NCBI GenBank assembly: GCA_021772975.1
Contig: JAJFKY010000016.1
Location: 186,001 to 250,000, forward strand
Source of the DNA: Gammaproteobacteria bacterium
GTDB taxonomy: Bacteria; Pseudomonadota; Gammaproteobacteria; Xanthomonadales; Wenzhouxiangellaceae
Direction of reading: 5' to 3'
Length of the DNA: 64,000 nucleotides
The notes under the pieces: generated by a model
Databases searched by the model: none
Told to the model about the DNA's origin: nothing
What the model saw: only the letters and a program-made list of their open reading frames with translations
Program-made: the position numbers and the translations under genes
Shown here: piece after piece, positions 1 through 64,000 of the stretch
How the letters are laid out: every line of letters begins with the position of its first letter
How positions within the stretch are numbered: position 1 is the stretch's first letter

Positions 1-80
1 CAGCTAGTCCGCGGATTACACGGTTACCAAGCCGCCACTGTTCACGCTCACGCAGGTAGCGGTACGCGCAACGCTCATTG
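1..80. other. window edge, no supported gene
   Basis: The minus strand can be read as a short open stretch beginning at a GTG overlapping the end of the neighbouring gene and continuing out of the window (it contains RYLREREQWRLGN). It looks codon-like but is too short to call. It could be the start of a following gene or chance. Confidence 0.2.
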
Positions 81-1889
81 TTACTGCGTGAACTGGTTCG
101 GGTCACAGGCCAGGCCGGTGACACCGGTCAAGCGGGTCAGCGTGTAATTGCCGCTGTCGAAGCCGGGCAGGGTGGAGTTGAAACTGAGCACACCGTTATT
201 GCAGTCCAGCTGCTGGAAGCTGCCGCTGCCCCAGGGTATCTGAACCAGATCCGCACTGACGAAATCATCTCCAAAGGCGGTGCCGGTGCTGGTTCTGAGC
301 ATATCAAACTGCACCGTATTGGTGGCGGCATCAAACTGGCCCACGCCACCCAGCCAGTACTGATTACCCCCCTCACTGTCGTAGGTATACCAGTACATCA
401 CCACCCGGCCATCAGTCAGTGCTTCAAAAATAATACCTTCGCCGTCGCGTGCCGGCGCAAACCAGGTCCCGGTAACCGTCTGGCTGGCGGTCAAAACAGG
501 CGCGGATTGGCCACAACCGATACCCGCCAGAGTGGTCAGGCGGCTGATCGGGCGGGCGTTATTACCAAATGGCGGCTCGGCGCCATAGGAGATCGCGCCG
601 TTATTGCAATCGGTAAAGTAAATCCGGATATTACCCCATTGGCTGCGGACCACATCATTCGGGTCAAACGCATCGCCAAAGCTTGCGCCGCTGGTGATAT
701 TCAAATCAGAAAATACAATCACGTTATCGACCACCTGACCGGTGCCGACAATCCAGGCCTGCGTGCTGCCATCAGGCGCAAACGAGAAGAACGCGATAAT
801 CGCCCGGTTACCCGGCAGGATGGCGATATTCCAGCCTTCGCCACTGCGGGCGGGATTAAACCAGGAGCCGGAGAAACCGGCCTCAATCGTCGTCAACTGG
901 GTGTTATTGTCGTCCAGTGCCGCACTGTCTCTCAGGTCAATGACGCCGTTGGTGTCGATATCCGCCAGCAGATCATAGCCGGTCTGAAAATCATCCAGGC
1001 CGTACAGTGCCATGATCTGTGCGCGATCAGCGGCACCGATGCCGCCGTCACCATCAAAGTCGCCGGGGACCAGCGGCTGCTGACGCAGCAGGGTCTGCTG
1101 AAACAAAAACAGTTTAAGTTGTGGCGGTGGCGGCGCGTCCTGGCGATTTTCAACCAGTACCGTATTGGTGAAGGTATTGATGTCCTGGAATTGGCCCTTG
1201 CCGACAAAACGCACCGAGAAGCTGGTTTGGACGCCCGGAAGATTCTGCATCGCCAGGGCAGGGTCAACCTGGATAAAAGCAGGATCTCCGATCTGCACAA
1301 TCCAGCTGCGCTGGGAGTCCAGTACACCCTGGAAAAAACCATTCAGCGCGCCATTCTGGAATTCGGTTGAGCGCAGTGCGGGAATACCGTCATTGCTGAT
1401 CTCACCTGATAGGGTACTGGTTAATATGAATGGCGGCGGCTGTTCCACGCCGGTGACCGGGTCGAACACTCTTTCCGTGATATCCCAGTCACCGGAATAC
1501 CGCGGGTTGGCTGGAAAGGCCTCGCCGTTGTAAGTCAAAAAATCGCTGTCGGTCAGAGCTATCCGGGTTAACTGGTAATTGGATGGCTGACTCTGCGGCA
1601 ATGAAAACTGGGCGGTATCAGCAGAGCTGAAGCTGCCGACTGCCCCGAATGGAGCAACCGTGATCTGTCCGTCAGGGCTGATCGCAGCGGTGACTCCGCG
1701 CCCACTGATATTGCTGATGGTGTATTGATTCTGCTGGTCTGCCACTGGCCGGATCAGCACCGCTTCAAGGCCGCTGACGCCTCCGGAAAACACATTCTGA
1801 TACAGACCTTCCGGGTTGATCGGCTGGGCCAGTAAGCCGGTGCTGGCGAGCAGGGCGATGCTGATAAGCAAACGAGCAAGGTATGGCAT
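81..1889 (-). CDS. secreted protein with dockerin-like EF-hand pair and two copies of a GxWFxPARxGEG domain
   Basis: Predicted secreted protein of 602 residues with an N-terminal signal peptide (hydrophobic stretch ending near LLAQP). Residues of about 275-325 hold two calcium-loop-like segments, DFDGDGGIGAADR and DIDTNGVIDLRD, about 37 residues apart, as in a type I dockerin or a pair of EF-hand loops. The C-terminal half has two tandem copies of a domain of about 100 residues, each starting G(S/T)WF.PAR.GEG and ending in a W-G and a D-C-N-N-G motif. The same domain appears once at the N-terminus of the beta-helix gene at 5881-7644. Function is unknown. The position next to pstB-phoU suggests, but does not show, a role in phosphate acquisition. 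A cellulosome role is unlikely for a single such gene. No clear PhoB box was seen upstream. Confidence 0.75.
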   Translation of the reverse strand: MPYLARLLISIALLASTGLLAQPINPEGLYQNVFSGGVSGLEAVLIRPVADQQNQYTISNISGRGVTAAISPDGQITVAPFGAVGSFSSADTAQFSLPQSQPSNYQLTRIALTDSDFLTYNGEAFPANPRYSGDWDITERVFDPVTGVEQPPPFILTSTLSGEISNDGIPALRSTEFQNGALNGFFQGVLDSQRSWIVQIGDPAFIQVDPALAMQNLPGVQTSFSVRFVGKGQFQDINTFTNTVLVENRQDAPPPPQLKLFLFQQTLLRQQPLVPGDFDGDGGIGAADRAQIMALYGLDDFQTGYDLLADIDTNGVIDLRDSAALDDNNTQLTTIEAGFSGSWFNPARSGEGWNIAILPGNRAIIAFFSFAPDGSTQAWIVGTGQVVDNVIVFSDLNITSGASFGDAFDPNDVVRSQWGNIRIYFTDCNNGAISYGAEPPFGNNARPISRLTTLAGIGCGQSAPVLTASQTVTGTWFAPARDGEGIIFEALTDGRVVMYWYTYDSEGGNQYWLGGVGQFDAATNTVQFDMLRTSTGTAFGDDFVSADLVQIPWGSGSFQQLDCNNGVLSFNSTLPGFDSGNYTLTRLTGVTGLACDPNQFTQ

Positions 1890-2053
1890 GGGCGGATTCC
1901 AGTAATAATCAAAGTAGAAGTACTCTGACCGATCGTACTATGAAACAATTCGTATAACAAATATTCTGAGTGAAACCGCCCGTCATTTATTCCCTCATCC
2001 GCTTTAAATTCATCAGGCTGCCAACCGCCGCTCATTCCGGGCTAAAATAAAGC

Positions 2054-2863
2054 ATGGATACTGAACTCAATGCCCAACCCTCACTACTGCAGGAAGACTC
2101 GCAAAACGCTGAACTGGCGGTAGTTGTCCGAGGTCTGCATGTTTATTATGGGGCGCGGCTGGTGCTGGATAACATCAGCCTGGATGTTGAGCAAAAGCAG
2201 GTAACCGCACTGATCGGTCCCTCCGGCTGCGGTAAATCCACCTTGCTGCGCTGCTTTAACCGGCTTAACGATCTGATCGATGACTGTCATGTACAGGGGC
2301 AGGTCAGGCTGTTCAAACGCAACATTTATCATCCAGATGAAGATGTGGTGACCCTGCGGCGTCAGGTCGGCATGGTGTTTCAGCGGCCCAATCCATTTCC
2401 CAAAAGCATTTTTGATAATGTCGCTTATGGCGTACGGCTGCAGCACAAGCTGGGTGCCAGAGAATTGCGTGAAGTGGTGCGCTGGTCATTGAAAGCAGCG
2501 GCATTATGGGACGAAGTCAAAGACCGCCTGAGCGAAAGTGCGCTCAAGTTATCCAGTGGTCAACAGCAGCGTCTGGTGATAGCGCGCGCACTCGCGGTCA
2601 AGCCCAGTGTGTTGTTGCTGGATGAGCCGGCTTCCAATCTTGACCCGATCTCGATGCTGAAACTGGAAGAGTTGATCACCGAGCTAAAATCCCGTTACAC
2701 CATTATTATTGTCACGCACAATATGCAGCAGGCCGCCAGGGTCTCGGATCATACCGCCTTTATTGACCAGGGCCGGCTGATCGAAGTTTCTGATACCCGC
2801 AGCCTGTTCACCCATCCCAAACAAAAACAGACTGAAGATTATATTACCGGTCGCTACGGCTAA
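2054..2863 (+). CDS. pstB: phosphate ABC transporter ATP-binding protein PstB
   Basis: Cytoplasmic ATPase of the high-affinity phosphate importer PstSCAB. It has 269 residues, within the family range. It shows a Walker [10 protein letters not shown], the PstB-typical Q-loop region [11 protein letters not shown], a Walker B LLLDEP and the switch His in VTHNMQQA. The ABC signature reads LSSGQQQR instead of LSGGQQQR, and the D-loop is SNLDP rather than SALDP. These are conservative changes and I would still expect ATPase activity. phoU follows 113 bp downstream on the same strand, as usual, but pstS, pstC and pstA are not upstream. A separate pstS-like gene lies at 20886. No convincing Shine-Dalgarno or PhoB box precedes the ATG; one CCGTCAT half-site lies near 2020-2026 region without a properly spaced partner. 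Confidence 0.95.
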
Positions 2864-2976
2864 TTTTATAAGCAGCCGGTTTAACAGCTGTCGGATGCAA
2901 ATCTGATAGATGATTCACTACCTGATAAAATTGGCTGCACCATTGATCACTGTTCAAGCCTGAGTGCCCGCCATCC

Positions 2977-3699
2977 ATGTCGCTAAAATTGAATCAACAC
3001 ATCTCGCGGGAGTTCAATGCCGAGCTGGAACGCATCCGCAGTCAGGTATTGCGTATGGGCGGTCTGGTCGAGGCCCAGCTGGTGCATGCCGTACAGGCTT
3101 TACGCGAGGGCGATTCGGAGCTGGCTGACGAAGTCTTAAAGGCTGATCAACGGATTAATCAGCTGGAAGTCGAAATTGATGCTGAATGTACGGAGATTGT
3201 CGCTCTGCGGCAACCGGCTGCCAGCGACCTGCGGCTTATCATGGGTGTGATCAAGACCATTTCTGATCTCGAGCGTATCGGTGACGAAGCCAAACGGGTC
3301 GCCAAGATGGCCGATTCCGATCTGGCCGGCCATCTGCCGGAACATATGAGCATGGAAATCAATTACATGGCGGATCTGGCGCGCGGCATGTTGCACGATG
3401 TGCTTGACGCTTTTGCCCGCCTGGATGCCGATGACGCGCTGAAAATTGCTCAGCGCGACCGCCAGGTGGATCTCAAATATGAATCGATCACCCGGCAACT
3501 GATCACCTATATGGTCCAGGATGCCAAAAGCATCCCTACCGCACTGGCCATTATGTGGGCAGTGCGTTCTCTGGAACGAATCGGGGACCGTTCGCAAAAT
3601 ATTGCTGAGCACTTGATTTATCTGGTTAGAGGTGAGGATGTGCGGCATGTGCCTCTAGACGATTTGTTACAATCCGCGAACCCGCGAAAAACCAGATAA
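2977..3699 (+). CDS. phoU: phosphate signalling protein PhoU
   Basis: PhoU is a peripheral membrane protein that couples the Pst transporter to PhoR and represses the Pho regulon when phosphate is plentiful. The 240-residue product is the usual length. It has the two expected three-helix PhoU repeats, each with the signature LERIGDxxxxxA (about residues 94-105 and 194-205), which form the metal-binding clusters. The gene lies directly downstream of pstB and probably shares its transcript. It is followed after 30 bp by the MITE-like element at 3730. Start: ATG at 2977; the reading frame and N-terminal helix fit the family. Confidence 0.95.
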   Translation: MSLKLNQHISREFNAELERIRSQVLRMGGLVEAQLVHAVQALREGDSELADEVLKADQRINQLEVEIDAECTEIVALRQPAASDLRLIMGVIKTISDLERIGDEAKRVAKMADSDLAGHLPEHMSMEINYMADLARGMLHDVLDAFARLDADDALKIAQRDRQVDLKYESITRQLITYMVQDAKSIPTALAIMWAVRSLERIGDRSQNIAEHLIYLVRGEDVRHVPLDDLLQSANPRKTR

Positions 3700-3729
3700 C
3701 CGTCAATCGACTCTGATTAAAATCCTTTA

Positions 3730-4015
3730 GGAACCTCTGATTTAATCTGCCATGGCCGCGACAGCCTGAAATGAGTCAAGCCAAGGCGTCGTCGCGCAGT
3801 GCAATAGCCGGTCTATTGCCAAGCGGCGCAACGCAGGATTGGCTCATTTCAGGCGTAACCCCTTATGGGAGCGGCCTTTTTGGGCGCATTGCAGCCCAAA
3901 GAAAATTGACCATTCATCCACTCGACGTAGCCCGCTATGCCTTCGTTGATAAAGGCACTGCACTGCATCCCCAAAAGACTCGCTCGCGACCGTGTCAGGT
4001 TAAATCAGAGGTTCC
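3730..4015. mobile_element. MITE-like element, copy 1
   Basis: This 286-bp non-coding element is bounded by 20-bp terminal inverted repeats (left GGAACCTCTGATTTAATCTG, right arm with one mismatch). A 4-bp direct repeat TTTA flanks it at 3726-3729 and 4016-4019, which looks like a target duplication. Inside, arms 3764-3775 (GCCTGAAATGAG) and 3843-3854 pair perfectly, enclosing a second stem GCAATAG/CTATTGC (3801-3807 with 3813-3819). Another imperfect stem lies around CGTAGC/GCTATG in the right half. A second copy in the same orientation is at 29932. Both copies have an open frame across the element, but differences between them are not concentrated at third codon positions, so I do not call a gene. 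The 4-bp duplication and TIR style resemble IS5-type mobility; that is inference. Confidence 0.85.
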
Positions 4016-4140
4016 TTTATTCCATAAGGAAAAACCGCGGTATAACTGAACGGTCCAGCTCCTGCGCTCAGGCCATAAAACAGTTGCCTCCTCCATATTC
4101 GACTTGTATTTGGCATGATTTTCGTCACTTATTAGGCGCG

Positions 4141-4180
4141 CTGTAACAAATGTGTCATATTATGTCCTCGCATTAATAAA
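4141..4180 (+). promoter_or_regulatory. predicted PhoB box and promoter of the phosphate porin
   Basis: CTGTAACAAATGTGTCAT at 4141-4158 matches the Pho-box layout of two 7-bp half-sites (CTGTCAT type) separated by 4 AT-rich bases. I count 5/7 and 6/7 matches. A -10-like TTAATA (4173-4178) lies at a plausible distance. This places the transcript start near 4186, giving a leader of about 180 nt before the porin ATG. Phosphate-selective porins are classic PhoB targets, which supports the call. Confidence 0.6.
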
Positions 4181-4365
4181 CTTGATAGCCCATCACTCGG
4201 CTTGGTCGTAGCTTGCGCAATGGCTGCCATGGATAGACTGCTCGCTGCAAGGTGTGGATTGAGTCAGGTTGATAGATTTGAGCAATCGCTAAAGCCCTGG
4301 AATCAAGGCTGACTATCACTGGCTTATCAATTACCGCGTATAGCTTCCCCAATACGGAATTTCCT

Positions 4366-5805
4366 ATGCAAATCAGAGTGATCGGCTTGGTCATGGCATC
4401 TGCCCTGGCGTTTAACCCTGGTGGTGTCTTTGCGGCAGAATCAGAAACAGAATTGCTGCGCGAACAGATAACCACCTTGCAACGGCAATTGCAGTTGCTC
4501 AGTCAGCGGCTGGAAAACCTGGAGTCGCAACAGCAAACTGAGCTGGCAGCAACCGCAACATCCCCTGGTGAGTCGGCACCGGCTGTGGCAGCAGTCGCGA
4601 AGCGAGATTCTACCGAATCTACTCAGAAGAACCAGGCAGAGAATAAGGTGGAAATAGCCACTGGCGGCAACTTGCTCAAGTTTGCTTCCGGAGATGGTAA
4701 TTATCAGTTCCAGTTGGGTGGGCGAGTGCAGGCGGACACCGCTGTATTTGATTCGGACCTAAGCAGTTTTGGCAATGATTCAGAAATCCGCCGCGCCAGA
4801 ATCTTTGTTTCAGGAACACTTTTTGGTGACTGGCGGTTCAAGAACCAGATTGAATTCACTGGCAGCAACATGGGCGTAAGGGATTCGTATCTGCGCTATA
4901 TAGGTATCGAGAACACCAGTATCACGGTCGGTAATTTCAAAGAGCCATTCAGCCAGGAAGAACTGGCCAGCTCGAACCACGTTCCATTTATTGAGCGGGC
5001 GCCCATCAACGAGTTTGCGCCCAGCCGCAATCTGGGTGTTGGTGTTGATCGGCGCGGTACTTACCGTGATTCCAAACACAGCAGTTGGAACTTATCGGCA
5101 GGGATTTTTGGTGAGGGCATTAATGACCGCGAGGTAGATGACGCGACTGGCGTGGAAATTGATGAAGGCCTGGGTTTCACCGGCCGGTTTAGTACCGCGT
5201 TGCTCACCACCCATGATCGGCTGACACATTTGGGTGTAGCCTATTCATATCGCAATCCAGGGGAGGACGACAACCTCAGCTTCAGTAGCGGCATTGAGGC
5301 CGATATTGCTGACCGGGACCTGGTTTCGACGGGCTTGATTGGTGACGTCAATAATTTTTCTGTGGCCGGCCTCGAAGTGGTTACTGCATTTGGTCCGTTA
5401 TCCGTGCAAGGTGAATACATTCGTACTGATATTGACCGGAGTGACGCACCGGATCTGAGCTTTTCAGGCTACTATGTCTATGCCAGCTGGTTCTTAAGTG
5501 GCGAATCCCGGGCGGCTGCTTATAACAAGGGCAGCGGTGTGGTGCGGGGCATTAAACCATTGATGCCTTTGGGCAGTGGTGGCAGTGGCGCGTGGGAACT
5601 GGTGGCGCGCTTCAGTCATATCGATCTGACTGACCAGGAAATCATTGGTGGGCAGCAGGATGATTTCACCTTTGGCGTCAACTGGTATCCCAACGCCAAT
5701 CTCAGGTTTTCCTTCAATTACATCAATATCCTGAATGTTGAGGGTGGAGAGAGTGACAACGACCAACCAGCAGCTTATCTACTGCGTGCTCAGGTGGTGT
5801 TTTAG
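4366..5805 (+). CDS. phosphate-selective porin, OprO/OprP family
   Basis: Outer-membrane porin of 479 residues, expected to let phosphate or polyphosphate cross the outer membrane. It begins with a signal peptide ending around VFAAES. A coiled coil follows (about residues 25-60, heptad-like LLREQITTLQRQLQLLSQRLE), as in OprP/OprO trimers. The beta-barrel then starts with YQFQLGGRVQADTAVF and DSEIRRARIFVSG, motifs typical of the family. It ends in an aromatic residue (QVVF), the usual outer-membrane insertion signal. It lies downstream of pstB-phoU, has its own PhoB-box-like promoter, and ends at a bidirectional terminator. OprP is not distinguishable from OprO here. Confidence 0.9.
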   Translation: MQIRVIGLVMASALAFNPGGVFAAESETELLREQITTLQRQLQLLSQRLENLESQQQTELAATATSPGESAPAVAAVAKRDSTESTQKNQAENKVEIATGGNLLKFASGDGNYQFQLGGRVQADTAVFDSDLSSFGNDSEIRRARIFVSGTLFGDWRFKNQIEFTGSNMGVRDSYLRYIGIENTSITVGNFKEPFSQEELASSNHVPFIERAPINEFAPSRNLGVGVDRRGTYRDSKHSSWNLSAGIFGEGINDREVDDATGVEIDEGLGFTGRFSTALLTTHDRLTHLGVAYSYRNPGEDDNLSFSSGIEADIADRDLVSTGLIGDVNNFSVAGLEVVTAFGPLSVQGEYIRTDIDRSDAPDLSFSGYYVYASWFLSGESRAAAYNKGSGVVRGIKPLMPLGSGGSGAWELVARFSHIDLTDQEIIGGQQDDFTFGVNWYPNANLRFSFNYINILNVEGGESDNDQPAAYLLRAQVVF

Positions 5806-5817
5806 AGCAAAAGCATT

Positions 5818-5843
5818 AAAAAAGGCGCACCGAAGTGCGCCTT
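5818..5843. terminator. bidirectional intrinsic terminator
   Basis: A perfect 9-bp stem AAGGCGCAC/GTGCGCCTT with a CGAA loop (TTCG on the minus strand) sits between the convergent porin and beta-helix genes. On the minus strand it is followed by a run of six T, so it is strongest for the beta-helix gene. Confidence 0.8.
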
Positions 5844-5880
5844 GAATTTCTTATTGAAGATCAGATTTGTTGTTATTCAA

Positions 5881-7644
5881 CTAATCCAGGAATTCAGTCC
5901 ATCCAGCCGTCCACGCAGTGGCTTCCGATTGGAAGGCACCAGCGTATTCCACCAGGTCCAGATTGCCGAATACCGAGGCATCCATGATCAGTCCTTCCAG
6001 GTAGAAAGCGCCATTTGGCGGGAACAGACCATTCAGGCCGGGATCGGAGGTTACGTTGCCGTTGCCGCTGAAGAAATCGCTCACTGAGAAATCGTCGCCA
6101 TCTTCGTTGATGAAGTTGGTGGAGCAGTTGATCAGAGTATTAGCGATGGTCAGGGTGCCATTGGCGGAACCACTGCCGTCAATTGACTGGGTAAAGGTCG
6201 GGCCATCATCGATATCAATACAGCCGTCGCCGAAACCGGTCACAATGCTGTTGGTGATATTGACACCGGTACCGGCACGCAGCAGGAAACCGATATCAGT
6301 GCTGGAGTTACCCACGAAGGTACCGTTGGCGATCTGTGGCTGAGAACGAGGGCTCAAAACAAAGCCACCGCTGTTGTTATCGGCCTCAATACCCTGGTCA
6401 CCAACATCACTCTGTACTACCGCGATGTACTGTACCGAGCCCTGCCAGCCAAATGTCCAATCCAGGCTGTCATCCTGATTTTCAGTCAACAGGATATGAG
6501 TTGCGCGGGTGGTGCCACCGAAAAACTCGATGCCGTCATCAGAGTTGGCGTGAACCTGCACGAAGTCAATAACGGTGCCCGCGCCGGTGCCCTGCAGAGC
6601 CAGACCATTTAACTGATCTTCAGGGTTAAAGCTGTCACCACCGAACTGGATACGGGTATATTTGATGATACCGCTGCTGTCAAACACGTTGTCGCCGCCA
6701 TACTGGCCGCTGTTGCCTTCGCCGTCACAATCGTTAGCCGGGCAGTCGTTGACTGGTGCTGCGCCATTCACGACCATCCCGCCGAAATCGCCCGGTGAGG
6801 AATCAGCCGCGGCTTGCAGACCACTGAATACAACCGGTCCGTGTGCTACGCCGTTGGCAAAGATTTTTGCGCCGCGCGATACGATGAATGCTTCACGCTC
6901 AGCAGCGCCGGAAGCCACAATGCGAGTGCCGGGCTCAATGGTGACGCTGTTGCTGTTGCCTGTACCACCGGCGTTACCGATAAATACCGGACCATTCATG
7001 ATCCAGAAAATATCATTGGTCAATACGATATCGGTGGTGAAGGTGCCTGAAATAATGCAGGCGCGTTCCGGGACACCGGGGATAGAAGAATCCGCGAGTC
7101 CGTCAGAGAATGCCGGGCAGCCGTCGAAGGCTTGCTGGAATACACACTGGTCCGGGCCAACTACACCAATCGGGCCAAGCAGTGATTCACCACGGTCCAG
7201 AGACAGGTCTGAGACGTTGGGGATCGGGCTGGTGGTATCAGTGGTCAGGTTCAATTCCACGCTGTTGCAGGTGTTGAATACCAGACTGCCGGTACCCTGA
7301 ACTGCCGCCGTGGAAGGCACCTGGTTGCCGCCGAATGGCCGACCGCCGTTAGCCAGGTTGATATTGAAATCGATGCTGGTATCGCCTGGACGAACCTGAT
7401 TGTCAGTGCCGGAGAACCACAACTGGTTACCGGCGCTGTCATAGGTAAAGCCGGTAACGAAACCTGCCCACAGTTCGGGTGCAAGTTTGAAGAACTGCAC
7501 GTTGATACCACGGTTGCTGGTATCACCGGTTTCAACGTAAAAACCGTTGAAAGTTTCGTCAAGTGTCAATGCACTGACGTTACTGGCCATGCCAAAGGCG
7601 CCAGCCATTGCACATGCGATCGCGGTTGAACGCCGTAATTTCAT
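5881..7644 (-). CDS. secreted right-handed beta-helix protein
   Basis: Predicted exported protein of 587 residues with a signal peptide cleaved near NVSA-LT. The first 120 residues after it are related to the GxWFxPARxGEG domain seen twice in the product of 81-1889 (shared F-x-Y-D-S-x-G-N-Q-L-W-F-x-G and a later F-N-T-C-N). The rest is glycine, asparagine and aspartate rich. It has irregular repeats of the parallel beta-helix type (VTIEPGTRIVASG, GIEFFGGTT, DDSLDWTFGWQGS, GIEADNN). It is transcribed divergently from the DUF3450-TonB operon and is likely part of the same system. Function is unknown; surface-exposed substrate binding or a co-receptor for the TonB receptor is inference. A clear Shine-Dalgarno (TAGGAGT) precedes the ATG. 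Confidence 0.75.
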   Translation of the reverse strand: MKLRRSTAIACAMAGAFGMASNVSALTLDETFNGFYVETGDTSNRGINVQFFKLAPELWAGFVTGFTYDSAGNQLWFSGTDNQVRPGDTSIDFNINLANGGRPFGGNQVPSTAAVQGTGSLVFNTCNSVELNLTTDTTSPIPNVSDLSLDRGESLLGPIGVVGPDQCVFQQAFDGCPAFSDGLADSSIPGVPERACIISGTFTTDIVLTNDIFWIMNGPVFIGNAGGTGNSNSVTIEPGTRIVASGAAEREAFIVSRGAKIFANGVAHGPVVFSGLQAAADSSPGDFGGMVVNGAAPVNDCPANDCDGEGNSGQYGGDNVFDSSGIIKYTRIQFGGDSFNPEDQLNGLALQGTGAGTVIDFVQVHANSDDGIEFFGGTTRATHILLTENQDDSLDWTFGWQGSVQYIAVVQSDVGDQGIEADNNSGGFVLSPRSQPQIANGTFVGNSSTDIGFLLRAGTGVNITNSIVTGFGDGCIDIDDGPTFTQSIDGSGSANGTLTIANTLINCSTNFINEDGDDFSVSDFFSGNGNVTSDPGLNGLFPPNGAFYLEGLIMDASVFGNLDLVEYAGAFQSEATAWTAGWTEFLD

Positions 7645-7767
7645 GTTTTAACTCCTAAAATGATGGATGAATTGCGTGGAACTACATACAGCCTCCAAGC
7701 ATATCGAGGCGATGTTGCAGTAGTTTTACCGTTATGTTTCTAAATTGTGACAACACTGCCCGGGCGC

Positions 7768-7801
7768 CTGTAATAGTGCTGTCATATTCCCTCTTTATCA
7801 T
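7768..7801 (+). promoter_or_regulatory. predicted PhoB box and -10 for the DUF3450-TonB operon
   Basis: CTGTAATAGTGCTGTCAT (7768-7785) has one perfect and one 6/7 Pho half-site with the expected 11-bp period. A -10 element TATCAT (7796-7801) follows after exactly 10 bp, the geometry of PhoB class promoters in which the box replaces the -35. The first start codon of the operon is 38 bp further on. On the opposite strand only a half-site TTGTCAC faces the beta-helix gene. Confidence 0.7.
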
Positions 7802-7838
7802 TCCTGAATACTAACTACTAACCAGTGGTGCACATCCA

Positions 7839-8621
7839 ATGTTTTCAATGCGTTATCAGGCACTGGGCTTTTTAGCCTTGACAGTGGCGGCTGTTGGGCA
7901 TGCCCAGACGGACGGCAATGAACTAGATACTCTGGCCCAGCGGTTGATCGCGGCCCGTGCGGAAGTCGAAGAACTGCAGAGTGAACTGGACATTCAGCGT
8001 GAAGAACACAAGGGCAAGATGGCTTATCTATCCGCCCAGGCGACGGAGCTGGAAGCCAATCAGGAACGTGAAGAACTGCGGATCCGCCAGCTGGAACAGG
8101 ATCTTGACAAGCTGCGGACGGATGCTGAAGCCGCCGGCGCCGATGCTGAGTCGCTGCAGCCGATAGTCCAGCAGGTGGTGGACAAGCTGCGGACCACGGT
8201 AGCGCAGTCTATCCCGTTCAAGCAGCAGGACCGGCTGGCTGAGCTGGATGAAGTCATCGCGCAAATGGAAGCCGGCGTCAACACACCACAACGGTCGATC
8301 AATCGCCTGTGGGCATTTGTAGAAGATGAATTCAGGATTTCCCGGGAAAATGCCATCTACTCTCAGACCATTCAGTTAAATGGTCAACCGGTACTGGCTG
8401 ACGTCGCCAAGCTGGGCAGTGTGGCATTGTATTTTCGTACCCGTGACAACCGCTACGGTCTGGCGCGTCCCGCTGCCGGTGACTGGGTCTGGCAGGTTGC
8501 CGAAGACGCGGATGAACAACAACAGATAGAAGAACTTTTTGATGCCTTGCGCAAGCAGATACGGCAGGGATTCTTTACCCTGCCCAACGCCTTGCCAGTA
8601 CTGAACCAAGCACCGCTATAA
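7839..8621 (+). CDS. DUF3450 periplasmic coiled-coil protein
   Basis: Protein of 260 residues with a signal peptide (cleavage near GHAQT). A long coiled coil follows (about residues 27-100, rich in E, Q, R and L in heptads such as VEELQSELDIQREEH and EREELRIRQLEQDLDKL), then a compact C-terminal domain. This is the DUF3450 family, which typically precedes TtpC/ExbB-like genes in TonB2-type clusters. It is the first gene of the predicted operon and lies 17 bp before the TtpC-like gene. It probably works in the periplasm together with the N-terminal coiled coil of TtpC. The exact role of DUF3450 is not established as far as I know. Confidence 0.85.
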   Translation: MFSMRYQALGFLALTVAAVGHAQTDGNELDTLAQRLIAARAEVEELQSELDIQREEHKGKMAYLSAQATELEANQEREELRIRQLEQDLDKLRTDAEAAGADAESLQPIVQQVVDKLRTTVAQSIPFKQQDRLAELDEVIAQMEAGVNTPQRSINRLWAFVEDEFRISRENAIYSQTIQLNGQPVLADVAKLGSVALYFRTRDNRYGLARPAAGDWVWQVAEDADEQQQIEELFDALRKQIRQGFFTLPNALPVLNQAPL

Positions 8622-8638
8622 ACCCGGAAGTCTCCAGC

Positions 8639-10060
8639 ATGATGATGAAAAATGTTTTCAGCAAACTGGCGTATGGCCTGCTTGCGCTACAACTGAGTTT
8701 TGCTGTGGTTGCCCAGGATCAGGCTGATTCTGAGCAGGCACCGCCGCCACCTGTGCCGGCTGCCGATCCGCGGCAGGCGCTCACCGATCTGCAGCAGGCA
8801 TATCAGAAAGAATATGCTTTTTTGACTGCCCAGCAGGCTGACCTGCGTAACCGGGTGGGTGCTTTTGAACAGCGCGCCCAGCGCGAAGTCAACCAGGCCG
8901 AAACGCGGATCGATGCATTGCAGGGAGCGATTGTCGGTTTACAGTCCCGCGGGGATCGAATCAATGATCTGCTGACCGAGGCGGAGCGCAATATTGTCAG
9001 TATCGAGGACAATCGTGGCACTTTGGACGCGACTTTCCAGCAGGCCAGCGCCACCCTGGAACAGCAGGGGCTGGAATCGTTTGCCGATGAAAACTTTGCC
9101 CAGCTGGATGATCTGGAAAAGATCGATCAGCTGTTCAGTGCCGCCACGCAGAGCATTGCGGAATTGGGTTCGGTACGCGCGCTGCCGGGGAAATTTTATC
9201 TGCTGGATGGCAATGAAGTGGAAGGCACCATCGTACGCGCCGGCAATATTGCGGCCTACGGTGTCAGTGGTAACAATGGCGGCGTGCTGGCACCAGCCGG
9301 CGAAGGCCGTTTCAAACTGTGGGACGTTGCCGCCCAGGACACCGCCCAGGCGCTGGTGAACGGACAGCGTCCGGATAAGCTGCCAATTTTCCTGTTTGAA
9401 TCGCTGAATAAGCCGATTGAAGAAAGTGAAAAACGGGGTTTATTGGATACCATCAATGCGGGTGGGCCGATTGCCTGGATTATTGTTGTACTGGGTATCA
9501 TTGCGCTGCTGATGGCTTTACTGCGAATCATCTTTCTGCGTTCAGCCAGCTCTTCCACCAGCAGTATTCTCACTGAAGTCAGCCGACTGGTTAAAGAGGG
9601 CAATATCACCAATGCCCTGGAAGCCTGCAAACGGCGTGGCGGCGCTACCGGCAGGGTGATGGCGGCGGCGATCCGTAATCTCGAGCGTGATCGCGAGCAT
9701 GTCGAAGATATCGTTTCGGAAGCCATCCTGCACGAAAATGCCCATCTGAACCGGTTTGGTTCGGTCATCATGATCATTGCCGCGGTTGCGCCGCTGCTGG
9801 GCCTGCTGGGTACGGTCACCGGAATGATCACCACGTTTGACATCATTACCGAATTTGGCACCGGCGATCCCAAGCTGCTGTCTGGCGGTATCTCGATTGC
9901 CTTGATCACCACCGAGGTGGGTCTGGCGGTAGCTATTCCGGCCCTGATTATGGGCAACCTGTTGTCCGGCTGGGCCGAGAGCATCAAGGACAGCATGGAA
10001 AAAGCCGCGCTGCGGGTAATCAATACTGAGCAGGAACGGCGCGTGCTGGCGGCAGGCTGA
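8639..10060 (+). CDS. ttpC: TtpC-like MotA/TolQ/ExbB proton channel protein with periplasmic extension
   Basis: Inner-membrane protein of 473 residues. After a signal peptide comes a large periplasmic part with coiled coils (about residues 45-160). A transmembrane segment follows (IAWIIVVLGIIALLMALL, about residues 279-296), then the ExbB/TolQ domain with two more helices (MIIAAVAPLLGLLGTVTGM and ALITTEVGLAVAIPALIMG). The extended N-terminus marks it as TtpC, the fourth component that the Vibrio TonB2 system needs besides ExbB2, ExbD2 and TonB2. Gene order here (DUF3450, ttpC, exbB, exbD, tonB, TPR) is the same as in that system. It should help harvest proton-motive force for TonB-dependent import. 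Confidence 0.85.
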   Translation: MMMKNVFSKLAYGLLALQLSFAVVAQDQADSEQAPPPPVPAADPRQALTDLQQAYQKEYAFLTAQQADLRNRVGAFEQRAQREVNQAETRIDALQGAIVGLQSRGDRINDLLTEAERNIVSIEDNRGTLDATFQQASATLEQQGLESFADENFAQLDDLEKIDQLFSAATQSIAELGSVRALPGKFYLLDGNEVEGTIVRAGNIAAYGVSGNNGGVLAPAGEGRFKLWDVAAQDTAQALVNGQRPDKLPIFLFESLNKPIEESEKRGLLDTINAGGPIAWIIVVLGIIALLMALLRIIFLRSASSSTSSILTEVSRLVKEGNITNALEACKRRGGATGRVMAAAIRNLERDREHVEDIVSEAILHENAHLNRFGSVIMIIAAVAPLLGLLGTVTGMITTFDIITEFGTGDPKLLSGGISIALITTEVGLAVAIPALIMGNLLSGWAESIKDSMEKAALRVINTEQERRVLAAG

Positions 10061-10074
10061 ACAGGACTGCGGTG

Positions 10075-10713
10075 ATGGTATTCGCGGAATTTTACAAAGA
10101 TTTCCTGTTTTTTATGCAGGCCGGCGGCTATGTGATGCCGCCGCTGCTGCTGGCCACGGTGGTGTTGTGGTATGCCATTGGCTATCGCTACGCCGCGCTG
10201 CGCCGGGGCACGGTCCGCAGCCCCCGGATCATGCTGGAGCGTGCCAGCCAGGGCAACATGCCCAAAAGTGAAGGTGTGATGTCGCGCGCGTTGCGTAAAG
10301 GTTTGCGGCTGCAGCAACGCAGACTGCCGTATCTGCGGCGTTTTCTGGATGAGGCATTCGCGGAAGAAGAACAGGAACTGCGTCGTTATCACGTGCTGAT
10401 CACAACGATTGTGCTGGCGGCGCCATTGATGGGCCTGCTGGGTACCGTGGTGGGCATGATCGAAACCTTCGAATCACTGGGTGATCTGTCTTTATTTTCT
10501 CAATCCGGCGGTATCGCAGGCGGTATTTCACAAGCGCTGTTCACCACTCAGATGGGTTTGGCGGTGGCTATTCCCGGATTGATTGTGAACGGCATTCTGC
10601 AGCGCAAGCAACGTGAGATGCTGCTCGAGCTGGCGCAGTTAAAAGACCTTTTATGTGGTGAGCCAATACCGGTTCCGGCAGCGGGCCGTGGAGAAGCTAA
10701 GCATGCGCTATAG
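10075..10713 (+). CDS. exbB: ExbB-type biopolymer transport protein
   Basis: Inner-membrane channel component of a TonB motor, 212 residues. It has three predicted transmembrane helices: one near the N-terminus (YVMPPLLLATVVLWYAI) and two in the conserved C-terminal half (IVLAAPLMGLLGTVVGMIETF and GISQALFTTQMGLAVAIPGL). A GTG lies directly before the ATG and could also be used. It starts 14 bp after the TtpC-like gene, and its stop overlaps the start of exbD, so translation is probably coupled. Together with ExbD it would form the proton-conducting stator complex that energises TonB. Confidence 0.9.
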   Translation: MVFAEFYKDFLFFMQAGGYVMPPLLLATVVLWYAIGYRYAALRRGTVRSPRIMLERASQGNMPKSEGVMSRALRKGLRLQQRRLPYLRRFLDEAFAEEEQELRRYHVLITTIVLAAPLMGLLGTVVGMIETFESLGDLSLFSQSGGIAGGISQALFTTQMGLAVAIPGLIVNGILQRKQREMLLELAQLKDLLCGEPIPVPAAGRGEAKHAL

Positions 10714-11113
10714 AGAACGCAATGATCAGGTTCAGGATATCAATATCTCACCATTGATCGATATGGTGTTTATCCTGCTGATCTTTTTCATGGTCAGCAC
10801 AACCTTTGTGAAGGATATGAAGCTGGACCTCAACCGACCGGCGGCATCCACGCCCACCACCGCATCAACCAAAGCGATCCGGTTGTACATCGATAACAAC
10901 GGTGAGGTGTATCTGGATGGCGAACCGGTGCGGATATGGGTGATTCAGAGCCGGGTGCGTGATTTGCTGGAATCAAGCACCTCAAAATCAGTCCTGGTGG
11001 TCACCGACGAAGGTGTGCCGTCCGGACGACTGGTAGAAGTGGTAGATCAGGCGCGTCTGGCCGGGGCGGAAGATGTCGGGGTCGCGACTGAACAGGAAGC
11101 TGGAGAAGGTTAA
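10703..11113 (+). CDS. exbD: ExbD-type biopolymer transport protein
   Basis: Small single-pass protein of 136 residues. The N-terminal motif INISPLIDMVFILLIFF carries the conserved transmembrane Asp that takes part in proton translocation. A periplasmic domain follows (residues about 40-136). I chose the ATG at 10703, inside the end of exbB, because it puts the MRYRER start right before the conserved motif and has a GGAG upstream. An in-frame GTG at 10655 is a less likely start. The stop TAA overlaps the tonB ATG (TAATG). Confidence 0.9.
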   Translation: MRYRERNDQVQDINISPLIDMVFILLIFFMVSTTFVKDMKLDLNRPAASTPTTASTKAIRLYIDNNGEVYLDGEPVRIWVIQSRVRDLLESSTSKSVLVVTDEGVPSGRLVEVVDQARLAGAEDVGVATEQEAGEG

Positions 11114-11757
11114 TGAAAAAACGAGAGCACACACGCCGGATCAGTCTGGCCTTGTTGAGCATGGTATTGGGTACCGTGATGGTAATGGGTACGGTGATTA
11201 TCATCAATCGCCTGTCCAAGCCGCCCTCACGAGAGGAGTTGCTGGCTCAGTCACAGGTCCAGTTCGAGCGTAAAAAACCGCCGCGGAAGCAGGAGCAACC
11301 GCGCCCCAAGCCCAAGCCCAAACCCCGCAAGCCGGTGCGCAGCCCACCCAACCCGCTGGCCAATCTGGGCACCGCACTCAGCGGCATTGACTTTGGTCTG
11401 CCCGGCTTTGATGCCTCGCAATTACAGGGGCTCAACGACGAGTTGCTGGGTGGCGCGGATGGCGTGGTGCTGACCGATGATACGGTTGATCAGCCGCCCC
11501 GGGCGACCTTTCAGGCACCGCTGCAGTATCCTTCCCGAGCGCGCGCCAAAGGCACTGAGGGCTATGTGGTGTTGTCTTTGCTGATCGGTATTACCGGCGA
11601 TATCGAGCAGGTGGAGGTGGTCGAATCCGTACCGGCGGGTATTTTTGACGAAGTGGTGCTGGCGGGTATCAATCAATGGCGGTTTGAACCGGCGCAATAC
11701 CAGGGCAAGTCAGTACGCGCCTGGGCCAAACAGCGCATTCGCTTCGATTTGTCCTGA
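11113..11757 (+). CDS. tonB: TonB-family energy transducer
   Basis: TonB protein of 214 residues. It has an N-terminal transmembrane anchor (about residues 10-35), a Pro/Lys-rich periplasm-spanning linker (about residues 50-75, PRPKPKPKPRKP) and a C-terminal TonB domain (about residues 130-214) with the motifs YPSRARAKGTEGYV and INQWRFEPA. The C-terminal domain contacts the TonB box of outer-membrane receptors. The linker is short, as in TonB2-type proteins, which need TtpC. It sits between exbD and the TPR gene with overlapping stop and start codons. Confidence 0.92.
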   Translation: MKKREHTRRISLALLSMVLGTVMVMGTVIIINRLSKPPSREELLAQSQVQFERKKPPRKQEQPRPKPKPKPRKPVRSPPNPLANLGTALSGIDFGLPGFDASQLQGLNDELLGGADGVVLTDDTVDQPPRATFQAPLQYPSRARAKGTEGYVVLSLLIGITGDIEQVEVVESVPAGIFDEVVLAGINQWRFEPAQYQGKSVRAWAKQRIRFDLS

Positions 11758-12938
11758 TGATCCGGCGCTTACTTCTCGCCTTAAGCTGCGTACTCGTGCT
11801 GAGCACCGCCGCACCCGCTGGCGAGGATGATGTCAACTATCTGGATCTGGCCGGGTTGATGTTGCGCGATGGCAATCTTGACCGGGCGCTGGGCGCACTT
11901 GATCAGGTTGATCTGGAGGCCGAGCGCGTTGCCAACGCCGAGCTGGATGAAGACTCGCCTGAGCGGTTTGATTTCGGCCGCTATTGGGCTTTGCGTGGTA
12001 CCGTGCATCAGCGTCGCAATGAATCAGAGCTGGCCCTGGACGCGTTTAAGCAGGCGATCCAGGCGGGCCGCACCGATGCCTCAATCTTTTTGTCGATGGC
12101 ACAAATCAGTTTTGGCCTGCAGCGTTATCAGCAGGCCCTGGACGCTATAGCCCAGGCCGGTAGCGAGATTGAACGGATAGCTTCGGTCTACCATCTCAAA
12201 GCGCAGGCCAATTGGCTGCTGGAGCGGCCCGCGGATGCGCTGGCGGTACTCGATCAGGCCACCCTGGTATTTCCTGATGATCGCTCTTTCCAGCGCCGCA
12301 AGGTGTTTTTTCTGATCGAACTGGGCCTTTACCAGCAGGCCGCGGAACTGGGTGAAGCGTATCTGCGCGCTACCGCCGGTACGGCGGAAGACTATATCGC
12401 GATTGGCAATGCGTTGCGGCAGAGTGGACAGCTTATTGAAGCACTCGGCTTTCTGGAAGCAGCGCAGATTAAATACCCACGTGACGTGACCATCAAAAAA
12501 GTGCTGGCGCATACCTATATCGACCAGGAAAGCCTGCACATTGCCGCTGACATTATTAACGAGGCCGCTATTCTCGATCCGACCCTGCTGCCGGAAGCGG
12601 CCGAATTGTATCGGCGTGCCGGACAGATTTACCGGGCGCTGTCACTGAACAGCGAAATCCTCGACCAACAGGCAAAACTTAAGCAGCGGCTGGCTATTTT
12701 TATTGAACTGAGTCGCTATGAGCAGGCCAGCGCGATGGAGAATGACCTGCTGCGCCTGAATCTTCTGGAAAATGAAGATGTGCGCTACGCACTGGCTTTC
12801 GCATTGTTCAAGTCCGGTGAGTTTGAGCGCGCGGAAAGCCATTTATCCCTCCTGACACGTACCGATTTATTTCGCAAGGCCATCGAAGTTCGCCGCGCCA
12901 TGCAGGAGTGTCAGGGCAATGTTTGGAAATGTACCTGA
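11757..12938 (+). CDS. TPR-repeat periplasmic protein of the TonB2 cluster
   Basis: Exported protein of 393 residues with a signal peptide (cleavage near APAGED). At least six helical tetratricopeptide repeats follow, for example ALRGTVHQRRNESELALDAF and SAVYHLKAQANWLLERPAD-like units. A TPR protein regularly follows tonB in TtpC-type clusters. Its role there is not well defined; a scaffold between the TonB motor and receptors is a reasonable inference. The start overlaps the tonB stop by one base (TGATG). The C-terminus ends with a Cys pair motif CQGNVWKC. Confidence 0.8.
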   Translation: MIRRLLLALSCVLVLSTAAPAGEDDVNYLDLAGLMLRDGNLDRALGALDQVDLEAERVANAELDEDSPERFDFGRYWALRGTVHQRRNESELALDAFKQAIQAGRTDASIFLSMAQISFGLQRYQQALDAIAQAGSEIERIASVYHLKAQANWLLERPADALAVLDQATLVFPDDRSFQRRKVFFLIELGLYQQAAELGEAYLRATAGTAEDYIAIGNALRQSGQLIEALGFLEAAQIKYPRDVTIKKVLAHTYIDQESLHIAADIINEAAILDPTLLPEAAELYRRAGQIYRALSLNSEILDQQAKLKQRLAIFIELSRYEQASAMENDLLRLNLLENEDVRYALAFALFKSGEFERAESHLSLLTRTDLFRKAIEVRRAMQECQGNVWKCT

Positions 12939-12975
12939 CAACTCCTTAATTCCCAGCTAGATAACAGGCGGTATT

Positions 12976-15900
12976 GTGACAGCATTGCATCAGATTATGA
13001 GGCTAGTGGCGGGGTGGCTATTGTCTGCCTGCATGCTTTTGGCATGGGCTCAGGACAGTGAATCAGAGGCCACCTCAGCCGCGTCTGAGCAGCAGCCCGC
13101 GCAATTGAGTCTATTTGTATTTTCGGAACAGATTCCGGTACAGGGCGTCAGGGTTTTGCTGAATGGTAATCCGCTGGGAGTCACCAACGATGCCGGCCGG
13201 ATCACCGCGAAAGTACCGGTGGGTGAGCAGACCATAGCGGTCGAATCAGTGGATTTTGGCTCGTTGCGCCGTGAAATTCTGTTCACCGACAATGAAGTCA
13301 TTCAGATTCTGGTCAATCTGTTCGCCGATGGGCGCACCCCGTTTGTCGACATTGAAACCTCTAACCCCAACAAAGCCTTGAGCAGCAGCGCACCGGCCCA
13401 GCAGGTCGATGCCGAACCGGGTTTTCTGGAAGGCCGGGTGGTCAGTGCGGAAGATGGTTCACCACAGGCCGGAGTCCGGGTATTCGTCAGTGGCACTCCC
13501 CAGGAGGTAACCACCGGTGAAGATGGTTCTTTCCGGTTTGAACTGCAACCGGGTGAATATGCCATTTCCGTGCTGGCGTCACGCTTCAATACGCGTACTC
13601 TGGATGGCATACCGGTGGTAGCTGAGCAGACCACTTCGCAGAACCTGGAATTAACCCCGGCGGGCTCAGAGTTGCCAGAATTTGTGGTGGTGGTGCCATA
13701 TGTGGCCGGCAGTCTGGCTTCGGTGCTGGAAGAACGCCGGGAAGAAGCTTCGGTGGCCGATTATCTGGGTGCTGAGCAAATTTCCCGCGCCGGTGACGGT
13801 GATGTCGCTTCGGCGCTGCGCCGGGTGACCGGGCTGACCCTGGTCGATGGTCGGTTTATCTTTATTCGTGGCCTGGGCGAGCGTTATTCGTCAACCATTC
13901 TGAATGGCGCGGACGTGCCCAGCCCGGATCCCACCCGGCGCGTGGTGCCACTGGATTTGTTTCCTACCAGCATTGTGGAATCAATTCAGGTGCAAAAGAG
14001 TTTTACCCCTGAGGCGGTGCCTGACTTTGGCGGCGGGGTGGTCCAGATAAGGACCCGTTCAGTACCGGAGAGCAATTACCTGCAAGTGGAAATAGGCGGT
14101 GGTTATAACACTCAGACAACCTTTAAGGATGGCTTGCGTTATACCGGCGGCGATAACGATATTTTCGGCTTTGATGACGGCACGCGTGCTATTCCTGATC
14201 TGTTGGACGCAGCGACCAGTGATGGCTTGCTGGTGCCGTTCAATCCCTTCACCGGGGCAGGTTTTTCGGACGCGGAACTGGAAGCGATCGGTGAGTCGTT
14301 ACCGAATATCTACGATGTCAGGCCACAGACCATAGAACCGAATTTTGAGTTTGGTATCGCCGGTGGCATGGTGTTTGATTTTGGCTGGTTGAAACTGGGC
14401 GGGCAGGCGGCCGTTGATTTAAGTAACTCATGGCGCACCACCAGTCAGATACGCCGCAGTTTTGCCGCCGGTAGCGGCGATGATCTGGAAATCAGGGATG
14501 ATCTGGTGTTTGATATCACCGAGCGGAATGTGGATCTGACCGGGTTTGCCTCGGTGGGGGCAGAGTTGGGCGAGCATCACAAATTGACCGCCAATGCCAT
14601 TTTACTGCGCAACACCACCGATGAGGCTGAAGTGCAGGAAGGCACCACATTTGAATTTGATACGGTTACCCGGATTACCCAGATCGAATTTGAAGAACGT
14701 GAATTACAGACCTATCAGTTTCTGGGTGAGCATGTGTTTCCCTGGATTAACAGCTCGACCCTGAACTGGCAGTATACGACCGCTACCGCCGGTTCGGATA
14801 TCCCGGATTTTCGCTCCTATCGTTATGAGTTTGACCCATCCACCGAACAGTTCCTGTTTGCCTCGCGTGCGGATGGCAACCAGCGCAATTACAGCGCGCT
14901 GGATGACAGCAGTCAATCATTCAATGTTGACCTGGGGCTGAAGGTGCTGGATCTGGACAACTATGGGGTCACCATTAAAACCGGCTATTCAGATATTCAG
15001 AAAGATCGTGAATCCCGGGTGCGGCGATTCCGGTTTGAAATACGCGGTCCGTTGGCCAGTAACGAAGAACTGCGCGCCAATCCTTCACTGGAAGAAATAT
15101 TAAGTCCCGAGTTCATCGATCCTGACGGATTCGAGGTGGAAGACATCACCTCGTCTTCGGATACTTATACCGCCGATCTGGAAAATACCGCCTTTTATTA
15201 CGGGCTGGATGTGAAACTGTTCGGCTGGCTGCGTCTGTATGGCGGCATTCGGGAAGATGATTTCCTGCAGGAAGTGATTACCTTTGATCCATTTGATGTG
15301 ACCGATACGCCGGTGGTGTCACTGATTGATACCAAGGATTCGCTGCCATCGATTACCGCCACTATCAGCTTTCCCTGGGATACTGAAGTGCGGCTGGGTT
15401 TTGCCGAGACGGTTAACCGGCCACAGTTTCGTGAATTAACCCCGGCTGACTTTATCGATCCTATCCTGGATAACCTGGCGATCGGTAATCCAGATCTGCT
15501 GCCGGCCAGTATCAAGCATTATGATTTCCGCATTGATAAGTATTTCAGTGAAAGCGAATTAATTTCCTTTGGCGCGTTTTATAAGGAATTCACCGCGCCG
15601 ATTGAGGCGGTTATCCGGCCCGGTGCAAATCAGCTGATCAGTTTCGCCAACGCCGAGTCGGCGGAAAACTTCGGCTTTGAGTTCGAGTTCTATAAAAGTT
15701 TCGATTTTCTGGGTGGCTTCTGGGAGGATTTCTATGCCAGTGCCAATTTCGCTTATATCGAATCCACCGTGACCATTGCCCCCCAGAATGCCAGTATTCA
15801 GACCAATGCCGAACGCGCTCTGCAGGGACAGTCGCCGTTCGTCATCAATGCCCAGCTGGGCTATTCAAATCCGGACAATGGCATTACCGCGACCTTGCTC

Positions 15901-16140
15901 TACAACACCGCGGGCGAGCGCATCGTGCAGGTTGGTACGCTGGGCCGGCCGGATATTTTCGAGCAGCCTTTCAATCAATTGGATTTCGTCGTTCGATACA
16001 AGTGGAAGGGCTGGACGTACCGACTTAATCTGCGTAATTTACTGGATGATGAGGTCGAGTTTACCCAGGGACCTGAAACCACCCGGCTGTTCACACGTGG
16101 CCGTGAATTTACCCTGGCTGCCTTGTATCGCTGGGATTGA
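12976..16140 (+). CDS. TonB-dependent outer-membrane receptor with two carboxypeptidase-regulatory-like domains
   Basis: Receptor of 1054 residues, starting at GTG (an ATG eight codons in is an alternative). After a signal peptide come two carboxypeptidase-regulatory-like beta-sandwich domains (about residues 45-115 and 150-225; second begins LEGRVVSAEDGSPQAGVRV). A TonB-box-like EFVVVV precedes the plug domain, which carries FIRGLGERYSST and LNGADVPSPDPTRR. A 22-strand barrel follows. It ends in ALYRWD, so the last residue is not aromatic. It lies 37 bp after the TPR gene and is probably the receptor served by this motor. The nearby PhoB box and phosphate genes point to a phosphorus-containing ligand, but the substrate cannot be read from the sequence. 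Confidence 0.92.
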   Translation: MTALHQIMRLVAGWLLSACMLLAWAQDSESEATSAASEQQPAQLSLFVFSEQIPVQGVRVLLNGNPLGVTNDAGRITAKVPVGEQTIAVESVDFGSLRREILFTDNEVIQILVNLFADGRTPFVDIETSNPNKALSSSAPAQQVDAEPGFLEGRVVSAEDGSPQAGVRVFVSGTPQEVTTGEDGSFRFELQPGEYAISVLASRFNTRTLDGIPVVAEQTTSQNLELTPAGSELPEFVVVVPYVAGSLASVLEERREEASVADYLGAEQISRAGDGDVASALRRVTGLTLVDGRFIFIRGLGERYSSTILNGADVPSPDPTRRVVPLDLFPTSIVESIQVQKSFTPEAVPDFGGGVVQIRTRSVPESNYLQVEIGGGYNTQTTFKDGLRYTGGDNDIFGFDDGTRAIPDLLDAATSDGLLVPFNPFTGAGFSDAELEAIGESLPNIYDVRPQTIEPNFEFGIAGGMVFDFGWLKLGGQAAVDLSNSWRTTSQIRRSFAAGSGDDLEIRDDLVFDITERNVDLTGFASVGAELGEHHKLTANAILLRNTTDEAEVQEGTTFEFDTVTRITQIEFEERELQTYQFLGEHVFPWINSSTLNWQYTTATAGSDIPDFRSYRYEFDPSTEQFLFASRADGNQRNYSALDDSSQSFNVDLGLKVLDLDNYGVTIKTGYSDIQKDRESRVRRFRFEIRGPLASNEELRANPSLEEILSPEFIDPDGFEVEDITSSSDTYTADLENTAFYYGLDVKLFGWLRLYGGIREDDFLQEVITFDPFDVTDTPVVSLIDTKDSLPSITATISFPWDTEVRLGFAETVNRPQFRELTPADFIDPILDNLAIGNPDLLPASIKHYDFRIDKYFSESELISFGAFYKEFTAPIEAVIRPGANQLISFANAESAENFGFEFEFYKSFDFLGGFWEDFYASANFAYIESTVTIAPQNASIQTNAERALQGQSPFVINAQLGYSNPDNGITATLLYNTAGERIVQVGTLGRPDIFEQPFNQLDFVVRYKWKGWTYRLNLRNLLDDEVEFTQGPETTRLFTRGREFTLAALYRWD

Positions 16141-16168
16141 TACCTTAAACAGCCATAACCGACAGTGA

Positions 16169-17134
16169 TTAACGCCGGTTCCAGTCAAACGACATACTGT
16201 CGGCAACGTTGCCGGCATCCAGCATAACGCTCAACAGCCGCTCCACGCCTAATGCCACCCCGGAGCATTCCGGCATACCGTGACGCATCGCCGCCAGCAG
16301 TTTACGATCAGGTTCCAGCGCCGGCCTGTCCAATTTGTCGCGCTGCCGCTGGTCTTCGATAAAGCGCTGTAACTGTTCGTTGGCATCGGTCAGTTCCTGA
16401 TAGCCATTGGCCAGTTCCAACTGGCCCAGAAACACCTCAAAACGTTCTGCCACCGGGGGGGCTTCCGGGTTATTTCTGATCCGCGCCAGGGCGGCCTGGC
16501 AAACCGGAAAATCGTAGATCACGGTAAGCGTCTGCCGCGGCAGGGCCGGTTGCAGCAAATGGCTGAAAATAAAATCCAGCAATACACTGCGGCTGGTTTT
16601 ATCCGCCTGGGCATGCCAGCCGTGACTGCGCGCCAACTCCAGACAGTGTGCGTCTGGCAGCGTGGCAAGCTCCTGCCCCAGCACCTGCCGGGATAAATCC
16701 GCATAACTTATTTTCTGGACCGGCCACAGGGCTAATTTATCAGCACTGCAGGCAGCCAGTAACTCGATCACCTCGTCGATCAGCCGGGTATAACTCCAGC
16801 CCACCCGGTACCATTCCAGCATATGAAATTCGGGGTTGTGCCAGCGGCCGCTTTCGCCCTGGCGGAAGACCGGACCCAGTTCATAGATATCACCGCTGGC
16901 GGCGGCCAGCAGACGCTTCATGGCATATTCGGGTGAGGTGCGCAGATAACTGGCGGCGGTTGCCAGCGCGAAACTGTCCAGGTGCGGATCGGTCACGCCG
17001 CATTTGACGACTACCGGGGTGAACACCTCCAGCACTTTGCGGGCGGCGAAGAAGCGCCGGATGGTATTGATCAGTTGAGCCCGCTGTTGCAAAGTGCGCA
17101 GGCTGGCCGTCGGCTGCCATTGCTCCAGGTTCAT
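16169..17134 (-). CDS. epmA: EF-P beta-lysylation protein EpmA (PoxA/GenX)
   Basis: Class II lysyl-tRNA-synthetase paralogue without anticodon-binding domain, 321 residues (E. coli EpmA is about 325). It attaches (R)-beta-lysine to a lysine of elongation factor P. It shows the class II motif 2 with FRQGESGRWHNPEFHMLEWY and motif 3 with GVALGVERLL. I chose the ATG at 17134, which overlaps the ppx stop codon (ATGA). The longer frame adds 30 residues of low similarity. Being last in a ppk-ppx run is unusual and probably reflects transcriptional linkage rather than function. Confidence 0.9.
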   Translation of the reverse strand: MNLEQWQPTASLRTLQQRAQLINTIRRFFAARKVLEVFTPVVVKCGVTDPHLDSFALATAASYLRTSPEYAMKRLLAAASGDIYELGPVFRQGESGRWHNPEFHMLEWYRVGWSYTRLIDEVIELLAACSADKLALWPVQKISYADLSRQVLGQELATLPDAHCLELARSHGWHAQADKTSRSVLLDFIFSHLLQPALPRQTLTVIYDFPVCQAALARIRNNPEAPPVAERFEVFLGQLELANGYQELTDANEQLQRFIEDQRQRDKLDRPALEPDRKLLAAMRHGMPECSGVALGVERLLSVMLDAGNVADSMSFDWNRR

Positions 17135-18621
17135 GGCGCCAGCTTGAGCCGCAGCTGCAGGCGCTCCCAGGCAGCTTGTTCCAGTTGTAAATCCTGCATG
17201 CTTAACGGATGGCTGTCGGCCCACTCGCTATCAATATGCACGCATAACTCGGTAGCGCTGTGACTGGTTATGTTGGGGTGATTGAACTGTACCCCGCGAT
17301 CACGATGCAGGATGATCGCCAGCCGCAGCAGCGCCAGGCACCAGGCGCAGGCCGGATGTAATCTTTCCGGCAGCCCATCATGCCATTGCTCGGGGATATT
17401 GCGCCGGTGATGGCGAACCAGGACAGCCATAAAACGCTGTTCCAGCTGACTGAAGCCAGGCAGGTCGGAGGCCGCCGCCAGATAACCGGAATGCTGCTGA
17501 TACTGGCTGTGGGCAATCGCCAGTCCAGCTTCATGAATGTTGGCGCTCCACAGCAGCAGGCTTTTCTGGGTCTGGTTGAGCTGCCAGTGTGGCTGGGCTG
17601 TAGCGATCAGCTCCTTACAGGTCTGCATCACCCGTCCGGCCTGCTGGACATCCACCTGGTAGCGCAGCGCAAATGCATTGATGGTGACCCGGCGGGGGTC
17701 ACGATCATGCATCCGGCCGAGCAGATCATCCAGTAGACCTTCGCGCAAGGCAGCTGGTGAAACACTCAGTTCCTGGATGTCCAGGGCCGTGAACAAGGCC
17801 GCCAGAATGGCAACGCCACCGGCGATGACCGGTCGGCGGCGCTCGCTCAGACCGGGTAGCTTCAGCGCCTCAATGCGGCCGGTTGCGGTCATATGCGCAA
17901 TCAACTGATTGATGGCGGATCGGGTGATGGTCTGCTCGCACCACTGCATCTGCTGACAAATGCTCAGCACCGCGCGGATAGTGCCGGAAGCACCGATAGC
18001 AATGCTGTAACCGGTCTGCATAAAAGTATGTGCCGTTTCCAGTAAATCGCCGCGCGCGCTGGTGATGGCTTTTTGCCAGCGTTTGTCCGTCAACCGGCCG
18101 TCGCTGAAGAAGTCCCGGGTTACCACCACACAGCCATATTGCAGGCTTTCCGCATGCCGGATCTGTTCACCCTGGCCGATCACCAACTCGGTGCTGCCAC
18201 CGCCGATATCAATCACCAGAGTATTCTCGGTACTGGGTGGGCGATAAGCGTTGACACCCTGATACACCAGCCGTGCTTCTTCGCGTCCGCCGATGATTTC
18301 CACTTCACAACCCAGAGCATCTTCGACTGCCTGGATGAATCGGCCGGGATGGCGTAGTTTGCGAAAGCTCTGGGTAGCCACCGCGCGGCTGTGGCCGGGC
18401 GGCACACGCTGCAGCAGTTGCCGAAAACGCGCCAGACAAGTCAAGGCGCGTTCGCTGACTTCGGGGTCAAGACGGCCACGGCGATCAACGCCTTCGGCCA
18501 GCCGGACCATTTCCTTGACCCGGTCAAGTACCCGCAGTTCGCCGTGTTCCAGGCGTGCGATCAGCAAATGAAAACTGTTGCTGCCTAAATCAACGGCAGC
18601 GTAGTTGGCGCGGTTGGGCAT
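17131..18621 (-). CDS. ppx: exopolyphosphatase Ppx/GppA
   Basis: Hydrolyses terminal phosphates from polyphosphate; related enzymes cleave pppGpp. The 496-residue length fits full-size Ppx. The ASKHA-fold motifs are visible: DLGSNSFHLLIAR near the N-terminus and VIDIGGGSTELVIG at about residue 135. A C-terminal HD-like helical region with NIHEAGLAI and HHRR follows. It sits directly downstream of ppk, so synthesis and breakdown of polyphosphate are co-encoded, and it is coupled to epmA by a 4-bp overlap. Confidence 0.93.
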   Translation of the reverse strand: MPNRANYAAVDLGSNSFHLLIARLEHGELRVLDRVKEMVRLAEGVDRRGRLDPEVSERALTCLARFRQLLQRVPPGHSRAVATQSFRKLRHPGRFIQAVEDALGCEVEIIGGREEARLVYQGVNAYRPPSTENTLVIDIGGGSTELVIGQGEQIRHAESLQYGCVVVTRDFFSDGRLTDKRWQKAITSARGDLLETAHTFMQTGYSIAIGASGTIRAVLSICQQMQWCEQTITRSAINQLIAHMTATGRIEALKLPGLSERRRPVIAGGVAILAALFTALDIQELSVSPAALREGLLDDLLGRMHDRDPRRVTINAFALRYQVDVQQAGRVMQTCKELIATAQPHWQLNQTQKSLLLWSANIHEAGLAIAHSQYQQHSGYLAAASDLPGFSQLEQRFMAVLVRHHRRNIPEQWHDGLPERLHPACAWCLALLRLAIILHRDRGVQFNHPNITSHSATELCVHIDSEWADSHPLSMQDLQLEQAAWERLQLRLKLAP

Positions 18622-18661
18622 CCTGCGTCAGGACAAAAGCGGGCGGGTGTGAGGGTAAAGA

Positions 18662-20857
18662 TTAATGGCCATGGTGTCGACGCAATAACTGTTCCTGAGC
18701 ATGTAACAGACCAATCTTAGCGTCATCATCGTCACTATGCGAGTCGCAATCACCGCGCTTGGCGTAGCTGCCGTCACGATGCAGTTCCCAGGCCTGAATG
18801 TCCTCATGAAACGGCAATTCCAATGAGTCTTCACGAATCCGCTGGGCATCAGCGCTGCGCAAAATCGGGAAACTGGCTTCCACCCGATGAAACAGGTTGC
18901 GCTCCATCCAGTCCGCGGAGGACCCGTACAGTTCCGAATCGCCGTCGTTGAGAAAATAGAATAATCTACTGTGCTCCAGAAAGCGGCCCAGAATAGAGCG
19001 TACCTCAATGTTCTCGGACAGACCCTTGATGCCAGGCCGCAGACAGCACGGGCCGCGTATGATCAATTGAATCTTCACCCCGGCGCGCGAGGCCCGGTAT
19101 AACGCACGGATGATGCGTGGCTCGGTCAGGGCATTCATCTTGGCCTGAATCAAGGCAGCCTTACCCGCTTTGGCGTGCTCGGCTTCACGCTGTATTTTGG
19201 CCAGCAGGCTTTTGTGCAGCGTAAACGGTGACTGCAGAATATGACTCAGTTTCTGGACCTTGCCCAGGCCGGATAACTGCTGGAAGATCAGATGCACATC
19301 TTCGGCAATGCCACGATGATTGGTCAGCAGGCACCAATCGGTGTAAGCGCGTGCGGTGCCCTGGTGATAATTACCCGTACCCAGATGCACGTAGCGGTGC
19401 AACCGGCCACGTTCGCGGCGCACGATCAGCAGCATCTTGGCATGGGTTTTATGACCGACGATGCCATACACCACCTGTACACCTGCTTCCTGTAAGCGGT
19501 TGGCCAGCGTGATGTTGGCCTGCTCATCAAAGCGGGCCCGCAGTTCCACCACTACGGTAACGTCTTTGCCGTTGCGCGCGGCTTCAATCAGGCTGTTGAC
19601 CATCACTGAATCGACCCCGGTGCGGTACAGGGTCTGCTTGATCGCCAGCACGTCCGGATCAACACTGGCCTGGTGCAGCATTTCTACGACTGGCCGGAAG
19701 CTGTCATAAGGGTGATGCAGGACATAATCGCGCCGTCGGATGGCTTCGAAAATACTGGCTTCTTCGCGCATCGCCAGCGGGATGTGCGCACTGAACTGGC
19801 GGTATTTCAGGTCAGGCCGATCCACCAGGGTGAAGATTTCGCTCAGCCGGTTGAGGTTGACCGGACCGTCACAGTGATAGACCTCAGTGGGGTCCAGATC
19901 AAATTTGCGCACCAGGAATTTTTCCACGTTATCCGGGCAGTCATTGATAATTTCCAGTCTGACCGCTTCGGCATACGCGCGCTCCTGCAGCTCGCCCTGC
20001 AGAGCACGGGCCAGATCCTCAATTTCTTCTTCGTCCACAAACAGTTCGCTGTTGCGAGTCACCCGGAACTGATAGCAGCCATCAACCCGCATGCCTGGAA
20101 ACAGCTCATCCATAAAGTCATGCAGGATGGCTGACAGGAATACAAACTCATACTGTGCCTTGGCGTAGGAGGGCGGAATGCGGATAATTCTTGGCAATGA
20201 GCGGGGCGCCCGCACCAGCGCCATATCAGTATCTCTGCCAAACGCGTCGCGGCCTTCCAGCTCGACGGCAAAATTAAGGCTTTTATTCAGAATCCGCGGA
20301 AACGGATGCACCGGGTCCAGCCCGAGCGGGCTCAGCACCGGCATCAATTCACGCTCAAAGTGCTTGTGCAGCCAGGTTCTTTGTTTTTTGCTCCAGTCCT
20401 TGCGGCGCAGAATACAGATGTCTTCACGGGCCAGTTCATCCAGCAGCACATCGTTGAATACCTGATATTGATCGTTCACCAGTTGTACGGCTTCCAGCCG
20501 GATATGATGCAGGGTTGCCTGTGGTGTCAAACCATCCGCCGAGACCAGCGGCACATCCAGCTTGATGCGCTGACGCACACCGGCTACCCGGACTTCAAAA
20601 AACTCATCCAGATTAGTACAGGAAATACATAAGAATTTGACCCGTTCCAGTAACGGCACGGAGGGGTCCAGCGCCAACTCCAGGACCCGGCGGTTAAAGG
20701 CGATCTGGCTGAGCTCACGATTGATGAACAGACTGGGCTCATTCAAATCCTGCTGCCGCCAGCTTTCCGGGCTGGTCACCAGCGGCTGATAGTCATGGAC
20801 TTTTTTATTTTTGGGCATGTTCCGATCAGTGTTGGTGTTGATAGCTTCGTTTTGCAT
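18662..20857 (-). CDS. ppk1: polyphosphate kinase 1
   Basis: Membrane-associated enzyme that builds polyphosphate from ATP. The 731 residues are somewhat longer than E. coli Ppk (688), with extra N-terminal residues; a second in-frame ATG 13 codons in may be the start. N-terminal and head domains show FINRELSQIAFNRRVLE and LDEFFEVRVAGV. The phospholipase-D-like catalytic part has RARFDEQANI, GHKTHAKMLLI (phosphohistidine) and HLGTGNYHQGTARAYTD. It follows the pstS-like gene after 28 bp in the predicted PhoB-controlled run, so polyphosphate synthesis is likely induced on phosphate shortage or recovery. Confidence 0.95.
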   Translation of the reverse strand: MQNEAINTNTDRNMPKNKKVHDYQPLVTSPESWRQQDLNEPSLFINRELSQIAFNRRVLELALDPSVPLLERVKFLCISCTNLDEFFEVRVAGVRQRIKLDVPLVSADGLTPQATLHHIRLEAVQLVNDQYQVFNDVLLDELAREDICILRRKDWSKKQRTWLHKHFERELMPVLSPLGLDPVHPFPRILNKSLNFAVELEGRDAFGRDTDMALVRAPRSLPRIIRIPPSYAKAQYEFVFLSAILHDFMDELFPGMRVDGCYQFRVTRNSELFVDEEEIEDLARALQGELQERAYAEAVRLEIINDCPDNVEKFLVRKFDLDPTEVYHCDGPVNLNRLSEIFTLVDRPDLKYRQFSAHIPLAMREEASIFEAIRRRDYVLHHPYDSFRPVVEMLHQASVDPDVLAIKQTLYRTGVDSVMVNSLIEAARNGKDVTVVVELRARFDEQANITLANRLQEAGVQVVYGIVGHKTHAKMLLIVRRERGRLHRYVHLGTGNYHQGTARAYTDWCLLTNHRGIAEDVHLIFQQLSGLGKVQKLSHILQSPFTLHKSLLAKIQREAEHAKAGKAALIQAKMNALTEPRIIRALYRASRAGVKIQLIIRGPCCLRPGIKGLSENIEVRSILGRFLEHSRLFYFLNDGDSELYGSSADWMERNLFHRVEASFPILRSADAQRIREDSLELPFHEDIQAWELHRDGSYAKRGDCDSHSDDDDAKIGLLHAQEQLLRRHHGH

Positions 20858-20885
20858 AAGGCTCCAGGTTGAGAGTGTAGCTCAA

Positions 20886-21905
20886 TCAGTTGATGACCGG
20901 TGTGCTGTTGCTCAGCACGGCAGTGTTTTGCTGTATCACGGCCTCGGGTAATGGAATCAACCCTGTCTGGGTGACCAGAGACTGTCCTGCAGGTGAATAA
21001 ATCAGCCCCAGCAGCGCCCGTATTTCGGGCACCAGCCGCCGTCCGGGGGGGCGATTGGCGTAGACATACAATTGCCGGGTCAGAGGGTAGCGACCGTTGC
21101 GGATGGCTTCCAGGCTTGGGGTTACCGGTTCGGCATTGCGGCTGCTGAGCGCCAGTGCCTTGACGCCGGCGCTGGCGAAGGCCACGCCCACATAGCCGAT
21201 TCCATTAGCTGATTGCTGCACCGCGGTTACCACCGAGCCATTGCCCGGCAGCGCATTGACCGCCGCCAGATAATCGCCGCCACACAACGCATTGTCGCGG
21301 AACCAGGCATAGGTGCCGGAAGCGGCGTTGCGGCCAAAACGCTGAATGGAGCGGCCGCGCAGCGGGTGCTCCGCGGGGTAGTCCGCATTGTCTTGTGCCA
21401 GTATCGCTTCCCAGCGGCCCTGTTGCCGTGCCGCCCGCTGCTGCGGATAACAATTTGATTGGGTGGAAAAAATCGCCGCCAGCTCGGTCAGCGCCAGTGA
21501 TTCCAATGGATTGCTGCGATTGACGATAATCGTGATGGCATCCAGCGCCACGGTAAATTCGGTCGGGGCGTAGCCATAAGTGCTGACAAATTCGCGTTGC
21601 TCGTGGTCGTTCATCGGGCGGCTCATGGCGCCCACACTGGTGGTGCCCCGAATCAGCGCAGGTGGCGCGGTGCCCGACCCGGTGGCATGCAACTGCACGC
21701 GCAGTTCAGGCTGGGCCTGTAACAGACGGTCGGTCCAGGCCTGCATCAACTCGGCCATGGTATCCGAGCCGACAATCGTCAAGGTGCCGGACAGGCTGGC
21801 TGGCTGTTGATCGTCTGAGACTGGTTGCGGATAGCCGGCCGGGCTAAGCAGGCAGCATAAAATCAGCATCACAAGACAATGCCTGAGCGGCGCCTTGTCA
21901 GCCAT
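20886..21905 (-). CDS. PstS-like phosphate substrate-binding protein
   Basis: Periplasmic solute-binding protein of the PstS-like superfamily, about 339 residues with a signal peptide (hydrophobic LVMLILCCLLSPAG). Ligand-loop motifs are visible: TIVGSDTM, ATGSGTAPPALI, GAMSRPM and RNAASGTYAWF. The start is either the ATG at 21905 or a GTG at 21923 that overlaps the end of phoR. The gene sits between phoR and ppk instead of beside pstCAB. It could feed the Pst transporter or act in sensing or in another import route. The family assignment is firm; its partner is not known. Confidence 0.85.
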   Translation of the reverse strand: MADKAPLRHCLVMLILCCLLSPAGYPQPVSDDQQPASLSGTLTIVGSDTMAELMQAWTDRLLQAQPELRVQLHATGSGTAPPALIRGTTSVGAMSRPMNDHEQREFVSTYGYAPTEFTVALDAITIIVNRSNPLESLALTELAAIFSTQSNCYPQQRAARQQGRWEAILAQDNADYPAEHPLRGRSIQRFGRNAASGTYAWFRDNALCGGDYLAAVNALPGNGSVVTAVQQSANGIGYVGVAFASAGVKALALSSRNAEPVTPSLEAIRNGRYPLTRQLYVYANRPPGRRLVPEIRALLGLIYSPAGQSLVTQTGLIPLPEAVIQQNTAVLSNSTPVIN

Positions 21906-21915
21906 GCTGAACCGC

Positions 21916-23298
21916 TTAAGCACTGCGGCGTTGCGGCGCTGATTGTTTGCCCGACTGTTGCGGCGGTGGGTTGTCGGGTTGCCGGGGGATGTTAACCGGT
22001 ATCAGCCGGTCGGCTGGAAAAACACAGCGGAAGACGCTGCCCGCGCCCAGTTCGCTGTCAATTTCCAGGTGAGCATCGTGGGCATTCAAGACGTGTTTGA
22101 CGATTGATAAGCCCAGTCCTGAACCACCGCTGACGCGGGCCCGGTCCTTGGCTACCCGGTAAAATCGCTCGGTCAGTCTGGGAATGTCCTGATGCGGAAT
22201 ACCAATTCCGTTATCGCTGACTGAAAATACCGCGCCTTGCTCACTGAGCGACCAGTTGATCTGTATCCGTCCTCCCTCAGGGGTGTAGCGGATCGCATTG
22301 GTGATCAGATTACTGAACGCGCTTTCCAGGTCGTTTTCCGCGCCCTTCAGGTTAACCTCGGCGGTGTTGCTGAACTCAATCTGATGCTGTTTGTCGTTGA
22401 GTGAGTCGGCCTGCTCACGCAGTTGCGCCAGTAATGCGCTGATATCCACGCTGGTTTCCCGGCCACGTATCAACTGACCCTGTAAGCGTGAAATCTCGAT
22501 CAGATCATCGATCAGGTTGCGCATCAGACGGGTCTGTTCGTGCATGCGCCGGATGACCAGCTGCAGTTCCGGGCTGCTGTCTTCAGTGAGTGATTCGAGA
22601 TAACCGATCAAAACGGTCAGTGGCGTGCGCAATTCGTGCGAGACATTGGCAACAAAATCACGCCGCACGGTTTCTACGTTGCGCAATTCGGTGACGTCAC
22701 GGAACAGCAACAATCGACGCCGTCGGCTGAGCTCGAACAGGCGCACGTTGAGCTTGATATTGTCATCCCGCGGGCTATCAATATCCAGTGGCCGGCTGCC
22801 GCCTTGTTCCAGCCATTCGACAAAATCCGGATTGCGCAGAATGTTACCCAGCGGCTGTCCGCTATCATCGGGTTTGCGCAATCCCAGAGCCTGTGTCGAT
22901 GCGGGGTTGAACCACACCACCACGGACTGATCATCCATGGTGATAATCGGTTCGGGAAAAGATTCGGTAACGTTGCGGTATTCTTCCAGCGCCCGCCGCA
23001 GCTGACGGTATTTTTTATGTTGCCGTTTCCGTTGCCGGAACAATTGTTCGAAACTCTGGCCCCAGATACCCCCGGACCCGCCCAGTCGCCAGGCGGATGG
23101 CGGCTCGCCGCTGGGATCAGCAAGCCAGGCATGCAGGGCCAGCAGATGCCGGGTATGCCAGATCACCAGGCCGGCCAGATAAGCCGTCAGACACCACAGC
23201 CAGGCGGTAGCAAACCAGCCGACTGCCAGCAGCACCAGCAATAACGCCGCCAGTATTGCGGCGTGGCCTAACAGATAAGAATAACCGCTAGCGCGCAT
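21916..23298 (-). CDS. phoR: phosphate regulon sensor histidine kinase PhoR
   Basis: Inner-membrane histidine kinase of 460 residues. It has two N-terminal transmembrane helices (about residues 8-45), a short linker with a charged region, and a PAS domain (about residues 105-195, IITMDDQSVVVWFNPAS). The HisKA dimerisation motif is FVANVSHELRTPLTVL (phosphorylated His) and the ATPase boxes are NLITNAIRYTPEGG and DNGIGIP with GGSGLGLSIVKHV. No large periplasmic domain is present, as is normal for PhoR, which senses through Pst and PhoU. It starts 8 bp after phoB. The proline/glutamine-rich C-terminal tail is unusual but probably dispensable. Confidence 0.95.
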   Translation of the reverse strand: MRASGYSYLLGHAAILAALLLVLLAVGWFATAWLWCLTAYLAGLVIWHTRHLLALHAWLADPSGEPPSAWRLGGSGGIWGQSFEQLFRQRKRQHKKYRQLRRALEEYRNVTESFPEPIITMDDQSVVVWFNPASTQALGLRKPDDSGQPLGNILRNPDFVEWLEQGGSRPLDIDSPRDDNIKLNVRLFELSRRRRLLLFRDVTELRNVETVRRDFVANVSHELRTPLTVLIGYLESLTEDSSPELQLVIRRMHEQTRLMRNLIDDLIEISRLQGQLIRGRETSVDISALLAQLREQADSLNDKQHQIEFSNTAEVNLKGAENDLESAFSNLITNAIRYTPEGGRIQINWSLSEQGAVFSVSDNGIGIPHQDIPRLTERFYRVAKDRARVSGGSGLGLSIVKHVLNAHDAHLEIDSELGAGSVFRCVFPADRLIPVNIPRQPDNPPPQQSGKQSAPQRRSA

Positions 23299-23306
23299 CA
23301 GACCTG

Positions 23307-24035
23307 TCAGGCATTATCCCGCGGTGGCAGGAACCGGTAGCCATGGCCGCGGATGGTCTGAATATAATGATCCAGACCATACGGATGCAAAGCTTTACGC
23401 AGGCGGCGGATGTGTACATCAACAGTGCGCTCTTCCACATAAACATTCGTGCCCCAGACATTGTCCAGCAGCTGAGTGCGGTTATAAGCCTTGCCGGTAT
23501 GCTGCATGAAAAACTCCAGCAAACGGTACTCTGTAGGCCCCATATGGACCGGTTTGCCTTCCGCCAGAACCTGGTGGCTCTCGCTGTTCAGAGTCAAGCC
23601 CGTGACTGTGATCTTGCCATGTTCATCAGCCGGGCTGGTGCGGCGCAGGATAGCTTTGACCCTGGCCACCAGCTCGCGTGGGGAAAAGGGTTTGGTGATG
23701 TAGTCGTCCGCCCCCGAATCCAGGCCGTGTACACGATCGTCTTCGGCGGTGCGCGCGGTCAGCATGATGATCGGCAGGTCGCGGGTGAAATCCTCCCGGC
23801 GCAGTCGGCGAGCCAGGTCAAGTCCGCTGATGCCCGGCATCATCCAGTCCAGCAGGATAATATCCGGCCGTTTATCAGCTATCGCATGCAGTGCATCTTC
23901 CGCGCCGGCAGCAGTGCGCGGAGACATGCCGGCCCGCTGCAGGGCAAATTCAAGCATGTCACGAATGGCTGGTTCATCATCGACCACCAGTACATCTGCG
24001 TTTATGCCAGGTCCGCTAAGGCTGGTTGCATACAT
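23307..24035 (-). CDS. phoB: phosphate regulon response regulator PhoB
   Basis: OmpR-family transcription factor of 242 residues. The receiver domain has the acidic pair VVDDEP, the phosphoacceptor in LLDWMMPG (about residue 63) and the conserved Lys in TKPFSPREL. The winged-helix DNA-binding domain includes EYRLLEFFMQH and VDVHIRRLRKAL. About 12 residues precede the usual start of the family; the ATG at 24035 is the only good one in frame. It heads the phoBR-pstS-ppk-ppx-epmA run and has a strong PhoB box upstream, so it is probably autoregulated. Confidence 0.96.
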   Translation of the reverse strand: MYATSLSGPGINADVLVVDDEPAIRDMLEFALQRAGMSPRTAAGAEDALHAIADKRPDIILLDWMMPGISGLDLARRLRREDFTRDLPIIMLTARTAEDDRVHGLDSGADDYITKPFSPRELVARVKAILRRTSPADEHGKITVTGLTLNSESHQVLAEGKPVHMGPTEYRLLEFFMQHTGKAYNRTQLLDNVWGTNVYVEERTVDVHIRRLRKALHPYGLDHYIQTIRGHGYRFLPPRDNA

Positions 24036-24065
24036 GCATAATTCCAGATTGACAAGGGTACATTA

Positions 24066-24098
24066 ATTATAGCTTTTGTCATGACGTATTTATGACAG
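24066..24098 (-). promoter_or_regulatory. PhoB box and -10 of phoB
   Basis: Read on the minus strand, CTGTCATAAATACGTCAT (24081-24098) carries a perfect first half-site, an AAAT spacer and a 5/7 second half-site. A perfect -10 TATAAT (24066-24071) follows after 9 bp, and the phoB ATG is 30 bp further. This is the clearest Pho promoter in the window. Confidence 0.85.
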
Positions 24099-24158
24099 CC
24101 CGATGACTATCTGGTGACGGCTTGTTGCATCAGCTTTGCAAGCTGGCATCAGACATTA

Positions 24159-24187
24159 CTTCAGGCTGCTCCGCCAGTGACCTGAAG
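24159..24187. other. hairpin between phoB and the M48 protease gene
   Basis: A 7-bp stem CTTCAGG/CCTGAAG with a 15-nt loop lies downstream of the minus-strand protease gene. No T-run follows, so terminator function is doubtful. Confidence 0.3.
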
Positions 24188-24285
24188 CTAACCGGGCTAC
24201 GCCGACATCAGTTAACCGCGCTGGCTGGCAGTACCTGCCCAGCACATCGATTCATGTAGGTCGCCGGGCGTGATTGAGTTGGTTA

Positions 24286-25812
24286 TCAACCGGTTCGTCC
24301 GGGGTTCGGGTTGATATAACCCAGGCGGACCAGTTGCTCGAACTCAAGCCGCATTTCCGACAGGCGCGCGGTAATTCTGGCGCGCTGGTAGTAATCCAGG
24401 TCTTCCCGTTCGCTTAAGCGCTGTAACTGAATAATGGCATCATGAATCTGTCCCCGCCAATAGGCGGCCTCGGCATTGGCGCTGGTGGCGCGAATATCAT
24501 CACCCGACTGGTTCGCGGCCTGCGCCAGTAAATCATACAAGTCCGGGCTGCTGCGGTTCTCCAATATTTCCTGGCGCAGAATCTGCAAGGCCTCGAAAGC
24601 CATCATTGGTTCATTGGATTTCAGCAGTGCCTGGGCGTAATAGCGGGCCAGCATGCGGTTGCCGGAATACTGCTGATACAGCCTGGCGAAGCGTTGCATC
24701 GCGGCATCCTGCTCTCCCAGGCCCAGTTCCACATGCGCCATCTCAATCTGGTAGGTGAGTTTGCGCGGCGCGATCTGGAGCAGATCTTCAATGATCGGTT
24801 TGGCCTCGTTGAACCTGCTTGCCTGTTGCAGGGCCAGCACCAGGCCATAGCGGTTGGCGTCCGGGAACAGGCCTTTGCCTAGTTCGATTTCCTCACTGAA
24901 ATAACGGATGGCATCTTCCGGAAAACGGGCGATCAACGCCCGGATACGCGCCTGCATCAGGAAAAAATCAATGTCTTCCACGCGCTGTGCGGCAGGCAGG
25001 CTCTGCGCGCGGTTTTTGGCTTCCGCGATACGCGTGGTTGAGATGGGATGGCTGCGTAGATACTCGGGTATCTGGATAGCAAAATTACGTGAGGCGCGGC
25101 CCAGCTTGGCAAACATGCTGGCCATGGCGTCCGGGTTATAGTTGGCGTCGGATAGAATCTGGATGCCGATACGGTCCGCTTCATATTCATTCTGGCGGGT
25201 GAAATTGATCTGTGACTGTGCCGACAGTCCCTGGGTGCCGATAATCGCCGGTACGATGGCGCCCACACCGCCGACCACAATCAGGCCTACTGCCAGCAGC
25301 GCCAGGGGAAGACTCAGCTTGCGTGCTTCTTCAAAACTGCGTTCCAGGTGATTTTGAGTGATGTGCACGACTTCATGCGCCAGCACGCCGGCTATCTCAC
25401 TTTCTTCTTCAGCTACCAGGATCATGCCGCTATGCAGCGCGATCACGCCGCCGGGCGCGGCAAAGGCATTAATACTGGGCTCGTTGAGCACCACAAAATG
25501 ATAGGGTCGACCCGGCTCATCGCTGTGCGAGATTAAGCGATAGCCCATATCCTGGAAAAAATCATTGATCTGGGGGTCTTCAATCAACAGACCGAACTGC
25601 CGTAGCTGATATATCAACTGGCGTGCGTAAGAGCGCTCTTCGCCATCGGAGAAGATGGAATCCGCCGAGGCACCCAGATCAGGCAGCTGAATGCGGTCAT
25701 TCTGGGCATAAATCGGGTCCAGCGCGGTTAACCACGTGCATGCGCACAGGCCCGCGGTCAGCAGCAGGCGCTGCCATAAACCTGTCCGGCATATTGCTGA
25801 TGGCATTTGCAT
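24286..25812 (-). CDS. bepA: BepA-like M48 metalloprotease with TPR domain
   Basis: Periplasmic zinc metalloprotease that in E. coli degrades stalled outer-membrane assembly intermediates and helps LptD maturation. The 508 residues carry a signal peptide, the catalytic HEVVH at about residue 148 and a downstream NEYEADRIGI motif giving the third zinc ligand. A C-terminal array of TPR-like helices spans about residue 310 to the end. A membrane-facing hydrophobic loop (LPLALLAVGLIVVGGVGAIV) lies between, as in BepA. The ATG at 25812 is preferred; GTG at 25818 is also possible. Single gene, divergent from tusD. Confidence 0.9.
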   Translation of the reverse strand: MQMPSAICRTGLWQRLLLTAGLCACTWLTALDPIYAQNDRIQLPDLGASADSIFSDGEERSYARQLIYQLRQFGLLIEDPQINDFFQDMGYRLISHSDEPGRPYHFVVLNEPSINAFAAPGGVIALHSGMILVAEEESEIAGVLAHEVVHITQNHLERSFEEARKLSLPLALLAVGLIVVGGVGAIVPAIIGTQGLSAQSQINFTRQNEYEADRIGIQILSDANYNPDAMASMFAKLGRASRNFAIQIPEYLRSHPISTTRIAEAKNRAQSLPAAQRVEDIDFFLMQARIRALIARFPEDAIRYFSEEIELGKGLFPDANRYGLVLALQQASRFNEAKPIIEDLLQIAPRKLTYQIEMAHVELGLGEQDAAMQRFARLYQQYSGNRMLARYYAQALLKSNEPMMAFEALQILRQEILENRSSPDLYDLLAQAANQSGDDIRATSANAEAAYWRGQIHDAIIQLQRLSEREDLDYYQRARITARLSEMRLEFEQLVRLGYINPNPGRTG

Positions 25813-25906
25813 AGTCACAGTGGCATCTGACCGATGGATTCCGTTAAGAGTTGCATCAACAGTATATTACACAGGCGGATGCTTAGGGTTTTGTTAAAAT
25901 CCGGGT

Positions 25907-26257
25907 ATGCATGTCCTGATCGTCAATCATTGTCCACCGAGCGCGCACAATGCGCTGCTGGCCTGGCAGTGTGTCCAGCAGGCCAGCCGGCGGAATGCTC
26001 TGGTGAGCGTATTTTTTGACGGTGATGGGGTCAGCCATGCGCAGCCCTCGGCGGCGTTGGAGCCTGAAATACTCGATCTGCACCAGGCTTATCGCCAACT
26101 GCAGCTGGAGCATGACAACCTGCGCCTGTTGGTGTGCCGGGCCGCGCTGGCGCGCCGGACCCGTCAGGCATTGCCACAGGGTTGGCGGCTATCAGGCTTG
26201 CCCGAGTTGGTTACCTGTACGGAACAGGCCGGTCACGTGCTGAGCTTTGCAACATGA
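25907..26257 (+). CDS. tusD: sulfurtransferase subunit TusD-like (DsrE family)
   Basis: First of three adjacent DsrE/F/H-type genes that form the TusBCD complex. The complex relays persulfide sulfur from TusA to TusE for 2-thiolation of wobble uridine in tRNA. The protein is 116 residues long and keeps the likely active Cys in LRLLVCRAALARR, the position matching Cys78 of E. coli TusD. It starts 94 bp from the divergent protease gene and overlaps tusC by 4 bp (ATGA), so tusDCB is one translationally coupled unit. Confidence 0.85.
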   Translation: MHVLIVNHCPPSAHNALLAWQCVQQASRRNALVSVFFDGDGVSHAQPSAALEPEILDLHQAYRQLQLEHDNLRLLVCRAALARRTRQALPQGWRLSGLPELVTCTEQAGHVLSFAT

Positions 26258-26607
26258 ACAAGACGCCGGGCACTGCGGTGATTGGCGTGCTGATGCAGGC
26301 CGCCTCCGGTCGCCACGGGCGCGAGCAGATTGATTTGCCGCTGGCATTTGCCAGTCTGGATATCAGCGTGCGGGTGTTTGTGCTGGGCGAAGCCTGTCGG
26401 AATTTGCTGGTCAGTCAGCAGGGCGAGTTTGCCTGGACTCGGCTATGGGGCGCCGCCGCAGAGCTGGATGTCAGTATCTGCGTGGCCCGGCAAACCCTGC
26501 ATCAGTACGGCATTCAGGCCGATGAGTTGCCGTTTGAGATAGTGCCAATGAGTTGCGGCCAATTGGCTGAGGCGATGGCCGGCTGCAGGCATTTGATCCA
26601 TGTCTGA
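26254..26607 (+). CDS. tusC: sulfurtransferase subunit TusC-like (DsrF family)
   Basis: Protein of 117 residues of the DsrF/TusC type, the second subunit of the TusBCD heterohexamer. The frame extends further upstream, but the ATG at 26254 overlaps the tusD stop and gives a normal-size product that starts just before GTAVIGVLMQAA. The C-terminal part (ELPFEIVPMSCGQLAEAM) has the family pattern. It overlaps tusB by 8 bp. It has no catalytic cysteine role in E. coli; the Cys near the C-terminus is of unknown meaning. Confidence 0.82.
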   Translation: MNKTPGTAVIGVLMQAASGRHGREQIDLPLAFASLDISVRVFVLGEACRNLLVSQQGEFAWTRLWGAAAELDVSICVARQTLHQYGIQADELPFEIVPMSCGQLAEAMAGCRHLIHV

Positions 26608-26905
26608 AACACGCGTCCGCTGGCACTGGCTGATGGGCAGCCGGGGTTTATCCGCCAGTTATCAACAGTGCTTGCGAGTCTGCCGCGCCGGTGATGGCAT
26701 CTTATTGCTGGGTCAGCATGTTTATCTGCTGGCTGATACGGGGTTGCTTCAGCCGCCTGAGAACGTCAGCCTGTATGCGCTGGCGGAATCAGTGCGATCG
26801 GCTGGATTAATGGCCACAGTGCCACCATATATTCGACTGCTTGAATGGTCAGAGGTGATGGCATTGCTGGAGCGGCAATATCCCTTGCAGCAGACCTGGG
26901 TATAG
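26600..26905 (+). CDS. tusB: sulfurtransferase subunit TusB-like (DsrH family)
   Basis: Small protein of 101 residues in the DsrH/TusB position, third subunit of the sulfur-relay complex. It shows the pattern GDGILLLGQHVYLLAD in the central strand-helix region, and identity rests largely on this and on gene order. Sequence conservation in this family is low. The stop TAG is followed after 2 bp by the tusE ATG. Confidence 0.78.
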   Translation: MSETRVRWHWLMGSRGLSASYQQCLRVCRAGDGILLLGQHVYLLADTGLLQPPENVSLYALAESVRSAGLMATVPPYIRLLEWSEVMALLERQYPLQQTWV

Positions 26906-26907
26906 CC

Positions 26908-27234
26908 ATGAGTCAGACTTCAGCATTACCGCCGCTGGATGAACACGGCCATCTTCGCCAGGGCGATGATTGGAGTGTCGAGGTGGCCCGTTTGCTGGCG
27001 GCACGCGATGGCATCGAGTTGCGGCCCGAGCACTGGGAACTGATTGATTTTGTACGCAGCTATCATGCCGATTATCATACGGCGCCCGGGATGCGTCTGC
27101 TGGTGGCCGCGGTCAAGCGTCGTTTGAGTCCGGATAAGGCTTCAAGCCGCTATTTGTATCGCTTGTTCCCGGACTCTCCGGCCCGGCAGCTGGCCTGCTA
27201 CGCCGGACTGCCCAAGCCGGTAAGCTGTATTTGA
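26908..27234 (+). CDS. tusE: sulfur-relay protein TusE (DsrC family)
   Basis: Accepts sulfur from TusD and delivers it to MnmA. The 108 residues contain the DsrC-family signature GIELRPEHWELIDFVRSYH and the flexible C-terminal arm ending GLPKPVSCI, in which the penultimate Cys is the reactive residue. The ATG at 26908 is taken as start, because the longer frame overlaps tusB heavily. No dsrAB or other dissimilatory sulfur genes are seen, so a tRNA-thiolation role fits better than sulfur oxidation. Confidence 0.9.
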   Translation: MSQTSALPPLDEHGHLRQGDDWSVEVARLLAARDGIELRPEHWELIDFVRSYHADYHTAPGMRLLVAAVKRRLSPDKASSRYLYRLFPDSPARQLACYAGLPKPVSCI

Positions 27235-27266
27235 GTGATGATGACCAAACACCTGTGGAAATACAT

Positions 27267-27521
27267 ATGAGCATAGATATTTATACCAAAGATTATTGCC
27301 CCTACTGCCACATGGCCAAACAGCTTTTGCAGCAGAAAGAAGCCGCCTACAATGAGATTGCCATTGATGGTGATCAGCAGCTACGTGAAAAGATGATCGA
27401 ACGTGCCGGCCGGCAGACCGTGCCGCAGATTTTTATCAATGATCAGCACATCGGTGGCTATGATGATCTGGCTGCGCTGGAGCGCGCCGGTTTGCTGAAT
27501 GAGATGCTGCAAGCATCCTGA
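27267..27521 (+). CDS. grxC: glutaredoxin 3
   Basis: Cytosolic dithiol glutaredoxin of 84 residues with active site CPYC near residue 12, the cis-Pro motif TVPQIFIND and the glutathione-binding GGYDDL. The ATG at 27267 follows a GTGGAAA Shine-Dalgarno-like sequence and gives the standard N-terminus; a longer frame to 27231 overlaps tusE. It probably belongs to the tus transcript or reads on into the isocitrate dehydrogenase gene 42 bp downstream. Confidence 0.93.
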   Translation: MSIDIYTKDYCPYCHMAKQLLQQKEAAYNEIAIDGDQQLREKMIERAGRQTVPQIFINDQHIGGYDDLAALERAGLLNEMLQAS

Positions 27522-27563
27522 TGCATCGACAAGACCTCTAAAAATAACCAAGGACTTAGTATT

Positions 27564-28577
27564 ATGTCGCAGACAACACCTACCATCGTGGTCATTCCAG
27601 GAGATGGGATTGGGCCTGAAATAACCCGCGTCACCATCGCCGCGCTGGAGCGTCTGGATTGTGGTTTGCAGTTTGTTTATGCTGAAGCCGGGGTCAGTTC
27701 CATGGAAAAGAACGGTGAACTGTTACCGCAGAGCACCCTGGATTTGATCGCTGAACACAAGGTGCTGTTGAAAGGGCCGCTGACCACACCGGTAGGTGGT
27801 GGTTTTCGTTCTCTGAATGTGACCTTGCGCAAGCATTTTGATATGTATGCCAATGTCCGCCCGGCGCTGACTTTCCCGGGCACCCGGGCGCGCTACGACA
27901 ACATCGATATTATTACGGTGCGCGAAAATACCGAAGGCGCTTATCTGGCGCTGGATGCGATGGTCAGCGCAGACGGTGAACGGGCCGAATCAAAAACCGT
28001 CAATACCCGCTTTGCCTGTGAGCGGATCGTGCGCTATGCCTTTGAGCTGGCGGCCCGCCAGGGGCGTCATAAAGTAACCGCGGTACACAAGGCGAATATC
28101 CTAAAGGCTGTGTCCGGTCTGTTTTTGGACACCGCCCGCAAAGTTGCCGAGGATTTTCCGGGGATTGAATTTCAGGAAATGATCGTCGATGCCACCTGCA
28201 TGAAACTGGTGCTGGATCCCGAACAGTTTGATGTGATTGTGACCACCAATCTGTTTGGTGACATCATTTCCGACCTGTGCGCGGGCCTGGTGGGCGGCCT
28301 TGGCCTGGCGCCGGGCGCCAATATCGGCTCTCAGGCATCCATGTTTGAAGCGGTCCACGGTTCCGCACCGGATATCGCCGGACAGGGCATCGCCAATCCC
28401 TGCGCCCTGATGCTGGGCGCGGCCATGATGCTGGACCATCTGGAATTGACCGATCAGGCCCAGCGGCTGCGCAAAGCTATCCGGGAAACCATTGCTGCTG
28501 GTGACCGGGTAACGCCGGACCTGGGCGGCACCGGAACCACGCAGACCATTGCGGATGCGATTATCGAGCGCCTGTAA
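27564..28577 (+). CDS. isocitrate dehydrogenase, NAD-type
   Basis: Beta-decarboxylating dehydrogenase of 337 residues that should oxidise isocitrate to 2-oxoglutarate. The short length and the N-terminus [11 protein letters not shown] match the NAD-dependent IDH group related to the mitochondrial enzyme rather than E. coli Icd (about 416). Key features: [18 protein letters not shown] with the catalytic Lys, a metal-binding Asp pattern [17 protein letters not shown] and HGSAPDIAG. The related 3-isopropylmalate and homoisocitrate dehydrogenases are alternatives but fit the motifs less well. An AAGGA sequence lies 8-12 bp before the ATG. Confidence 0.85.
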
Positions 28578-28634
28578 GGTTATCCACAGATTTTCACAGA
28601 TTATTTAAGTGGGTTAAATTAACACCGCACTATC

Positions 28635-28662
28635 AACCAGCACGGGCGCGCCCGTGCTGGTT
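28635..28662. terminator. perfect 28-bp palindrome after isocitrate dehydrogenase
   Basis: The arm AACCAGCACGGGCG is followed immediately by its exact complement. As RNA it would form a very stable hairpin and may end the isocitrate dehydrogenase transcript. No T-run follows, so a factor-independent terminator is uncertain; a protein-binding palindrome is the alternative. Confidence 0.45.
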
Positions 28663-28840
28663 GCCATGCAAAGCCAGCAGCTGTCAGCGAGCAATCAATG
28701 CTTATGTCGGGCAATTTTCTTACCAACAGTCGGGAGATATTCGGACACTAGATCAACAGTAATGGACTTATGATGTTGGCTGATTAGCCTTAGATGCACA
28801 TTCCCAAACGGGCATGATAATATTTTGTGTATTAAGTGGA

Positions 28841-28859
28841 CATGTACAGGATGTACATG
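28841..28859. promoter_or_regulatory. operator-like inverted repeat
   Basis: CATGTACA-GGA-TGTACATG is a perfect 8-3-8 inverted repeat 44 bp before the ATG of the broken secreted-protein gene and just downstream of a possible -10. The position suits a repressor site; the regulator is unknown. Confidence 0.4.
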
Positions 28860-28902
28860 CTAGCGGGCAAGGAGCCGTCCAGAATTAATGAAGGACGTTA
28901 GC

Positions 28903-29825
28903 ATGTTCAAGAGCATAGGCTTTGCGCTGATTTTGGTGAGTGCTTTGTTTTCCACGCCTGCCATGGCGCTCGAAAAAGCAATCGCATGTCACGGCTGCTC
29001 ATCTGTTCAAAAACGAAACATAGCCCTATCAATCGCAGGCAGTGCCGCTAATTTTGGCGTGACCGTTTTCGTTGTGGATTTTAGCGAAGAACAACTCAGC
29101 AAGTATTTTGTGCTCTCAGGTAATCCGCAACGCCCTGAACTGAAGAAGTTCTATAAAACCCTTTCCCCAGAGGTTGCGGTACTTTCAGAATAAGCGGTTA
29201 AAACCAGAGCAGGCACCGTTACCGCTGTTGAGCTGGCGCTTAGCACCGCGGAAGCCGAGGTTTTTGATGATGTGATGCTGTATATCAACTATCTTGAAGA
29301 TCACGGTATACCCACGCGCATGGCGATACGGGGAGGTAACCCAACCGTCAATGATGCTTTTGATGTGCCTTCGGGCATGGGTTTTGACTCCGCTTTTGAT
29401 GTGATTGGCACCCCTGCATTGACACGCCAGATCGGTCAGTTGGCGCAACAGGCCGACGCCAGACTTGGTGTGTTTGGTCGGTTAGGGGCAGCAGTCACCA
29501 GCATTAAAACGTATGAATTCTTTTTTCAGATGGTTCATCAGGTCTCTGGGGGGTTGACGATTTTAACCAACTGGATGCCATCCCAGGTACCTTTCGTGAT
29601 TCCAACGGTAATGACATCCCGGAAAACGCTTCCGATGTGAGCAGTGGGTTTTTCTTTAGCGGCTCAGGTTTGCCGGATAACAATGAAACCATGAACAGGA
29701 TGAGGGTTCATGTGAGCAATTTTGGATTTCAGTTTTTTGCTGGTGATACGGGAGGCGATGGTGCCAGCAGTTGTGGATGGTCATGCAGTGAGCAGAGCTG
29801 TACTATTACCTGCCGAACCAATTAG
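28903..29825 (+). pseudogene. broken gene for a secreted protein of unknown family
   Basis: The start at 28903 has a good AAGGA Shine-Dalgarno and a signal peptide ending near PAMA-LE, followed by ACHGCSSVQKR. The frame is cut by TAA at 29191-29193 and continues in the same frame to about 29548. Loss of one G in the run 29548-29553 then shifts it. Restoring that G joins it to the downstream frame VDDFNQLDAIPGTFRDSNGN, which ends at 29825 with a Cys-rich tail (SCGWSCSEQSCTITC). The intact protein would have about 307 residues. Two independent lesions argue for a decayed gene rather than one sequencing error. I do not recognise the family. Confidence 0.7.
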
Positions 29826-29931
29826 CTGGTTAATTTTTTACCAACGGTTTGAAAAGAGCAGAGTGACCGCTGGCCGCCCTGCTCTTACCTCGAGCCCTTT
29901 TGATTAAAAAAACATCGGTCTAATCTTTTAG

Positions 29932-30203
29932 GGAACCTCTGATTTAATCTGCCATGGCCGCGTTACAGCCCGAAATCGCTCAAGACAAGGCGTCGCTGCG
30001 CAGTGCAATAGCCAGCCTATTGCCCAGCAACGCACCGCAGGATTGGGCAATTTCGGGCGTAACCCCATGTGGGAGAGGCCTTGTTTGGCGCATTGCAGCA
30101 CTTTGTCCACTCGACATAGCCAGCTATGCTGTCGTTGACAAAGGTACTGCACTACACCAAACAAGACTCACTCGCGACTATGTCAGATTAAATCAGAGGT
30201 TCC
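29932..30203. mobile_element. MITE-like element, copy 2
   Basis: Second copy, 272 bp, same orientation as the one at 3730. Its 20-bp terminal inverted repeats are perfect, and the flanking duplication is TTAG (29928-29931 and 30204-30207). The outer hairpin pairs 29968-29979 with 30047-30058, and the inner GCAATAG/CTATTGC pairs 30005-30011 with 30017-30023. The right half has a stronger stem than copy 1: CTTTGTC...CGACATAGC pairs with GCTATG...TGTCG...GACAAAG. It sits 15 bp past the stop codon of the SDR gene and directly after the pseudogene. Confidence 0.87.
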
Positions 30204-30218
30204 TTAGATAAAAATGGC

Positions 30219-31034
30219 TTATTTCTGTTTCGCGGCAAAGCGTCTGACATTGCGTTTGATCAGCCAGTAATAGATCGTCGGAGACCAGCGTTTCAAGCGC
30301 CATAACCAGCGGGTGGAGCGATGGGTCAGCAACAGGAACTGCTGTTTGCTGACTGCATTAAACACCGCCTGGGCAAAATCGTCGGTGCTATATCCGGAGG
30401 TGTCCATCCAGCGCTGCGCCCGCTTGCGATAACTGTCTTCAGGCACGCGCATCGTGCTCAACAGATCGGTGTTGATAAATGCGGGGCAGGCCACGGTGAC
30501 GCCGATACGGGTGGCCGCCAACTCGGTGTACAGGCTTTCCGAGAGAGCATATACCGCGGCTTTGCTGGCGCCGTAATTGCTCATTTCGGGCGCTCCGGCC
30601 AGCGCCGCGAAGCTGGCGATGTTGACGATATGTCCGCTGTTCTGAGCCTTCAGCATGGGTAAAAACTGCTGGCAACCCTGCGCCACGCCAAATACGTTGA
30701 TACTGAACAGCCACTCCCAGTCGGAGATTTCTCCGGTATCCATCGCCCCGGCAGCCGCCACTCCGGCGTTATTGATCAGCACGCCTAAACCCGGCCAATC
30801 AGTGCTGATCCGCTGATGCAGTTGCCGCCACTGTGCCGGGTCGGTGACATCCAGTTGGGCAGCAAAGCTACCAGCCGGAAAGTCATTCCCGTCCAGGGTC
30901 TGTCGGGCGCGATCCAGGCTGGCGTCGGTGACACCGACCCGCCAGCCATGCCGGGCAAATTGTTGCGCCATGGCACGGCCCAGCCCGCTGCCGGCACCGG
31001 TGATCAGGACGCTATGGTGTTGAATATGCTGCAT
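30219..31034 (-). CDS. short-chain dehydrogenase/reductase
   Basis: Classical SDR of about 271 residues with the nucleotide-binding motif TGAGSGLG, the NNAG motif, and a catalytic Ser in IVNIASFAAL with YGASK (Tyr and Lys). A C-terminal basic and aromatic tail (WLWRLKRWSPTIYYWLIKRN) is seen in membrane-associated SDRs that often act on lipid or sterol-like substrates. The ATG at 31034 is preferred to an upstream GTG. It is the third gene of a thiD-SDR-SDR run on the minus strand. Substrate unknown. Confidence 0.85.
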   Translation of the reverse strand: MQHIQHHSVLITGAGSGLGRAMAQQFARHGWRVGVTDASLDRARQTLDGNDFPAGSFAAQLDVTDPAQWRQLHQRISTDWPGLGVLINNAGVAAAGAMDTGEISDWEWLFSINVFGVAQGCQQFLPMLKAQNSGHIVNIASFAALAGAPEMSNYGASKAAVYALSESLYTELAATRIGVTVACPAFINTDLLSTMRVPEDSYRKRAQRWMDTSGYSTDDFAQAVFNAVSKQQFLLLTHRSTRWLWRLKRWSPTIYYWLIKRNVRRFAAKQK

Positions 31035-31054
31035 CGATCTCACTTCGGTTGTGT

Positions 31055-31819
31055 TTACATGGATTGTGCGATGGTCATACCGCCATCAGCGACAAGGGTC
31101 TGTCCGGTCACATAACTGGCCGCGGGAGACAGCAAAAACCCGATCACCCCGGCAATATCCTCCGGTTCGCCCACCCGTCCGGCAGGCAGGGTCCGCTCCA
31201 GCATCGCGACCTGTTTCTCATTGGCCAGCAGGGCCTGGGAAAAATCAGTGCGGATCAGGCCCGGGGCAACCGCATTCACCCGGATACCCTGAGGGCCGTA
31301 TTCCAGCGCCAGATTGCGCGCCAGCTGCATTCCACCGGCTTTGGAAATGGCGTAGGCGCCGAGCATTTTTTGTCCGGACAGGCCGGCCACACTGGAAACC
31401 AGCACTATCGCGCCGCCACCGTGCTGCTGGATGTGGGGCGCGGCCAGCCGGCATAATTTGATCTGGCTCCAGATATTGTTCTGCATGATGGTATCGAAAG
31501 CCTGCCGTTCCAACTCCTGCAGGGGGCCATATACCGGGTTGCTGGCGGCGTTACAGACCAGCCCGTCGAGGCGACCGTAATGGGCCACGGTGTCATCCAC
31601 CAGTTGCTTGAGCTGTTCATCCTTGCCGATATGGCAGGCCCGTGCGATAGCGTCGCCACCCTGTTCGCAGATACTTTCCGCGACCGCGCTGCAGGCCTCC
31701 GCTGTACGGCTGGAAATGACCACCCGCGCGCCATCACGGGCCAGTTGCTCGGCGGTGGCCCGGCCAATACCACGGCTGGAACCGGTGATGATAAAAACTT
31801 TGTTTTGATGTAGGGACAT
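31055..31819 (-). CDS. short-chain dehydrogenase/reductase
   Basis: SDR of 254 residues with TGSSRGIGRA at the N-terminus, the less common CNAASNP in place of NNAG, catalytic Ser in VLVSSVAGLSG, YAISK, and PGLIRTDFSQ. It has the compact size and C-terminus (YVTGQTLVADGG) of FabG- or dehydrogenase-type enzymes similar to Dhrs4-like reductases. It lies 11 bp after thiD and 20 bp before the next SDR, so the three are probably co-transcribed. Substrate unknown. Confidence 0.85.
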   Translation of the reverse strand: MSLHQNKVFIITGSSRGIGRATAEQLARDGARVVISSRTAEACSAVAESICEQGGDAIARACHIGKDEQLKQLVDDTVAHYGRLDGLVCNAASNPVYGPLQELERQAFDTIMQNNIWSQIKLCRLAAPHIQQHGGGAIVLVSSVAGLSGQKMLGAYAISKAGGMQLARNLALEYGPQGIRVNAVAPGLIRTDFSQALLANEKQVAMLERTLPAGRVGEPEDIAGVIGFLLSPAASYVTGQTLVADGGMTIAQSM

Positions 31820-31830
31820 ATTGTCAGGTG

Positions 31831-32640
31831 CTAACTGCCGCTGATCAGTGGATGGCGCAGTATAACGGCTTCGTCACCGGCGGGGGTATTTACAATACAG
31901 GTTTGCAGATAGTCGATGCCCAGCTGGCAGATTCGCTGCAGGCTGCCACCGGGTTGCGGCGACTGACTGGCCAGATAGGCGGTCATGGCCGCCGACAGCA
32001 CACAGCCGGTGCCGCGGTACTGGCCCGGCTGGCGTGGATGTGAGTATGAATGAGTCTGATAGCCGTCCTGCTGACTGGGCTGATACAGGTAATCCGTCAG
32101 CTGCGGGCCGTCGGCATGACCGCCCTTGACCAGCACCGCCTGGCAGCCATGCCGGAGCAGAACCTCCGTGCGCTGATGGATGTCCTGATCAGGCCCACCG
32201 CTTAGCTGAGTCAGTTCCGGCAGGTTAGGGGTGATCAGCCAGGCGCGTGGAAACAGCAACCGGCGCAGCGCCGTCAGGGTGGAGTCATCAATCAGGCGGT
32301 GACCGCTTGAACTGCTGAGTACCGGGTCAATCACCAGAGGAATATCCCGGGGCAACTTGGCTGCAAGTATCTCGACCTGGCCGGCTGACGCCAGCATGCC
32401 GGTTTTGACCGCGGCAATCTCAAAACCGGCGACTACCGCGCTGAGTTGGGCCGCGAAAATTTCATCGCTGACGGTTTGCCAGCGGGCCGCTTGTCGCGAG
32501 CCGCTGGCGCGGCCCTGCGCAGTGACCGCGGACACCACACTGAGGCCGTGTAATCCGAGCGCCTGGAAAGTACGTAAATCGGCTTGCAGACCGGCGGCGG
32601 CGCAGGCATCAGAGCCGGCGATGGTCAGTACTGTGAGCAT
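31831..32640 (-). CDS. thiD: hydroxymethylpyrimidine (phosphate) kinase ThiD
   Basis: Ribokinase-fold enzyme of thiamine biosynthesis that phosphorylates HMP and HMP-P. The 269 residues show the N-terminal TIAGSD motif, GLQADLRTFQALG, VIDPVLSSSSG, LITPNLPEL and the anion-hole/catalytic motif RGTGCVLSAA. The glycine-rich loop reads GSDACAAAG rather than the usual GSDSGGGAG, a divergence worth noting. No other thiamine gene is next to it. It could also act in pyridoxal salvage like some ThiD-like kinases, but HMP kinase is the default. Confidence 0.88.
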   Translation of the reverse strand: MLTVLTIAGSDACAAAGLQADLRTFQALGLHGLSVVSAVTAQGRASGSRQAARWQTVSDEIFAAQLSAVVAGFEIAAVKTGMLASAGQVEILAAKLPRDIPLVIDPVLSSSSGHRLIDDSTLTALRRLLFPRAWLITPNLPELTQLSGGPDQDIHQRTEVLLRHGCQAVLVKGGHADGPQLTDYLYQPSQQDGYQTHSYSHPRQPGQYRGTGCVLSAAMTAYLASQSPQPGGSLQRICQLGIDYLQTCIVNTPAGDEAVILRHPLISGS

Positions 32641-32673
32641 GCTGTGGGGCTAATGGGCATATTTACATATCAT

Positions 32674-32702
32674 AGCCTGCCCGGCTGACCACCGGGCAGG
32701 CT
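32674..32702. repeat. perfect 11-bp hairpin between thiD and an outer-membrane gene
   Basis: AGCCTGCCCGG and its complement flank a 7-nt loop. It lies in the divergent promoter region, 33 bp before the thiD start, so it could be part of the thiD leader or a binding site. A TTGACA -35-like element lies further right toward the outer-membrane gene. Confidence 0.45.
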
Positions 32703-32801
32703 CCAGGAACTCCGTCGGGCTAACAATTGACACTTTACAGACATATTGCGACAATGCTTTTTGGATTGTTAGATTAACGTTATTGCGCGCGTCAAACCGA
32801 T

Positions 32802-34019
32802 ATGCAGATCAGCCCTCAACAATGCTTGTCACGCAGTATTCCCGCACTGGGTTTGCTGGCTTGCTGTATGCTGAGCGGCAGCGCACTGGCGGATAGTTCT
32901 GGCACGCATTTTGATATGGGTCCGTGGCGTCAATATCTGGCGCAACAGCTTGATCCGGGCCTGGCATCAGTTGATTTGAGTAATCATTCGGTGGAAGCCA
33001 GCTTGGACTGGAAAGCCCAGGCTCGGGTGGGCCTGCTGCCGGATTTCGCACGCGCGCTGTTCACAGAAGACAGCCAGCAGATAAGCGCTTTTTCGCTGAA
33101 CAGCAACACCTCCCGGTTAGCGCTGGAGGCACAGCGCAGTATGCTCGGCAGCCGCTCGCAACTGGCTGGTCTGCAACAGAATTTCCTGCAGCCCGGTATT
33201 GTTGGTCGGCTGGATAATGGCAGTGTATTTTCGGTGGGGCTGGTGCTGGCAAGTCAACAATACGGCGCCGCAGCACTGGATCGCCGGCAGGGACTGGCGG
33301 GGCAGGCCGGTAACGGTTATCTGAATGCGCCTGCCTATATGCAGCTGGACAATAATCGTCTGAATAATGATTTTGCCATCAACCGCCTGGATCGCACTCA
33401 GGGGATCGGTTTCCAGTTTGGTTATTCACTGGCGCTGGCTGAGCGAATCGAATTGACCGCCGGCTATCAGTCCAGAATTGATACTGAAGAACTCAATAAC
33501 CTGCGTGGGGTGTACGCCAACCCCGCGGACCTGGACACGCCGGCCCGGATCGGAGCCAATATCGGTTTTGCGATCACCGACAACAGCCAGTTACAGCTTG
33601 GCGTTGAGCACATCAATTACAGCTCGATCAATGCCTTCACCAGCAATTTCCTGCCAGGGCGTTTTCTGTCGCTGCTGGGTGATTCTGACAGCCCCAGCTT
33701 TAACTGGGATGATGTAGTGACTTACAGTGCCCGTTTGTCCTGGGCGCCGGCGGATAAATGGAATATTCAATTTGAGTACTCCACCCGCAGCCAGCCATTG
33801 CCTGACGTGGCCATTCTGGCGGATGCTTTACGGCCGGAATTGGCGGACAGTAATTTCGGGCTGTTTATAGATCGTCAAACCAACCGCAACAGCTTCCTGC
33901 GGCTGGGCATGTCGTATGCACCGGCGGAATATGCTTTTGGCGGTAATGTGCTGGGTGTAATCACTGATGATCTGAACCAGAACATTGAAGTTGATCTTAG
34001 CTGGCAGCTGTTTTACTAG
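32802..34019 (+). CDS. outer-membrane beta-barrel protein, possibly FadL-like
   Basis: Exported protein of 405 residues with a signal peptide (cleavage near GSALA-DS). The mature part alternates hydrophobic and polar residues in strands. It ends in an aromatic C-terminus, VDLSWQLFY, typical of outer-membrane barrels. Segments such as GFQFGYSLALAERIELTAGYQS and LSWAPADKWNIQFEYSTRS fit long-chain-fatty-acid or hydrocarbon porin-like barrels. The FadL assignment is only a guess from overall shape. It stands alone, with a TTGACA -35-like sequence upstream near 32733. Confidence 0.65.
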   Translation: MQISPQQCLSRSIPALGLLACCMLSGSALADSSGTHFDMGPWRQYLAQQLDPGLASVDLSNHSVEASLDWKAQARVGLLPDFARALFTEDSQQISAFSLNSNTSRLALEAQRSMLGSRSQLAGLQQNFLQPGIVGRLDNGSVFSVGLVLASQQYGAAALDRRQGLAGQAGNGYLNAPAYMQLDNNRLNNDFAINRLDRTQGIGFQFGYSLALAERIELTAGYQSRIDTEELNNLRGVYANPADLDTPARIGANIGFAITDNSQLQLGVEHINYSSINAFTSNFLPGRFLSLLGDSDSPSFNWDDVVTYSARLSWAPADKWNIQFEYSTRSQPLPDVAILADALRPELADSNFGLFIDRQTNRNSFLRLGMSYAPAEYAFGGNVLGVITDDLNQNIEVDLSWQLFY

Positions 34020-34246
34020 CCGGCAACGCTTGTCTATCCCACCGCTGGTTTGACCATTTCATCTGGCGATTCGTGAAAACCCCGCAACAAAACTTCTGGC
34101 ACCTGTTGAGCGCTCGGCAGGCTGTTATGCTTACCGGCATGCAGTAATCCGAGTATGGCATATACTTGCGGTATGTCCTGGTATGCCCAGCTAACGATTA
34201 CTATTAGAACGGCCATTGTTATAACAGCTATGCACCACAGGACTTT

Positions 34247-35332
34247 ATGAATTTACTGCGCGATTGGTACCAACGCACCCTCAGCAACCCCCAGGTGGTT
34301 ATTCTGGCGGTGGCGCTGGTCGCGGTGGTGCTGCTGTTCGCGCTGCTGGGCAAAACGCTGGCACCGGTGTTTGCCGCCATAGTGCTCGCCTATTTGCTGG
34401 AGGGCCTGATTAACCGGCTTGAGCAGTTGTCGGTACCGCGGCTGTTATCGGTGATATTCGTGTTTGTCGGTTTTCTGTCCGGCGTGCTGTTGCTGCTGTT
34501 TGGACTGGCGCCGCTGCTGTCGCGTCAGATCGCACAACTGGTACAGCAATTACCCAACTACATCAACCAGGGGCAGGAGTTGTTGCAGCGTCTGCCCGAG
34601 CTATATCCGCAGTTGATCAGCGCTACTCAAACCGAAGAGCTGATTAACCGTCTGGGCGCCGATCTGGCGGGTGTCAGCCAGCAGATTCTCGCCTGGTCCT
34701 GGTCATCAGCATTGAGTTTGATCAGTCTGCTGGTGCTGTTGGTGCTGGTGCCGTTGATGGTTTTTTTCTTCCTCAAGGACAAGCAACTGATTATCAACTG
34801 GTTTACCGCCTATCTGCCCAAAGACCGTGAGCTGGTGAATTCAGTCTGGAGTGAGGTCGATCGTCAGATTGGCAACTATGTGCGCGGCAAAGTGCTGGAA
34901 ATATTGATCGTCGGATCAATCACCTGGGTCACCTTCAGCTTACTGGGTTTGCAGTATGCTTTATTACTCGCAACGTTGACTGGATTTTCAGTATTGATTC
35001 CATTTATCGGCGCGGCGGTAATTACCATTCCGATCGCACTGGTAGCATTTTTCCAGTTTGGCTGGAGCGGTGAGTTCTTGTGGGTAGTGGCGGCGTACGG
35101 GATTATTCAGGCCCTGGACGGCAACGTGCTGGTGCCGGTTTTATTTTCCGAGGTCAATGACCTGCATCCGGTGGCGATAATTGTTGCGGTTTTTTTCTTT
35201 GGCGGTATCTGGGGGTTCTGGGGGATATTTTTTGCCATTCCACTGGCTACTGTGGTCAATGCGGTGTTACGCGCCTGGCCCCGCCGACAGAGCGAGATGC
35301 TGACGCCGTCTCCAGCTCCGGAAAATAGCTGA
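34247..35332 (+). CDS. AI-2E family (PerM-like) membrane protein
   Basis: Inner-membrane protein of 361 residues with about eight hydrophobic helices, including VVILAVALVAVVLLFALLG near the N-terminus. The conserved C-terminal region shows GLQYALLLATLTGFSVLIPFIGA and IIQALDGNVLVPVLFSEVNDLHPVAII, the AI-2E/UPF0118 signature. Family members export small molecules or act as antiporters; the substrate cannot be inferred. The 227-bp upstream gap from the beta-barrel gene holds no other gene. It is convergent with phoH2. Confidence 0.88.
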   Translation: MNLLRDWYQRTLSNPQVVILAVALVAVVLLFALLGKTLAPVFAAIVLAYLLEGLINRLEQLSVPRLLSVIFVFVGFLSGVLLLLFGLAPLLSRQIAQLVQQLPNYINQGQELLQRLPELYPQLISATQTEELINRLGADLAGVSQQILAWSWSSALSLISLLVLLVLVPLMVFFFLKDKQLIINWFTAYLPKDRELVNSVWSEVDRQIGNYVRGKVLEILIVGSITWVTFSLLGLQYALLLATLTGFSVLIPFIGAAVITIPIALVAFFQFGWSGEFLWVVAAYGIIQALDGNVLVPVLFSEVNDLHPVAIIVAVFFFGGIWGFWGIFFAIPLATVVNAVLRAWPRRQSEMLTPSPAPENS

Positions 35333-35356
35333 CCAAATAGCCAGCCAGGTGTCAGG

Positions 35357-36754
35357 CTACAGCACGCTGGAGGCAAAGTCGGCCAGCCGGGAACGCTCAC
35401 CCCGCTGCAGGGTAATGTGACCGCTGAAATCCCAGTCCTGAAAACGATCCACCGCAAATGTCAGACCGGAGGTGGTTTCAGTCAGATAGGGCGTATCGAT
35501 CTGTTCCACATTACCCAGACAAACCATTTTGGTGCCCGGGCCGGCGCGCGTCAGCAAGGTTTTCATCTGCTTGGGCGTCAGGTTCTGGGCTTCATCAATA
35601 ATCACAAAACGATTCAGGAATGTGCGGCCACGCATAAAGTTGAGCGAGCGGATTTTAATCCGGTTGGCGAGCAGATCGTTGGTGGCCTGACGGGCCCAGT
35701 CGCCGCCTTCATTAGGCGTGGTCAAAACTTCCAGGTTATCGGTCAGCGCGCCCATCCACGGGGTCATTTTTTCTTCTTCGGTGCCGGGCAGATAGCCGAT
35801 CTCATCACCCACTGAAACCGTGGCGCGCGTCATGATGATTTCGCTGAAGCGTTTATGATCGAGTGTCTGCGCCAATCCGGCCGCCAGCGTCAACAGGGTT
35901 TTGCCGGTGCCCGCGGTACCCATCAGAGTAACAAAGTCGATATCCGGATCGAGCAACAGATTCAAGGCAAAATTCTGCTGAATATTGCGCGCCAGGATGC
36001 CCCAGACGGCATGATGATCGCCGCGGAAATCATGCGCCAGCCGGAAGCTGAAACTGTCCTCGGTAACTTCTTTGACAATCGCTTCCAGGCCGTTGGCGCC
36101 ACCAATCTTCAGGCACTGGTTGGGGTACCAGTGATCACCGGACCGGCGCTTGCAGCGATACCATGCTTCTCCGGATTCGCTGCTCCACGATTCCATCTCG
36201 GCATATTCCTGCCAGAACTCCTCACCTCTTTCGACCAGGCCGTGATAGAGCAGGTCGAGGTCATCCAGGGCCTTATCGTTATGATAATCTTCCGCCGGCA
36301 GTCGGTTGATCACCGCTTTGATGCGCAGATTGATGTCCTTGGACACCAGCACCACTTCGCGTTCCGGTGCCTGCTGCTGCAAATCCAGCAGGGTATACAG
36401 AATCTGGTTATCAGCCAGCGCGCCGTTGGTATTCAGGCGGCCATTTGATTCGGCGACCTGGGTCTGGAAAAACAGCCGGCCGCTGCCAGCGGGCAATTCC
36501 AGGCCATCGGGCTGTTGCAGCGACAGGCCATTGGCAATGTCGCCGTCCGCCTCACGGGCCAGTAGCTGACCGATGAAGCGGCTGACCTGGCGCACATTGC
36601 GCGCTACCTCCGATAAGCCTTTTTTGGCAGCATCCAGCTCTTCCAGAACCACCATTGGAATAAACACATCGTGTTCTTCAAAGCGGAATATTGCAGTTGG
36701 ATCGTGCATCAGCACATTGGTGTCGAGCACATACAATCGTGTCTGTGGGGGCAT
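35357..36754 (-). CDS. phoH2: PhoH2: PIN domain fused to PhoH-like ATPase
   Basis: Protein of 465 residues with an N-terminal PIN-type RNase domain (about 1-150; acidic residues in YVLDTNVLMHDP, EELDA and SKDINLR) and a C-terminal PhoH ATPase. The ATPase has Walker A MGTAGTGKT, Walker B FVIIDEAQN and MTRATVSVGDEIGYLPG. Characterised PhoH2 proteins are ATP-dependent RNA-unwinding RNases. The PhoH name comes from phosphate-starvation control in E. coli, but no PhoB box is evident here, so a Pho link is not supported. No toxin-antitoxin-like upstream partner is seen. Confidence 0.9.
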   Translation of the reverse strand: MPPQTRLYVLDTNVLMHDPTAIFRFEEHDVFIPMVVLEELDAAKKGLSEVARNVRQVSRFIGQLLAREADGDIANGLSLQQPDGLELPAGSGRLFFQTQVAESNGRLNTNGALADNQILYTLLDLQQQAPEREVVLVSKDINLRIKAVINRLPAEDYHNDKALDDLDLLYHGLVERGEEFWQEYAEMESWSSESGEAWYRCKRRSGDHWYPNQCLKIGGANGLEAIVKEVTEDSFSFRLAHDFRGDHHAVWGILARNIQQNFALNLLLDPDIDFVTLMGTAGTGKTLLTLAAGLAQTLDHKRFSEIIMTRATVSVGDEIGYLPGTEEEKMTPWMGALTDNLEVLTTPNEGGDWARQATNDLLANRIKIRSLNFMRGRTFLNRFVIIDEAQNLTPKQMKTLLTRAGPGTKMVCLGNVEQIDTPYLTETTSGLTFAVDRFQDWDFSGHITLQRGERSRLADFASSVL

Positions 36755-36818
36755 ACAGCAGCCGTCGTCAGGTTAAGGGTTTTGGTGAGTGATCGGGATA
36801 CGTGGTATCCGGACTGAC

Positions 36819-37280
36819 TTACAGCGCTTGTGCGGCCGCGAGTACTTCCTCGACGTGCCCTGGCACTTTGACTTTACGCCACTCCTGGCGCAGTACGCCC
36901 TGGGCGTCAATCAGGAAGGTGCTGCGTTCAATACCAAGATACTTCTTGCCGTACATGTTTTTCTCTTTGATCACATCGAAATACTGGCACAGCTGTTCCT
37001 CGGTATCAGCCAGCAGATCAAATGGCAGGTCATATTTAGTGCGGAATTTGGCATGGCTTTTCAGGTCATCACGGGATACTCCAAGCACCGCGGTATTGGC
37101 TTTTTCGAAGGCTTTGATGTGATCGCGAAAGCCCTGGCTTTCGGTGGTGCAACCCGGGGTGTCATCTTTGGGGTAAAAATACAGCACCAGATTACGTCCG
37201 GCGAAATCCGCGCTGCCCAATTCCTGGTCGCCGGTGGCCGGAATGGCGATGTGCTTGATCTTGTCTCCAACTGATGGCAT
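36819..37280 (-). CDS. bcp: peroxiredoxin Bcp
   Basis: Thiol peroxidase of 153 residues. The peroxidatic Cys is in DDTPGCTTESQGF. The resolving Cys found five residues later in E. coli Bcp is replaced by Gln, so this is a one-Cys-like member or uses another Cys (one is present in EEQLCQYF). The ATG at 37280 is chosen because GGAG lies 7 bp upstream; the longer frame to 37526 overlaps dapA on the other strand. Divergent from dapA with 138 bp between. Confidence 0.9.
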   Translation of the reverse strand: MPSVGDKIKHIAIPATGDQELGSADFAGRNLVLYFYPKDDTPGCTTESQGFRDHIKAFEKANTAVLGVSRDDLKSHAKFRTKYDLPFDLLADTEEQLCQYFDVIKEKNMYGKKYLGIERSTFLIDAQGVLRQEWRKVKVPGHVEEVLAAAQAL

Positions 37281-37418
37281 CTGTTGCTCCATAATTTGAT
37301 TCCAAGCCAGCAGCATACTTGCGACACAACAAGCTCGCAAGTATGCTTGCCCGGAAATTTTTGGAATGTCAGTCAGGCCATGTAGCTGATATTCCAGACC
37401 ACCTTCAGGCAGGCGAAT

Positions 37419-38330
37419 ATGACAGTTTATCAGCACATCAAAGGCAGTATTGTGGCCATGGTTACACCGATGCAGCCCAACGGTGATATCGATTGGCCAG
37501 CCTGGGATCACCTGCTTCAATGGCACGCCGCCAGCGGCACCAGCAGTGTGGTAGTGGCCGGCACCACCGGCGAGTCAGCCTGTCTGAAAAAAGCCGAACT
37601 GCTGCAGCTCACCCAGCGCGCGGTGGAGCTGTTCGGGCCGCATGGCAGTGTGATCATGGGTATCGGCAGTCCGGGCACTGCCAAAAGCATGGATTTGTTG
37701 AGGATTGCTGAACAGGCTCGAGCTGATGCCGTGCTGGCCGTTACACCTTATTACAATCGCCCGCCGCAAGCTGGTTTGCGCCAGCACTACGCGGCCCTGG
37801 CAGATAACACGGCCTTACCAATCATTGTTTATAATGTGCCCGGGCGCACCGGAGTGGACCTGCAGCCCGAGACATTCGCGGCGCTTAAACAACATGCCAA
37901 TATCATCGGCCTGAAAGAGGCGAATGCTGAACCTGGACGGTTAGCTGCTTTGCTGAACCTGCCGGGACGCAGCGTGTCCATTTTGAGTGGGGATGATCCA
38001 ACCGCCTGCGCAAGTCTGCAGGCCGGCGCCAGCGGGGTGATATCGGTGGCGGCCAATGTGGCGCCCGGAAGCTGCGCGGAATTGTACCGGCTGGCGCTGG
38101 CGGGTGAAGCCGAACAGGCTAACAGGCTGGATAGTCAGTTACAGGATCTCTATGAGTTTCTGGGTTGTTGCAGCAACCCGATCCCGGCAAAATGGTATCT
38201 TGAGCGGCTGGGAAAGATTCAGCGTGGTATTCGTTTACCGCTGGTCTGGTTACCGCGGGAATTAGAGCAATATGCAGACAGGATTTATGAGCAATATCGG
38301 AATATCGAAGACCCATTACCGACAGCCTGA
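37419..38330 (+). CDS. dapA: 4-hydroxy-tetrahydrodipicolinate synthase DapA
   Basis: Condenses pyruvate with aspartate semialdehyde in lysine and diaminopimelate synthesis. The 303-residue TIM barrel has all catalytic landmarks: AGTTGES, VTPYYNRPPQ (Tyr), VYNVPGRTG (Tyr) and the Schiff-base Lys in IIGLKEA. A GGDDPTA-type loop appears as LSGDDPTA. The C-terminus overlaps bamC by 59 bp. The dapA-bamC pairing is the common gammaproteobacterial arrangement. Confidence 0.95.
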   Translation: MTVYQHIKGSIVAMVTPMQPNGDIDWPAWDHLLQWHAASGTSSVVVAGTTGESACLKKAELLQLTQRAVELFGPHGSVIMGIGSPGTAKSMDLLRIAEQARADAVLAVTPYYNRPPQAGLRQHYAALADNTALPIIVYNVPGRTGVDLQPETFAALKQHANIIGLKEANAEPGRLAALLNLPGRSVSILSGDDPTACASLQAGASGVISVAANVAPGSCAELYRLALAGEAEQANRLDSQLQDLYEFLGCCSNPIPAKWYLERLGKIQRGIRLPLVWLPRELEQYADRIYEQYRNIEDPLPTA

Positions 38331-38955
38331 AACCGGAATTTACCGGTGGTTGTTGATCTTGATCGCGGGCCTGTTACTGAGCGCCTGTGGCGGCAGGGTT
38401 GGTGGTGTTTATGTCGATAGCCGGGAAACCTCACCACTACAGGTTCCCGCGAATCTGGACAAACCCAGCACTGAAGCGGCGCTGACCATACCGGGCTCGG
38501 CCGCGCCTCAGCTGGCGGGTTTGCGTGACGAAGCGGTACCGCCCAAGGTGCTCACCAGTGAAGAGGCTGCCCAGTCCACCAGTCGGGTGGGTTTTGGTGA
38601 CGGAGCCTTGTTTCTGCTGGTTGACGACCGGGTGGAAAGCGTTTATCGCCGCCTGGGCTTTACCCTGAATCGTGGCGAGATGTCGATCAATGAACGCGAT
38701 CCGAATAACCACAGTTACCTATTCACCTATCGTCAACCCGCGCCGGCCAAAGTCAAAAAAAGTTTTTGGCGTAAGCTGACTTTCTGGCGTGGCAATAAGG
38801 GCGTTGATTATTCCGGTCGTTATGAGATTCGGCTGGTTGCCGATGATGACGATCCGGAGCATACCCGTATCTACCTCTACGATGGGGACGGCGTAGCCGC
38901 TCGTCCTGAACCGGTAGAGCAGTTACTGGGCCTGGTACAGGAGCGTCTGGGATAA
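38272..38955 (+). CDS. bamC: BamC-like outer-membrane assembly lipoprotein, short form
   Basis: Lipoprotein with lipobox LLSACGG after a hydrophobic stretch. Its conserved early segment (VDSRETSPLQVPANLD) corresponds to the region of BamC that contacts BamD. One helix-grip domain follows (about residues 115-227). At 227 residues it is much shorter than E. coli BamC (344), so one of the two helix-grip domains appears to be missing. It starts inside the end of dapA; the ATG at 38287 is an alternative with a nearby AGGA. The identity rests on order after dapA plus motif layout. Confidence 0.8.
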   Translation: MQTGFMSNIGISKTHYRQPETGIYRWLLILIAGLLLSACGGRVGGVYVDSRETSPLQVPANLDKPSTEAALTIPGSAAPQLAGLRDEAVPPKVLTSEEAAQSTSRVGFGDGALFLLVDDRVESVYRRLGFTLNRGEMSINERDPNNHSYLFTYRQPAPAKVKKSFWRKLTFWRGNKGVDYSGRYEIRLVADDDDPEHTRIYLYDGDGVAARPEPVEQLLGLVQERLG

Positions 38956-39023
38956 ACCGGATGTGGGTTGCCAAAGTGGCGGCCGACCCGGGTGGTTCAG
39001 ACAGGTCTGTTTTAGCCTGCTGG

Positions 39024-40475
39024 TCAGGCGTCGTGCTTCAGTTCGAGTTGTCGTAACGCTGCCTGGGTGGCCTGCTTGCCGGCTGCGACACCCCATTGAT
39101 CAAACGGATTGCAGCCGACCAGGTGTGCAAAGCACACCGTCTTATGTTCATAGGCGGCCAGCAGAGCGCCCAGGCATTCAGCGTCCAACCTATCCAGCAA
39201 AGTGGTGACCACGGGTCGATTGCCGGGCAGGCGTTGATGAGGCGGAGCATCCTGGTCGCCCTGACGAAAGGTCTGCGCCTGGCCTAGCAGCTGTGCGAAC
39301 AGCAATTGTGAAGTGGCTTCGGCGCGGCCGGGGCGAACCCCCACCAGTTCCAGTGGCCAGCAGGCCTGCCCCTGATGCAGCATCTGAAACAGCGCATGCT
39401 GAGCGTCCGAGCCATCGCCGCCAAACACCAGCGGCGCGCCCCGGCACTGCAGAAGTTCACCGGTCTGGCTGACACTTTTACCATTGCTTTCGGTTTCCAG
39501 TTGCTGCAGCCAGGCGGTTAACAGACTCAGGCGTGGATCGTAGCTGAACACGCCACGCCCGGGATGATCGCCGACCACATGCAGCCAGAAATCCGTCAGC
39601 GCCATCCAGACAGGCAGGTTGTGTTCCAGCTCGGCTGAGCGAAAATGCTGATCCATGGCGTGCGCACCCCGCAATAATTTCCGGAACGCGCTTGAGCCCA
39701 TGCTTATCGCTGCTACCAATGACACCGCTGAACTGAACGCAAAGCGGCCACCTACCCATGGCCATAGCGGCAGAATCTGCCCGCTTGCAAAGCCGTACCG
39801 GGCAGCTTCGGATGGATTGGCTGTTATGGCCAGCCGCTGCCCGCGCCCGCCCGACCAATTGTCCACCAGCTTGAGGTTATGCAGGGTTTCGACCGTGGTA
39901 AAGCTTTTGGAAGCGGCAATCACCAGCGTAGTCGCCGGGTCCAGCTGTGCTGCCAGCGTTGACCACTGACTGGCTGGCGCGGATAGAAAATGAATATCCG
40001 GCATGCCTGGCTGACTGTCGCCCAGTGCGTTAAGCAACAGCCGTGGACTCAGTACAGAGCCACCGATGCCGAGGTGCAGGATATCGGTGATCGGCGCACC
40101 ATCCGGCATCCGTCCCTGGCGCAGATCATCGGCCAGCGCCAGCATATGAGTGCGGGCCTGCAGAATCGCCGTCGGATTCAGGTTATCCAGATCTGCCGAA
40201 GCTTGAGGGTCACGCAGCAGCATATGCAGGGCCGCTTGATTTTCACTGAGGTTGACCATTTTGCCGCTGAACAGGCGATTGATCTGATCACTCAGCCCGG
40301 CCTCGCGTGCGGCTTTCAATAACAGCCCGGCGGTGTGTTGAGAGGGCAGCACGGTGCTGCAGTCGAATCCGATGCCGCAGCTGTTTAATGCCATTTCCGG
40401 GCAGCCCGGCTGGTCTGGTTGCGCTGCCAGCCAGGCAGCCTGAAGCGCTGAAAAGTCAGCTTGATCTACCGGCAT
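39024..40475 (-). CDS. pgi: glucose-6-phosphate isomerase
   Basis: Interconverts glucose 6-phosphate and fructose 6-phosphate. The 483 residues are shorter than the usual 540-560. SIS-domain features are present: HLGIGGSVLSP, SKSFTTVETL, GGRFAFSSAVS, QLETESNGKSV, a DAQHALFQMLHQG segment and the C-terminal NPFDQWGVAAGKQ with the catalytic Lys. The usual catalytic Glu (GEPGTN in many enzymes) is replaced by Gly-Asp (GGDGSD), and the His of the ITHNP-type motif is not found. As I recall, Pseudomonas Pgi also has Gly at the first position, so loss of activity should not be assumed. Confidence 0.85.
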   Translation of the reverse strand: MPVDQADFSALQAAWLAAQPDQPGCPEMALNSCGIGFDCSTVLPSQHTAGLLLKAAREAGLSDQINRLFSGKMVNLSENQAALHMLLRDPQASADLDNLNPTAILQARTHMLALADDLRQGRMPDGAPITDILHLGIGGSVLSPRLLLNALGDSQPGMPDIHFLSAPASQWSTLAAQLDPATTLVIAASKSFTTVETLHNLKLVDNWSGGRGQRLAITANPSEAARYGFASGQILPLWPWVGGRFAFSSAVSLVAAISMGSSAFRKLLRGAHAMDQHFRSAELEHNLPVWMALTDFWLHVVGDHPGRGVFSYDPRLSLLTAWLQQLETESNGKSVSQTGELLQCRGAPLVFGGDGSDAQHALFQMLHQGQACWPLELVGVRPGRAEATSQLLFAQLLGQAQTFRQGDQDAPPHQRLPGNRPVVTTLLDRLDAECLGALLAAYEHKTVCFAHLVGCNPFDQWGVAAGKQATQAALRQLELKHDA

Positions 40476-40700
40476 GTACGGCTCCGCGCAGTCAACTGGT
40501 CAAGGGCAATCCAGTTTGCCCGGGCGGCAACCGTCAGGTTTGGCGACGGCCAGGGAAGCAGGCTGATGATCAGCATGGCTGTGGTGGCCGCGGCGGTGCA
40601 TGGCGCCGCGCTAAGCTATTTGACTGCATCGACATTCTCCAGCATTGTTGCTGAGCGAATTCCTGTTATGAGGGCAGGCCGGATAAGAACCAAGCATAAC

Positions 40701-40730
40701 AAAAAAACCCTCCTCAATTGAGGAGGGTTT
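40701..40730 (-). terminator. intrinsic terminator
   Basis: A 26-bp perfect palindrome (40705-40730) built from AAACCCTCCTC-AATT-GAGGAGGGTTT is followed on the minus strand by a run of seven T. It should end panB-panC transcription or the candidate small RNA. The plus strand lacks a comparable T-run. Confidence 0.85.
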
Positions 40731-40946
40731 CTGTTCAAGGAGTGATTTGCCCTGATGCGCCCAAAGCCAGTAAATTGGTGCTGAATTTGCTAGCTGGTGG
40801 TAATAATACTACGACTGTTGCAAAAAAACAACCCCTGTAAGGCACTTAGTCATGCCCAATGTTGGTGGCTAAGTGATTGATTTAACTTATTTATAACAAA
40901 AACCAGAGGTTTTGGCCCGTTGTCTGATCAAAAACCTGACAGGCTG
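40701..40946 (-). ncRNA. candidate small RNA between panC and pgi
   Basis: A minus-strand transcript of about 240 nt is suggested by a promoter just past panC and a strong terminator at 40701-40730. The interior is AT-rich and structured. It includes CAAAACC-TCT-GGTTTTTG and a stem CACTTAG/CTAAGTG that encloses CCAACATTGG. No reading frame or known RNA family is recognised. It could instead be a long 3' untranslated region of panBC. Confidence 0.35.
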
Positions 40947-40952
40947 GAGAAG

Positions 40953-40982
40953 ATTATAATAGCTTCTGTGGTATTTTTACAA
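40953..40982 (-). promoter_or_regulatory. promoter downstream of panC
   Basis: Minus-strand -35 TTGTAA (40977-40982) and a perfect -10 TATAAT (40953-40958) are 18 bp apart. They start immediately after the panC stop codon and point away from panC toward the terminator. Confidence 0.5.
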
Positions 40983-40990
40983 CAAGATTA

Positions 40991-41857
40991 TTATTTGATC
41001 GAGCAGGCGATGTTATCGATCAGGCGAGTACCGTTCAGGCGCGCCGCTACCAGAATCCGTAATGCAGCCGGCAATTCACTGCCGGAAACCGTGGCCAGAG
41101 TTTCCGCATCCCGGATGGCAACATAATCCGGGTCAAACCCGGCCTCGCGCAAGCTGTCCATAGCCGCGGTTTCCAGCCCGGTAATATCACGCTTGCCGGT
41201 TTGTAATTGAGTGGCGACTTGATGCAGGGTTTGCTGCAGCAGCGTGGCCTGTTGCCGGGCTGCGTCACTCAGGTAATGATTGCGCGAACTCATCGCCAGT
41301 CCGGAAGCTACCCGCACCGTGCGGGCGGGAATGATTTTTTGCGGCATGCCCAGATCCATCACCATACGCCGAATCAGCAGCAGTTGCTGAAAATCCTTTT
41401 CGCCGAATATGGCAAGCTGCGGCTGGATCAGATTAAACAGCCTGGCAACCACCGAGAGCACGCCATCGAAATGGCCCGGACGGTTCAGTCCACACAGTGT
41501 ATTGGCCAGACTGGCGGGTGCCTGGACCTTGGTAAACTCTTCACTGCCAAACGGGTAAAGCGCCTCGACGCCGGGCATGAATAAGGCGTCGCATTGTGCC
41601 TGGATCAGTTGCTCACGATCCGAATCCAGGGTGCGTGGATAATTGCCAAAATCCTCGCCAGCGCCAAACTGAGTAGGGTTGACGAAGATACTCACCACCA
41701 CCACGTCAGCCTGCTGCCGCGCCAGTTGTACCAGCGAGAGATGTCCAGCATGCAGATTACCCATGGTGGGCACCAGTGCCACGACCCGCTGTTGCTGCTG
41801 CCAATGGTTTACCTGCTGCCGCAATTCATCGCGGCTGATCAGTTCAAGCAAAGACAT
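40991..41857 (-). CDS. panC: pantothenate synthetase PanC
   Basis: ATP-dependent ligation of pantoate and beta-alanine. The 288 residues have the HIGH-like PTMGNLHAGHLSL, FVNPTQFGAGEDF, GHFDGVLSVVARL, FGEKDFQQL and the KMSKS-like SSRNHYLS. The ATG at 41857 follows GGGAG and overlaps panB by 14 bp; the longer frame adds 25 unrelated residues. Last gene of pcnB-folK-panB-panC. Confidence 0.95.
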   Translation of the reverse strand: MSLLELISRDELRQQVNHWQQQQRVVALVPTMGNLHAGHLSLVQLARQQADVVVVSIFVNPTQFGAGEDFGNYPRTLDSDREQLIQAQCDALFMPGVEALYPFGSEEFTKVQAPASLANTLCGLNRPGHFDGVLSVVARLFNLIQPQLAIFGEKDFQQLLLIRRMVMDLGMPQKIIPARTVRVASGLAMSSRNHYLSDAARQQATLLQQTLHQVATQLQTGKRDITGLETAAMDSLREAGFDPDYVAIRDAETLATVSGSELPAALRILVAARLNGTRLIDNIACSIK

Positions 41858-42659
41858 GCTCCCTGGCGGGAAAAGCTTTACTACGCACGGCTTCGGCATA
41901 GGCCTCCAGGGCCGCCGGGACATCCCGCCCATCGGTCATGAAATTCATGCTGAATTTGGGCACATGCCCCACCGTCAGGCCCAGCATGTCGTACAGCACC
42001 AGTACCTGGCCATCAACCTGGGCGCCCGCGCCGATACCAATCACAGGAATCTGTAGTTGCCGGCTGATTTCACCGGCCAGTTCGTCCGGTACGCACTCCA
42101 GTACCAGCATCAATGCGCCAGCCTGCTGTAAATCCTGGGCATCCTGAATAATCTGTTGCCGGGCGCGCTGCTCACGGCCCTGTACCCGATAGCCACCCAG
42201 ACGGTGGACATGCTGTGGCGTAAGCCCCAGGTGACCGCACACGGGCACGCCCTGATCGTTCAAAAAACTGACCTGTTCCAAGACCGGCTGTCCGCCTTCC
42301 AGCTTGACCATCTCAGCGCCGCCGACAGCCATCAGCTGCTGCGCTGAATTGGCCGCGGTGACGCGGTCCCGGTAGCTCATAAACGGCATGTCAGCAATCA
42401 GGAAAGCATGTTCGACACCACGGCTTACCGCCTGGGTGTGATAAACCATGTGCTCAATGCTGACCGGCAGGGTGGTGTTCTGGCCTTGAATGACATTGCC
42501 CAGCGAATCGCCTACCAGGATGCAGTCCACTCCGGCAGCATCAATGCGTCTGGCAAAGGTGGCGTCATAAGCGGTCAGCATGGTGATGGGTTCAGCTGCC
42601 CTTTTCTTGTTCGCCAGATCGGTTAGCGTCAGACGTTTGGTGATGGTTTGCGTACTCAT
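41844..42659 (-). CDS. panB: 3-methyl-2-oxobutanoate hydroxymethyltransferase PanB
   Basis: First committed step of pantothenate synthesis, transferring a hydroxymethyl group to alpha-ketoisovalerate. The 271-residue TIM barrel includes MLTAYDATFARR, LVGDSLGNVIQG (metal-binding Asp), MPFMSY, VKLEGG, HLGLTPQ and IGIGAGAQVDGQVLV. The neighbour folK ends 74 bp upstream. Length and motifs are fully typical. Confidence 0.96.
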   Translation of the reverse strand: MSTQTITKRLTLTDLANKKRAAEPITMLTAYDATFARRIDAAGVDCILVGDSLGNVIQGQNTTLPVSIEHMVYHTQAVSRGVEHAFLIADMPFMSYRDRVTAANSAQQLMAVGGAEMVKLEGGQPVLEQVSFLNDQGVPVCGHLGLTPQHVHRLGGYRVQGREQRARQQIIQDAQDLQQAGALMLVLECVPDELAGEISRQLQIPVIGIGAGAQVDGQVLVLYDMLGLTVGHVPKFSMNFMTDGRDVPAALEAYAEAVRSKAFPAREHVFA

Positions 42660-42733
42660 GGTATCGGTCGTTGTTCAGTTCTTGCTAGCAATATTCAGCG
42701 GTAAGTCTGACACGTGCGGTCAACTTCACCAAA

Positions 42734-43348
42734 TCAAAATGTCTTCGCCATCCTGCCGGGCAGGGCTGGCCGGTGGTTCAGTTTATTTCTACCGTGGCGC
42801 CGGGGTCGCGTCAGTTGGCTGCCAGGTTGTCGATATAGCGCCTGGAATACCGTCCGCCGGTAGGGCCGCGGCAGCTGCTTATCCAGTTCGGTCAACGGCC
42901 ACAGGACAAATTCACGCCGCCATAACCAGGGGTGCGGGATTTGCAGGCGATGCAGCCGCACTGTGCAGCTGGCGTACAGCAGAATATCCAGATCAATCGG
43001 TCGCGGCCCCCAGCGTTTACGGCTACGGCGCCGGCCCAGACGGTACTCAATCGCCAGCAAGGTCTGCAGCAGCCGGTACGGCGGCAAGCGGGTGGCCAGA
43101 CACGCGGCGGCGTTCAAATAGTCACCGGCGCGCTGTTGCCCCCAGGCGCGGGTGCGGTAATAGCTCGAACAACCCAACACCTCGATAGCAGCGGTGCGCT
43201 GCAGGGCCTGCCGGGCCTGATCAAGCTGTACGATTGCGGCGGCCGGGCCGTCAGCATAGCGGTCTGCATGGGCGGCTTCAGACGCTGAGCGAGCCTGGCG
43301 GCAGCTCAGACTGGCGCCGAGGCTGATAAAAACCCGTGACAACGGCAT
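42734..43348 (-). CDS. folK: HPPK (folate biosynthesis) FolK
   Basis: Pyrophosphokinase that activates 6-hydroxymethyl-dihydropterin. It shows the signature RWGPRPIDLDILLY and the N-terminal ISLGAS. The 204 residues exceed the usual 160-170. An insertion of about 20 residues after the first strand (RQARSASEAAHADRYADGP) and a basic C-terminal tail account for the excess. It starts 12 bp after pcnB, the common gammaproteobacterial linkage. Confidence 0.9.
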   Translation of the reverse strand: MPLSRVFISLGASLSCRQARSASEAAHADRYADGPAAAIVQLDQARQALQRTAAIEVLGCSSYYRTRAWGQQRAGDYLNAAACLATRLPPYRLLQTLLAIEYRLGRRRSRKRWGPRPIDLDILLYASCTVRLHRLQIPHPWLWRREFVLWPLTELDKQLPRPYRRTVFQALYRQPGSQLTRPRRHGRNKLNHRPALPGRMAKTF

Positions 43349-43359
43349 CTTGAACGGCT

Positions 43360-44730
43360 TCAGCCACCGCCGGAGCTTGGCTGGCTGCCAGGCTTACCGC
43401 GGCCACGCTTGCGCCGTCGCGGTTTTTTGCCGGTCCGGTCAGGCTGATTGATTTTAGCGTTGGCGGGTAATCCGAGTTCTTCGCGTTGCCGTTCAATCCC
43501 CAGCGTTTGCAGATGTTCCCACCACTCGGCCGGTTCGACCATGCGGGGATCCTCGACCGCGCGCAGTTTGAGAAAGTCAAACGCTGCCCGGAAGCGTATT
43601 TCTTCCAGCAAACGGACCGCCCGTTTGCCTTTGCGGTGCCGGAAGCGGTGCTGCATCATCCAGATTTCCCGGCACATCGCGCCGAAGCGGCGTGGCAGAG
43701 CGACGCTTCGGGACTGCACAAACAACAGTTCATCACTGGCTTGAGTCATCGCCTCCATGGCGTTCATGCCGGTCTGCGTCAATTCAGCCATGCGTTGCTG
43801 CAGTGGTTCCCACAGCAGTACGGCAAACAGAAAGCCGGGCGTGACCGGCAATTCATCGCGCACCCGCTGATCGGTATTGCGTAATGCCTGGACCAGCATG
43901 GGCGATGCCTGCAAACTGCCGTCCGCGGTCAGGGTGACGGAAACATCGGGAAATAACTGCTTAAACAGACTGTATTTGGCCAGTTTACGGGTGGCTTTGT
44001 AAGCGTGGCCCGACAGCATCAACTTGCAGACTTCATCAAACAGACGTGCCGGTGGCACCTGGGCAAGCAACTGAGCAAGCTCCCGGATAGGTTGCCGGGT
44101 TTCCTCGGCCAGCCGCAGACTGCGGCTGCTGGCAAAACGTATGGCGCGCAACATGCGCACCGGATCTTCGCGATAACGGGTTTCGGCATCGCCGATCAGG
44201 CTTAAGCGGCGCTCTTTCAGATCCGCATAACCACCCACATGGTCAATCAGCAGATGCTTGCCCGGATCGTAAAATAAAGCGTTGGCGGTGAAATCACGCC
44301 GGACCGCGTCTTCGTGCTCTGAACCAAACACATTGTCCCGCACGATCCGACCGTTTTCCATCAGATGTTCGTGTTCGCTGTGAATATCACTGTCGCCGCT
44401 GCCCCGGAAGGTCGCGACTTCGATGGTCTCCGCACCATCGTAAACATGCGCCAGTCTAAAGCGCCGGCCAATCAGGCGGCAACGGCGAAATACCCGGCGG
44501 ACCTGATCGGGAGTGGCGGAGGTAGCCACATCAAAATCTTTGGGTATCCGGTCCAGCAACAGATCGCGCACCGCGCCGCCAACCAGATAGCTGGTGTAGC
44601 CTGCTTCCTGCAGACGCGCGATGGTACGCAGACAACCAGGGCTGATCTGGTGGTCTTTAATTCCGTGGATATCGGATGAGATGTGCTGAGTATCGGTGAT
44701 GGTAAATTCTGCAGTGTTCACGGAGTGCAT
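43360..44730 (-). CDS. pcnB: poly(A) polymerase PcnB
   Basis: Adds 3' poly(A) tails that mark RNA for decay. The nucleotidyltransferase core has [14 protein letters not shown] and [12 protein letters not shown], the acidic motif, followed by [13 protein letters not shown]. The C-terminus is long, basic and Arg/Lys-rich ([15 protein letters not shown]), typical of PcnB and absent in CCA-adding enzymes of similar fold. I take the ATG at 44730; a TTG five codons upstream is also in frame. About 456 residues. Confidence 0.93.
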
Positions 44731-44795
44731 GGTCCGTGTCGTCAATAGCCAAAACGATTATGATAACACCCAAATTGACTATCAGATATGTTGCT

Positions 44796-45122
44796 ATGAC
44801 GTTTGTTGTTACCGAAAGCTGCATTAAATGCAAATACACCGATTGTGTAGAGGTCTGTCCGGTGGACTGCTTTCATGAAGGGCCCAATTTCCTGGTGATC
44901 GATCCGGAGGAATGCATTGACTGCACGTTGTGTGAACCGGAGTGCCCGGTGGAAGCCATTGTGCCGGATGATGATCTGCCTGCTGACCAGGCGCACTTCC
45001 TGGAATTGAATACCGAACTGTCACGCCTGTGGCCGGTCATCACGGTGCGCAAGGATCCGCCGGACGACGCCGCCGAGTGGGACAATGTCAAAGACAAGCT
45101 GCAATATCTGGAGCGCAGTTAG
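44796..45122 (+). CDS. fdxA: ferredoxin FdxA (7Fe type)
   Basis: Small electron carrier of 108 residues with one 3Fe-4S and one 4Fe-4S cluster. Cys ligands are in [14 protein letters not shown] and [12 protein letters not shown]. The C-terminal extension with [12 protein letters not shown] is typical of the Azotobacter FdI-type family. The ATG at 44796 puts MTFVVTESC at the start. Divergent from pcnB with 65 bp between; convergent with the HerA-like gene. Confidence 0.95.
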
Positions 45123-45156
45123 GCATTGCCATGGCTGGGCTGATCCGGATAACGGT

Positions 45157-46641
45157 TCAGCGTTTGGTCATACTGCCCAGCACCCCGCGGATGATCTGCC
45201 TTCCCAGTTGTGAGCCGATGGTACGGGCCACGCTTTTGCCCATGGTTTCCCAGATAGACTGACGATTACTGCGCCTGGCAGGCTTACGTTTTGCCGCTTT
45301 GGTCCGTTCGGCCTTGTCGGCGGCTGCCTGCTCAGCCTGCCGGGCTTGTGCAGCTGCTGCCTGCTCCGCGCGTGCCGCCAGACGCTCAAAGGCTGATTCG
45401 CGGTCAATACTCTGGTCATATTTGCTGCCCAGTGGGCTGCGTGCGCGAACCTGCTCGCGCTGGCTCTGATCAATCGGCCCGATGCGTGATTCGGGTGGTC
45501 GCAGCAGACAGCGCTGGACCACGCCGGGAATACCTTTGTCCTGCAGAGTGGAAATCAGCGCTTCGCCAACACCCAGTTCGGTGATCACGGTTTCGGTATC
45601 CAGATCCGGATTCTGCCGGAATGTCTGAGCCGCCGCGCGCACGGCTTTTTGTTCACGCGGGGTAAACGCGCGCAGGGCATGCTGAACCCGGTTACCCAGC
45701 TGACCCAGCACGTCATCAGGCACGTCCAGCGGGTTCTGGGTGACAAAAAATATGCTCACGCCTTTGGAGCGGATCAAGCGCACCACTTGTTCAACTTTCT
45801 GCAACAGAGCCCTGGGCGCCTGATCAAACAGCAGATGTGCTTCGTCAAAGAAAAACACCAGCTTAGGCTTATCCGGATCACCGATTTCCGGTAATTCCTC
45901 AAACAACTCGGACAGCAGCCACAGCAGCACGGTGCTGTACAGGCGCGGGCTGTGGATCAGTTTGTCCGCGGCCAGTACGTTGATAATGCCCGTCCCAGAC
46001 AGATCGGTGCGCATCAGGTCTTCCAGATGCAATGCAGGCTCGCCGAAGAAGTGCTCCACGCCCTGCTGTTCCAGTACCAGCAAACGCCGCTGGATAGCCG
46101 CTATCGAGGCCGCGCTGACATTCCCATAGTCGCGCGAAAATTCTTTCCGCTGCTCGGCCACGTAGCTCAGCAGGGCGCGCAGGTCTTTCAGGTCAAACAA
46201 TAACAGGCCTTCTTCATCGGCGACCCGGAACGCCACGTTGAGTACACCTTCCTGGGTATCATTCAATTCCAGCAGATTGGCCAGCAGCAACGGCCCGATT
46301 TCACTGATCGTGGTGCGTATGGGATGGCCCTGCTGGCCAAATACATCCCAGAAGATCGTCGGGAAAGGGCGGGGCCGATAATCGGGGACACTCATTTTCT
46401 CCAGGCGCTGGTCAATTTTCGGATGCGGGCTGATAGCTTGCGCCAGCCCGGATAAATCGCCCTTGACGTCGGCCAGGAACACCGGAACCCCGAGTTTGGA
46501 AAACGATTCCGCCAGCACCTGCAGGGTGACGGTTTTACCGGTGCCGGTCGCCCCGGCAATCAAACCGTGCCGGTTGCAATAACGGGGATTGAGCTCACTG
46601 GGGGCGGAGCCATCGCCAAGGTATATCATTGTTGTCTGCAT
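45157..46641 (-). CDS. HerA-like ATPase (DUF853, YjgR type)
   Basis: FtsK/HerA-superfamily ATPase of about 494 residues with Walker A GATGTGKT, Walker [13 protein letters not shown] and the arginine-finger region of hexameric helicases. The central part matches DUF853. A low-complexity Ala/Gln/Arg-rich stretch (about residues 415-460) is followed by a conserved C-terminal helical segment. E. coli YjgR is the closest well-known relative; its cellular function is not established. The ATG at 46641 is preferred to a TTG three codons upstream. Confidence 0.85.
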
Positions 46642-46804
46642 CTGCGCCAAGCCGGTGGTGATTATCCAGGGGGCATGTTAACCCAACTCAGCCCGGTTGC
46701 TTAAGCCCTCGGAAGCAAGCTGTAACCTGGGCTGGCTGGCGGCTGACCGATAGATAACGTAATCTGCCCTGCGACTCAGCTATAACGATAACTAAGGAGT
46801 AGGC

Positions 46805-47407
46805 ATGTCTTTAATGCAAATGTTACAGCAGCAACTCAGCTCGCAGGCCGTGCAGGCGCTGCAAAACCAGACCGGTGCGGACCAGCAGCAGGTCCAGCAG
46901 GCCATTCAGGGCGCGTTGCCAATGATTCTGGGCGGTCTGGCCAAAAATGCACAAAGCAAAGCCGGGGCACGCAATCTGTGGCAGGCCCTGGATAAAGATC
47001 ATGATGGCAATGTGTTGAATGATGTGTCCGGATTTCTAGCTTCCGGACAGGCCCAGCAGACCGGCGCAGGTATCCTCAAGCATGTGCTGGGCGGCCAACA
47101 ACCGCAGGCTGAGCAGGCCTTGGCCGGGTTTAGCGGTATGAACCGGGACAATGCCGGGCAGGTACTGGCCGCGCTGGCGCCGATGGTGATGGGCATGATC
47201 GGCAAAATGCAAAGCCAGAATCAGATCGACAGCAGCCAGCGGCTGGCCGGCCTGCTGCAGAACGAGCGTCAGCAGTTGCGTCAGCAACCCGCCAGCAGCG
47301 GGCTGCTGAACATGCTGATGGATGCCGACGGCGATGGCGACGTGGATATCAGTGACGTGATGCAGCGTGGCGGTCTGCTGAGCAAGCTATTCGGGCGGCG
47401 GCGTTAG
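46805..47407 (+). CDS. DUF937 (YidB-like) protein
   Basis: Cytoplasmic protein of 200 residues with an N-terminal DUF937 domain (VQQAIQGALPMILGGLAKNAQS; DKDHDGNVLNDVSGFL). A second similar Asp/Gly loop, DADGDGDVDISDVM, lies near the C-terminus. The loops look like calcium-binding EF-hand motifs. The start is well defined by AAGGAG 6 bp upstream. Function unknown; YidB is its E. coli relative. Confidence 0.85.
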   Translation: MSLMQMLQQQLSSQAVQALQNQTGADQQQVQQAIQGALPMILGGLAKNAQSKAGARNLWQALDKDHDGNVLNDVSGFLASGQAQQTGAGILKHVLGGQQPQAEQALAGFSGMNRDNAGQVLAALAPMVMGMIGKMQSQNQIDSSQRLAGLLQNERQQLRQQPASSGLLNMLMDADGDGDVDISDVMQRGGLLSKLFGRRR

Positions 47408-47650
47408 CCACGCACCGTTGATTCTGGATCCGGGCTGCCCGCGCGGCCCAGCCATGTTGTCATCTGAGATAAGCGAATGAACTGAATACCTCAGGCACCG
47501 CAGCGGCCATTGCCGGGGTCTGAAGGTGGCGGCTGACACCGGGCGGTATAAGCGGCGGACAAAAACCTGCTGGCATTGCATCACCGGTTTCAGTACGCTT
47601 GCGGATTGATTATGCAAACCAGCGCCGCGCTGTACGGAAGTCACCGTTTT

Positions 47651-50239
47651 ATGGAACCAGTCTACAACCCCCAAACCATTGAGCCCGCCATTCAGGCACG
47701 CTGGCAGGCCGAGCAGGCCTATCAGGTCACCGAAGACCCCGAGCGGGAAAAGTTTTACTGCCTGTCGATGCTGCCATATCCCAGCGGTGCATTGCATATG
47801 GGGCATGTGCGCAATTATGCGATCGGTGATGTGATCAGTCGCTTCCAGCGGCTCAAAGGCAAGAACGTGTTGCAACCGATGGGTTGGGATGCCTTCGGCC
47901 TGCCGGCTGAAAATGCCGCCATTAAAAACAAGGTCCCGCCGGCACAGTGGACTTATCAGAATATCGAACAGATGCGGGAGCAGTTACAGCGGCTGGGTTT
48001 TGCGCTGGACTGGTCACGCGAATTTGCCACCTGCCAGCCGGATTACTACCGTTGGGAACAGCTGATGTTTGTGCGGCTGTTTGAGCAAGGGCTGGTTTAC
48101 AACAAAAGCGCGGTGGTTAACTGGGACCCGGTCGATCAAACGGTGCTGGCCAATGAACAGGTCGTGGATGGCCGCGGCTGGCGCTCCGGAGCACTGGTGG
48201 AGCGTAAGGAGATTCCCCAGTGGTTTGTGAAGATTACCGACTACGCGGATGAACTGCTGAATGAACTCGACCAGCTGGAGCAATGGCCGGAAGCGGTGAA
48301 AACCATGCAGCGCAACTGGATCGGCCGCTCCGAAGGCGTGGAGCTGAGCTTCCCGGTGGTTGATGACACAGCGGTTATTGAGGTCTTCACCACCCGTCCC
48401 GACACCCTGATGGGTGCGACCTATCTGGCCATCGCGGCGGAACATCCATTGGCGCTGGACAGTGCCCGCGACAACCCGGAACTGGCGGGTTTTATTGAGC
48501 AGTGCAAAGCCATCGGCAATACCACGGCGGATATCGAAACGGCGGAAAAACTGGGTATGGCGACCGGCCGTTATGCGCGGCATCCCTTGTCCGCTGAACC
48601 GCTGCCGATCTGGGTGGCCAATTTCGTGCTGATGGGCTACGGCACCGGCGCGGTGATGTCGGTGCCCGGGCATGATGAGCGTGATAATGAATTTGCGCGT
48701 AAATATGCTTTGCCGATCGTGCAGGTTATTCAACCGGTCGATTCGGACACCGAGGTGGCCGTCAATACGCAGGCCTATAGCGGTGAAGGTGTGTTGATCA
48801 ACTCCGGTCAATACGATGGCATGACCAGTGCAGCGGCGTTTGACGCCATCGCCGATGACTGTGCGGCCAGAGGTATGGGTCGGCGTCAGACCAATTACCG
48901 GTTACGCGACTGGGGCGTTTCCCGGCAGCGCTACTGGGGTTGCCCGATCCCGATGATCCACTGTGACAACTGCGGCGCGGTGCCGGTCCCGGAAGATCAA
49001 CTGCCGGTGGTGCTGCCCGAGGACGTGGAGTTCATGGGCGTGCAATCGCCGCTCAAGGCTGACCCGGAATGGCGCCGGACCACTTGCCCGGCCTGCGGTG
49101 GCGCAGCCGAGCGGGAAACCGACACATTCGATACGTTTATGGAATCATCCTGGTATTACGCGCGTTACTGTTGTCCAGGGGCCGACGGCATGCTGGATGA
49201 ACGGGCGGATTATTGGCTGCCGGTTGATCAGTACATCGGTGGTATCGAACACGCGATCATGCATCTGCTGTACTTCCGCTTCTTTCACAAACTGATGCGC
49301 GACAACGGCATGGTGCACAGTGACGAACCGGCCAGACGATTATTGTGTCAGGGCATGGTGGTCGCCGAGACGTTCTATCGCAGCGCTGAAAATGGTCAGA
49401 AAACCTGGTACTCGCCGGCGGAAGTGGAACTGCAACTGGATGACAAAAATCACCCGGTCAGTGCGCGTCTGAGCAGCGATGGCCAGCCGGTGGAGATCGG
49501 CGCCATCGAGAAAATGTCCAAGTCTAAAAACAATGGCGTCAATCCACAGCTGCTGGTGGATCGCTATGGCGCGGATACAGTTCGTCTGTTCACGCTGTTC
49601 GCCGCGCCGCCGGAGCAAAGCCTGGAATGGTCAGACAGCGCGGTGGAAGGTGCCTGGAGATTTTTGCGCCGGGTCTGGAATGGTGTCTACCAGCACCTGC
49701 AGCAAGCTGATCCGGAGCCACTGGATACCGGCAGCCTGACGGCACAACAGCGGGAAGTCCGTCGGCTGCTGCACGATACCATCGCCAAGGTCAGTGATGA
49801 CATCGAGCGCCGCTATACTTTCAATACCGCCATAGCGGCGATCATGGAGTTTCTGAATCACCTGCAAAAGCTGGCTGATGACTCCCCGCAGGGCGTGGCG
49901 GTAGCGCGGGAAGCCTGGCTGGCGGTAACCCGTCTGCTGGCGCCGATAACGCCGCATCTGAGCACTCAGTTATGGCAGGAACTGGGTCAGCACAATACCC
50001 TGGAGCAGGCCGGTTGGCCGGAGCCTGATGAAGCTGCGCGGATTCGTCAGCAGGTCACCCTGATCGTACAGGTCAACGGCAAATTACGGGCTCGGCTGGA
50101 GGTGCCGCCGGGAGCTGCTAAGCAGCAGGTTCTGGAGCTGGCGCGGGAGGATGAGAATGTGCACCGGCATCTGCGGGATAAAACCCTGCGCAAAGTCATT
50201 CACGTACCGGATAAACTGCTGAATCTGGTGGTATCCTAA
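47651..50239 (+). CDS. leuS: leucyl-tRNA synthetase
   Basis: Class I synthetase of 862 residues, near the E. coli 860. It has the HIGH motif as HMGH (about residues 49-52), an editing domain with the [13 protein letters not shown] loop, a zinc-type C-x2-C pattern around [10 protein letters not shown] and TCPACGG, and KMSKSKNN (about 621). The ATG at 47651 is chosen over the frame start at 47576, since the family starts with EPxYNPxxIE. The upstream 240 bp is non-coding on this strand. Confidence 0.96.
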
Positions 50240-50376
50240 CGGCGGGCTGAAGCGGTACAGACCACGGGCTGTCGGCATGCATCGCCTGCCTAGCCGGGCT
50301 GGGGGTGAACCGACATTGTGAACCGAGCAGTGCAGATATGCGCATAGATAACACCTGGCAGTTGAGTAAATAATCC

Positions 50377-50883
50377 ATGTTAGTTAAGCAACAAGAATCG
50401 ATCCTGGCGGTTGTACTCGTCTGTCTGCTGTTGTCCGGATGTGGCTTCCAGTTGCGCGGCAGTGCGGATCTACCCGCCGAGATGGCGCGGACTTATCTGG
50501 ATATGCCGGACCGCTACGGTGAATTCGGCCGCTCGCTGGAGCGTTCGCTGGAGTCCAATGGCGTAGATGTCGTTAACAGCCCCGAGGCGGCAACCGCGGT
50601 ACTGCAAATCAGCCAGGCGCAGTTTGTCCGTGAGGCGGCTTCGTTTTCCGGCACGGCGCTGATCAGTGAATTCCGGTTGACCTTCCGGGTTCGCTTCCGT
50701 CTGTTCGGTGAGCTGGGCAGCCCGTTGTCCAGTACTCGTGAGGTGGTGATATTCCGGGATTACAGTTTCAACAGCCAGGAAATTCTTGCCAGTCAGCGCG
50801 AGGAAGAGTTTTTACGCGGAGATTTACGCGCCAGCATGGTCAATGAACTGCTGCAGCGCCTGGAACAACTGGATAGCCAATGA
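50377..50883 (+). CDS. lptE: LPS-assembly lipoprotein LptE
   Basis: Outer-membrane lipoprotein that plugs LptD during LPS export. The 168 residues carry lipobox LLSGCGFQLRG and the conserved GFQLRGSADLP N-terminus. Position leuS-lptE-holA-nadD is the gammaproteobacterial norm. It overlaps holA by 4 bp. Confidence 0.92.
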   Translation: MLVKQQESILAVVLVCLLLSGCGFQLRGSADLPAEMARTYLDMPDRYGEFGRSLERSLESNGVDVVNSPEAATAVLQISQAQFVREAASFSGTALISEFRLTFRVRFRLFGELGSPLSSTREVVIFRDYSFNSQEILASQREEEFLRGDLRASMVNELLQRLEQLDSQ

Positions 50884-51902
50884 AACTGAACGCGGGCCAG
50901 TTACCCGCTCAACTGCAACGCGGGCTGGCGCCGGTTTATCTGATTGCCGGGCCGGAAATACTGCTGCGCGAGGAGGCGGTTGACCAGATTCGCGGCGCGG
51001 CCCGCCAGCAGGGTTTCAGCGGGCGTGAACGAATGCTCGCGGAGCGGGGGTTTGACTGGGACCGATTCAGCAACAGCGGCGCGGAATTATCACTGTTCGC
51101 GGAACGGCGAGTGTTGGAATTACGCCTGCCTACCGGCAAACCCGGTCAGGCCGGCGCGCGCGCCATTACCGCTGCGCTGACCGAAGAGTCTGACGATTTA
51201 CTGTTGGTCGTGGCGGAACAGTGGGATCTGGCCAGTGAGAAGACCGCCTGGGCAAAAAAACTTGCCGCGGCCGGCGTCTACGTGCCGGTCTGGACCATCA
51301 AAACCGCGCAGATGCCTGGCTGGATTCGTCAGCGCATGCAAAGCCGGGAGTTGCAGCCGGATGCTGACGCGGTGCAGCTGCTGGCGGCGCGGGTAGATGG
51401 CAACCTGCTGGCCGCCGCGCAGGAAATCGATAAATTATTGCTCGCCAACGGCCCGGGCCGGGTCAGTCTGGAGCAGGTGGAGCAAGCGGTTAGTGACAGC
51501 GCCAGTTTTGATGCTTTCAAGCTGTGCGCCGCGATTCTGGCCGGGCAGCGGGCGATGGCATTAAGAATCAGTGCCAGTCTGCAGCGTGCTGGTACGCCCG
51601 GACAGATCGTGGTGGCCTCACTGGCGCGTGAGTTAAGTGTGTTGCAGCAGTATCGCCGGCTGGTACGTGATATGCCTGAGCAGCAGCTGTTTCGCCAACT
51701 GGGCATCTGGCAGGCGCGCCAACAGGCTGTCAAAGCAGCCGCTCGACGAATCAGCGTTGCGCAACTGCGCGCTGGCGCGGCACGACTGGCGGAACTCGAT
51801 CGCATCGGCAAGGGGCAGCAGTACGGCGATTTCTGGATTAGTCTGGAACAATTGATCCTGTTATTGACTGCACCCGCGGCCGGCTTCCGGCGCGCCGCAT
51901 GA
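50880..51902 (+). CDS. holA: DNA polymerase III delta subunit HolA
   Basis: Clamp-loader delta subunit that opens the beta ring. The 340 residues include the N-terminal YLIAGPEILLREEAVDQIR, a degenerate ATPase-like core, and the collar domain (about residues 210-340). ATG at 50880 overlaps the lptE stop; the stop overlaps nadD. Confidence 0.92.
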   Translation: MKLNAGQLPAQLQRGLAPVYLIAGPEILLREEAVDQIRGAARQQGFSGRERMLAERGFDWDRFSNSGAELSLFAERRVLELRLPTGKPGQAGARAITAALTEESDDLLLVVAEQWDLASEKTAWAKKLAAAGVYVPVWTIKTAQMPGWIRQRMQSRELQPDADAVQLLAARVDGNLLAAAQEIDKLLLANGPGRVSLEQVEQAVSDSASFDAFKLCAAILAGQRAMALRISASLQRAGTPGQIVVASLARELSVLQQYRRLVRDMPEQQLFRQLGIWQARQQAVKAAARRISVAQLRAGAARLAELDRIGKGQQYGDFWISLEQLILLLTAPAAGFRRAA

Positions 51903-52570
51903 GCGTGACGGCTCCCGCCGCTGAACCGGCAGCGGCCATGACGGTGATATTTGGCGGTACCTTTGATCCGGTTCATTACGGTCATCTGCGCGCGGCATCA
52001 GAACTGCGCGCGATTCTGGCGGTCAACGACTTTCGCCTACTGCCCGCCGGCCAGCCACCGCATCGCGATAGCACCCAGGCAGCAGGGCAGCATCGTCTGG
52101 ACATGCTGCGGCTGGCGTTGCGGGATCACCCTGATCTGACGGTGGATGCCCGTGAAATCCGCCGCTCCGGACCCTCTTACATGGTCGATACGCTCAGTGA
52201 ACTGCGTGACCAGCTGGGTGACCGGCCATTGATCCTGGCGCTGGGTCAGGACGCCGCCAACGGGCTGGATCGCTGGCATGAATGGCGTGCGCTGTTCAGA
52301 CTGGCGCATCTGGTGGTGATGACCCGCCCGGAAAGCGAGCGCCGTTATCAGGGCGAGCTGGCTGAGCTGATTGCCGCCAGTGAGGTTGCCCGGCCAGATG
52401 TCTTGCGGCGGCAGCCAGCGGGTCAGGTCTGGCATGTGCCGGTTACGCAACTGGCGATTTCTTCAACCGACATCCGCGAGCAGATAAGCAGTGGCGGCGA
52501 TCCGCGGTTTTTATTGCCGGATGCGGTGCTGAATTATATTGGCGCTCAGCAGTTATACGCTAAATGCTGA
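51899..52570 (+). CDS. nadD: nicotinate-nucleotide adenylyltransferase NadD
   Basis: NAD biosynthesis enzyme of 223 residues. It has the nucleotidyltransferase motif IFGGTFDPVHYGHL and the C-terminal ISSTDIREQI. The start may instead be the ATG at 51938, giving a tighter N-terminus. In many relatives rsfS and rlmH follow nadD; here the next gene is on the opposite strand. Confidence 0.93.
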   Translation: MSVTAPAAEPAAAMTVIFGGTFDPVHYGHLRAASELRAILAVNDFRLLPAGQPPHRDSTQAAGQHRLDMLRLALRDHPDLTVDAREIRRSGPSYMVDTLSELRDQLGDRPLILALGQDAANGLDRWHEWRALFRLAHLVVMTRPESERRYQGELAELIAASEVARPDVLRRQPAGQVWHVPVTQLAISSTDIREQISSGGDPRFLLPDAVLNYIGAQQLYAKC

Positions 52571-52660
52571 GCCTCGGGACTGAAGAAAATCAAGAAATAT
52601 TGCCGTCAGATGAGAGAAACGAGGGTTTCATCTCTCATAGTCAGTAATAAGGAAATACTT

Positions 52661-52720
52661 ATGGGAATGGAATCCCAACCCCTTCCAGGCATTCAGCCAA
52701 ATTTCAAATCACTCGGATAA
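52661..52720 (+). CDS. possible small ORF of 19 residues
   Basis: ATG at 52661 follows AAGGAAA by 5 bp and encodes MGMESQPLPGIQPNFKSLG. No family is recognised, and the ORF lies between two converging genes, so it may be chance. A hairpin with ATGAGAG and CTCTCAT arms at about 52612-52639 precedes it. Confidence 0.2.
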   Translation: MGMESQPLPGIQPNFKSLG

Positions 52721-52726
52721 CCAGCA

Positions 52727-53938
52727 TCAAGACAGGCTTTTGACCGCTTTGCCGGCCAGCTTTTCAGCCATCTCACGCAACATTCTGGCACTGATATCAG
52801 GGCCGGGCTCAGCCATCTGCCGGACCAGCTCGCGGAAATGATCGTCGCCGATTTCCCGGTGCAGCCTGGCGAACAGGTTAACCGCCTTGGCAGTAGCCGC
52901 GCCGCTGGAGTTTCTTTCGGCCAGTTTGTCGGTCGAGTTGCCCCAGCGTTTCTGGCGCGCCAGAGCGGCACGGTAACGCTGATCGGTAAGGCCGCCGGAC
53001 TGGTGCAGCAGGATTAGCCCAAGGTATTCGGCCAGGCCCTCATCGATCCAGTCAGCATCACTGGCTGCCTGACGCTGCATGGCGACATGCACCAGTTCGT
53101 GCAGCAGTGTGCTGGTGCCATTTTCACTGATCAGCGGGCGTTCACCGTGCAAGTACAGCGAACCCGGTCCGGACAGCGCGCCGCGCCACATATCATCGGT
53201 AGCGCTGGTGATCAGCAGACGGTCAGGAAAATCGGGAAACCAGTCGCGGATGGCAGGCATGGTAAAAGCCAGCAGGGTCAGGATTTCCAGACGTTGCACG
53301 CCCTGACCAACCGGTGCGGCCACCGCTACCCGGGTACCGGACAACTGGTCGCGGCGTACCCCTAAATCGCCCAATTGCACCCATCCGGTCGGGCGGTCAA
53401 AACGGCGTGCGGCGTTATCGATCAGATAACGGTTATCAGAGGTTTCCGGGTAGGCGGCCACTGAACTCCATTCAGCCGGCAGGCTGAAACTCAAGCGGGT
53501 CCTCGAATAGCTGTCACGTAAAGCCAGGCTGGCAGCGGCAGGAAACAGATCGTCAGCCCTGAACAAGGCCCAGTCGGAGGTGACCCTGGCATCGTAGCTG
53601 TTGCCGCCACGCTGATGCGTCAGCTGCACGCAGTAACGCAGGCTGCCACCGCTGGCCGGTACCTGCCAGCGCCAGCGGCCGTCTGTCTGTTTGAGCGCAC
53701 CATCCGCGCTTAATTGGCTCATGTTATCGCGGGCTCGCCAGGATAACCGCCGCAGCAGATGCCGGGTCTGTCCCACTTTGACGCTGACGGGAACACAATC
53801 AGCGGCCCCGTTGCGCTTCGCTGCCTGGCGAAAATCCGCATGGATATCAAAATCATAGCGCAACTCACTCTGGGCTGAAGCCAGCGCGCAAAGCGTAAGA
53901 CACAGCGAGGCCAACAGGCCATCACGAAGTATAGGCAT
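52727..53938 (-). CDS. secreted zinc-dependent peptidase-like protein
   Basis: Exported protein of 403 residues with a signal peptide (cleavage near ASAQS). It has HELVH and, about 19 residues later, WIDEGLAEY, giving the HEXXH plus Glu pattern of gluzincin (M1/M61-like, peptidase_MA-type) metallopeptidases. The N-terminal half is beta-rich and of unrecognised family. It sits 14 bp downstream of the olsF-like gene and may be co-transcribed with it. Substrate unknown. Confidence 0.7.
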   Translation of the reverse strand: MPILRDGLLASLCLTLCALASAQSELRYDFDIHADFRQAAKRNGAADCVPVSVKVGQTRHLLRRLSWRARDNMSQLSADGALKQTDGRWRWQVPASGGSLRYCVQLTHQRGGNSYDARVTSDWALFRADDLFPAAASLALRDSYSRTRLSFSLPAEWSSVAAYPETSDNRYLIDNAARRFDRPTGWVQLGDLGVRRDQLSGTRVAVAAPVGQGVQRLEILTLLAFTMPAIRDWFPDFPDRLLITSATDDMWRGALSGPGSLYLHGERPLISENGTSTLLHELVHVAMQRQAASDADWIDEGLAEYLGLILLHQSGGLTDQRYRAALARQKRWGNSTDKLAERNSSGAATAKAVNLFARLHREIGDDHFRELVRQMAEPGPDISARMLREMAEKLAGKAVKSLS

Positions 53939-53952
53939 AGGTTACGGTTAAG

Positions 53953-55713
53953 TTATAAACTGCCGGTAATATAGCGGTCTTTCTTGTTGGGGCGCAATTT
54001 ATGCAGATCGACCAGAATCAGGCCATCCACCGAGTCAGAGAAATCCGGGTCTACGCCAAATGCCAGAAAACTGGCGCCGCCGGGCTCACATAGTTCGGTG
54101 TATTGTTTGTACAGGGTCGGTACCCGTGAACCGATCTGTTTGAGGTTCTGCTTGAGTACCTTGAAACTGGTTTCCGCGTCCAGGCTGCCAAAGTCCGGTG
54201 CGACACCGTTAAAATTGAACGGTTGGCGGGCTTCGGCCAGCGGTTGTTCGGAACCGAAATAGCGATCGTAATAGGCTACCAGCCAATCCCGCGCTGCCGC
54301 CGGTTCTTTGGCGGAAATGGACACCGGACCCAGCAGGTAGCGAACTTCCGGATATTTACGCAGATAGGCCCCGATGCCATGCCATAGATAATCCAGGCTG
54401 CGCGAACCCCAGTATCTGGGCTGCACAAAACTGCGGCCCAGCTCCAGGCCATGTTCCAGATACACCTGCATCGCCGGTGAGTAGTCGAACAGCCCGGCGG
54501 TATACAGGCTGGACAGGCCGTGTTGCTGTACCAGTGGCGCGGTGCGCACCATACGATAGGCGCCGGCGATTTCCAGCTGCTGGTCATCCCATAGCACCAG
54601 ATGTTCGTAATAGCGGTCAAAATTGTCCACATCGCGGTGCTGGCCGGTGCCTTCGCCCACCGCGCGGAAGGTGAATTCGCGCAGCCGGCCGATTTCCCGC
54701 ATCAGTACGCTGCCGGTGTCAGGATTCGCCAGATAGATGGCTTTACCGTCCTGGGTGCTGCCGATGCGTTCATAGCGCTGCAGTTCCTGATGCAGCAGAC
54801 GGGGATTCTCCGGTTTGGATACGGTTGCCATTGCATCGCGTTGCCGGCGCCGTTTGCGCAACTCATACACGCGTTCACGGATGGACTGTGATTGCTCGCG
54901 CAGGCTTTTGGCATTGCTGAGCTGTGGCGGACAGATGGGGGTGCCGATGCGCACCGGCACGCGGGTCTCGCCCTTGCGCAAAAACATCTGGCGCGGCAGC
55001 AGCAAAGTGCCTAATGGTCTGGCCAGCATCGCGGCGACATAAAACCAGGGCGAATTGTAGGCATTCATATGCACCGGCAGGATCGGTGCGCCGGTATGGG
55101 CGGCAAAGCGTAGAAAACCGCTTTCCCAGCGGCCATCACGAATGCCTTTGGGGCCCAGCCGGGAAACTTCGCCAGCCGGGAACACAATTACGGCCTGATC
55201 CTGTTCCAGCGCGGCCATGATACGTCGGTAGTTGCTGGCGGAAGGTTTGCCCCCCAGGATTTTAACCCCCAGCAGCAACTCCTGGATGGGCTCAATGCCG
55301 AGCAGAATATCGTTGGCCAGAATTTTCACATCCGGACGGATATCACCGATCAGTTTGAGCAGAATGAATGAATCCAGGCCACCCAATGGATGATTGGCCG
55401 CGATGATTACCCGGCCGCTGGCGGGGATGTTACTGACTTCAATATCGTCGACCAGATAGCGGCATTCAAAGCGCCGCAGCGCGGCTTCCACAAAGGACAG
55501 GCCACGTAGATGCCCGTAGTCACGCAAGACCTGATTGGCAACGTCAATACCCAGCCAGCGGCCCAGGCCGCGGCTCAGCGGTCTGGCCAACTGCTGACGG
55601 CGCCCGGTAAACCAATCTGGAAACTGGTTTTCCAGGGTTTGTTCAAAATCAAGCTGTGGTGTCTTGCGCAGACGTTCCTCAGCCAGTCCCGGTAAATCAG
55701 AAGGCGTTGCCAA
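53953..55713 (-). CDS. olsF: OlsF-like bifunctional acyltransferase (ornithine lipid synthesis)
   Basis: Protein of 586 residues with two catalytic domains. The N-terminal LPLAT/PlsC-type O-acyltransferase (about 60-290) has NHPLGGLD (HX4D) and FPAGEVSR. The C-terminal GNAT-type N-acyltransferase (about 310-530) is OlsB-like, with YYEHLVLWD, IAGAYRMV and WGSRSLDYLWHGI. This is the domain order of OlsF, which makes ornithine lipid from ornithine in two acyl transfers. Ornithine lipids replace phospholipids when phosphate is scarce. The predicted start is TTG at 55713, as no ATG is available. A PhoB-box-like site lies upstream, supporting phosphate control. Confidence 0.85.
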   Translation of the reverse strand: MATPSDLPGLAEERLRKTPQLDFEQTLENQFPDWFTGRRQQLARPLSRGLGRWLGIDVANQVLRDYGHLRGLSFVEAALRRFECRYLVDDIEVSNIPASGRVIIAANHPLGGLDSFILLKLIGDIRPDVKILANDILLGIEPIQELLLGVKILGGKPSASNYRRIMAALEQDQAVIVFPAGEVSRLGPKGIRDGRWESGFLRFAAHTGAPILPVHMNAYNSPWFYVAAMLARPLGTLLLPRQMFLRKGETRVPVRIGTPICPPQLSNAKSLREQSQSIRERVYELRKRRRQRDAMATVSKPENPRLLHQELQRYERIGSTQDGKAIYLANPDTGSVLMREIGRLREFTFRAVGEGTGQHRDVDNFDRYYEHLVLWDDQQLEIAGAYRMVRTAPLVQQHGLSSLYTAGLFDYSPAMQVYLEHGLELGRSFVQPRYWGSRSLDYLWHGIGAYLRKYPEVRYLLGPVSISAKEPAAARDWLVAYYDRYFGSEQPLAEARQPFNFNGVAPDFGSLDAETSFKVLKQNLKQIGSRVPTLYKQYTELCEPGGASFLAFGVDPDFSDSVDGLILVDLHKLRPNKKDRYITGSL

Positions 55714-55772
55714 TGTTACTCAGTACTCCATCAGACCTGGCGACATTTTAACGTCAAATACATTAAAAATGG

Positions 55773-55790
55773 ATGACAGTCGCATGACCG
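55773..55790 (-). promoter_or_regulatory. predicted PhoB box of olsF-like gene
   Basis: Read on the minus strand, CGGTCATGCGACTGTCAT has half-sites matching CTGTCAT at 6/7 and 7/7 with an 11-bp period. A TGTATT -10-like element lies 10 bp downstream (55757-55762). The spacer GCGA is GC-rich, unlike typical boxes. Confidence 0.6.
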
Positions 55791-55827
55791 ATCATTATCT
55801 GCCGCCACCTAACCGGATTACCAGCGC

Positions 55828-55884
55828 CTGTCAATCGTTGACAGCAACTGACCTAGCTGCCATCTTCTAGACATTAATATCTAG
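55828..55884. promoter_or_regulatory. two inverted repeats between olsF and the SLC13 gene
   Basis: CTGTCAA-TCG-TTGACAG at 55828-55844 is a perfect 7-3-7 palindrome. At 55867-55884 lies an 18-bp near-palindrome (arms CTAGAcATT/AATaTCTAG). Neither has Pho-box spacing. Either could be the operator of the plus-strand transporter gene. Confidence 0.4.
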
Positions 55885-55932
55885 CCGACAGCCTAAAAAA
55901 CAACGGGTGGCAGGCGCAATAACGGGAGCTTT

Positions 55933-57741
55933 ATGGATCCACAAACCAGCCTCAGCTTTGAAATAGTTGTTGCATTGTTGGTCACGGCGTTGGTGTTTTT
56001 CGGTTTTTTACGGGAAAAACAACCCCCTGATCTGGTGGCCCTGGCCGGAGTAGGTCTGTTGCTGGCGATCGGCATATTACCGGGCGACGATCTATTGTCG
56101 GTATTCAGCAACAGCGCGCCGATTACCATTGCCGCCATGTTTATCCTCAGCGCGGCTTTGGACCAGACTGGCATCATTGCCTGGATGGGTAAGCTGTTCA
56201 AGCGGGCCTCCGGTCAATCCTGGTTACGCGCGATGGTGGTAATGATGCTGCCGGTGATGGTGCTGTCAGCATTTATGAACAACACGCCGATCGTGGTGAT
56301 TTTGACCCCAGTGGTTATCGGGGTTGCCACCGCGCAAGGTAAGTCATCAGGCAAGTATCTGATTCCATTGTCTTTTGTCAGCATCCTGGGGGGCACGTGC
56401 ACATTGCTCGGCACCTCGACTAACATTCTGGTGGATGGCGTAGCGCGGGATCTGGGCATGGAGCCGTTCAGTATTTTTGAAATCAGTGGTGTTGGCCTGT
56501 TGATGGCGGCCGCCGGCGTGCTGTATATGCTGATCTTCGGCTGGTGGCTGTTGCCTTCCAGGACCGCCTTCTCCAGTGATATGCAGGCCGCGCCGGAAAA
56601 ACATTATCTGACTGATCTGGTGGTTACCTATGCATCGCCGCTGGTCGGCCAGGTGCTGGAAGAGACCCCGTTATACAAGCTGGATGGTTTTAAGGTACTG
56701 GACGTACTGCGCGGGGACTACTCTCTGCGCGCCAATATGCATCGGGTCAAGCTGCGTGCCGGTGACCGGGTGCTGCTGGAGTCCGCACTGGATGATCTGA
56801 TCGAACTGCGCCGCTCCGGAGAAAAAATCTATGGTCTGGAAGAGGGCACCGGACAGACTATTCTGGAACCGATTTCCAGCCAGGAAACGCACGTTATCGA
56901 GGCGATTGTCGGTCCGGAGGCACGGGTGCTGGGACGCACCATTGCTGATCTGGACCTGCGCCACCGGTTCGGGGTGTATGTGCTGGCGGTGCATCGCCAC
57001 AAAACCAAACTGACCCGCAATTTTGAGGAAATCCGCCTGCAGGTCGGCGATACGCTGTTGATGGAAGGCCCCAAAAGTGGTCTGGAGCGGCTCTATGCCA
57101 GCCGCCAGTTTGTCAATATCTCGGTAGCCGAACCCAAGGACCTGCGCCGCAGCAAAGCGCCGATCGCGATTGCCGCCATTTTGATGGTGGTTATTCTGGC
57201 TTCGCTGGATATCGCTCCGATTGCACCCTTGGCGATTATCGGTGCGACCGCGGTGGTGCTGTTCGGCTGCGTCTCCAGTGAGGATGCCTACAGTTCCATC
57301 CAGTGGCCGATTCTGATGCTGATTTTTGGCATGCTGGCGATTGGCAATGCGTTGCAGTCCACCGGCGCAATTAACTGGATTGTAGAAAATTCGATCGCCA
57401 TGGTCGGGGACGTCTCGCCGCTGGCTCTGCTGGCCTCGGTGTATGTGGTCACCTCATTACTGACCGCGGTGATGACCAATAACGCCACGGCTATTCTGAT
57501 CACGCCGATCGCCTTTGCGGTCGCGGTGCAGTTTAATCTGGACCCGCGGCCCTTTATGGTCTGCGTGATGCTGGCCGGCAGCGCCAGTTTTGCCACGCCC
57601 ATTGGTTATCAGACCAATACTTTCGTGTATCAGGCCGGCGGCTACCGGTTTGTAGATTTTGTGCGCATCGGTCTGCCGCTGAATATTCTGGTGGCGGTGG
57701 TGGCGATTTACGGTATTCCACTGTTCTGGCCGCTGCAGTAA
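55933..57741 (+). CDS. SLC13/DASS-family transporter with two TrkA-C domains
   Basis: Inner-membrane transporter of 602 residues. About ten transmembrane helices flank a central soluble region (about 220-405) with two RCK_C/TrkA-C domains, for example YKLDGFKVLDVLRGDYSLRAN. Transport-core signature segments are SAFMNNTPIVVILTPVVIG, LGGTCTLLGTSTN and VMTNNATAILITPIAFAV. Such proteins move sulfate, carboxylates or phosphate with sodium; this one cannot be assigned. The GGGAGC Shine-Dalgarno is clear. The stop overlaps the next start (TAATG). Confidence 0.88.
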   Translation: MDPQTSLSFEIVVALLVTALVFFGFLREKQPPDLVALAGVGLLLAIGILPGDDLLSVFSNSAPITIAAMFILSAALDQTGIIAWMGKLFKRASGQSWLRAMVVMMLPVMVLSAFMNNTPIVVILTPVVIGVATAQGKSSGKYLIPLSFVSILGGTCTLLGTSTNILVDGVARDLGMEPFSIFEISGVGLLMAAAGVLYMLIFGWWLLPSRTAFSSDMQAAPEKHYLTDLVVTYASPLVGQVLEETPLYKLDGFKVLDVLRGDYSLRANMHRVKLRAGDRVLLESALDDLIELRRSGEKIYGLEEGTGQTILEPISSQETHVIEAIVGPEARVLGRTIADLDLRHRFGVYVLAVHRHKTKLTRNFEEIRLQVGDTLLMEGPKSGLERLYASRQFVNISVAEPKDLRRSKAPIAIAAILMVVILASLDIAPIAPLAIIGATAVVLFGCVSSEDAYSSIQWPILMLIFGMLAIGNALQSTGAINWIVENSIAMVGDVSPLALLASVYVVTSLLTAVMTNNATAILITPIAFAVAVQFNLDPRPFMVCVMLAGSASFATPIGYQTNTFVYQAGGYRFVDFVRIGLPLNILVAVVAIYGIPLFWPLQ

Positions 57742-59465
57742 TGATCCGCATAGCTGCGCAGGGCGTGTTGTTGTTGCTGGCGTTGCCGGCGCAGGTGGTT
57801 GCACAGGTTTTTACCGATGTCACTGCTTCAGCGGGAGTGACATCGGTTCATCAAAGCTCGCAGACCGTTGTCGATATCGCTGATGCTGAGGACAACACCA
57901 TCAGACCGATTACCGGTATGCACAATACCGCTCAGTTGATGTCTTCCTGGCTGGCTGCCGGCGTGGCCGCCGGTGATTATGACGGCGATGGCTGGCCGGA
58001 TATGTTTGTGATCGGCGGTGATACCGGCGAAAACAAATTATTCCGTAATCTCGGTAATGGCGGTTTTGAAGATAAAACCGTGGCGGCGGGGCTGAATAAC
58101 CTGACCGGAAAAATCGCCGGCGCGGTGTTCGCCGATGTGGACGGTGATCATGATCTGGACCTGTATCTGGGTGGCGCACTGGGACAACAGCCAAGACTCA
58201 TGATCCAGCAGCAGGTGGGCGGTGAAGCTCACTTCAGCGATCATTTCGCCAGCGCTTTTGCCGGTTATCAGGTTGACCGCGCGCCCAACAATTGGGGCGC
58301 CAATTTTGGTGATATCGACAATGATGGCTGCCTGGACGTGTTTCTGCCGCATTCCATGACGCCATTGGGGCCCACGCCTGCCTGGAAAACCGCAGCCGGC
58401 TCGACCCAGCACCTGTGGCGGGGTGATTGCGCCGGTGGCTTTCAGGATGTTTCCGTCAGCAGCGGTGTGGCGGCCATTTTCGATGAGGATAGCTTCCCCA
58501 ACGACGGCCGTGATCAAACCTTTGCCGGGGTGTTTGCCGACGTCAATGAGGATGGCCGGAGCGATTTGCTGATCACCGGAGATGTGGGCAGCAGTCTGGT
58601 GTTGATCAACCAGGGTGACGGCGCTTTTGTGGACGTAACCAACCGTGGAGTTATCGATGACCGCAACGCCATGGGCAGCGCGGTCGGTGACCTGAATCTG
58701 GATGGTCACCTGGACTGGTTTTCATCCAATATTTCCAACCTGGGTGGTTCGCCATTCGGTAATCGTCTGTATTACGGTGACGGTCAGGCCGGATTTACCA
58801 ATGTCTCCGAGAGTGCCGGCATCGTGCAAGGTCTGTGGGGCTGGGGCGCCTGTTTGCTGGATGTTAACCTGGATCGCTATCCGGATATATTCCACGTTAA
58901 TGGTTTTTATTTCGGTAACAACAGCAACCCAGCCATAGCCAGCGGCCGCTTTGATGGTAACCCGGCGGTATTGTTCGTTTCCGACGATGGCAATAGCTTT
59001 ACCGAAATGGCGCAAGCCTGGGGCATTGATGATAGCGGTGAAGGCCGTGGCGTAGCCTGTTTTGATTACGACCGGGACGGTGATCTGGATATCGCCATTG
59101 CCAATTACAAAGGTGATTTCAAACTCTACCGTAATGATTTACCCGAGGCGCAGCAGCGTTATCTGGCCATCGAATTAACTGGCGATGACTTGAACACCGA
59201 GGCGATCGGCGCGGTGGTCATGGTGCAGTCAGAAAACCCTGTTGACAGTGATCAGGTGCTGATGCAACAGATCAAAGCCGGCAGCCATTTTGTATCCGCC
59301 AGTCCGGCTGATGTGCATTTTGGGCTGGGTGACTGGCAAGGTCCTCTGACTGTGAGCATTCATTGGCCAAGTGGGGTTGTGCAAATGCTGAATGCAGTGG
59401 CGGTTAATCAACGTTTGTTATTGGATGAACCGACTGACCGGATTCTGCGTAACGGTTTTGAATAG
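57741..59465 (+). CDS. CRTAC1/ASPIC-UnbV family secreted protein with FG-GAP repeats
   Basis: Exported 574-residue protein with signal peptide (cleavage near VVAQV). It carries FG-GAP/VCBS-like calcium-binding loops AGDYDGDGWPDMF, ADVDGDHDLDLYL, GDIDNDGCLDVFL and CFDYDRDGDLDIA. A C-terminal ASPIC/UnbV domain follows (VSIHWPSGVVQ). Proteins of this group bind calcium and are often surface-associated; enzymatic function is not defined. It is translationally coupled to the SLC13 transporter, suggesting joint work on one substrate. Ends before the REP and terminator region. Confidence 0.85.
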   Translation: MIRIAAQGVLLLLALPAQVVAQVFTDVTASAGVTSVHQSSQTVVDIADAEDNTIRPITGMHNTAQLMSSWLAAGVAAGDYDGDGWPDMFVIGGDTGENKLFRNLGNGGFEDKTVAAGLNNLTGKIAGAVFADVDGDHDLDLYLGGALGQQPRLMIQQQVGGEAHFSDHFASAFAGYQVDRAPNNWGANFGDIDNDGCLDVFLPHSMTPLGPTPAWKTAAGSTQHLWRGDCAGGFQDVSVSSGVAAIFDEDSFPNDGRDQTFAGVFADVNEDGRSDLLITGDVGSSLVLINQGDGAFVDVTNRGVIDDRNAMGSAVGDLNLDGHLDWFSSNISNLGGSPFGNRLYYGDGQAGFTNVSESAGIVQGLWGWGACLLDVNLDRYPDIFHVNGFYFGNNSNPAIASGRFDGNPAVLFVSDDGNSFTEMAQAWGIDDSGEGRGVACFDYDRDGDLDIAIANYKGDFKLYRNDLPEAQQRYLAIELTGDDLNTEAIGAVVMVQSENPVDSDQVLMQQIKAGSHFVSASPADVHFGLGDWQGPLTVSIHWPSGVVQMLNAVAVNQRLLLDEPTDRILRNGFE

Positions 59466-59498
59466 CCGGGAGTGGTTTGTTTTGGCTAGTTTTCATTG

Positions 59499-59586
59499 GT
59501 CGCCCCCAAGGGGGCTCTTACAGCTGGCTGATTTTGAGGGACATCCTGCCGTTGGCTGATTTTGTAAGAGCCCCCTTGGGGGCGAC
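59499..59586. repeat. BIME-like inverted pair of REP units
   Basis: Two 24-bp arms (59499-59522 and 59563-59586) are perfect inverted repeats. Their REP-like core is a CCCCCAAGGGGG palindrome next to GCTCTTACA. The 40-nt spacer holds a direct repeat of GGCTGATTTT. It lies at the 3' end of the CRTAC1 gene. Related units are at 62279-62487. Confidence 0.8.
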
Positions 59587-59595
59587 GCAACCCAC

Positions 59596-59627
59596 AAAAA
59601 AAGCCCCGGTTTACCGGGGCTTTTTTT
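59596..59627. terminator. bidirectional intrinsic terminator
   Basis: Stem GCCCCGG/CCGGGGC with a TTTA loop is flanked by seven A on the left and seven T on the right. It serves both the CRTAC1 gene and the converging ABC permease gene. Confidence 0.92.
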
Positions 59628-59648
59628 AAGCTAAAAACAGCGAGTATT

Positions 59649-60602
59649 TTATCGATCAGTGGCGCGGCTGCGCAGGTAGATGGCGCCAAACAAAAACACC
59701 AGGCCAATCACCATACCAACCCACATATCTACCCGTCCCAATCGAGACAGCGCTTCGCCGATAGTAAATGCGCCTTCCATGCTGCCGGCAAAGGCTTCAT
59801 CAAAGTTATCTCCATCAAACTCTACGGCGATGGGCAAAATGCCTCTGCCGACTCTTTCCAGCAGTAATATCCAAATATTGTATCCGGATAGCTTTAAATT
59901 ATCTGACAAGTTGAGATAGCTTTGGAACAGGCCGATCAAGCCTGGTATGGCAATCGCTATCAACCAGGGCAGACGAGGCGCAAAGGCCGAGCAGAACATA
60001 AACCAGCCGAATATTGGCAGTAACCACAGCATTTGGATAGGAATGGCCACCAATATGTGCAGCCAAACGGATAACAGATTGGATGGTCCCCAGATATTTT
60101 CCCATAACGAGATATCCGCACTCATCGCAAAGCCACTGAATGCCAGTAGATAGACCAGCTGCAGTGCGGATGCGATCAGCATATACACCAGCGGTACCGC
60201 GATGCCCGCGGTCAGCAATTTACTCAGGATGGTATTGCCGTCGGATACCGGCAGTGATTTCCAGAACAGTATGCTGCGGTTTTTGCGCTCATCGTAGAGC
60301 GAGCCAACCAGGTAAAAGAACAGCACAATAAGCATAATGCCGTTAAACTGCACATTGATACTTAACAATACTGCACGCGCCAGGTGCGACTTCATCACCG
60401 CATCCTGGGCCGCCAATTCACGCATGGCTGAATCAGTGAACAAGCGGTTGCCGTCTATTTCACCGGTAAACAGCACCCCCATCAGCAGCAACAAAATGCC
60501 TAAGCCGAAAATGATCAACGGCGCATACTGAAACGCCCAGCGATGTTCCCAGAATTCGCGTCTGACCAGCATCGGCAATTGTTGAAAGTTAACACTGATC
60601 AT
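59649..60602 (-). CDS. ABC-2 type transporter permease
   Basis: Inner-membrane protein of 317 residues with about six hydrophobic helices. No named substrate motif is seen. The gene overlaps the upstream ATPase by 4 bp (ATGA). Together with the GntR gene this is a YtrABC-like operon; such transporters are linked to cell-envelope stress or antimicrobial peptides in other bacteria, here only by analogy. Confidence 0.85.
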   Translation of the reverse strand: MISVNFQQLPMLVRREFWEHRWAFQYAPLIIFGLGILLLLMGVLFTGEIDGNRLFTDSAMRELAAQDAVMKSHLARAVLLSINVQFNGIMLIVLFFYLVGSLYDERKNRSILFWKSLPVSDGNTILSKLLTAGIAVPLVYMLIASALQLVYLLAFSGFAMSADISLWENIWGPSNLLSVWLHILVAIPIQMLWLLPIFGWFMFCSAFAPRLPWLIAIAIPGLIGLFQSYLNLSDNLKLSGYNIWILLLERVGRGILPIAVEFDGDNFDEAFAGSMEGAFTIGEALSRLGRVDMWVGMVIGLVFLFGAIYLRSRATDR

Positions 60603-61537
60603 GCGGCTTCTCCATAGGCGGTGTTAATTGGCTGATCGTCACCATTACCCATGGTAGCCACAAATAAATCAGCCACTGAAGGTGTATGCAGTTCGCCGAG
60701 TTCGCGTAATTGATTGCGATCAGCATCTTCGAACAGCAATACGTGACGGCCAAAAATATGCCGCTCGTGAATGGGCCCCAGGGCTTTGGCGGCCTGCAGT
60801 TTTTCGCTGGTGACCATCACCTCGACATAGCGTTGCTGGACGTCATCCATGCTGCTATCCAGTATGATTTTGCCGTCGCGGATAAATAACAGATCGCTGA
60901 GAATGTGTTCGACTTCTTCGATCTGATGGGTGGTAATAATGATGGTGCGATCGCCATCGAAGTATTCTTCCAGCAGGTGCTGATAGAACTGCTTGCGGAA
61001 AATAATATCCAGCCCAAGTGTCGGCTCATCCAGCACCAGCAGTTTGGCGTCGATGGCCATGACCAGTGCCAGATGCAGCTGTACGACCATACCTTTGGAC
61101 AGACTTTTTACTTTATCCTGTGGTTTGATCTTGGTTTGCCGCAGGTATTTTTTGCATTGCTCCAGCGAAAAACGCGGATGAATGGACTCCATCAGAGTCA
61201 TCAATTGTTTAACCCGGGCCCAGCGCGGCAAAGTAGCGACATCCGCGATAAATGCGACCTGCTGCATCAACTCGTCACGCTCATTGAGCGGGTGATAACC
61301 GAGTACTTTCAATTGACCGGAAAACCCGGCCAGACCCAGTAGTGCTTTTAAGGCAGTGGTTTTGCCCGCGCCATTGGGACCGACCAGGCCGACGATACGG
61401 CCTTGCGGAATGGCCAGATCGATGCTGTCAACCGCAACTTTGCTGCCGTAGCTTTTGCGCAGGCCATGCGCTTCGATCACCAGATTACCGGTTGAGTCAC
61501 CGGGGGTGGCTTTTGCCGCTGTGATTTCGGGATTCAT
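60599..61537 (-). CDS. ABC transporter ATP-binding protein (YtrB-like)
   Basis: ATPase of 312 residues with Walker A GPNGAGKT, a Q-loop region QQVAFIADVATLP, signature VKSLSKGMVVQLHLAL (degenerate LSxGM), Walker B LLVLDEPTLGLD and TTHQIEEVEH. The C-terminal extension of about 80 residues is common in ABC-2 systems. It overlaps the GntR gene by 4 bp, so the three genes are one unit. Confidence 0.92.
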   Translation of the reverse strand: MNPEITAAKATPGDSTGNLVIEAHGLRKSYGSKVAVDSIDLAIPQGRIVGLVGPNGAGKTTALKALLGLAGFSGQLKVLGYHPLNERDELMQQVAFIADVATLPRWARVKQLMTLMESIHPRFSLEQCKKYLRQTKIKPQDKVKSLSKGMVVQLHLALVMAIDAKLLVLDEPTLGLDIIFRKQFYQHLLEEYFDGDRTIIITTHQIEEVEHILSDLLFIRDGKIILDSSMDDVQQRYVEVMVTSEKLQAAKALGPIHERHIFGRHVLLFEDADRNQLRELGELHTPSVADLFVATMGNGDDQPINTAYGEAA

Positions 61538-61914
61538 TCTGACGAGTCCTTGATATGTTGTAACAATGCTGCGTTATCGATACCCAGCTGCCGGGCACGC
61601 TCCAGGGTTTTGGGTAATTCATGCCGCAGAAACTGCTCGCGTTCACTGTTTAATAACTTTTCCCGGGCGCCGGTCATGACAAACATGCCCAGGCCGCGCC
61701 GTTTTTCCACCAGCAGTTCATCGACCAGCAATTGGTAGGCGCGCGACACGGTGATAGGGTTGATCTGTAATTCCACCGCCAGTTGCCGGACCGAAGGCAG
61801 CGCTTCACCTTCAGCCAGCTCGCCGGCCAGAATGCGGTTGACGGTATGATCACGCAGCTGCTGATAAATCGGTTGGGTATCGTCCCAGCGCTCAGTCATA
61901 ACGGCGGCCATCAT
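61534..61914 (-). CDS. GntR-family regulator, YtrA subfamily
   Basis: Transcription factor of 126 residues with an N-terminal winged helix (IYQQLRDHTVNRILAGELAEG, LPSVRQLAVELQINPITVSRAYQLL) and a short C-terminal dimerisation part, the compact YtrA design. It probably represses its own operon through the inverted repeat at 62204-62225. A GGAG Shine-Dalgarno precedes the ATG. Confidence 0.92.
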   Translation of the reverse strand: MMAAVMTERWDDTQPIYQQLRDHTVNRILAGELAEGEALPSVRQLAVELQINPITVSRAYQLLVDELLVEKRRGLGMFVMTGAREKLLNSEREQFLRHELPKTLERARQLGIDNAALLQHIKDSSE

Positions 61915-61961
61915 AGCGGGCTCCGGTCAGTGGCAGGCAATCTGTAGTTAAATACGCCATG

Positions 61962-62183
61962 CTAGCGGGTAATCAGCAGTAAACCGAGGTCCAGCAGGAT
62001 ACTGTTGGTGCTTTTGCCGGTTTCAGCCTGCTGGCTGACGGTGCTGACAGGTTTGCTGTCGAAACCGTCATCTGTAAGCTCACCAGCCGGGAATGGTCCG
62101 GCCTGGGCCAGCAGTAAAACGAAGCCGGTGGCCAATGCAAGACGGTTTGAGATCAAATGTCTGCGGTGCGTATTGGCTAACAT
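61962..62183 (-). CDS. small predicted exported protein
   Basis: Open frame of 73 residues beginning just downstream of the GntR operator, with a signal-peptide-like start (LALATGFVLLLAQAG). It would be the first gene of the ABC operon, 47 bp before gntR. No family is recognised; a GAGAG sequence lies upstream of the ATG. Confidence 0.5.
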   Translation of the reverse strand: MLANTHRRHLISNRLALATGFVLLLAQAGPFPAGELTDDGFDSKPVSTVSQQAETGKSTNSILLDLGLLLITR

Positions 62184-62203
62184 GATGGTGTACTCTCGCT
62201 TTA

Positions 62204-62225
62204 GTGTTGTATTAGACTACAACAC
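62204..62225 (-). promoter_or_regulatory. predicted GntR/YtrA operator
   Basis: GTGTTGTA-TTAGAC-TACAACAC is a perfect 8-6-8 inverted repeat. The minus strand has a TTGGTG-16-TAATAC promoter overlapping it, so binding would block transcription of the small ORF-gntR-ABC operon. Confidence 0.7.
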
Positions 62226-62278
62226 CTAAACACCAAATGCAAATACATCTTTGGTCTAATAATGGATTACGTTAGGAT

Positions 62279-62487
62279 GGTCGCCCGCAAGCGGGCTCTA
62301 CAGAGTTTCCCGATAAATTGTAGGAGCGCACCCGGGCGCGACCGATGTCACCACCAATCTCATCAATACCAGCGCCGGCTGTTACAGGGAGGTGGTCGCG
62401 CCCGGGTGCGCTCCTACGCTTTCGGGTGATCGCGGCCGGGTCCGCTCCTACGGTTTTGAGGGGATCGTGGCCGGGTGCGCTGCTACA
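62279..62487. repeat. cluster of five REP-like units
   Basis: Units at 62279-62302, 62319-62343 (inverted), 62394-62417, 62428-62451 and 62463-62487 share a GGTCGCgCCcGGGtGCGCTCCTAC-like core with GC-rich hairpin potential, resembling REP sequences of Pseudomonas and Xanthomonas relatives. The last unit overlaps the stop codon of the symporter gene. The intervening bases hold no gene. Confidence 0.8.
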
Positions 62488-63889
62488 GTTTCGGGGTTCT
62501 TTTACTGCCGAGTAAGGCCAGAGCTGTTGCCAGTATCAGTGGTATCCAGCGCTCGGCGACATCACCGGGTGTATCCGGACAGGCACTGATCACGATGGTG
62601 CTTAAAAATCCGGTCAGCATAGCCGCCAGCTTCCAGTTCGATTGGATTGCGCCGCGCCACAACATCACCATCAATACCGGCCCAAACGCTGCCCCCAGTG
62701 CCTGCCAGGCAAACAACACCCGTGAGAATATCGCCTCGGGAAAGAAAATCGCCAGAATAATCGCCGCCACACCGATAGCCAGCACTACCCAGCGGGCGGT
62801 GTGCATCTGGCTGTGCTGCATATCGTGGCTGACCGCCGAAGCCGCGGTCAGCAACTGGCTGTCAGCGGTCGACATGATCGCGGACAGTACGCCGGCAATC
62901 ACCACCCCCGCCAGCACCGGATGCAATAACAGTTCGCCGGCCACCAGCAGCACGTCTTCCCGGTTATCCAGTTCTCCCAGCAATACTCGTCCGCACAGAC
63001 CCAGCAACACCATCCCGGCGAATATCACGATTCCCCAGCCAATCGCGATCCGGCGTGCGGTGGGGATTTGCCCGCTGTCCGCCATGGCCATAAACCGATT
63101 GACCACATGCGGTTGTCCGGGGTAGCCGAAACCGATACCGAACAGGCCGGTGACAAATAACATCGCGGTCAGCAATCCGGGTTGATTGACGATGGTCAGC
63201 AGGCCGGGGTCATTCAATGCCCGCAGTCCGGTCAGCAACTGAGCAAAGCCCCCGATTTTGAGCAGTGCCAGCGTGGGTAGTAATAACGACACCGCCAGCA
63301 TCACCATACCTTGCAGTGCGTCAGTCACGCTGGCGGCCCAGAAGCCGCCTAGCCATACGTAAGCGAGCACCACCACCGCGCCGATCACAATCGCCAGTTC
63401 GGCGCTGACCGGGAGAACCCGCGCAAATGTAGTGCCAGCCGCCTGGAACTGGGCGGCAATATAAAACGCAAAGCTGAACAGAATAATCAGCGCGCCAAAC
63501 CAGCGAATTCGGCGTTGTTGAGTAACGGTTTGATTGTCGGTGTTTCCGGCGATGAACTCGACTACCGTAACCGCTCCACTGGCATGACTTTGCCGATGCA
63601 AACGGGGAGCAACCAGGTACCAATTGATTAAAAACCCGGTCAGCACCGCCGGCACCAGCCACACGGCCTGCAATCCCCAGGCAAAAGCCGCACCGCTGAC
63701 ACCGAGTAAACTCCAGGCTGACGAGGAACTGGTTGCGGCACTTAATGAAGCCACCACCGGACCGAGTTTTCGGCCGCCCAGATAAAAATCCTCATTGTCA
63801 TGATTGCGGCGGCTGGCCCACCAGCCGATCGCCAGCAGCACGACCTGGTAAACAACGATAACAGCGATGATGGTAGTGGCGCTGGACAT
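62483..63889 (-). CDS. sodium:solute symporter (SSS family)
   Basis: Membrane transporter of 468 residues with about 13 hydrophobic segments. Family patterns: an N-terminal FYLGGRKLGP, ATSSSSAWSLLGVSGAAFAWG, and GFGYPGQPHVVNRFMAM in the central part, matching PutP-type proteins. The ligand is not predictable; proline is one option. It follows the partial FadH gene with 21 bp between. Confidence 0.88.
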   Translation of the reverse strand: MSSATTIIAVIVVYQVVLLAIGWWASRRNHDNEDFYLGGRKLGPVVASLSAATSSSSAWSLLGVSGAAFAWGLQAVWLVPAVLTGFLINWYLVAPRLHRQSHASGAVTVVEFIAGNTDNQTVTQQRRIRWFGALIILFSFAFYIAAQFQAAGTTFARVLPVSAELAIVIGAVVVLAYVWLGGFWAASVTDALQGMVMLAVSLLLPTLALLKIGGFAQLLTGLRALNDPGLLTIVNQPGLLTAMLFVTGLFGIGFGYPGQPHVVNRFMAMADSGQIPTARRIAIGWGIVIFAGMVLLGLCGRVLLGELDNREDVLLVAGELLLHPVLAGVVIAGVLSAIMSTADSQLLTAASAVSHDMQHSQMHTARWVVLAIGVAAIILAIFFPEAIFSRVLFAWQALGAAFGPVLMVMLWRGAIQSNWKLAAMLTGFLSTIVISACPDTPGDVAERWIPLILATALALLGSKRTPKL

Positions 63890-63910
63890 GTTGATAGCCG
63901 TTGCTTTTAG

Positions 63911-64000
63911 TTACAAAGCCGCGGCGATTTCAGTACCTTCCTTGATCGCCCGCTTGGCATCGATTTCAGCCGCCAGTTTGGCGCCACCGATCACATGTAC
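63911..64000 (-). CDS. fadH: C-terminal end of a probable 2,4-dienoyl-CoA reductase (FadH), partial
   Basis: The last 29 residues, with VHVIGGAKLAAEIDAKRAI before AAAL and a stop, resemble the end of NADPH-dependent 2,4-dienoyl-CoA reductase. The rest lies outside the window. The short length limits confidence; other old-yellow-enzyme-type FAD/FMN fusion reductases share this tail. Confidence 0.55.
   Translation of the reverse strand, partial: VHVIGGAKLAAEIDAKRAIKEGTEIAAAL

Follow-up and report, generated by a model that had tools for sequence, protein, structure and literature searches.

Miniature inverted-repeat elements with changing ends share a hairpin core that is probably functional as a folded strand

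When a short mobile repeat can fold into hairpins, the question arises whether selection acts on the folded form or on the ends alone, and what moves the element. This question is raised by two copies of such a repeat in the window analyzed here, a stretch of 64,000 nucleotides from a gammaproteobacterium of the family Wenzhouxiangellaceae (Table 1). A preliminary description had reported 20-bp inverted ends and flanking duplications of TTTA and TTAG. Re-reading the sequence recovered both copies in place with perfect 4-bp duplications and with the inverted ends as described; the left outer 31 nt are identical in the two copies. Likewise, the compensated base pairs claimed for the outer hairpin were found, for example in the left hairpin, where the outer stem has CCTG/CAGG in copy 1 and CCCG/CGGG in copy 2. 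As single strands, both copies form far more stable folds than their dinucleotide shuffles do (z of -9.4 for copy 1 and -11.8 for copy 2). Copy 1 has phoU on one side and a gene for a phosphate-selective porin on the other, and copy 2 lies directly downstream of a gene for a short-chain dehydrogenase, which points towards the element.

Table 1. Parts of the two element copies in the window. R2 is a home-made covariance model (see text); its E-values are rough, and both copies are among its 58 training rows.
Feature	Position	Strand	Basis
Target-site duplication TTTA, left flank of copy 1	3726-3729		Sequence
Copy 1 of the element, 286 bp	3730-4015	+	Sequence, own-genome BLAST
Left terminal inverted repeat of copy 1, GGAACCTCTGATTTAATCTGCCATGGCCGCG	3730-3760	+	Own-genus alignment, helix 1
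Left hairpin of copy 1: arms, core and apical stem-loop	3764-3854	+	Own-genus alignment, shuffle-tested fold
Conserved core of copy 1 with inner arms	3770-3848	+	R2 covariance model, 71.9 bits, E 4e-19
Exact core motif of copy 1, CAAGGCG-N6-CGCAG-N20-CAAG-N5-CAACGCAG	3782-3836	+	Pattern match
Linker hairpin (CCCC..GGGA) and right hairpin of copy 1	3859-3984	-	Own-genus alignment
Right terminal inverted repeat of copy 1	3985-4015	-	Own-genus alignment
Target-site duplication TTTA, right flank of copy 1	4016-4019		Sequence
Target-site duplication TTAG, left flank of copy 2	29928-29931		Sequence
Copy 2 of the element, 272 bp	29932-30203	+	Sequence, own-genome BLAST
Conserved core of copy 2	29974-30052	+	R2 match, 57.0 bits, E 1.6e-14
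Target-site duplication TTAG, right flank of copy 2	30204-30207		Sequence

The preliminary description had proposed a MITE-like family and had named a scarcity of further copies as evidence that would speak against it. BLAST returned 30 loci in the own genome, about 20 of them complete or near-complete and most of the long matches 71-86% identical to copy 1, and the end motif occurs 80 times there with up to three mismatches vs 0 times for the control. Direct 4-bp duplications flank several of these copies (TTTA, TTAG, TAAG, TTAA), and a congener (G001) has about 10 copies, whose duplications include CTAA and TTTA; over both genomes the copies are mostly 70-86% identical. The phoU-porin interval of this congener carries no insert, a result at the level of the interval as the intergenic DNA there fails to align. 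The elements thus qualify as MITEs by several features: they are short, without coding capacity, bounded by terminal inverted repeats (TIRs), flanked by YTAR-type target-site duplications, present in multiple copies and present or absent between relatives. The ends of the window family were absent from 41 other genomes of the host's bacterial family, and blastn of copy 1 against phages and plasmids gave no match. All 29 own-genus copies examined are intergenic, with neither an orientation bias towards neighboring genes (TT 8, HH 6, TH+HT 15) nor a preference for gene 3' ends. One copy in each of the two species (L017, 1501-1801; L050, 1501-1769) has its left hairpin flipped in situ with respect to the ends and the right hairpin, which points to recombination or template switching between inverted arms. 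Solo 27-bp palindromes consisting of both terminal repeats without the interior (G000:C3:259919-259945, G000:C19:13083-13109, G001:C6:132034-132060, G001:C18:144433-144459) may have arisen by deletion or excision; a 56-bp version is found at G000:C3:86339-86394.

In other genera of the host family, weak BLAST matches are confined to the middle of the element; the elements found there have other ends and the same apical hairpin. The core so defined is located in the left hairpin and has the consensus CAAGGCG-N5-CGCMG-(apical hairpin, 16-21 nt)-CAAG-N5'-CAACGCMG. A covariance model of the apical hairpin (R1) has matches in 65 of 369 Gammaproteobacteria genomes, and on reading, these loci proved to be elements bounded by TIRs of many kinds; their lengths are 149-338 bp and in most cases 265-275 bp. 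The model R2, built from 58 cores with 12-nt arms (alignment A3), has matches in 97 of 398 Pseudomonadota genomes at E of at most 1e-4, a rough value for a home-made model, and finds 1-28 copies in each of the Clostridia genomes tried. At least 119 matches to the exact core pattern occur in a 257-Gb genome collection, where we estimate about 0.2 by chance; the matches listed come from Gamma- and Betaproteobacteria, Desulfuromonadales, Desulfovibrionaceae and Clostridia including the isolate Clostridium methylpentosum, and the few that have no complementary arms may be chance or coding. An internal hairpin shared between phyla and independent of the ends is not visible from the window alone. 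No Rfam covariance model scored above its gathering threshold; MIR8788 was rejected as the identity of one locus (L034), given a weak score far below threshold. We found no description of such a core in the open-access literature; subscription papers and ISfinder were outside the search, so its novelty is provisional.

Six IMG/VR contigs classed as viral (L115, L116, L118, L119, L120, L121) contain core motifs with complementary arms and are possibly prophage regions, and two matches to a short core pattern among viral_contigs were dismissed as chance. On a plasmid of P. aeruginosa PA83, an unannotated intergenic core element (L269, 3001-3183) lies less than 3 kb from an IS1071-type transposase gene. 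In four genomes (G261, G276, G287, G814), many cores sit no more than about 200 bp from the end of a contig; apparently the assemblies break at these near-identical elements, which suggests that they were amplified recently.

Two facing cores are present in 49 elements, with starts 104-107 bp apart in 38 of the 49. Among about 80 elements bounded by a good TIR, 49 have a length of 260-279 bp, and single-core elements mostly measure 140-200 bp; the Clostridial ones (L283-L288) belong here with about 158-163 bp, several having ATACTA-type ends. Throughout, the core is conserved in fold and loop letters while terminal repeats and hairpin arms vary across lineages. The right hairpin of copy 1 represents a degenerate core in opposite orientation (minus-strand genus consensus GTCAA-CGCAGG-..-TCAAG-TTGAC); R2 does not match it, and the loop consensus in the window's genus retains CGCAGG and TCAAG.

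Is the fold itself under selection, as the preliminary description had suspected? In an alignment of 19 own-genus copies (A5), 93.3% of cells are paired vs 87.9% after shuffling, 30 pairs vs 18.5 show two-sided changes, and the covariation is 0.192 vs 0.101; slid controls fall to about 36% paired, a comparison partly favored by construction because the structure was predicted from A5 itself. Above all, the cross-lineage alignment A3 (58 cores, 58 lineages) has 88.3% of cells paired vs 57.1 shuffled, a covariation of 0.761 vs 0.205 (sd 0.012) and two-sided changes in 24 of 27 pairs. Shuffle tests are inflated by related sequences; A3, however, was drawn from many genera. For N5 and N5', on which the search pattern placed no pairing constraint (nor on the arms), 334 of 390 pairs form vs 196 (sd 8) with partners shuffled. 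The 7-bp stem, counting its tandem 5'-GA/GA-5', forms in 527 of 553 cells, and the tandem GA/GA count is 15 vs 4.4 expected (sd 1.8). Unpaired core letters are A-rich and 85-100% constant, a constancy partly built in, as many rows were pattern-chosen, and also seen without the pattern at the loci found by R1. Covariation thus exceeds both shuffled and slid controls, as expected of a conserved structured nucleic acid, and pairing extends beyond the ends; the support for selection on the fold far exceeds what two copies alone could show.

The mismatches indicate which strand folds. A3 contains 126 G.T and 28 A.C pairs, compared with 179 and 113 after shuffling, a depletion of about fourfold for A.C but of only 1.4-fold for G.T. 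The opposed second core has the same excess of G.T over A.C on its own strand, in an alignment that was fitted by the covariance model and leans to G.T, which the pattern-chosen A3 set does not. In the own genus, the terminal repeats are symmetric (G.T vs A.C 12:11) and the left hairpin has a modest excess (31:16). As A.C pairs are far scarcer than G.T pairs, the CAAG strand is likely the one that folds, and from the covariation, the A.C deficit relative to G.T and the tandem G.A we infer that the strand reading CAAGGCG is selected as a folded single strand. Because the same fold and loop letters recur in very different bacteria despite differing ends, the fold is probably functional, and the job it does is probably one not yet described.

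The ends tell a different part of the story. The preliminary description had expected IS5-type ends, and the end class in question (YTA followed by GGR.CTGT.., and YTAR followed by GGAACCTCTGA) indeed also bounds IS5-family insertion sequences (ISs) as well as the IS5-like MITEPsy1 (PMC3189936). With the 33-nt end of Azotobacter and Pseudomonas elements as query, we retrieved IS5-family ISs from Aeromonas and Paracoccus plasmids with CTA..TAG flanks. One IS5_3 element of 856 bp (L274) encodes a protein identified as transpos_IS5_3 (NCBIfam NF033580) with E 1e-79. The ends of these ISs, CTA followed by GGGGCTGTTGACGTTT, differ at one position from those of the 269-bp core elements of Pseudomonas, Azotobacter and Halomonas, CTA followed by GGGTCTGTTGACGTTT. 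The ends thus match IS5 for the GGGTCTGTTGACG type, a match made across species, and for the window's GGAACCTCTGAT type by tip similarity only. These IS5_3 ISs share tips and CTA..TAG flanks with the core elements of the three genera; they differ in their length of about 840-860 bp, in having a transposase gene and in the missing core hairpin, as R2 finds no match in them. Since IS5_3 elements with the same ends are coreless, the interior is probably not IS-derived, and an internal deletion of an IS does not account for it, the interior being unlike IS5_3. IS630/Tc1 had been considered as the mobilizer of TA-flanked elements and was dropped: IS5_3 ISs have identical CTA..TAG flanks, so that IS5 suffices as an explanation. 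A 311-bp element with IS5_3 ends and no R2 core match on a Catenovulum adriaticum plasmid (L276, 2504-2814) indicates that coreless MITEs with such ends also exist.

No transposase had been noticed in the window, and neither Pfam DDE_Tnp_1 (PF01609) nor IS5_3 transposases were detected in the whole own genome; a matching transposase is also absent from the congener. Elsewhere there are remnants in G261 and G276 and a weak match in G287, and G276 carries pieces of IS5_3-type ISs with GGGTCTGTTGACGTTT ends. The search for a full-length IS that the preliminary description had proposed succeeded in part: IS5-family ISs with the ends of the Pseudomonas core elements were found, an IS with exactly the GGAACCTCTGAT ends was not. 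No inward-facing pair of the window family's own ends at IS distance was found in the own genome or the congener, nor of the CTAGTACTC ends among the matches listed for G261, G129, G276 and G122, and in no single genome did we find an autonomous IS sharing the exact ends of resident core elements. In its own genome the family looks stranded, without its transposase.

Coxiella QMITEs, ERIC/RU and NEMIS are MITEs that form stable hairpins on transcription, and we know of no description among them of a core conserved across phyla with changing ends. A known element with similar ends is MITEPsy1 of Pseudomonas syringae pv. phaseolicola, an IS5-type element of 100 bp with ends GGAAGGTCTGAAAAA and GTATCCTCTGAAAAA, a 4-bp CTAG or YTAA duplication and transposition in vivo (PMC3189936). 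The GGAACCTCTGAT ends resemble those of MITEPsy1 and ISPsy2 (PMC3189936), and the window elements share with MITEPsy1 the miniature IS5-type format and the 4-bp duplication. MITEPsy1 was rejected as a member of the core family, as R2 had no match in the first 45 kb of its carrier plasmid, which includes a MITEPsy1 copy at 16477-16584. The R0/R2 intergenic repeats of P. fluorescens (PMC2718517), compared by description only, are also bounded by inverted repeats and have ends in common with resident ISs.

REPINs of the REP-RAYT system (PMC3116915, PMC3733652) are similar as intergenic, non-autonomous, high-copy inverted hairpin pairs, and one could suppose that the present hairpins are likewise sites of a recombinase or HUH endonuclease, comparable to integron attC or REPIN/RAYT, rather than parts of a DDE-transposon MITE. 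A single-strand hairpin with conserved unpaired letters and an inverted pair per element would fit. However, REPINs consist of REPs of 20-40 nt that carry a GTAG or CGTC tag and are mobilized by a Y1 enzyme (PMC3116915, PMC3733652), whereas the core elements have 77-nt cores without these tags, DDE-type TIRs, YTAR or TA target duplications and IS5-type ends, and by eye the core consensus contains no paired attC boxes (RYYYAAC/GTTRRRY); we regard such an origin as very improbable. It is also rather improbable, if less so, that these are ordinary IS5 MITEs whose palindrome is kept by template switching or recombination between inverted arms, with a fold devoid of function. The arms are long and perfect, and the left hairpins flipped in place show that such events occur, but correction of this kind predicts neither constant unpaired letters nor a deficit of A.C relative to G.T, and it does not explain a core, spacing and length kept in two phyla and many families whose elements have unrelated arms and ends.

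A stronger competitor, though still an unlikely one in our estimation, is that the core acts as folded single-stranded DNA at a replication fork or in a transposition intermediate, where binding by transposase or a host DNA-binding protein would make the miniature element a better substrate and RNA would be irrelevant. Facing cores would supply each DNA strand with one core, the constant 105-bp spacing and the length of about 269 bp suit a DNA architecture, DNA hairpins also contain tandem G.A and G.T pairs, and the copies show no bias relative to transcription. RNA is not singled out by the mismatches, because G.T is better tolerated than A.C in single-stranded DNA too. On the other hand, the unpaired conserved letters are A-rich on the folding strand, tandem G.A combined with tolerance of wobble pairs is more typically seen in RNA, and the A.C deficit contradicts a duplex cruciform, in which both strands would count equally.

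We therefore lean, with slightly better than even confidence, towards a long-lived and widespread MITE superfamily that would be mobilized in trans by IS5 and whose core would act as a folded single strand, most likely RNA. Judging from the ends, an IS5-family transposase would use the terminal inverted repeats in trans, with insertion at YTAR or TA. The interior, one core or two facing cores at fixed distance, is conserved in fold and loop letters across many lineages. A transcript crossing the inserted element in either direction would contain one correctly oriented core. This RNA could be recognized by a host or transposon factor via its A-rich internal loops, and the recognition could help the element to persist or spread. 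Trans-mobilization, function as a folded single strand, RNA nature, partner and effect are all what we infer from sequences. More tentatively, the core may be a distinct type of mobile structured-RNA module that predates its present ends, which would have been swapped repeatedly (IS5 YTAR, TA, Clostridial ATACTA); its RNA, made from either strand, would bind a conserved bacterial factor, and selection on the RNA fold would maintain an element without transposase in two phyla.

Bacterial MITEs are usually regarded as decaying leftovers of ISs whose interiors are unimportant. Here the most conserved part is the interior of a MITE, independent of ends and transposase, and this calls for a function of the interior. 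The covariance model can annotate so far unannotated repeats in about a quarter of the sampled Pseudomonadota genomes, and it becomes possible to test directly whether selection maintains the folds of bacterial repeats or whether they are incidental, a long-standing question.
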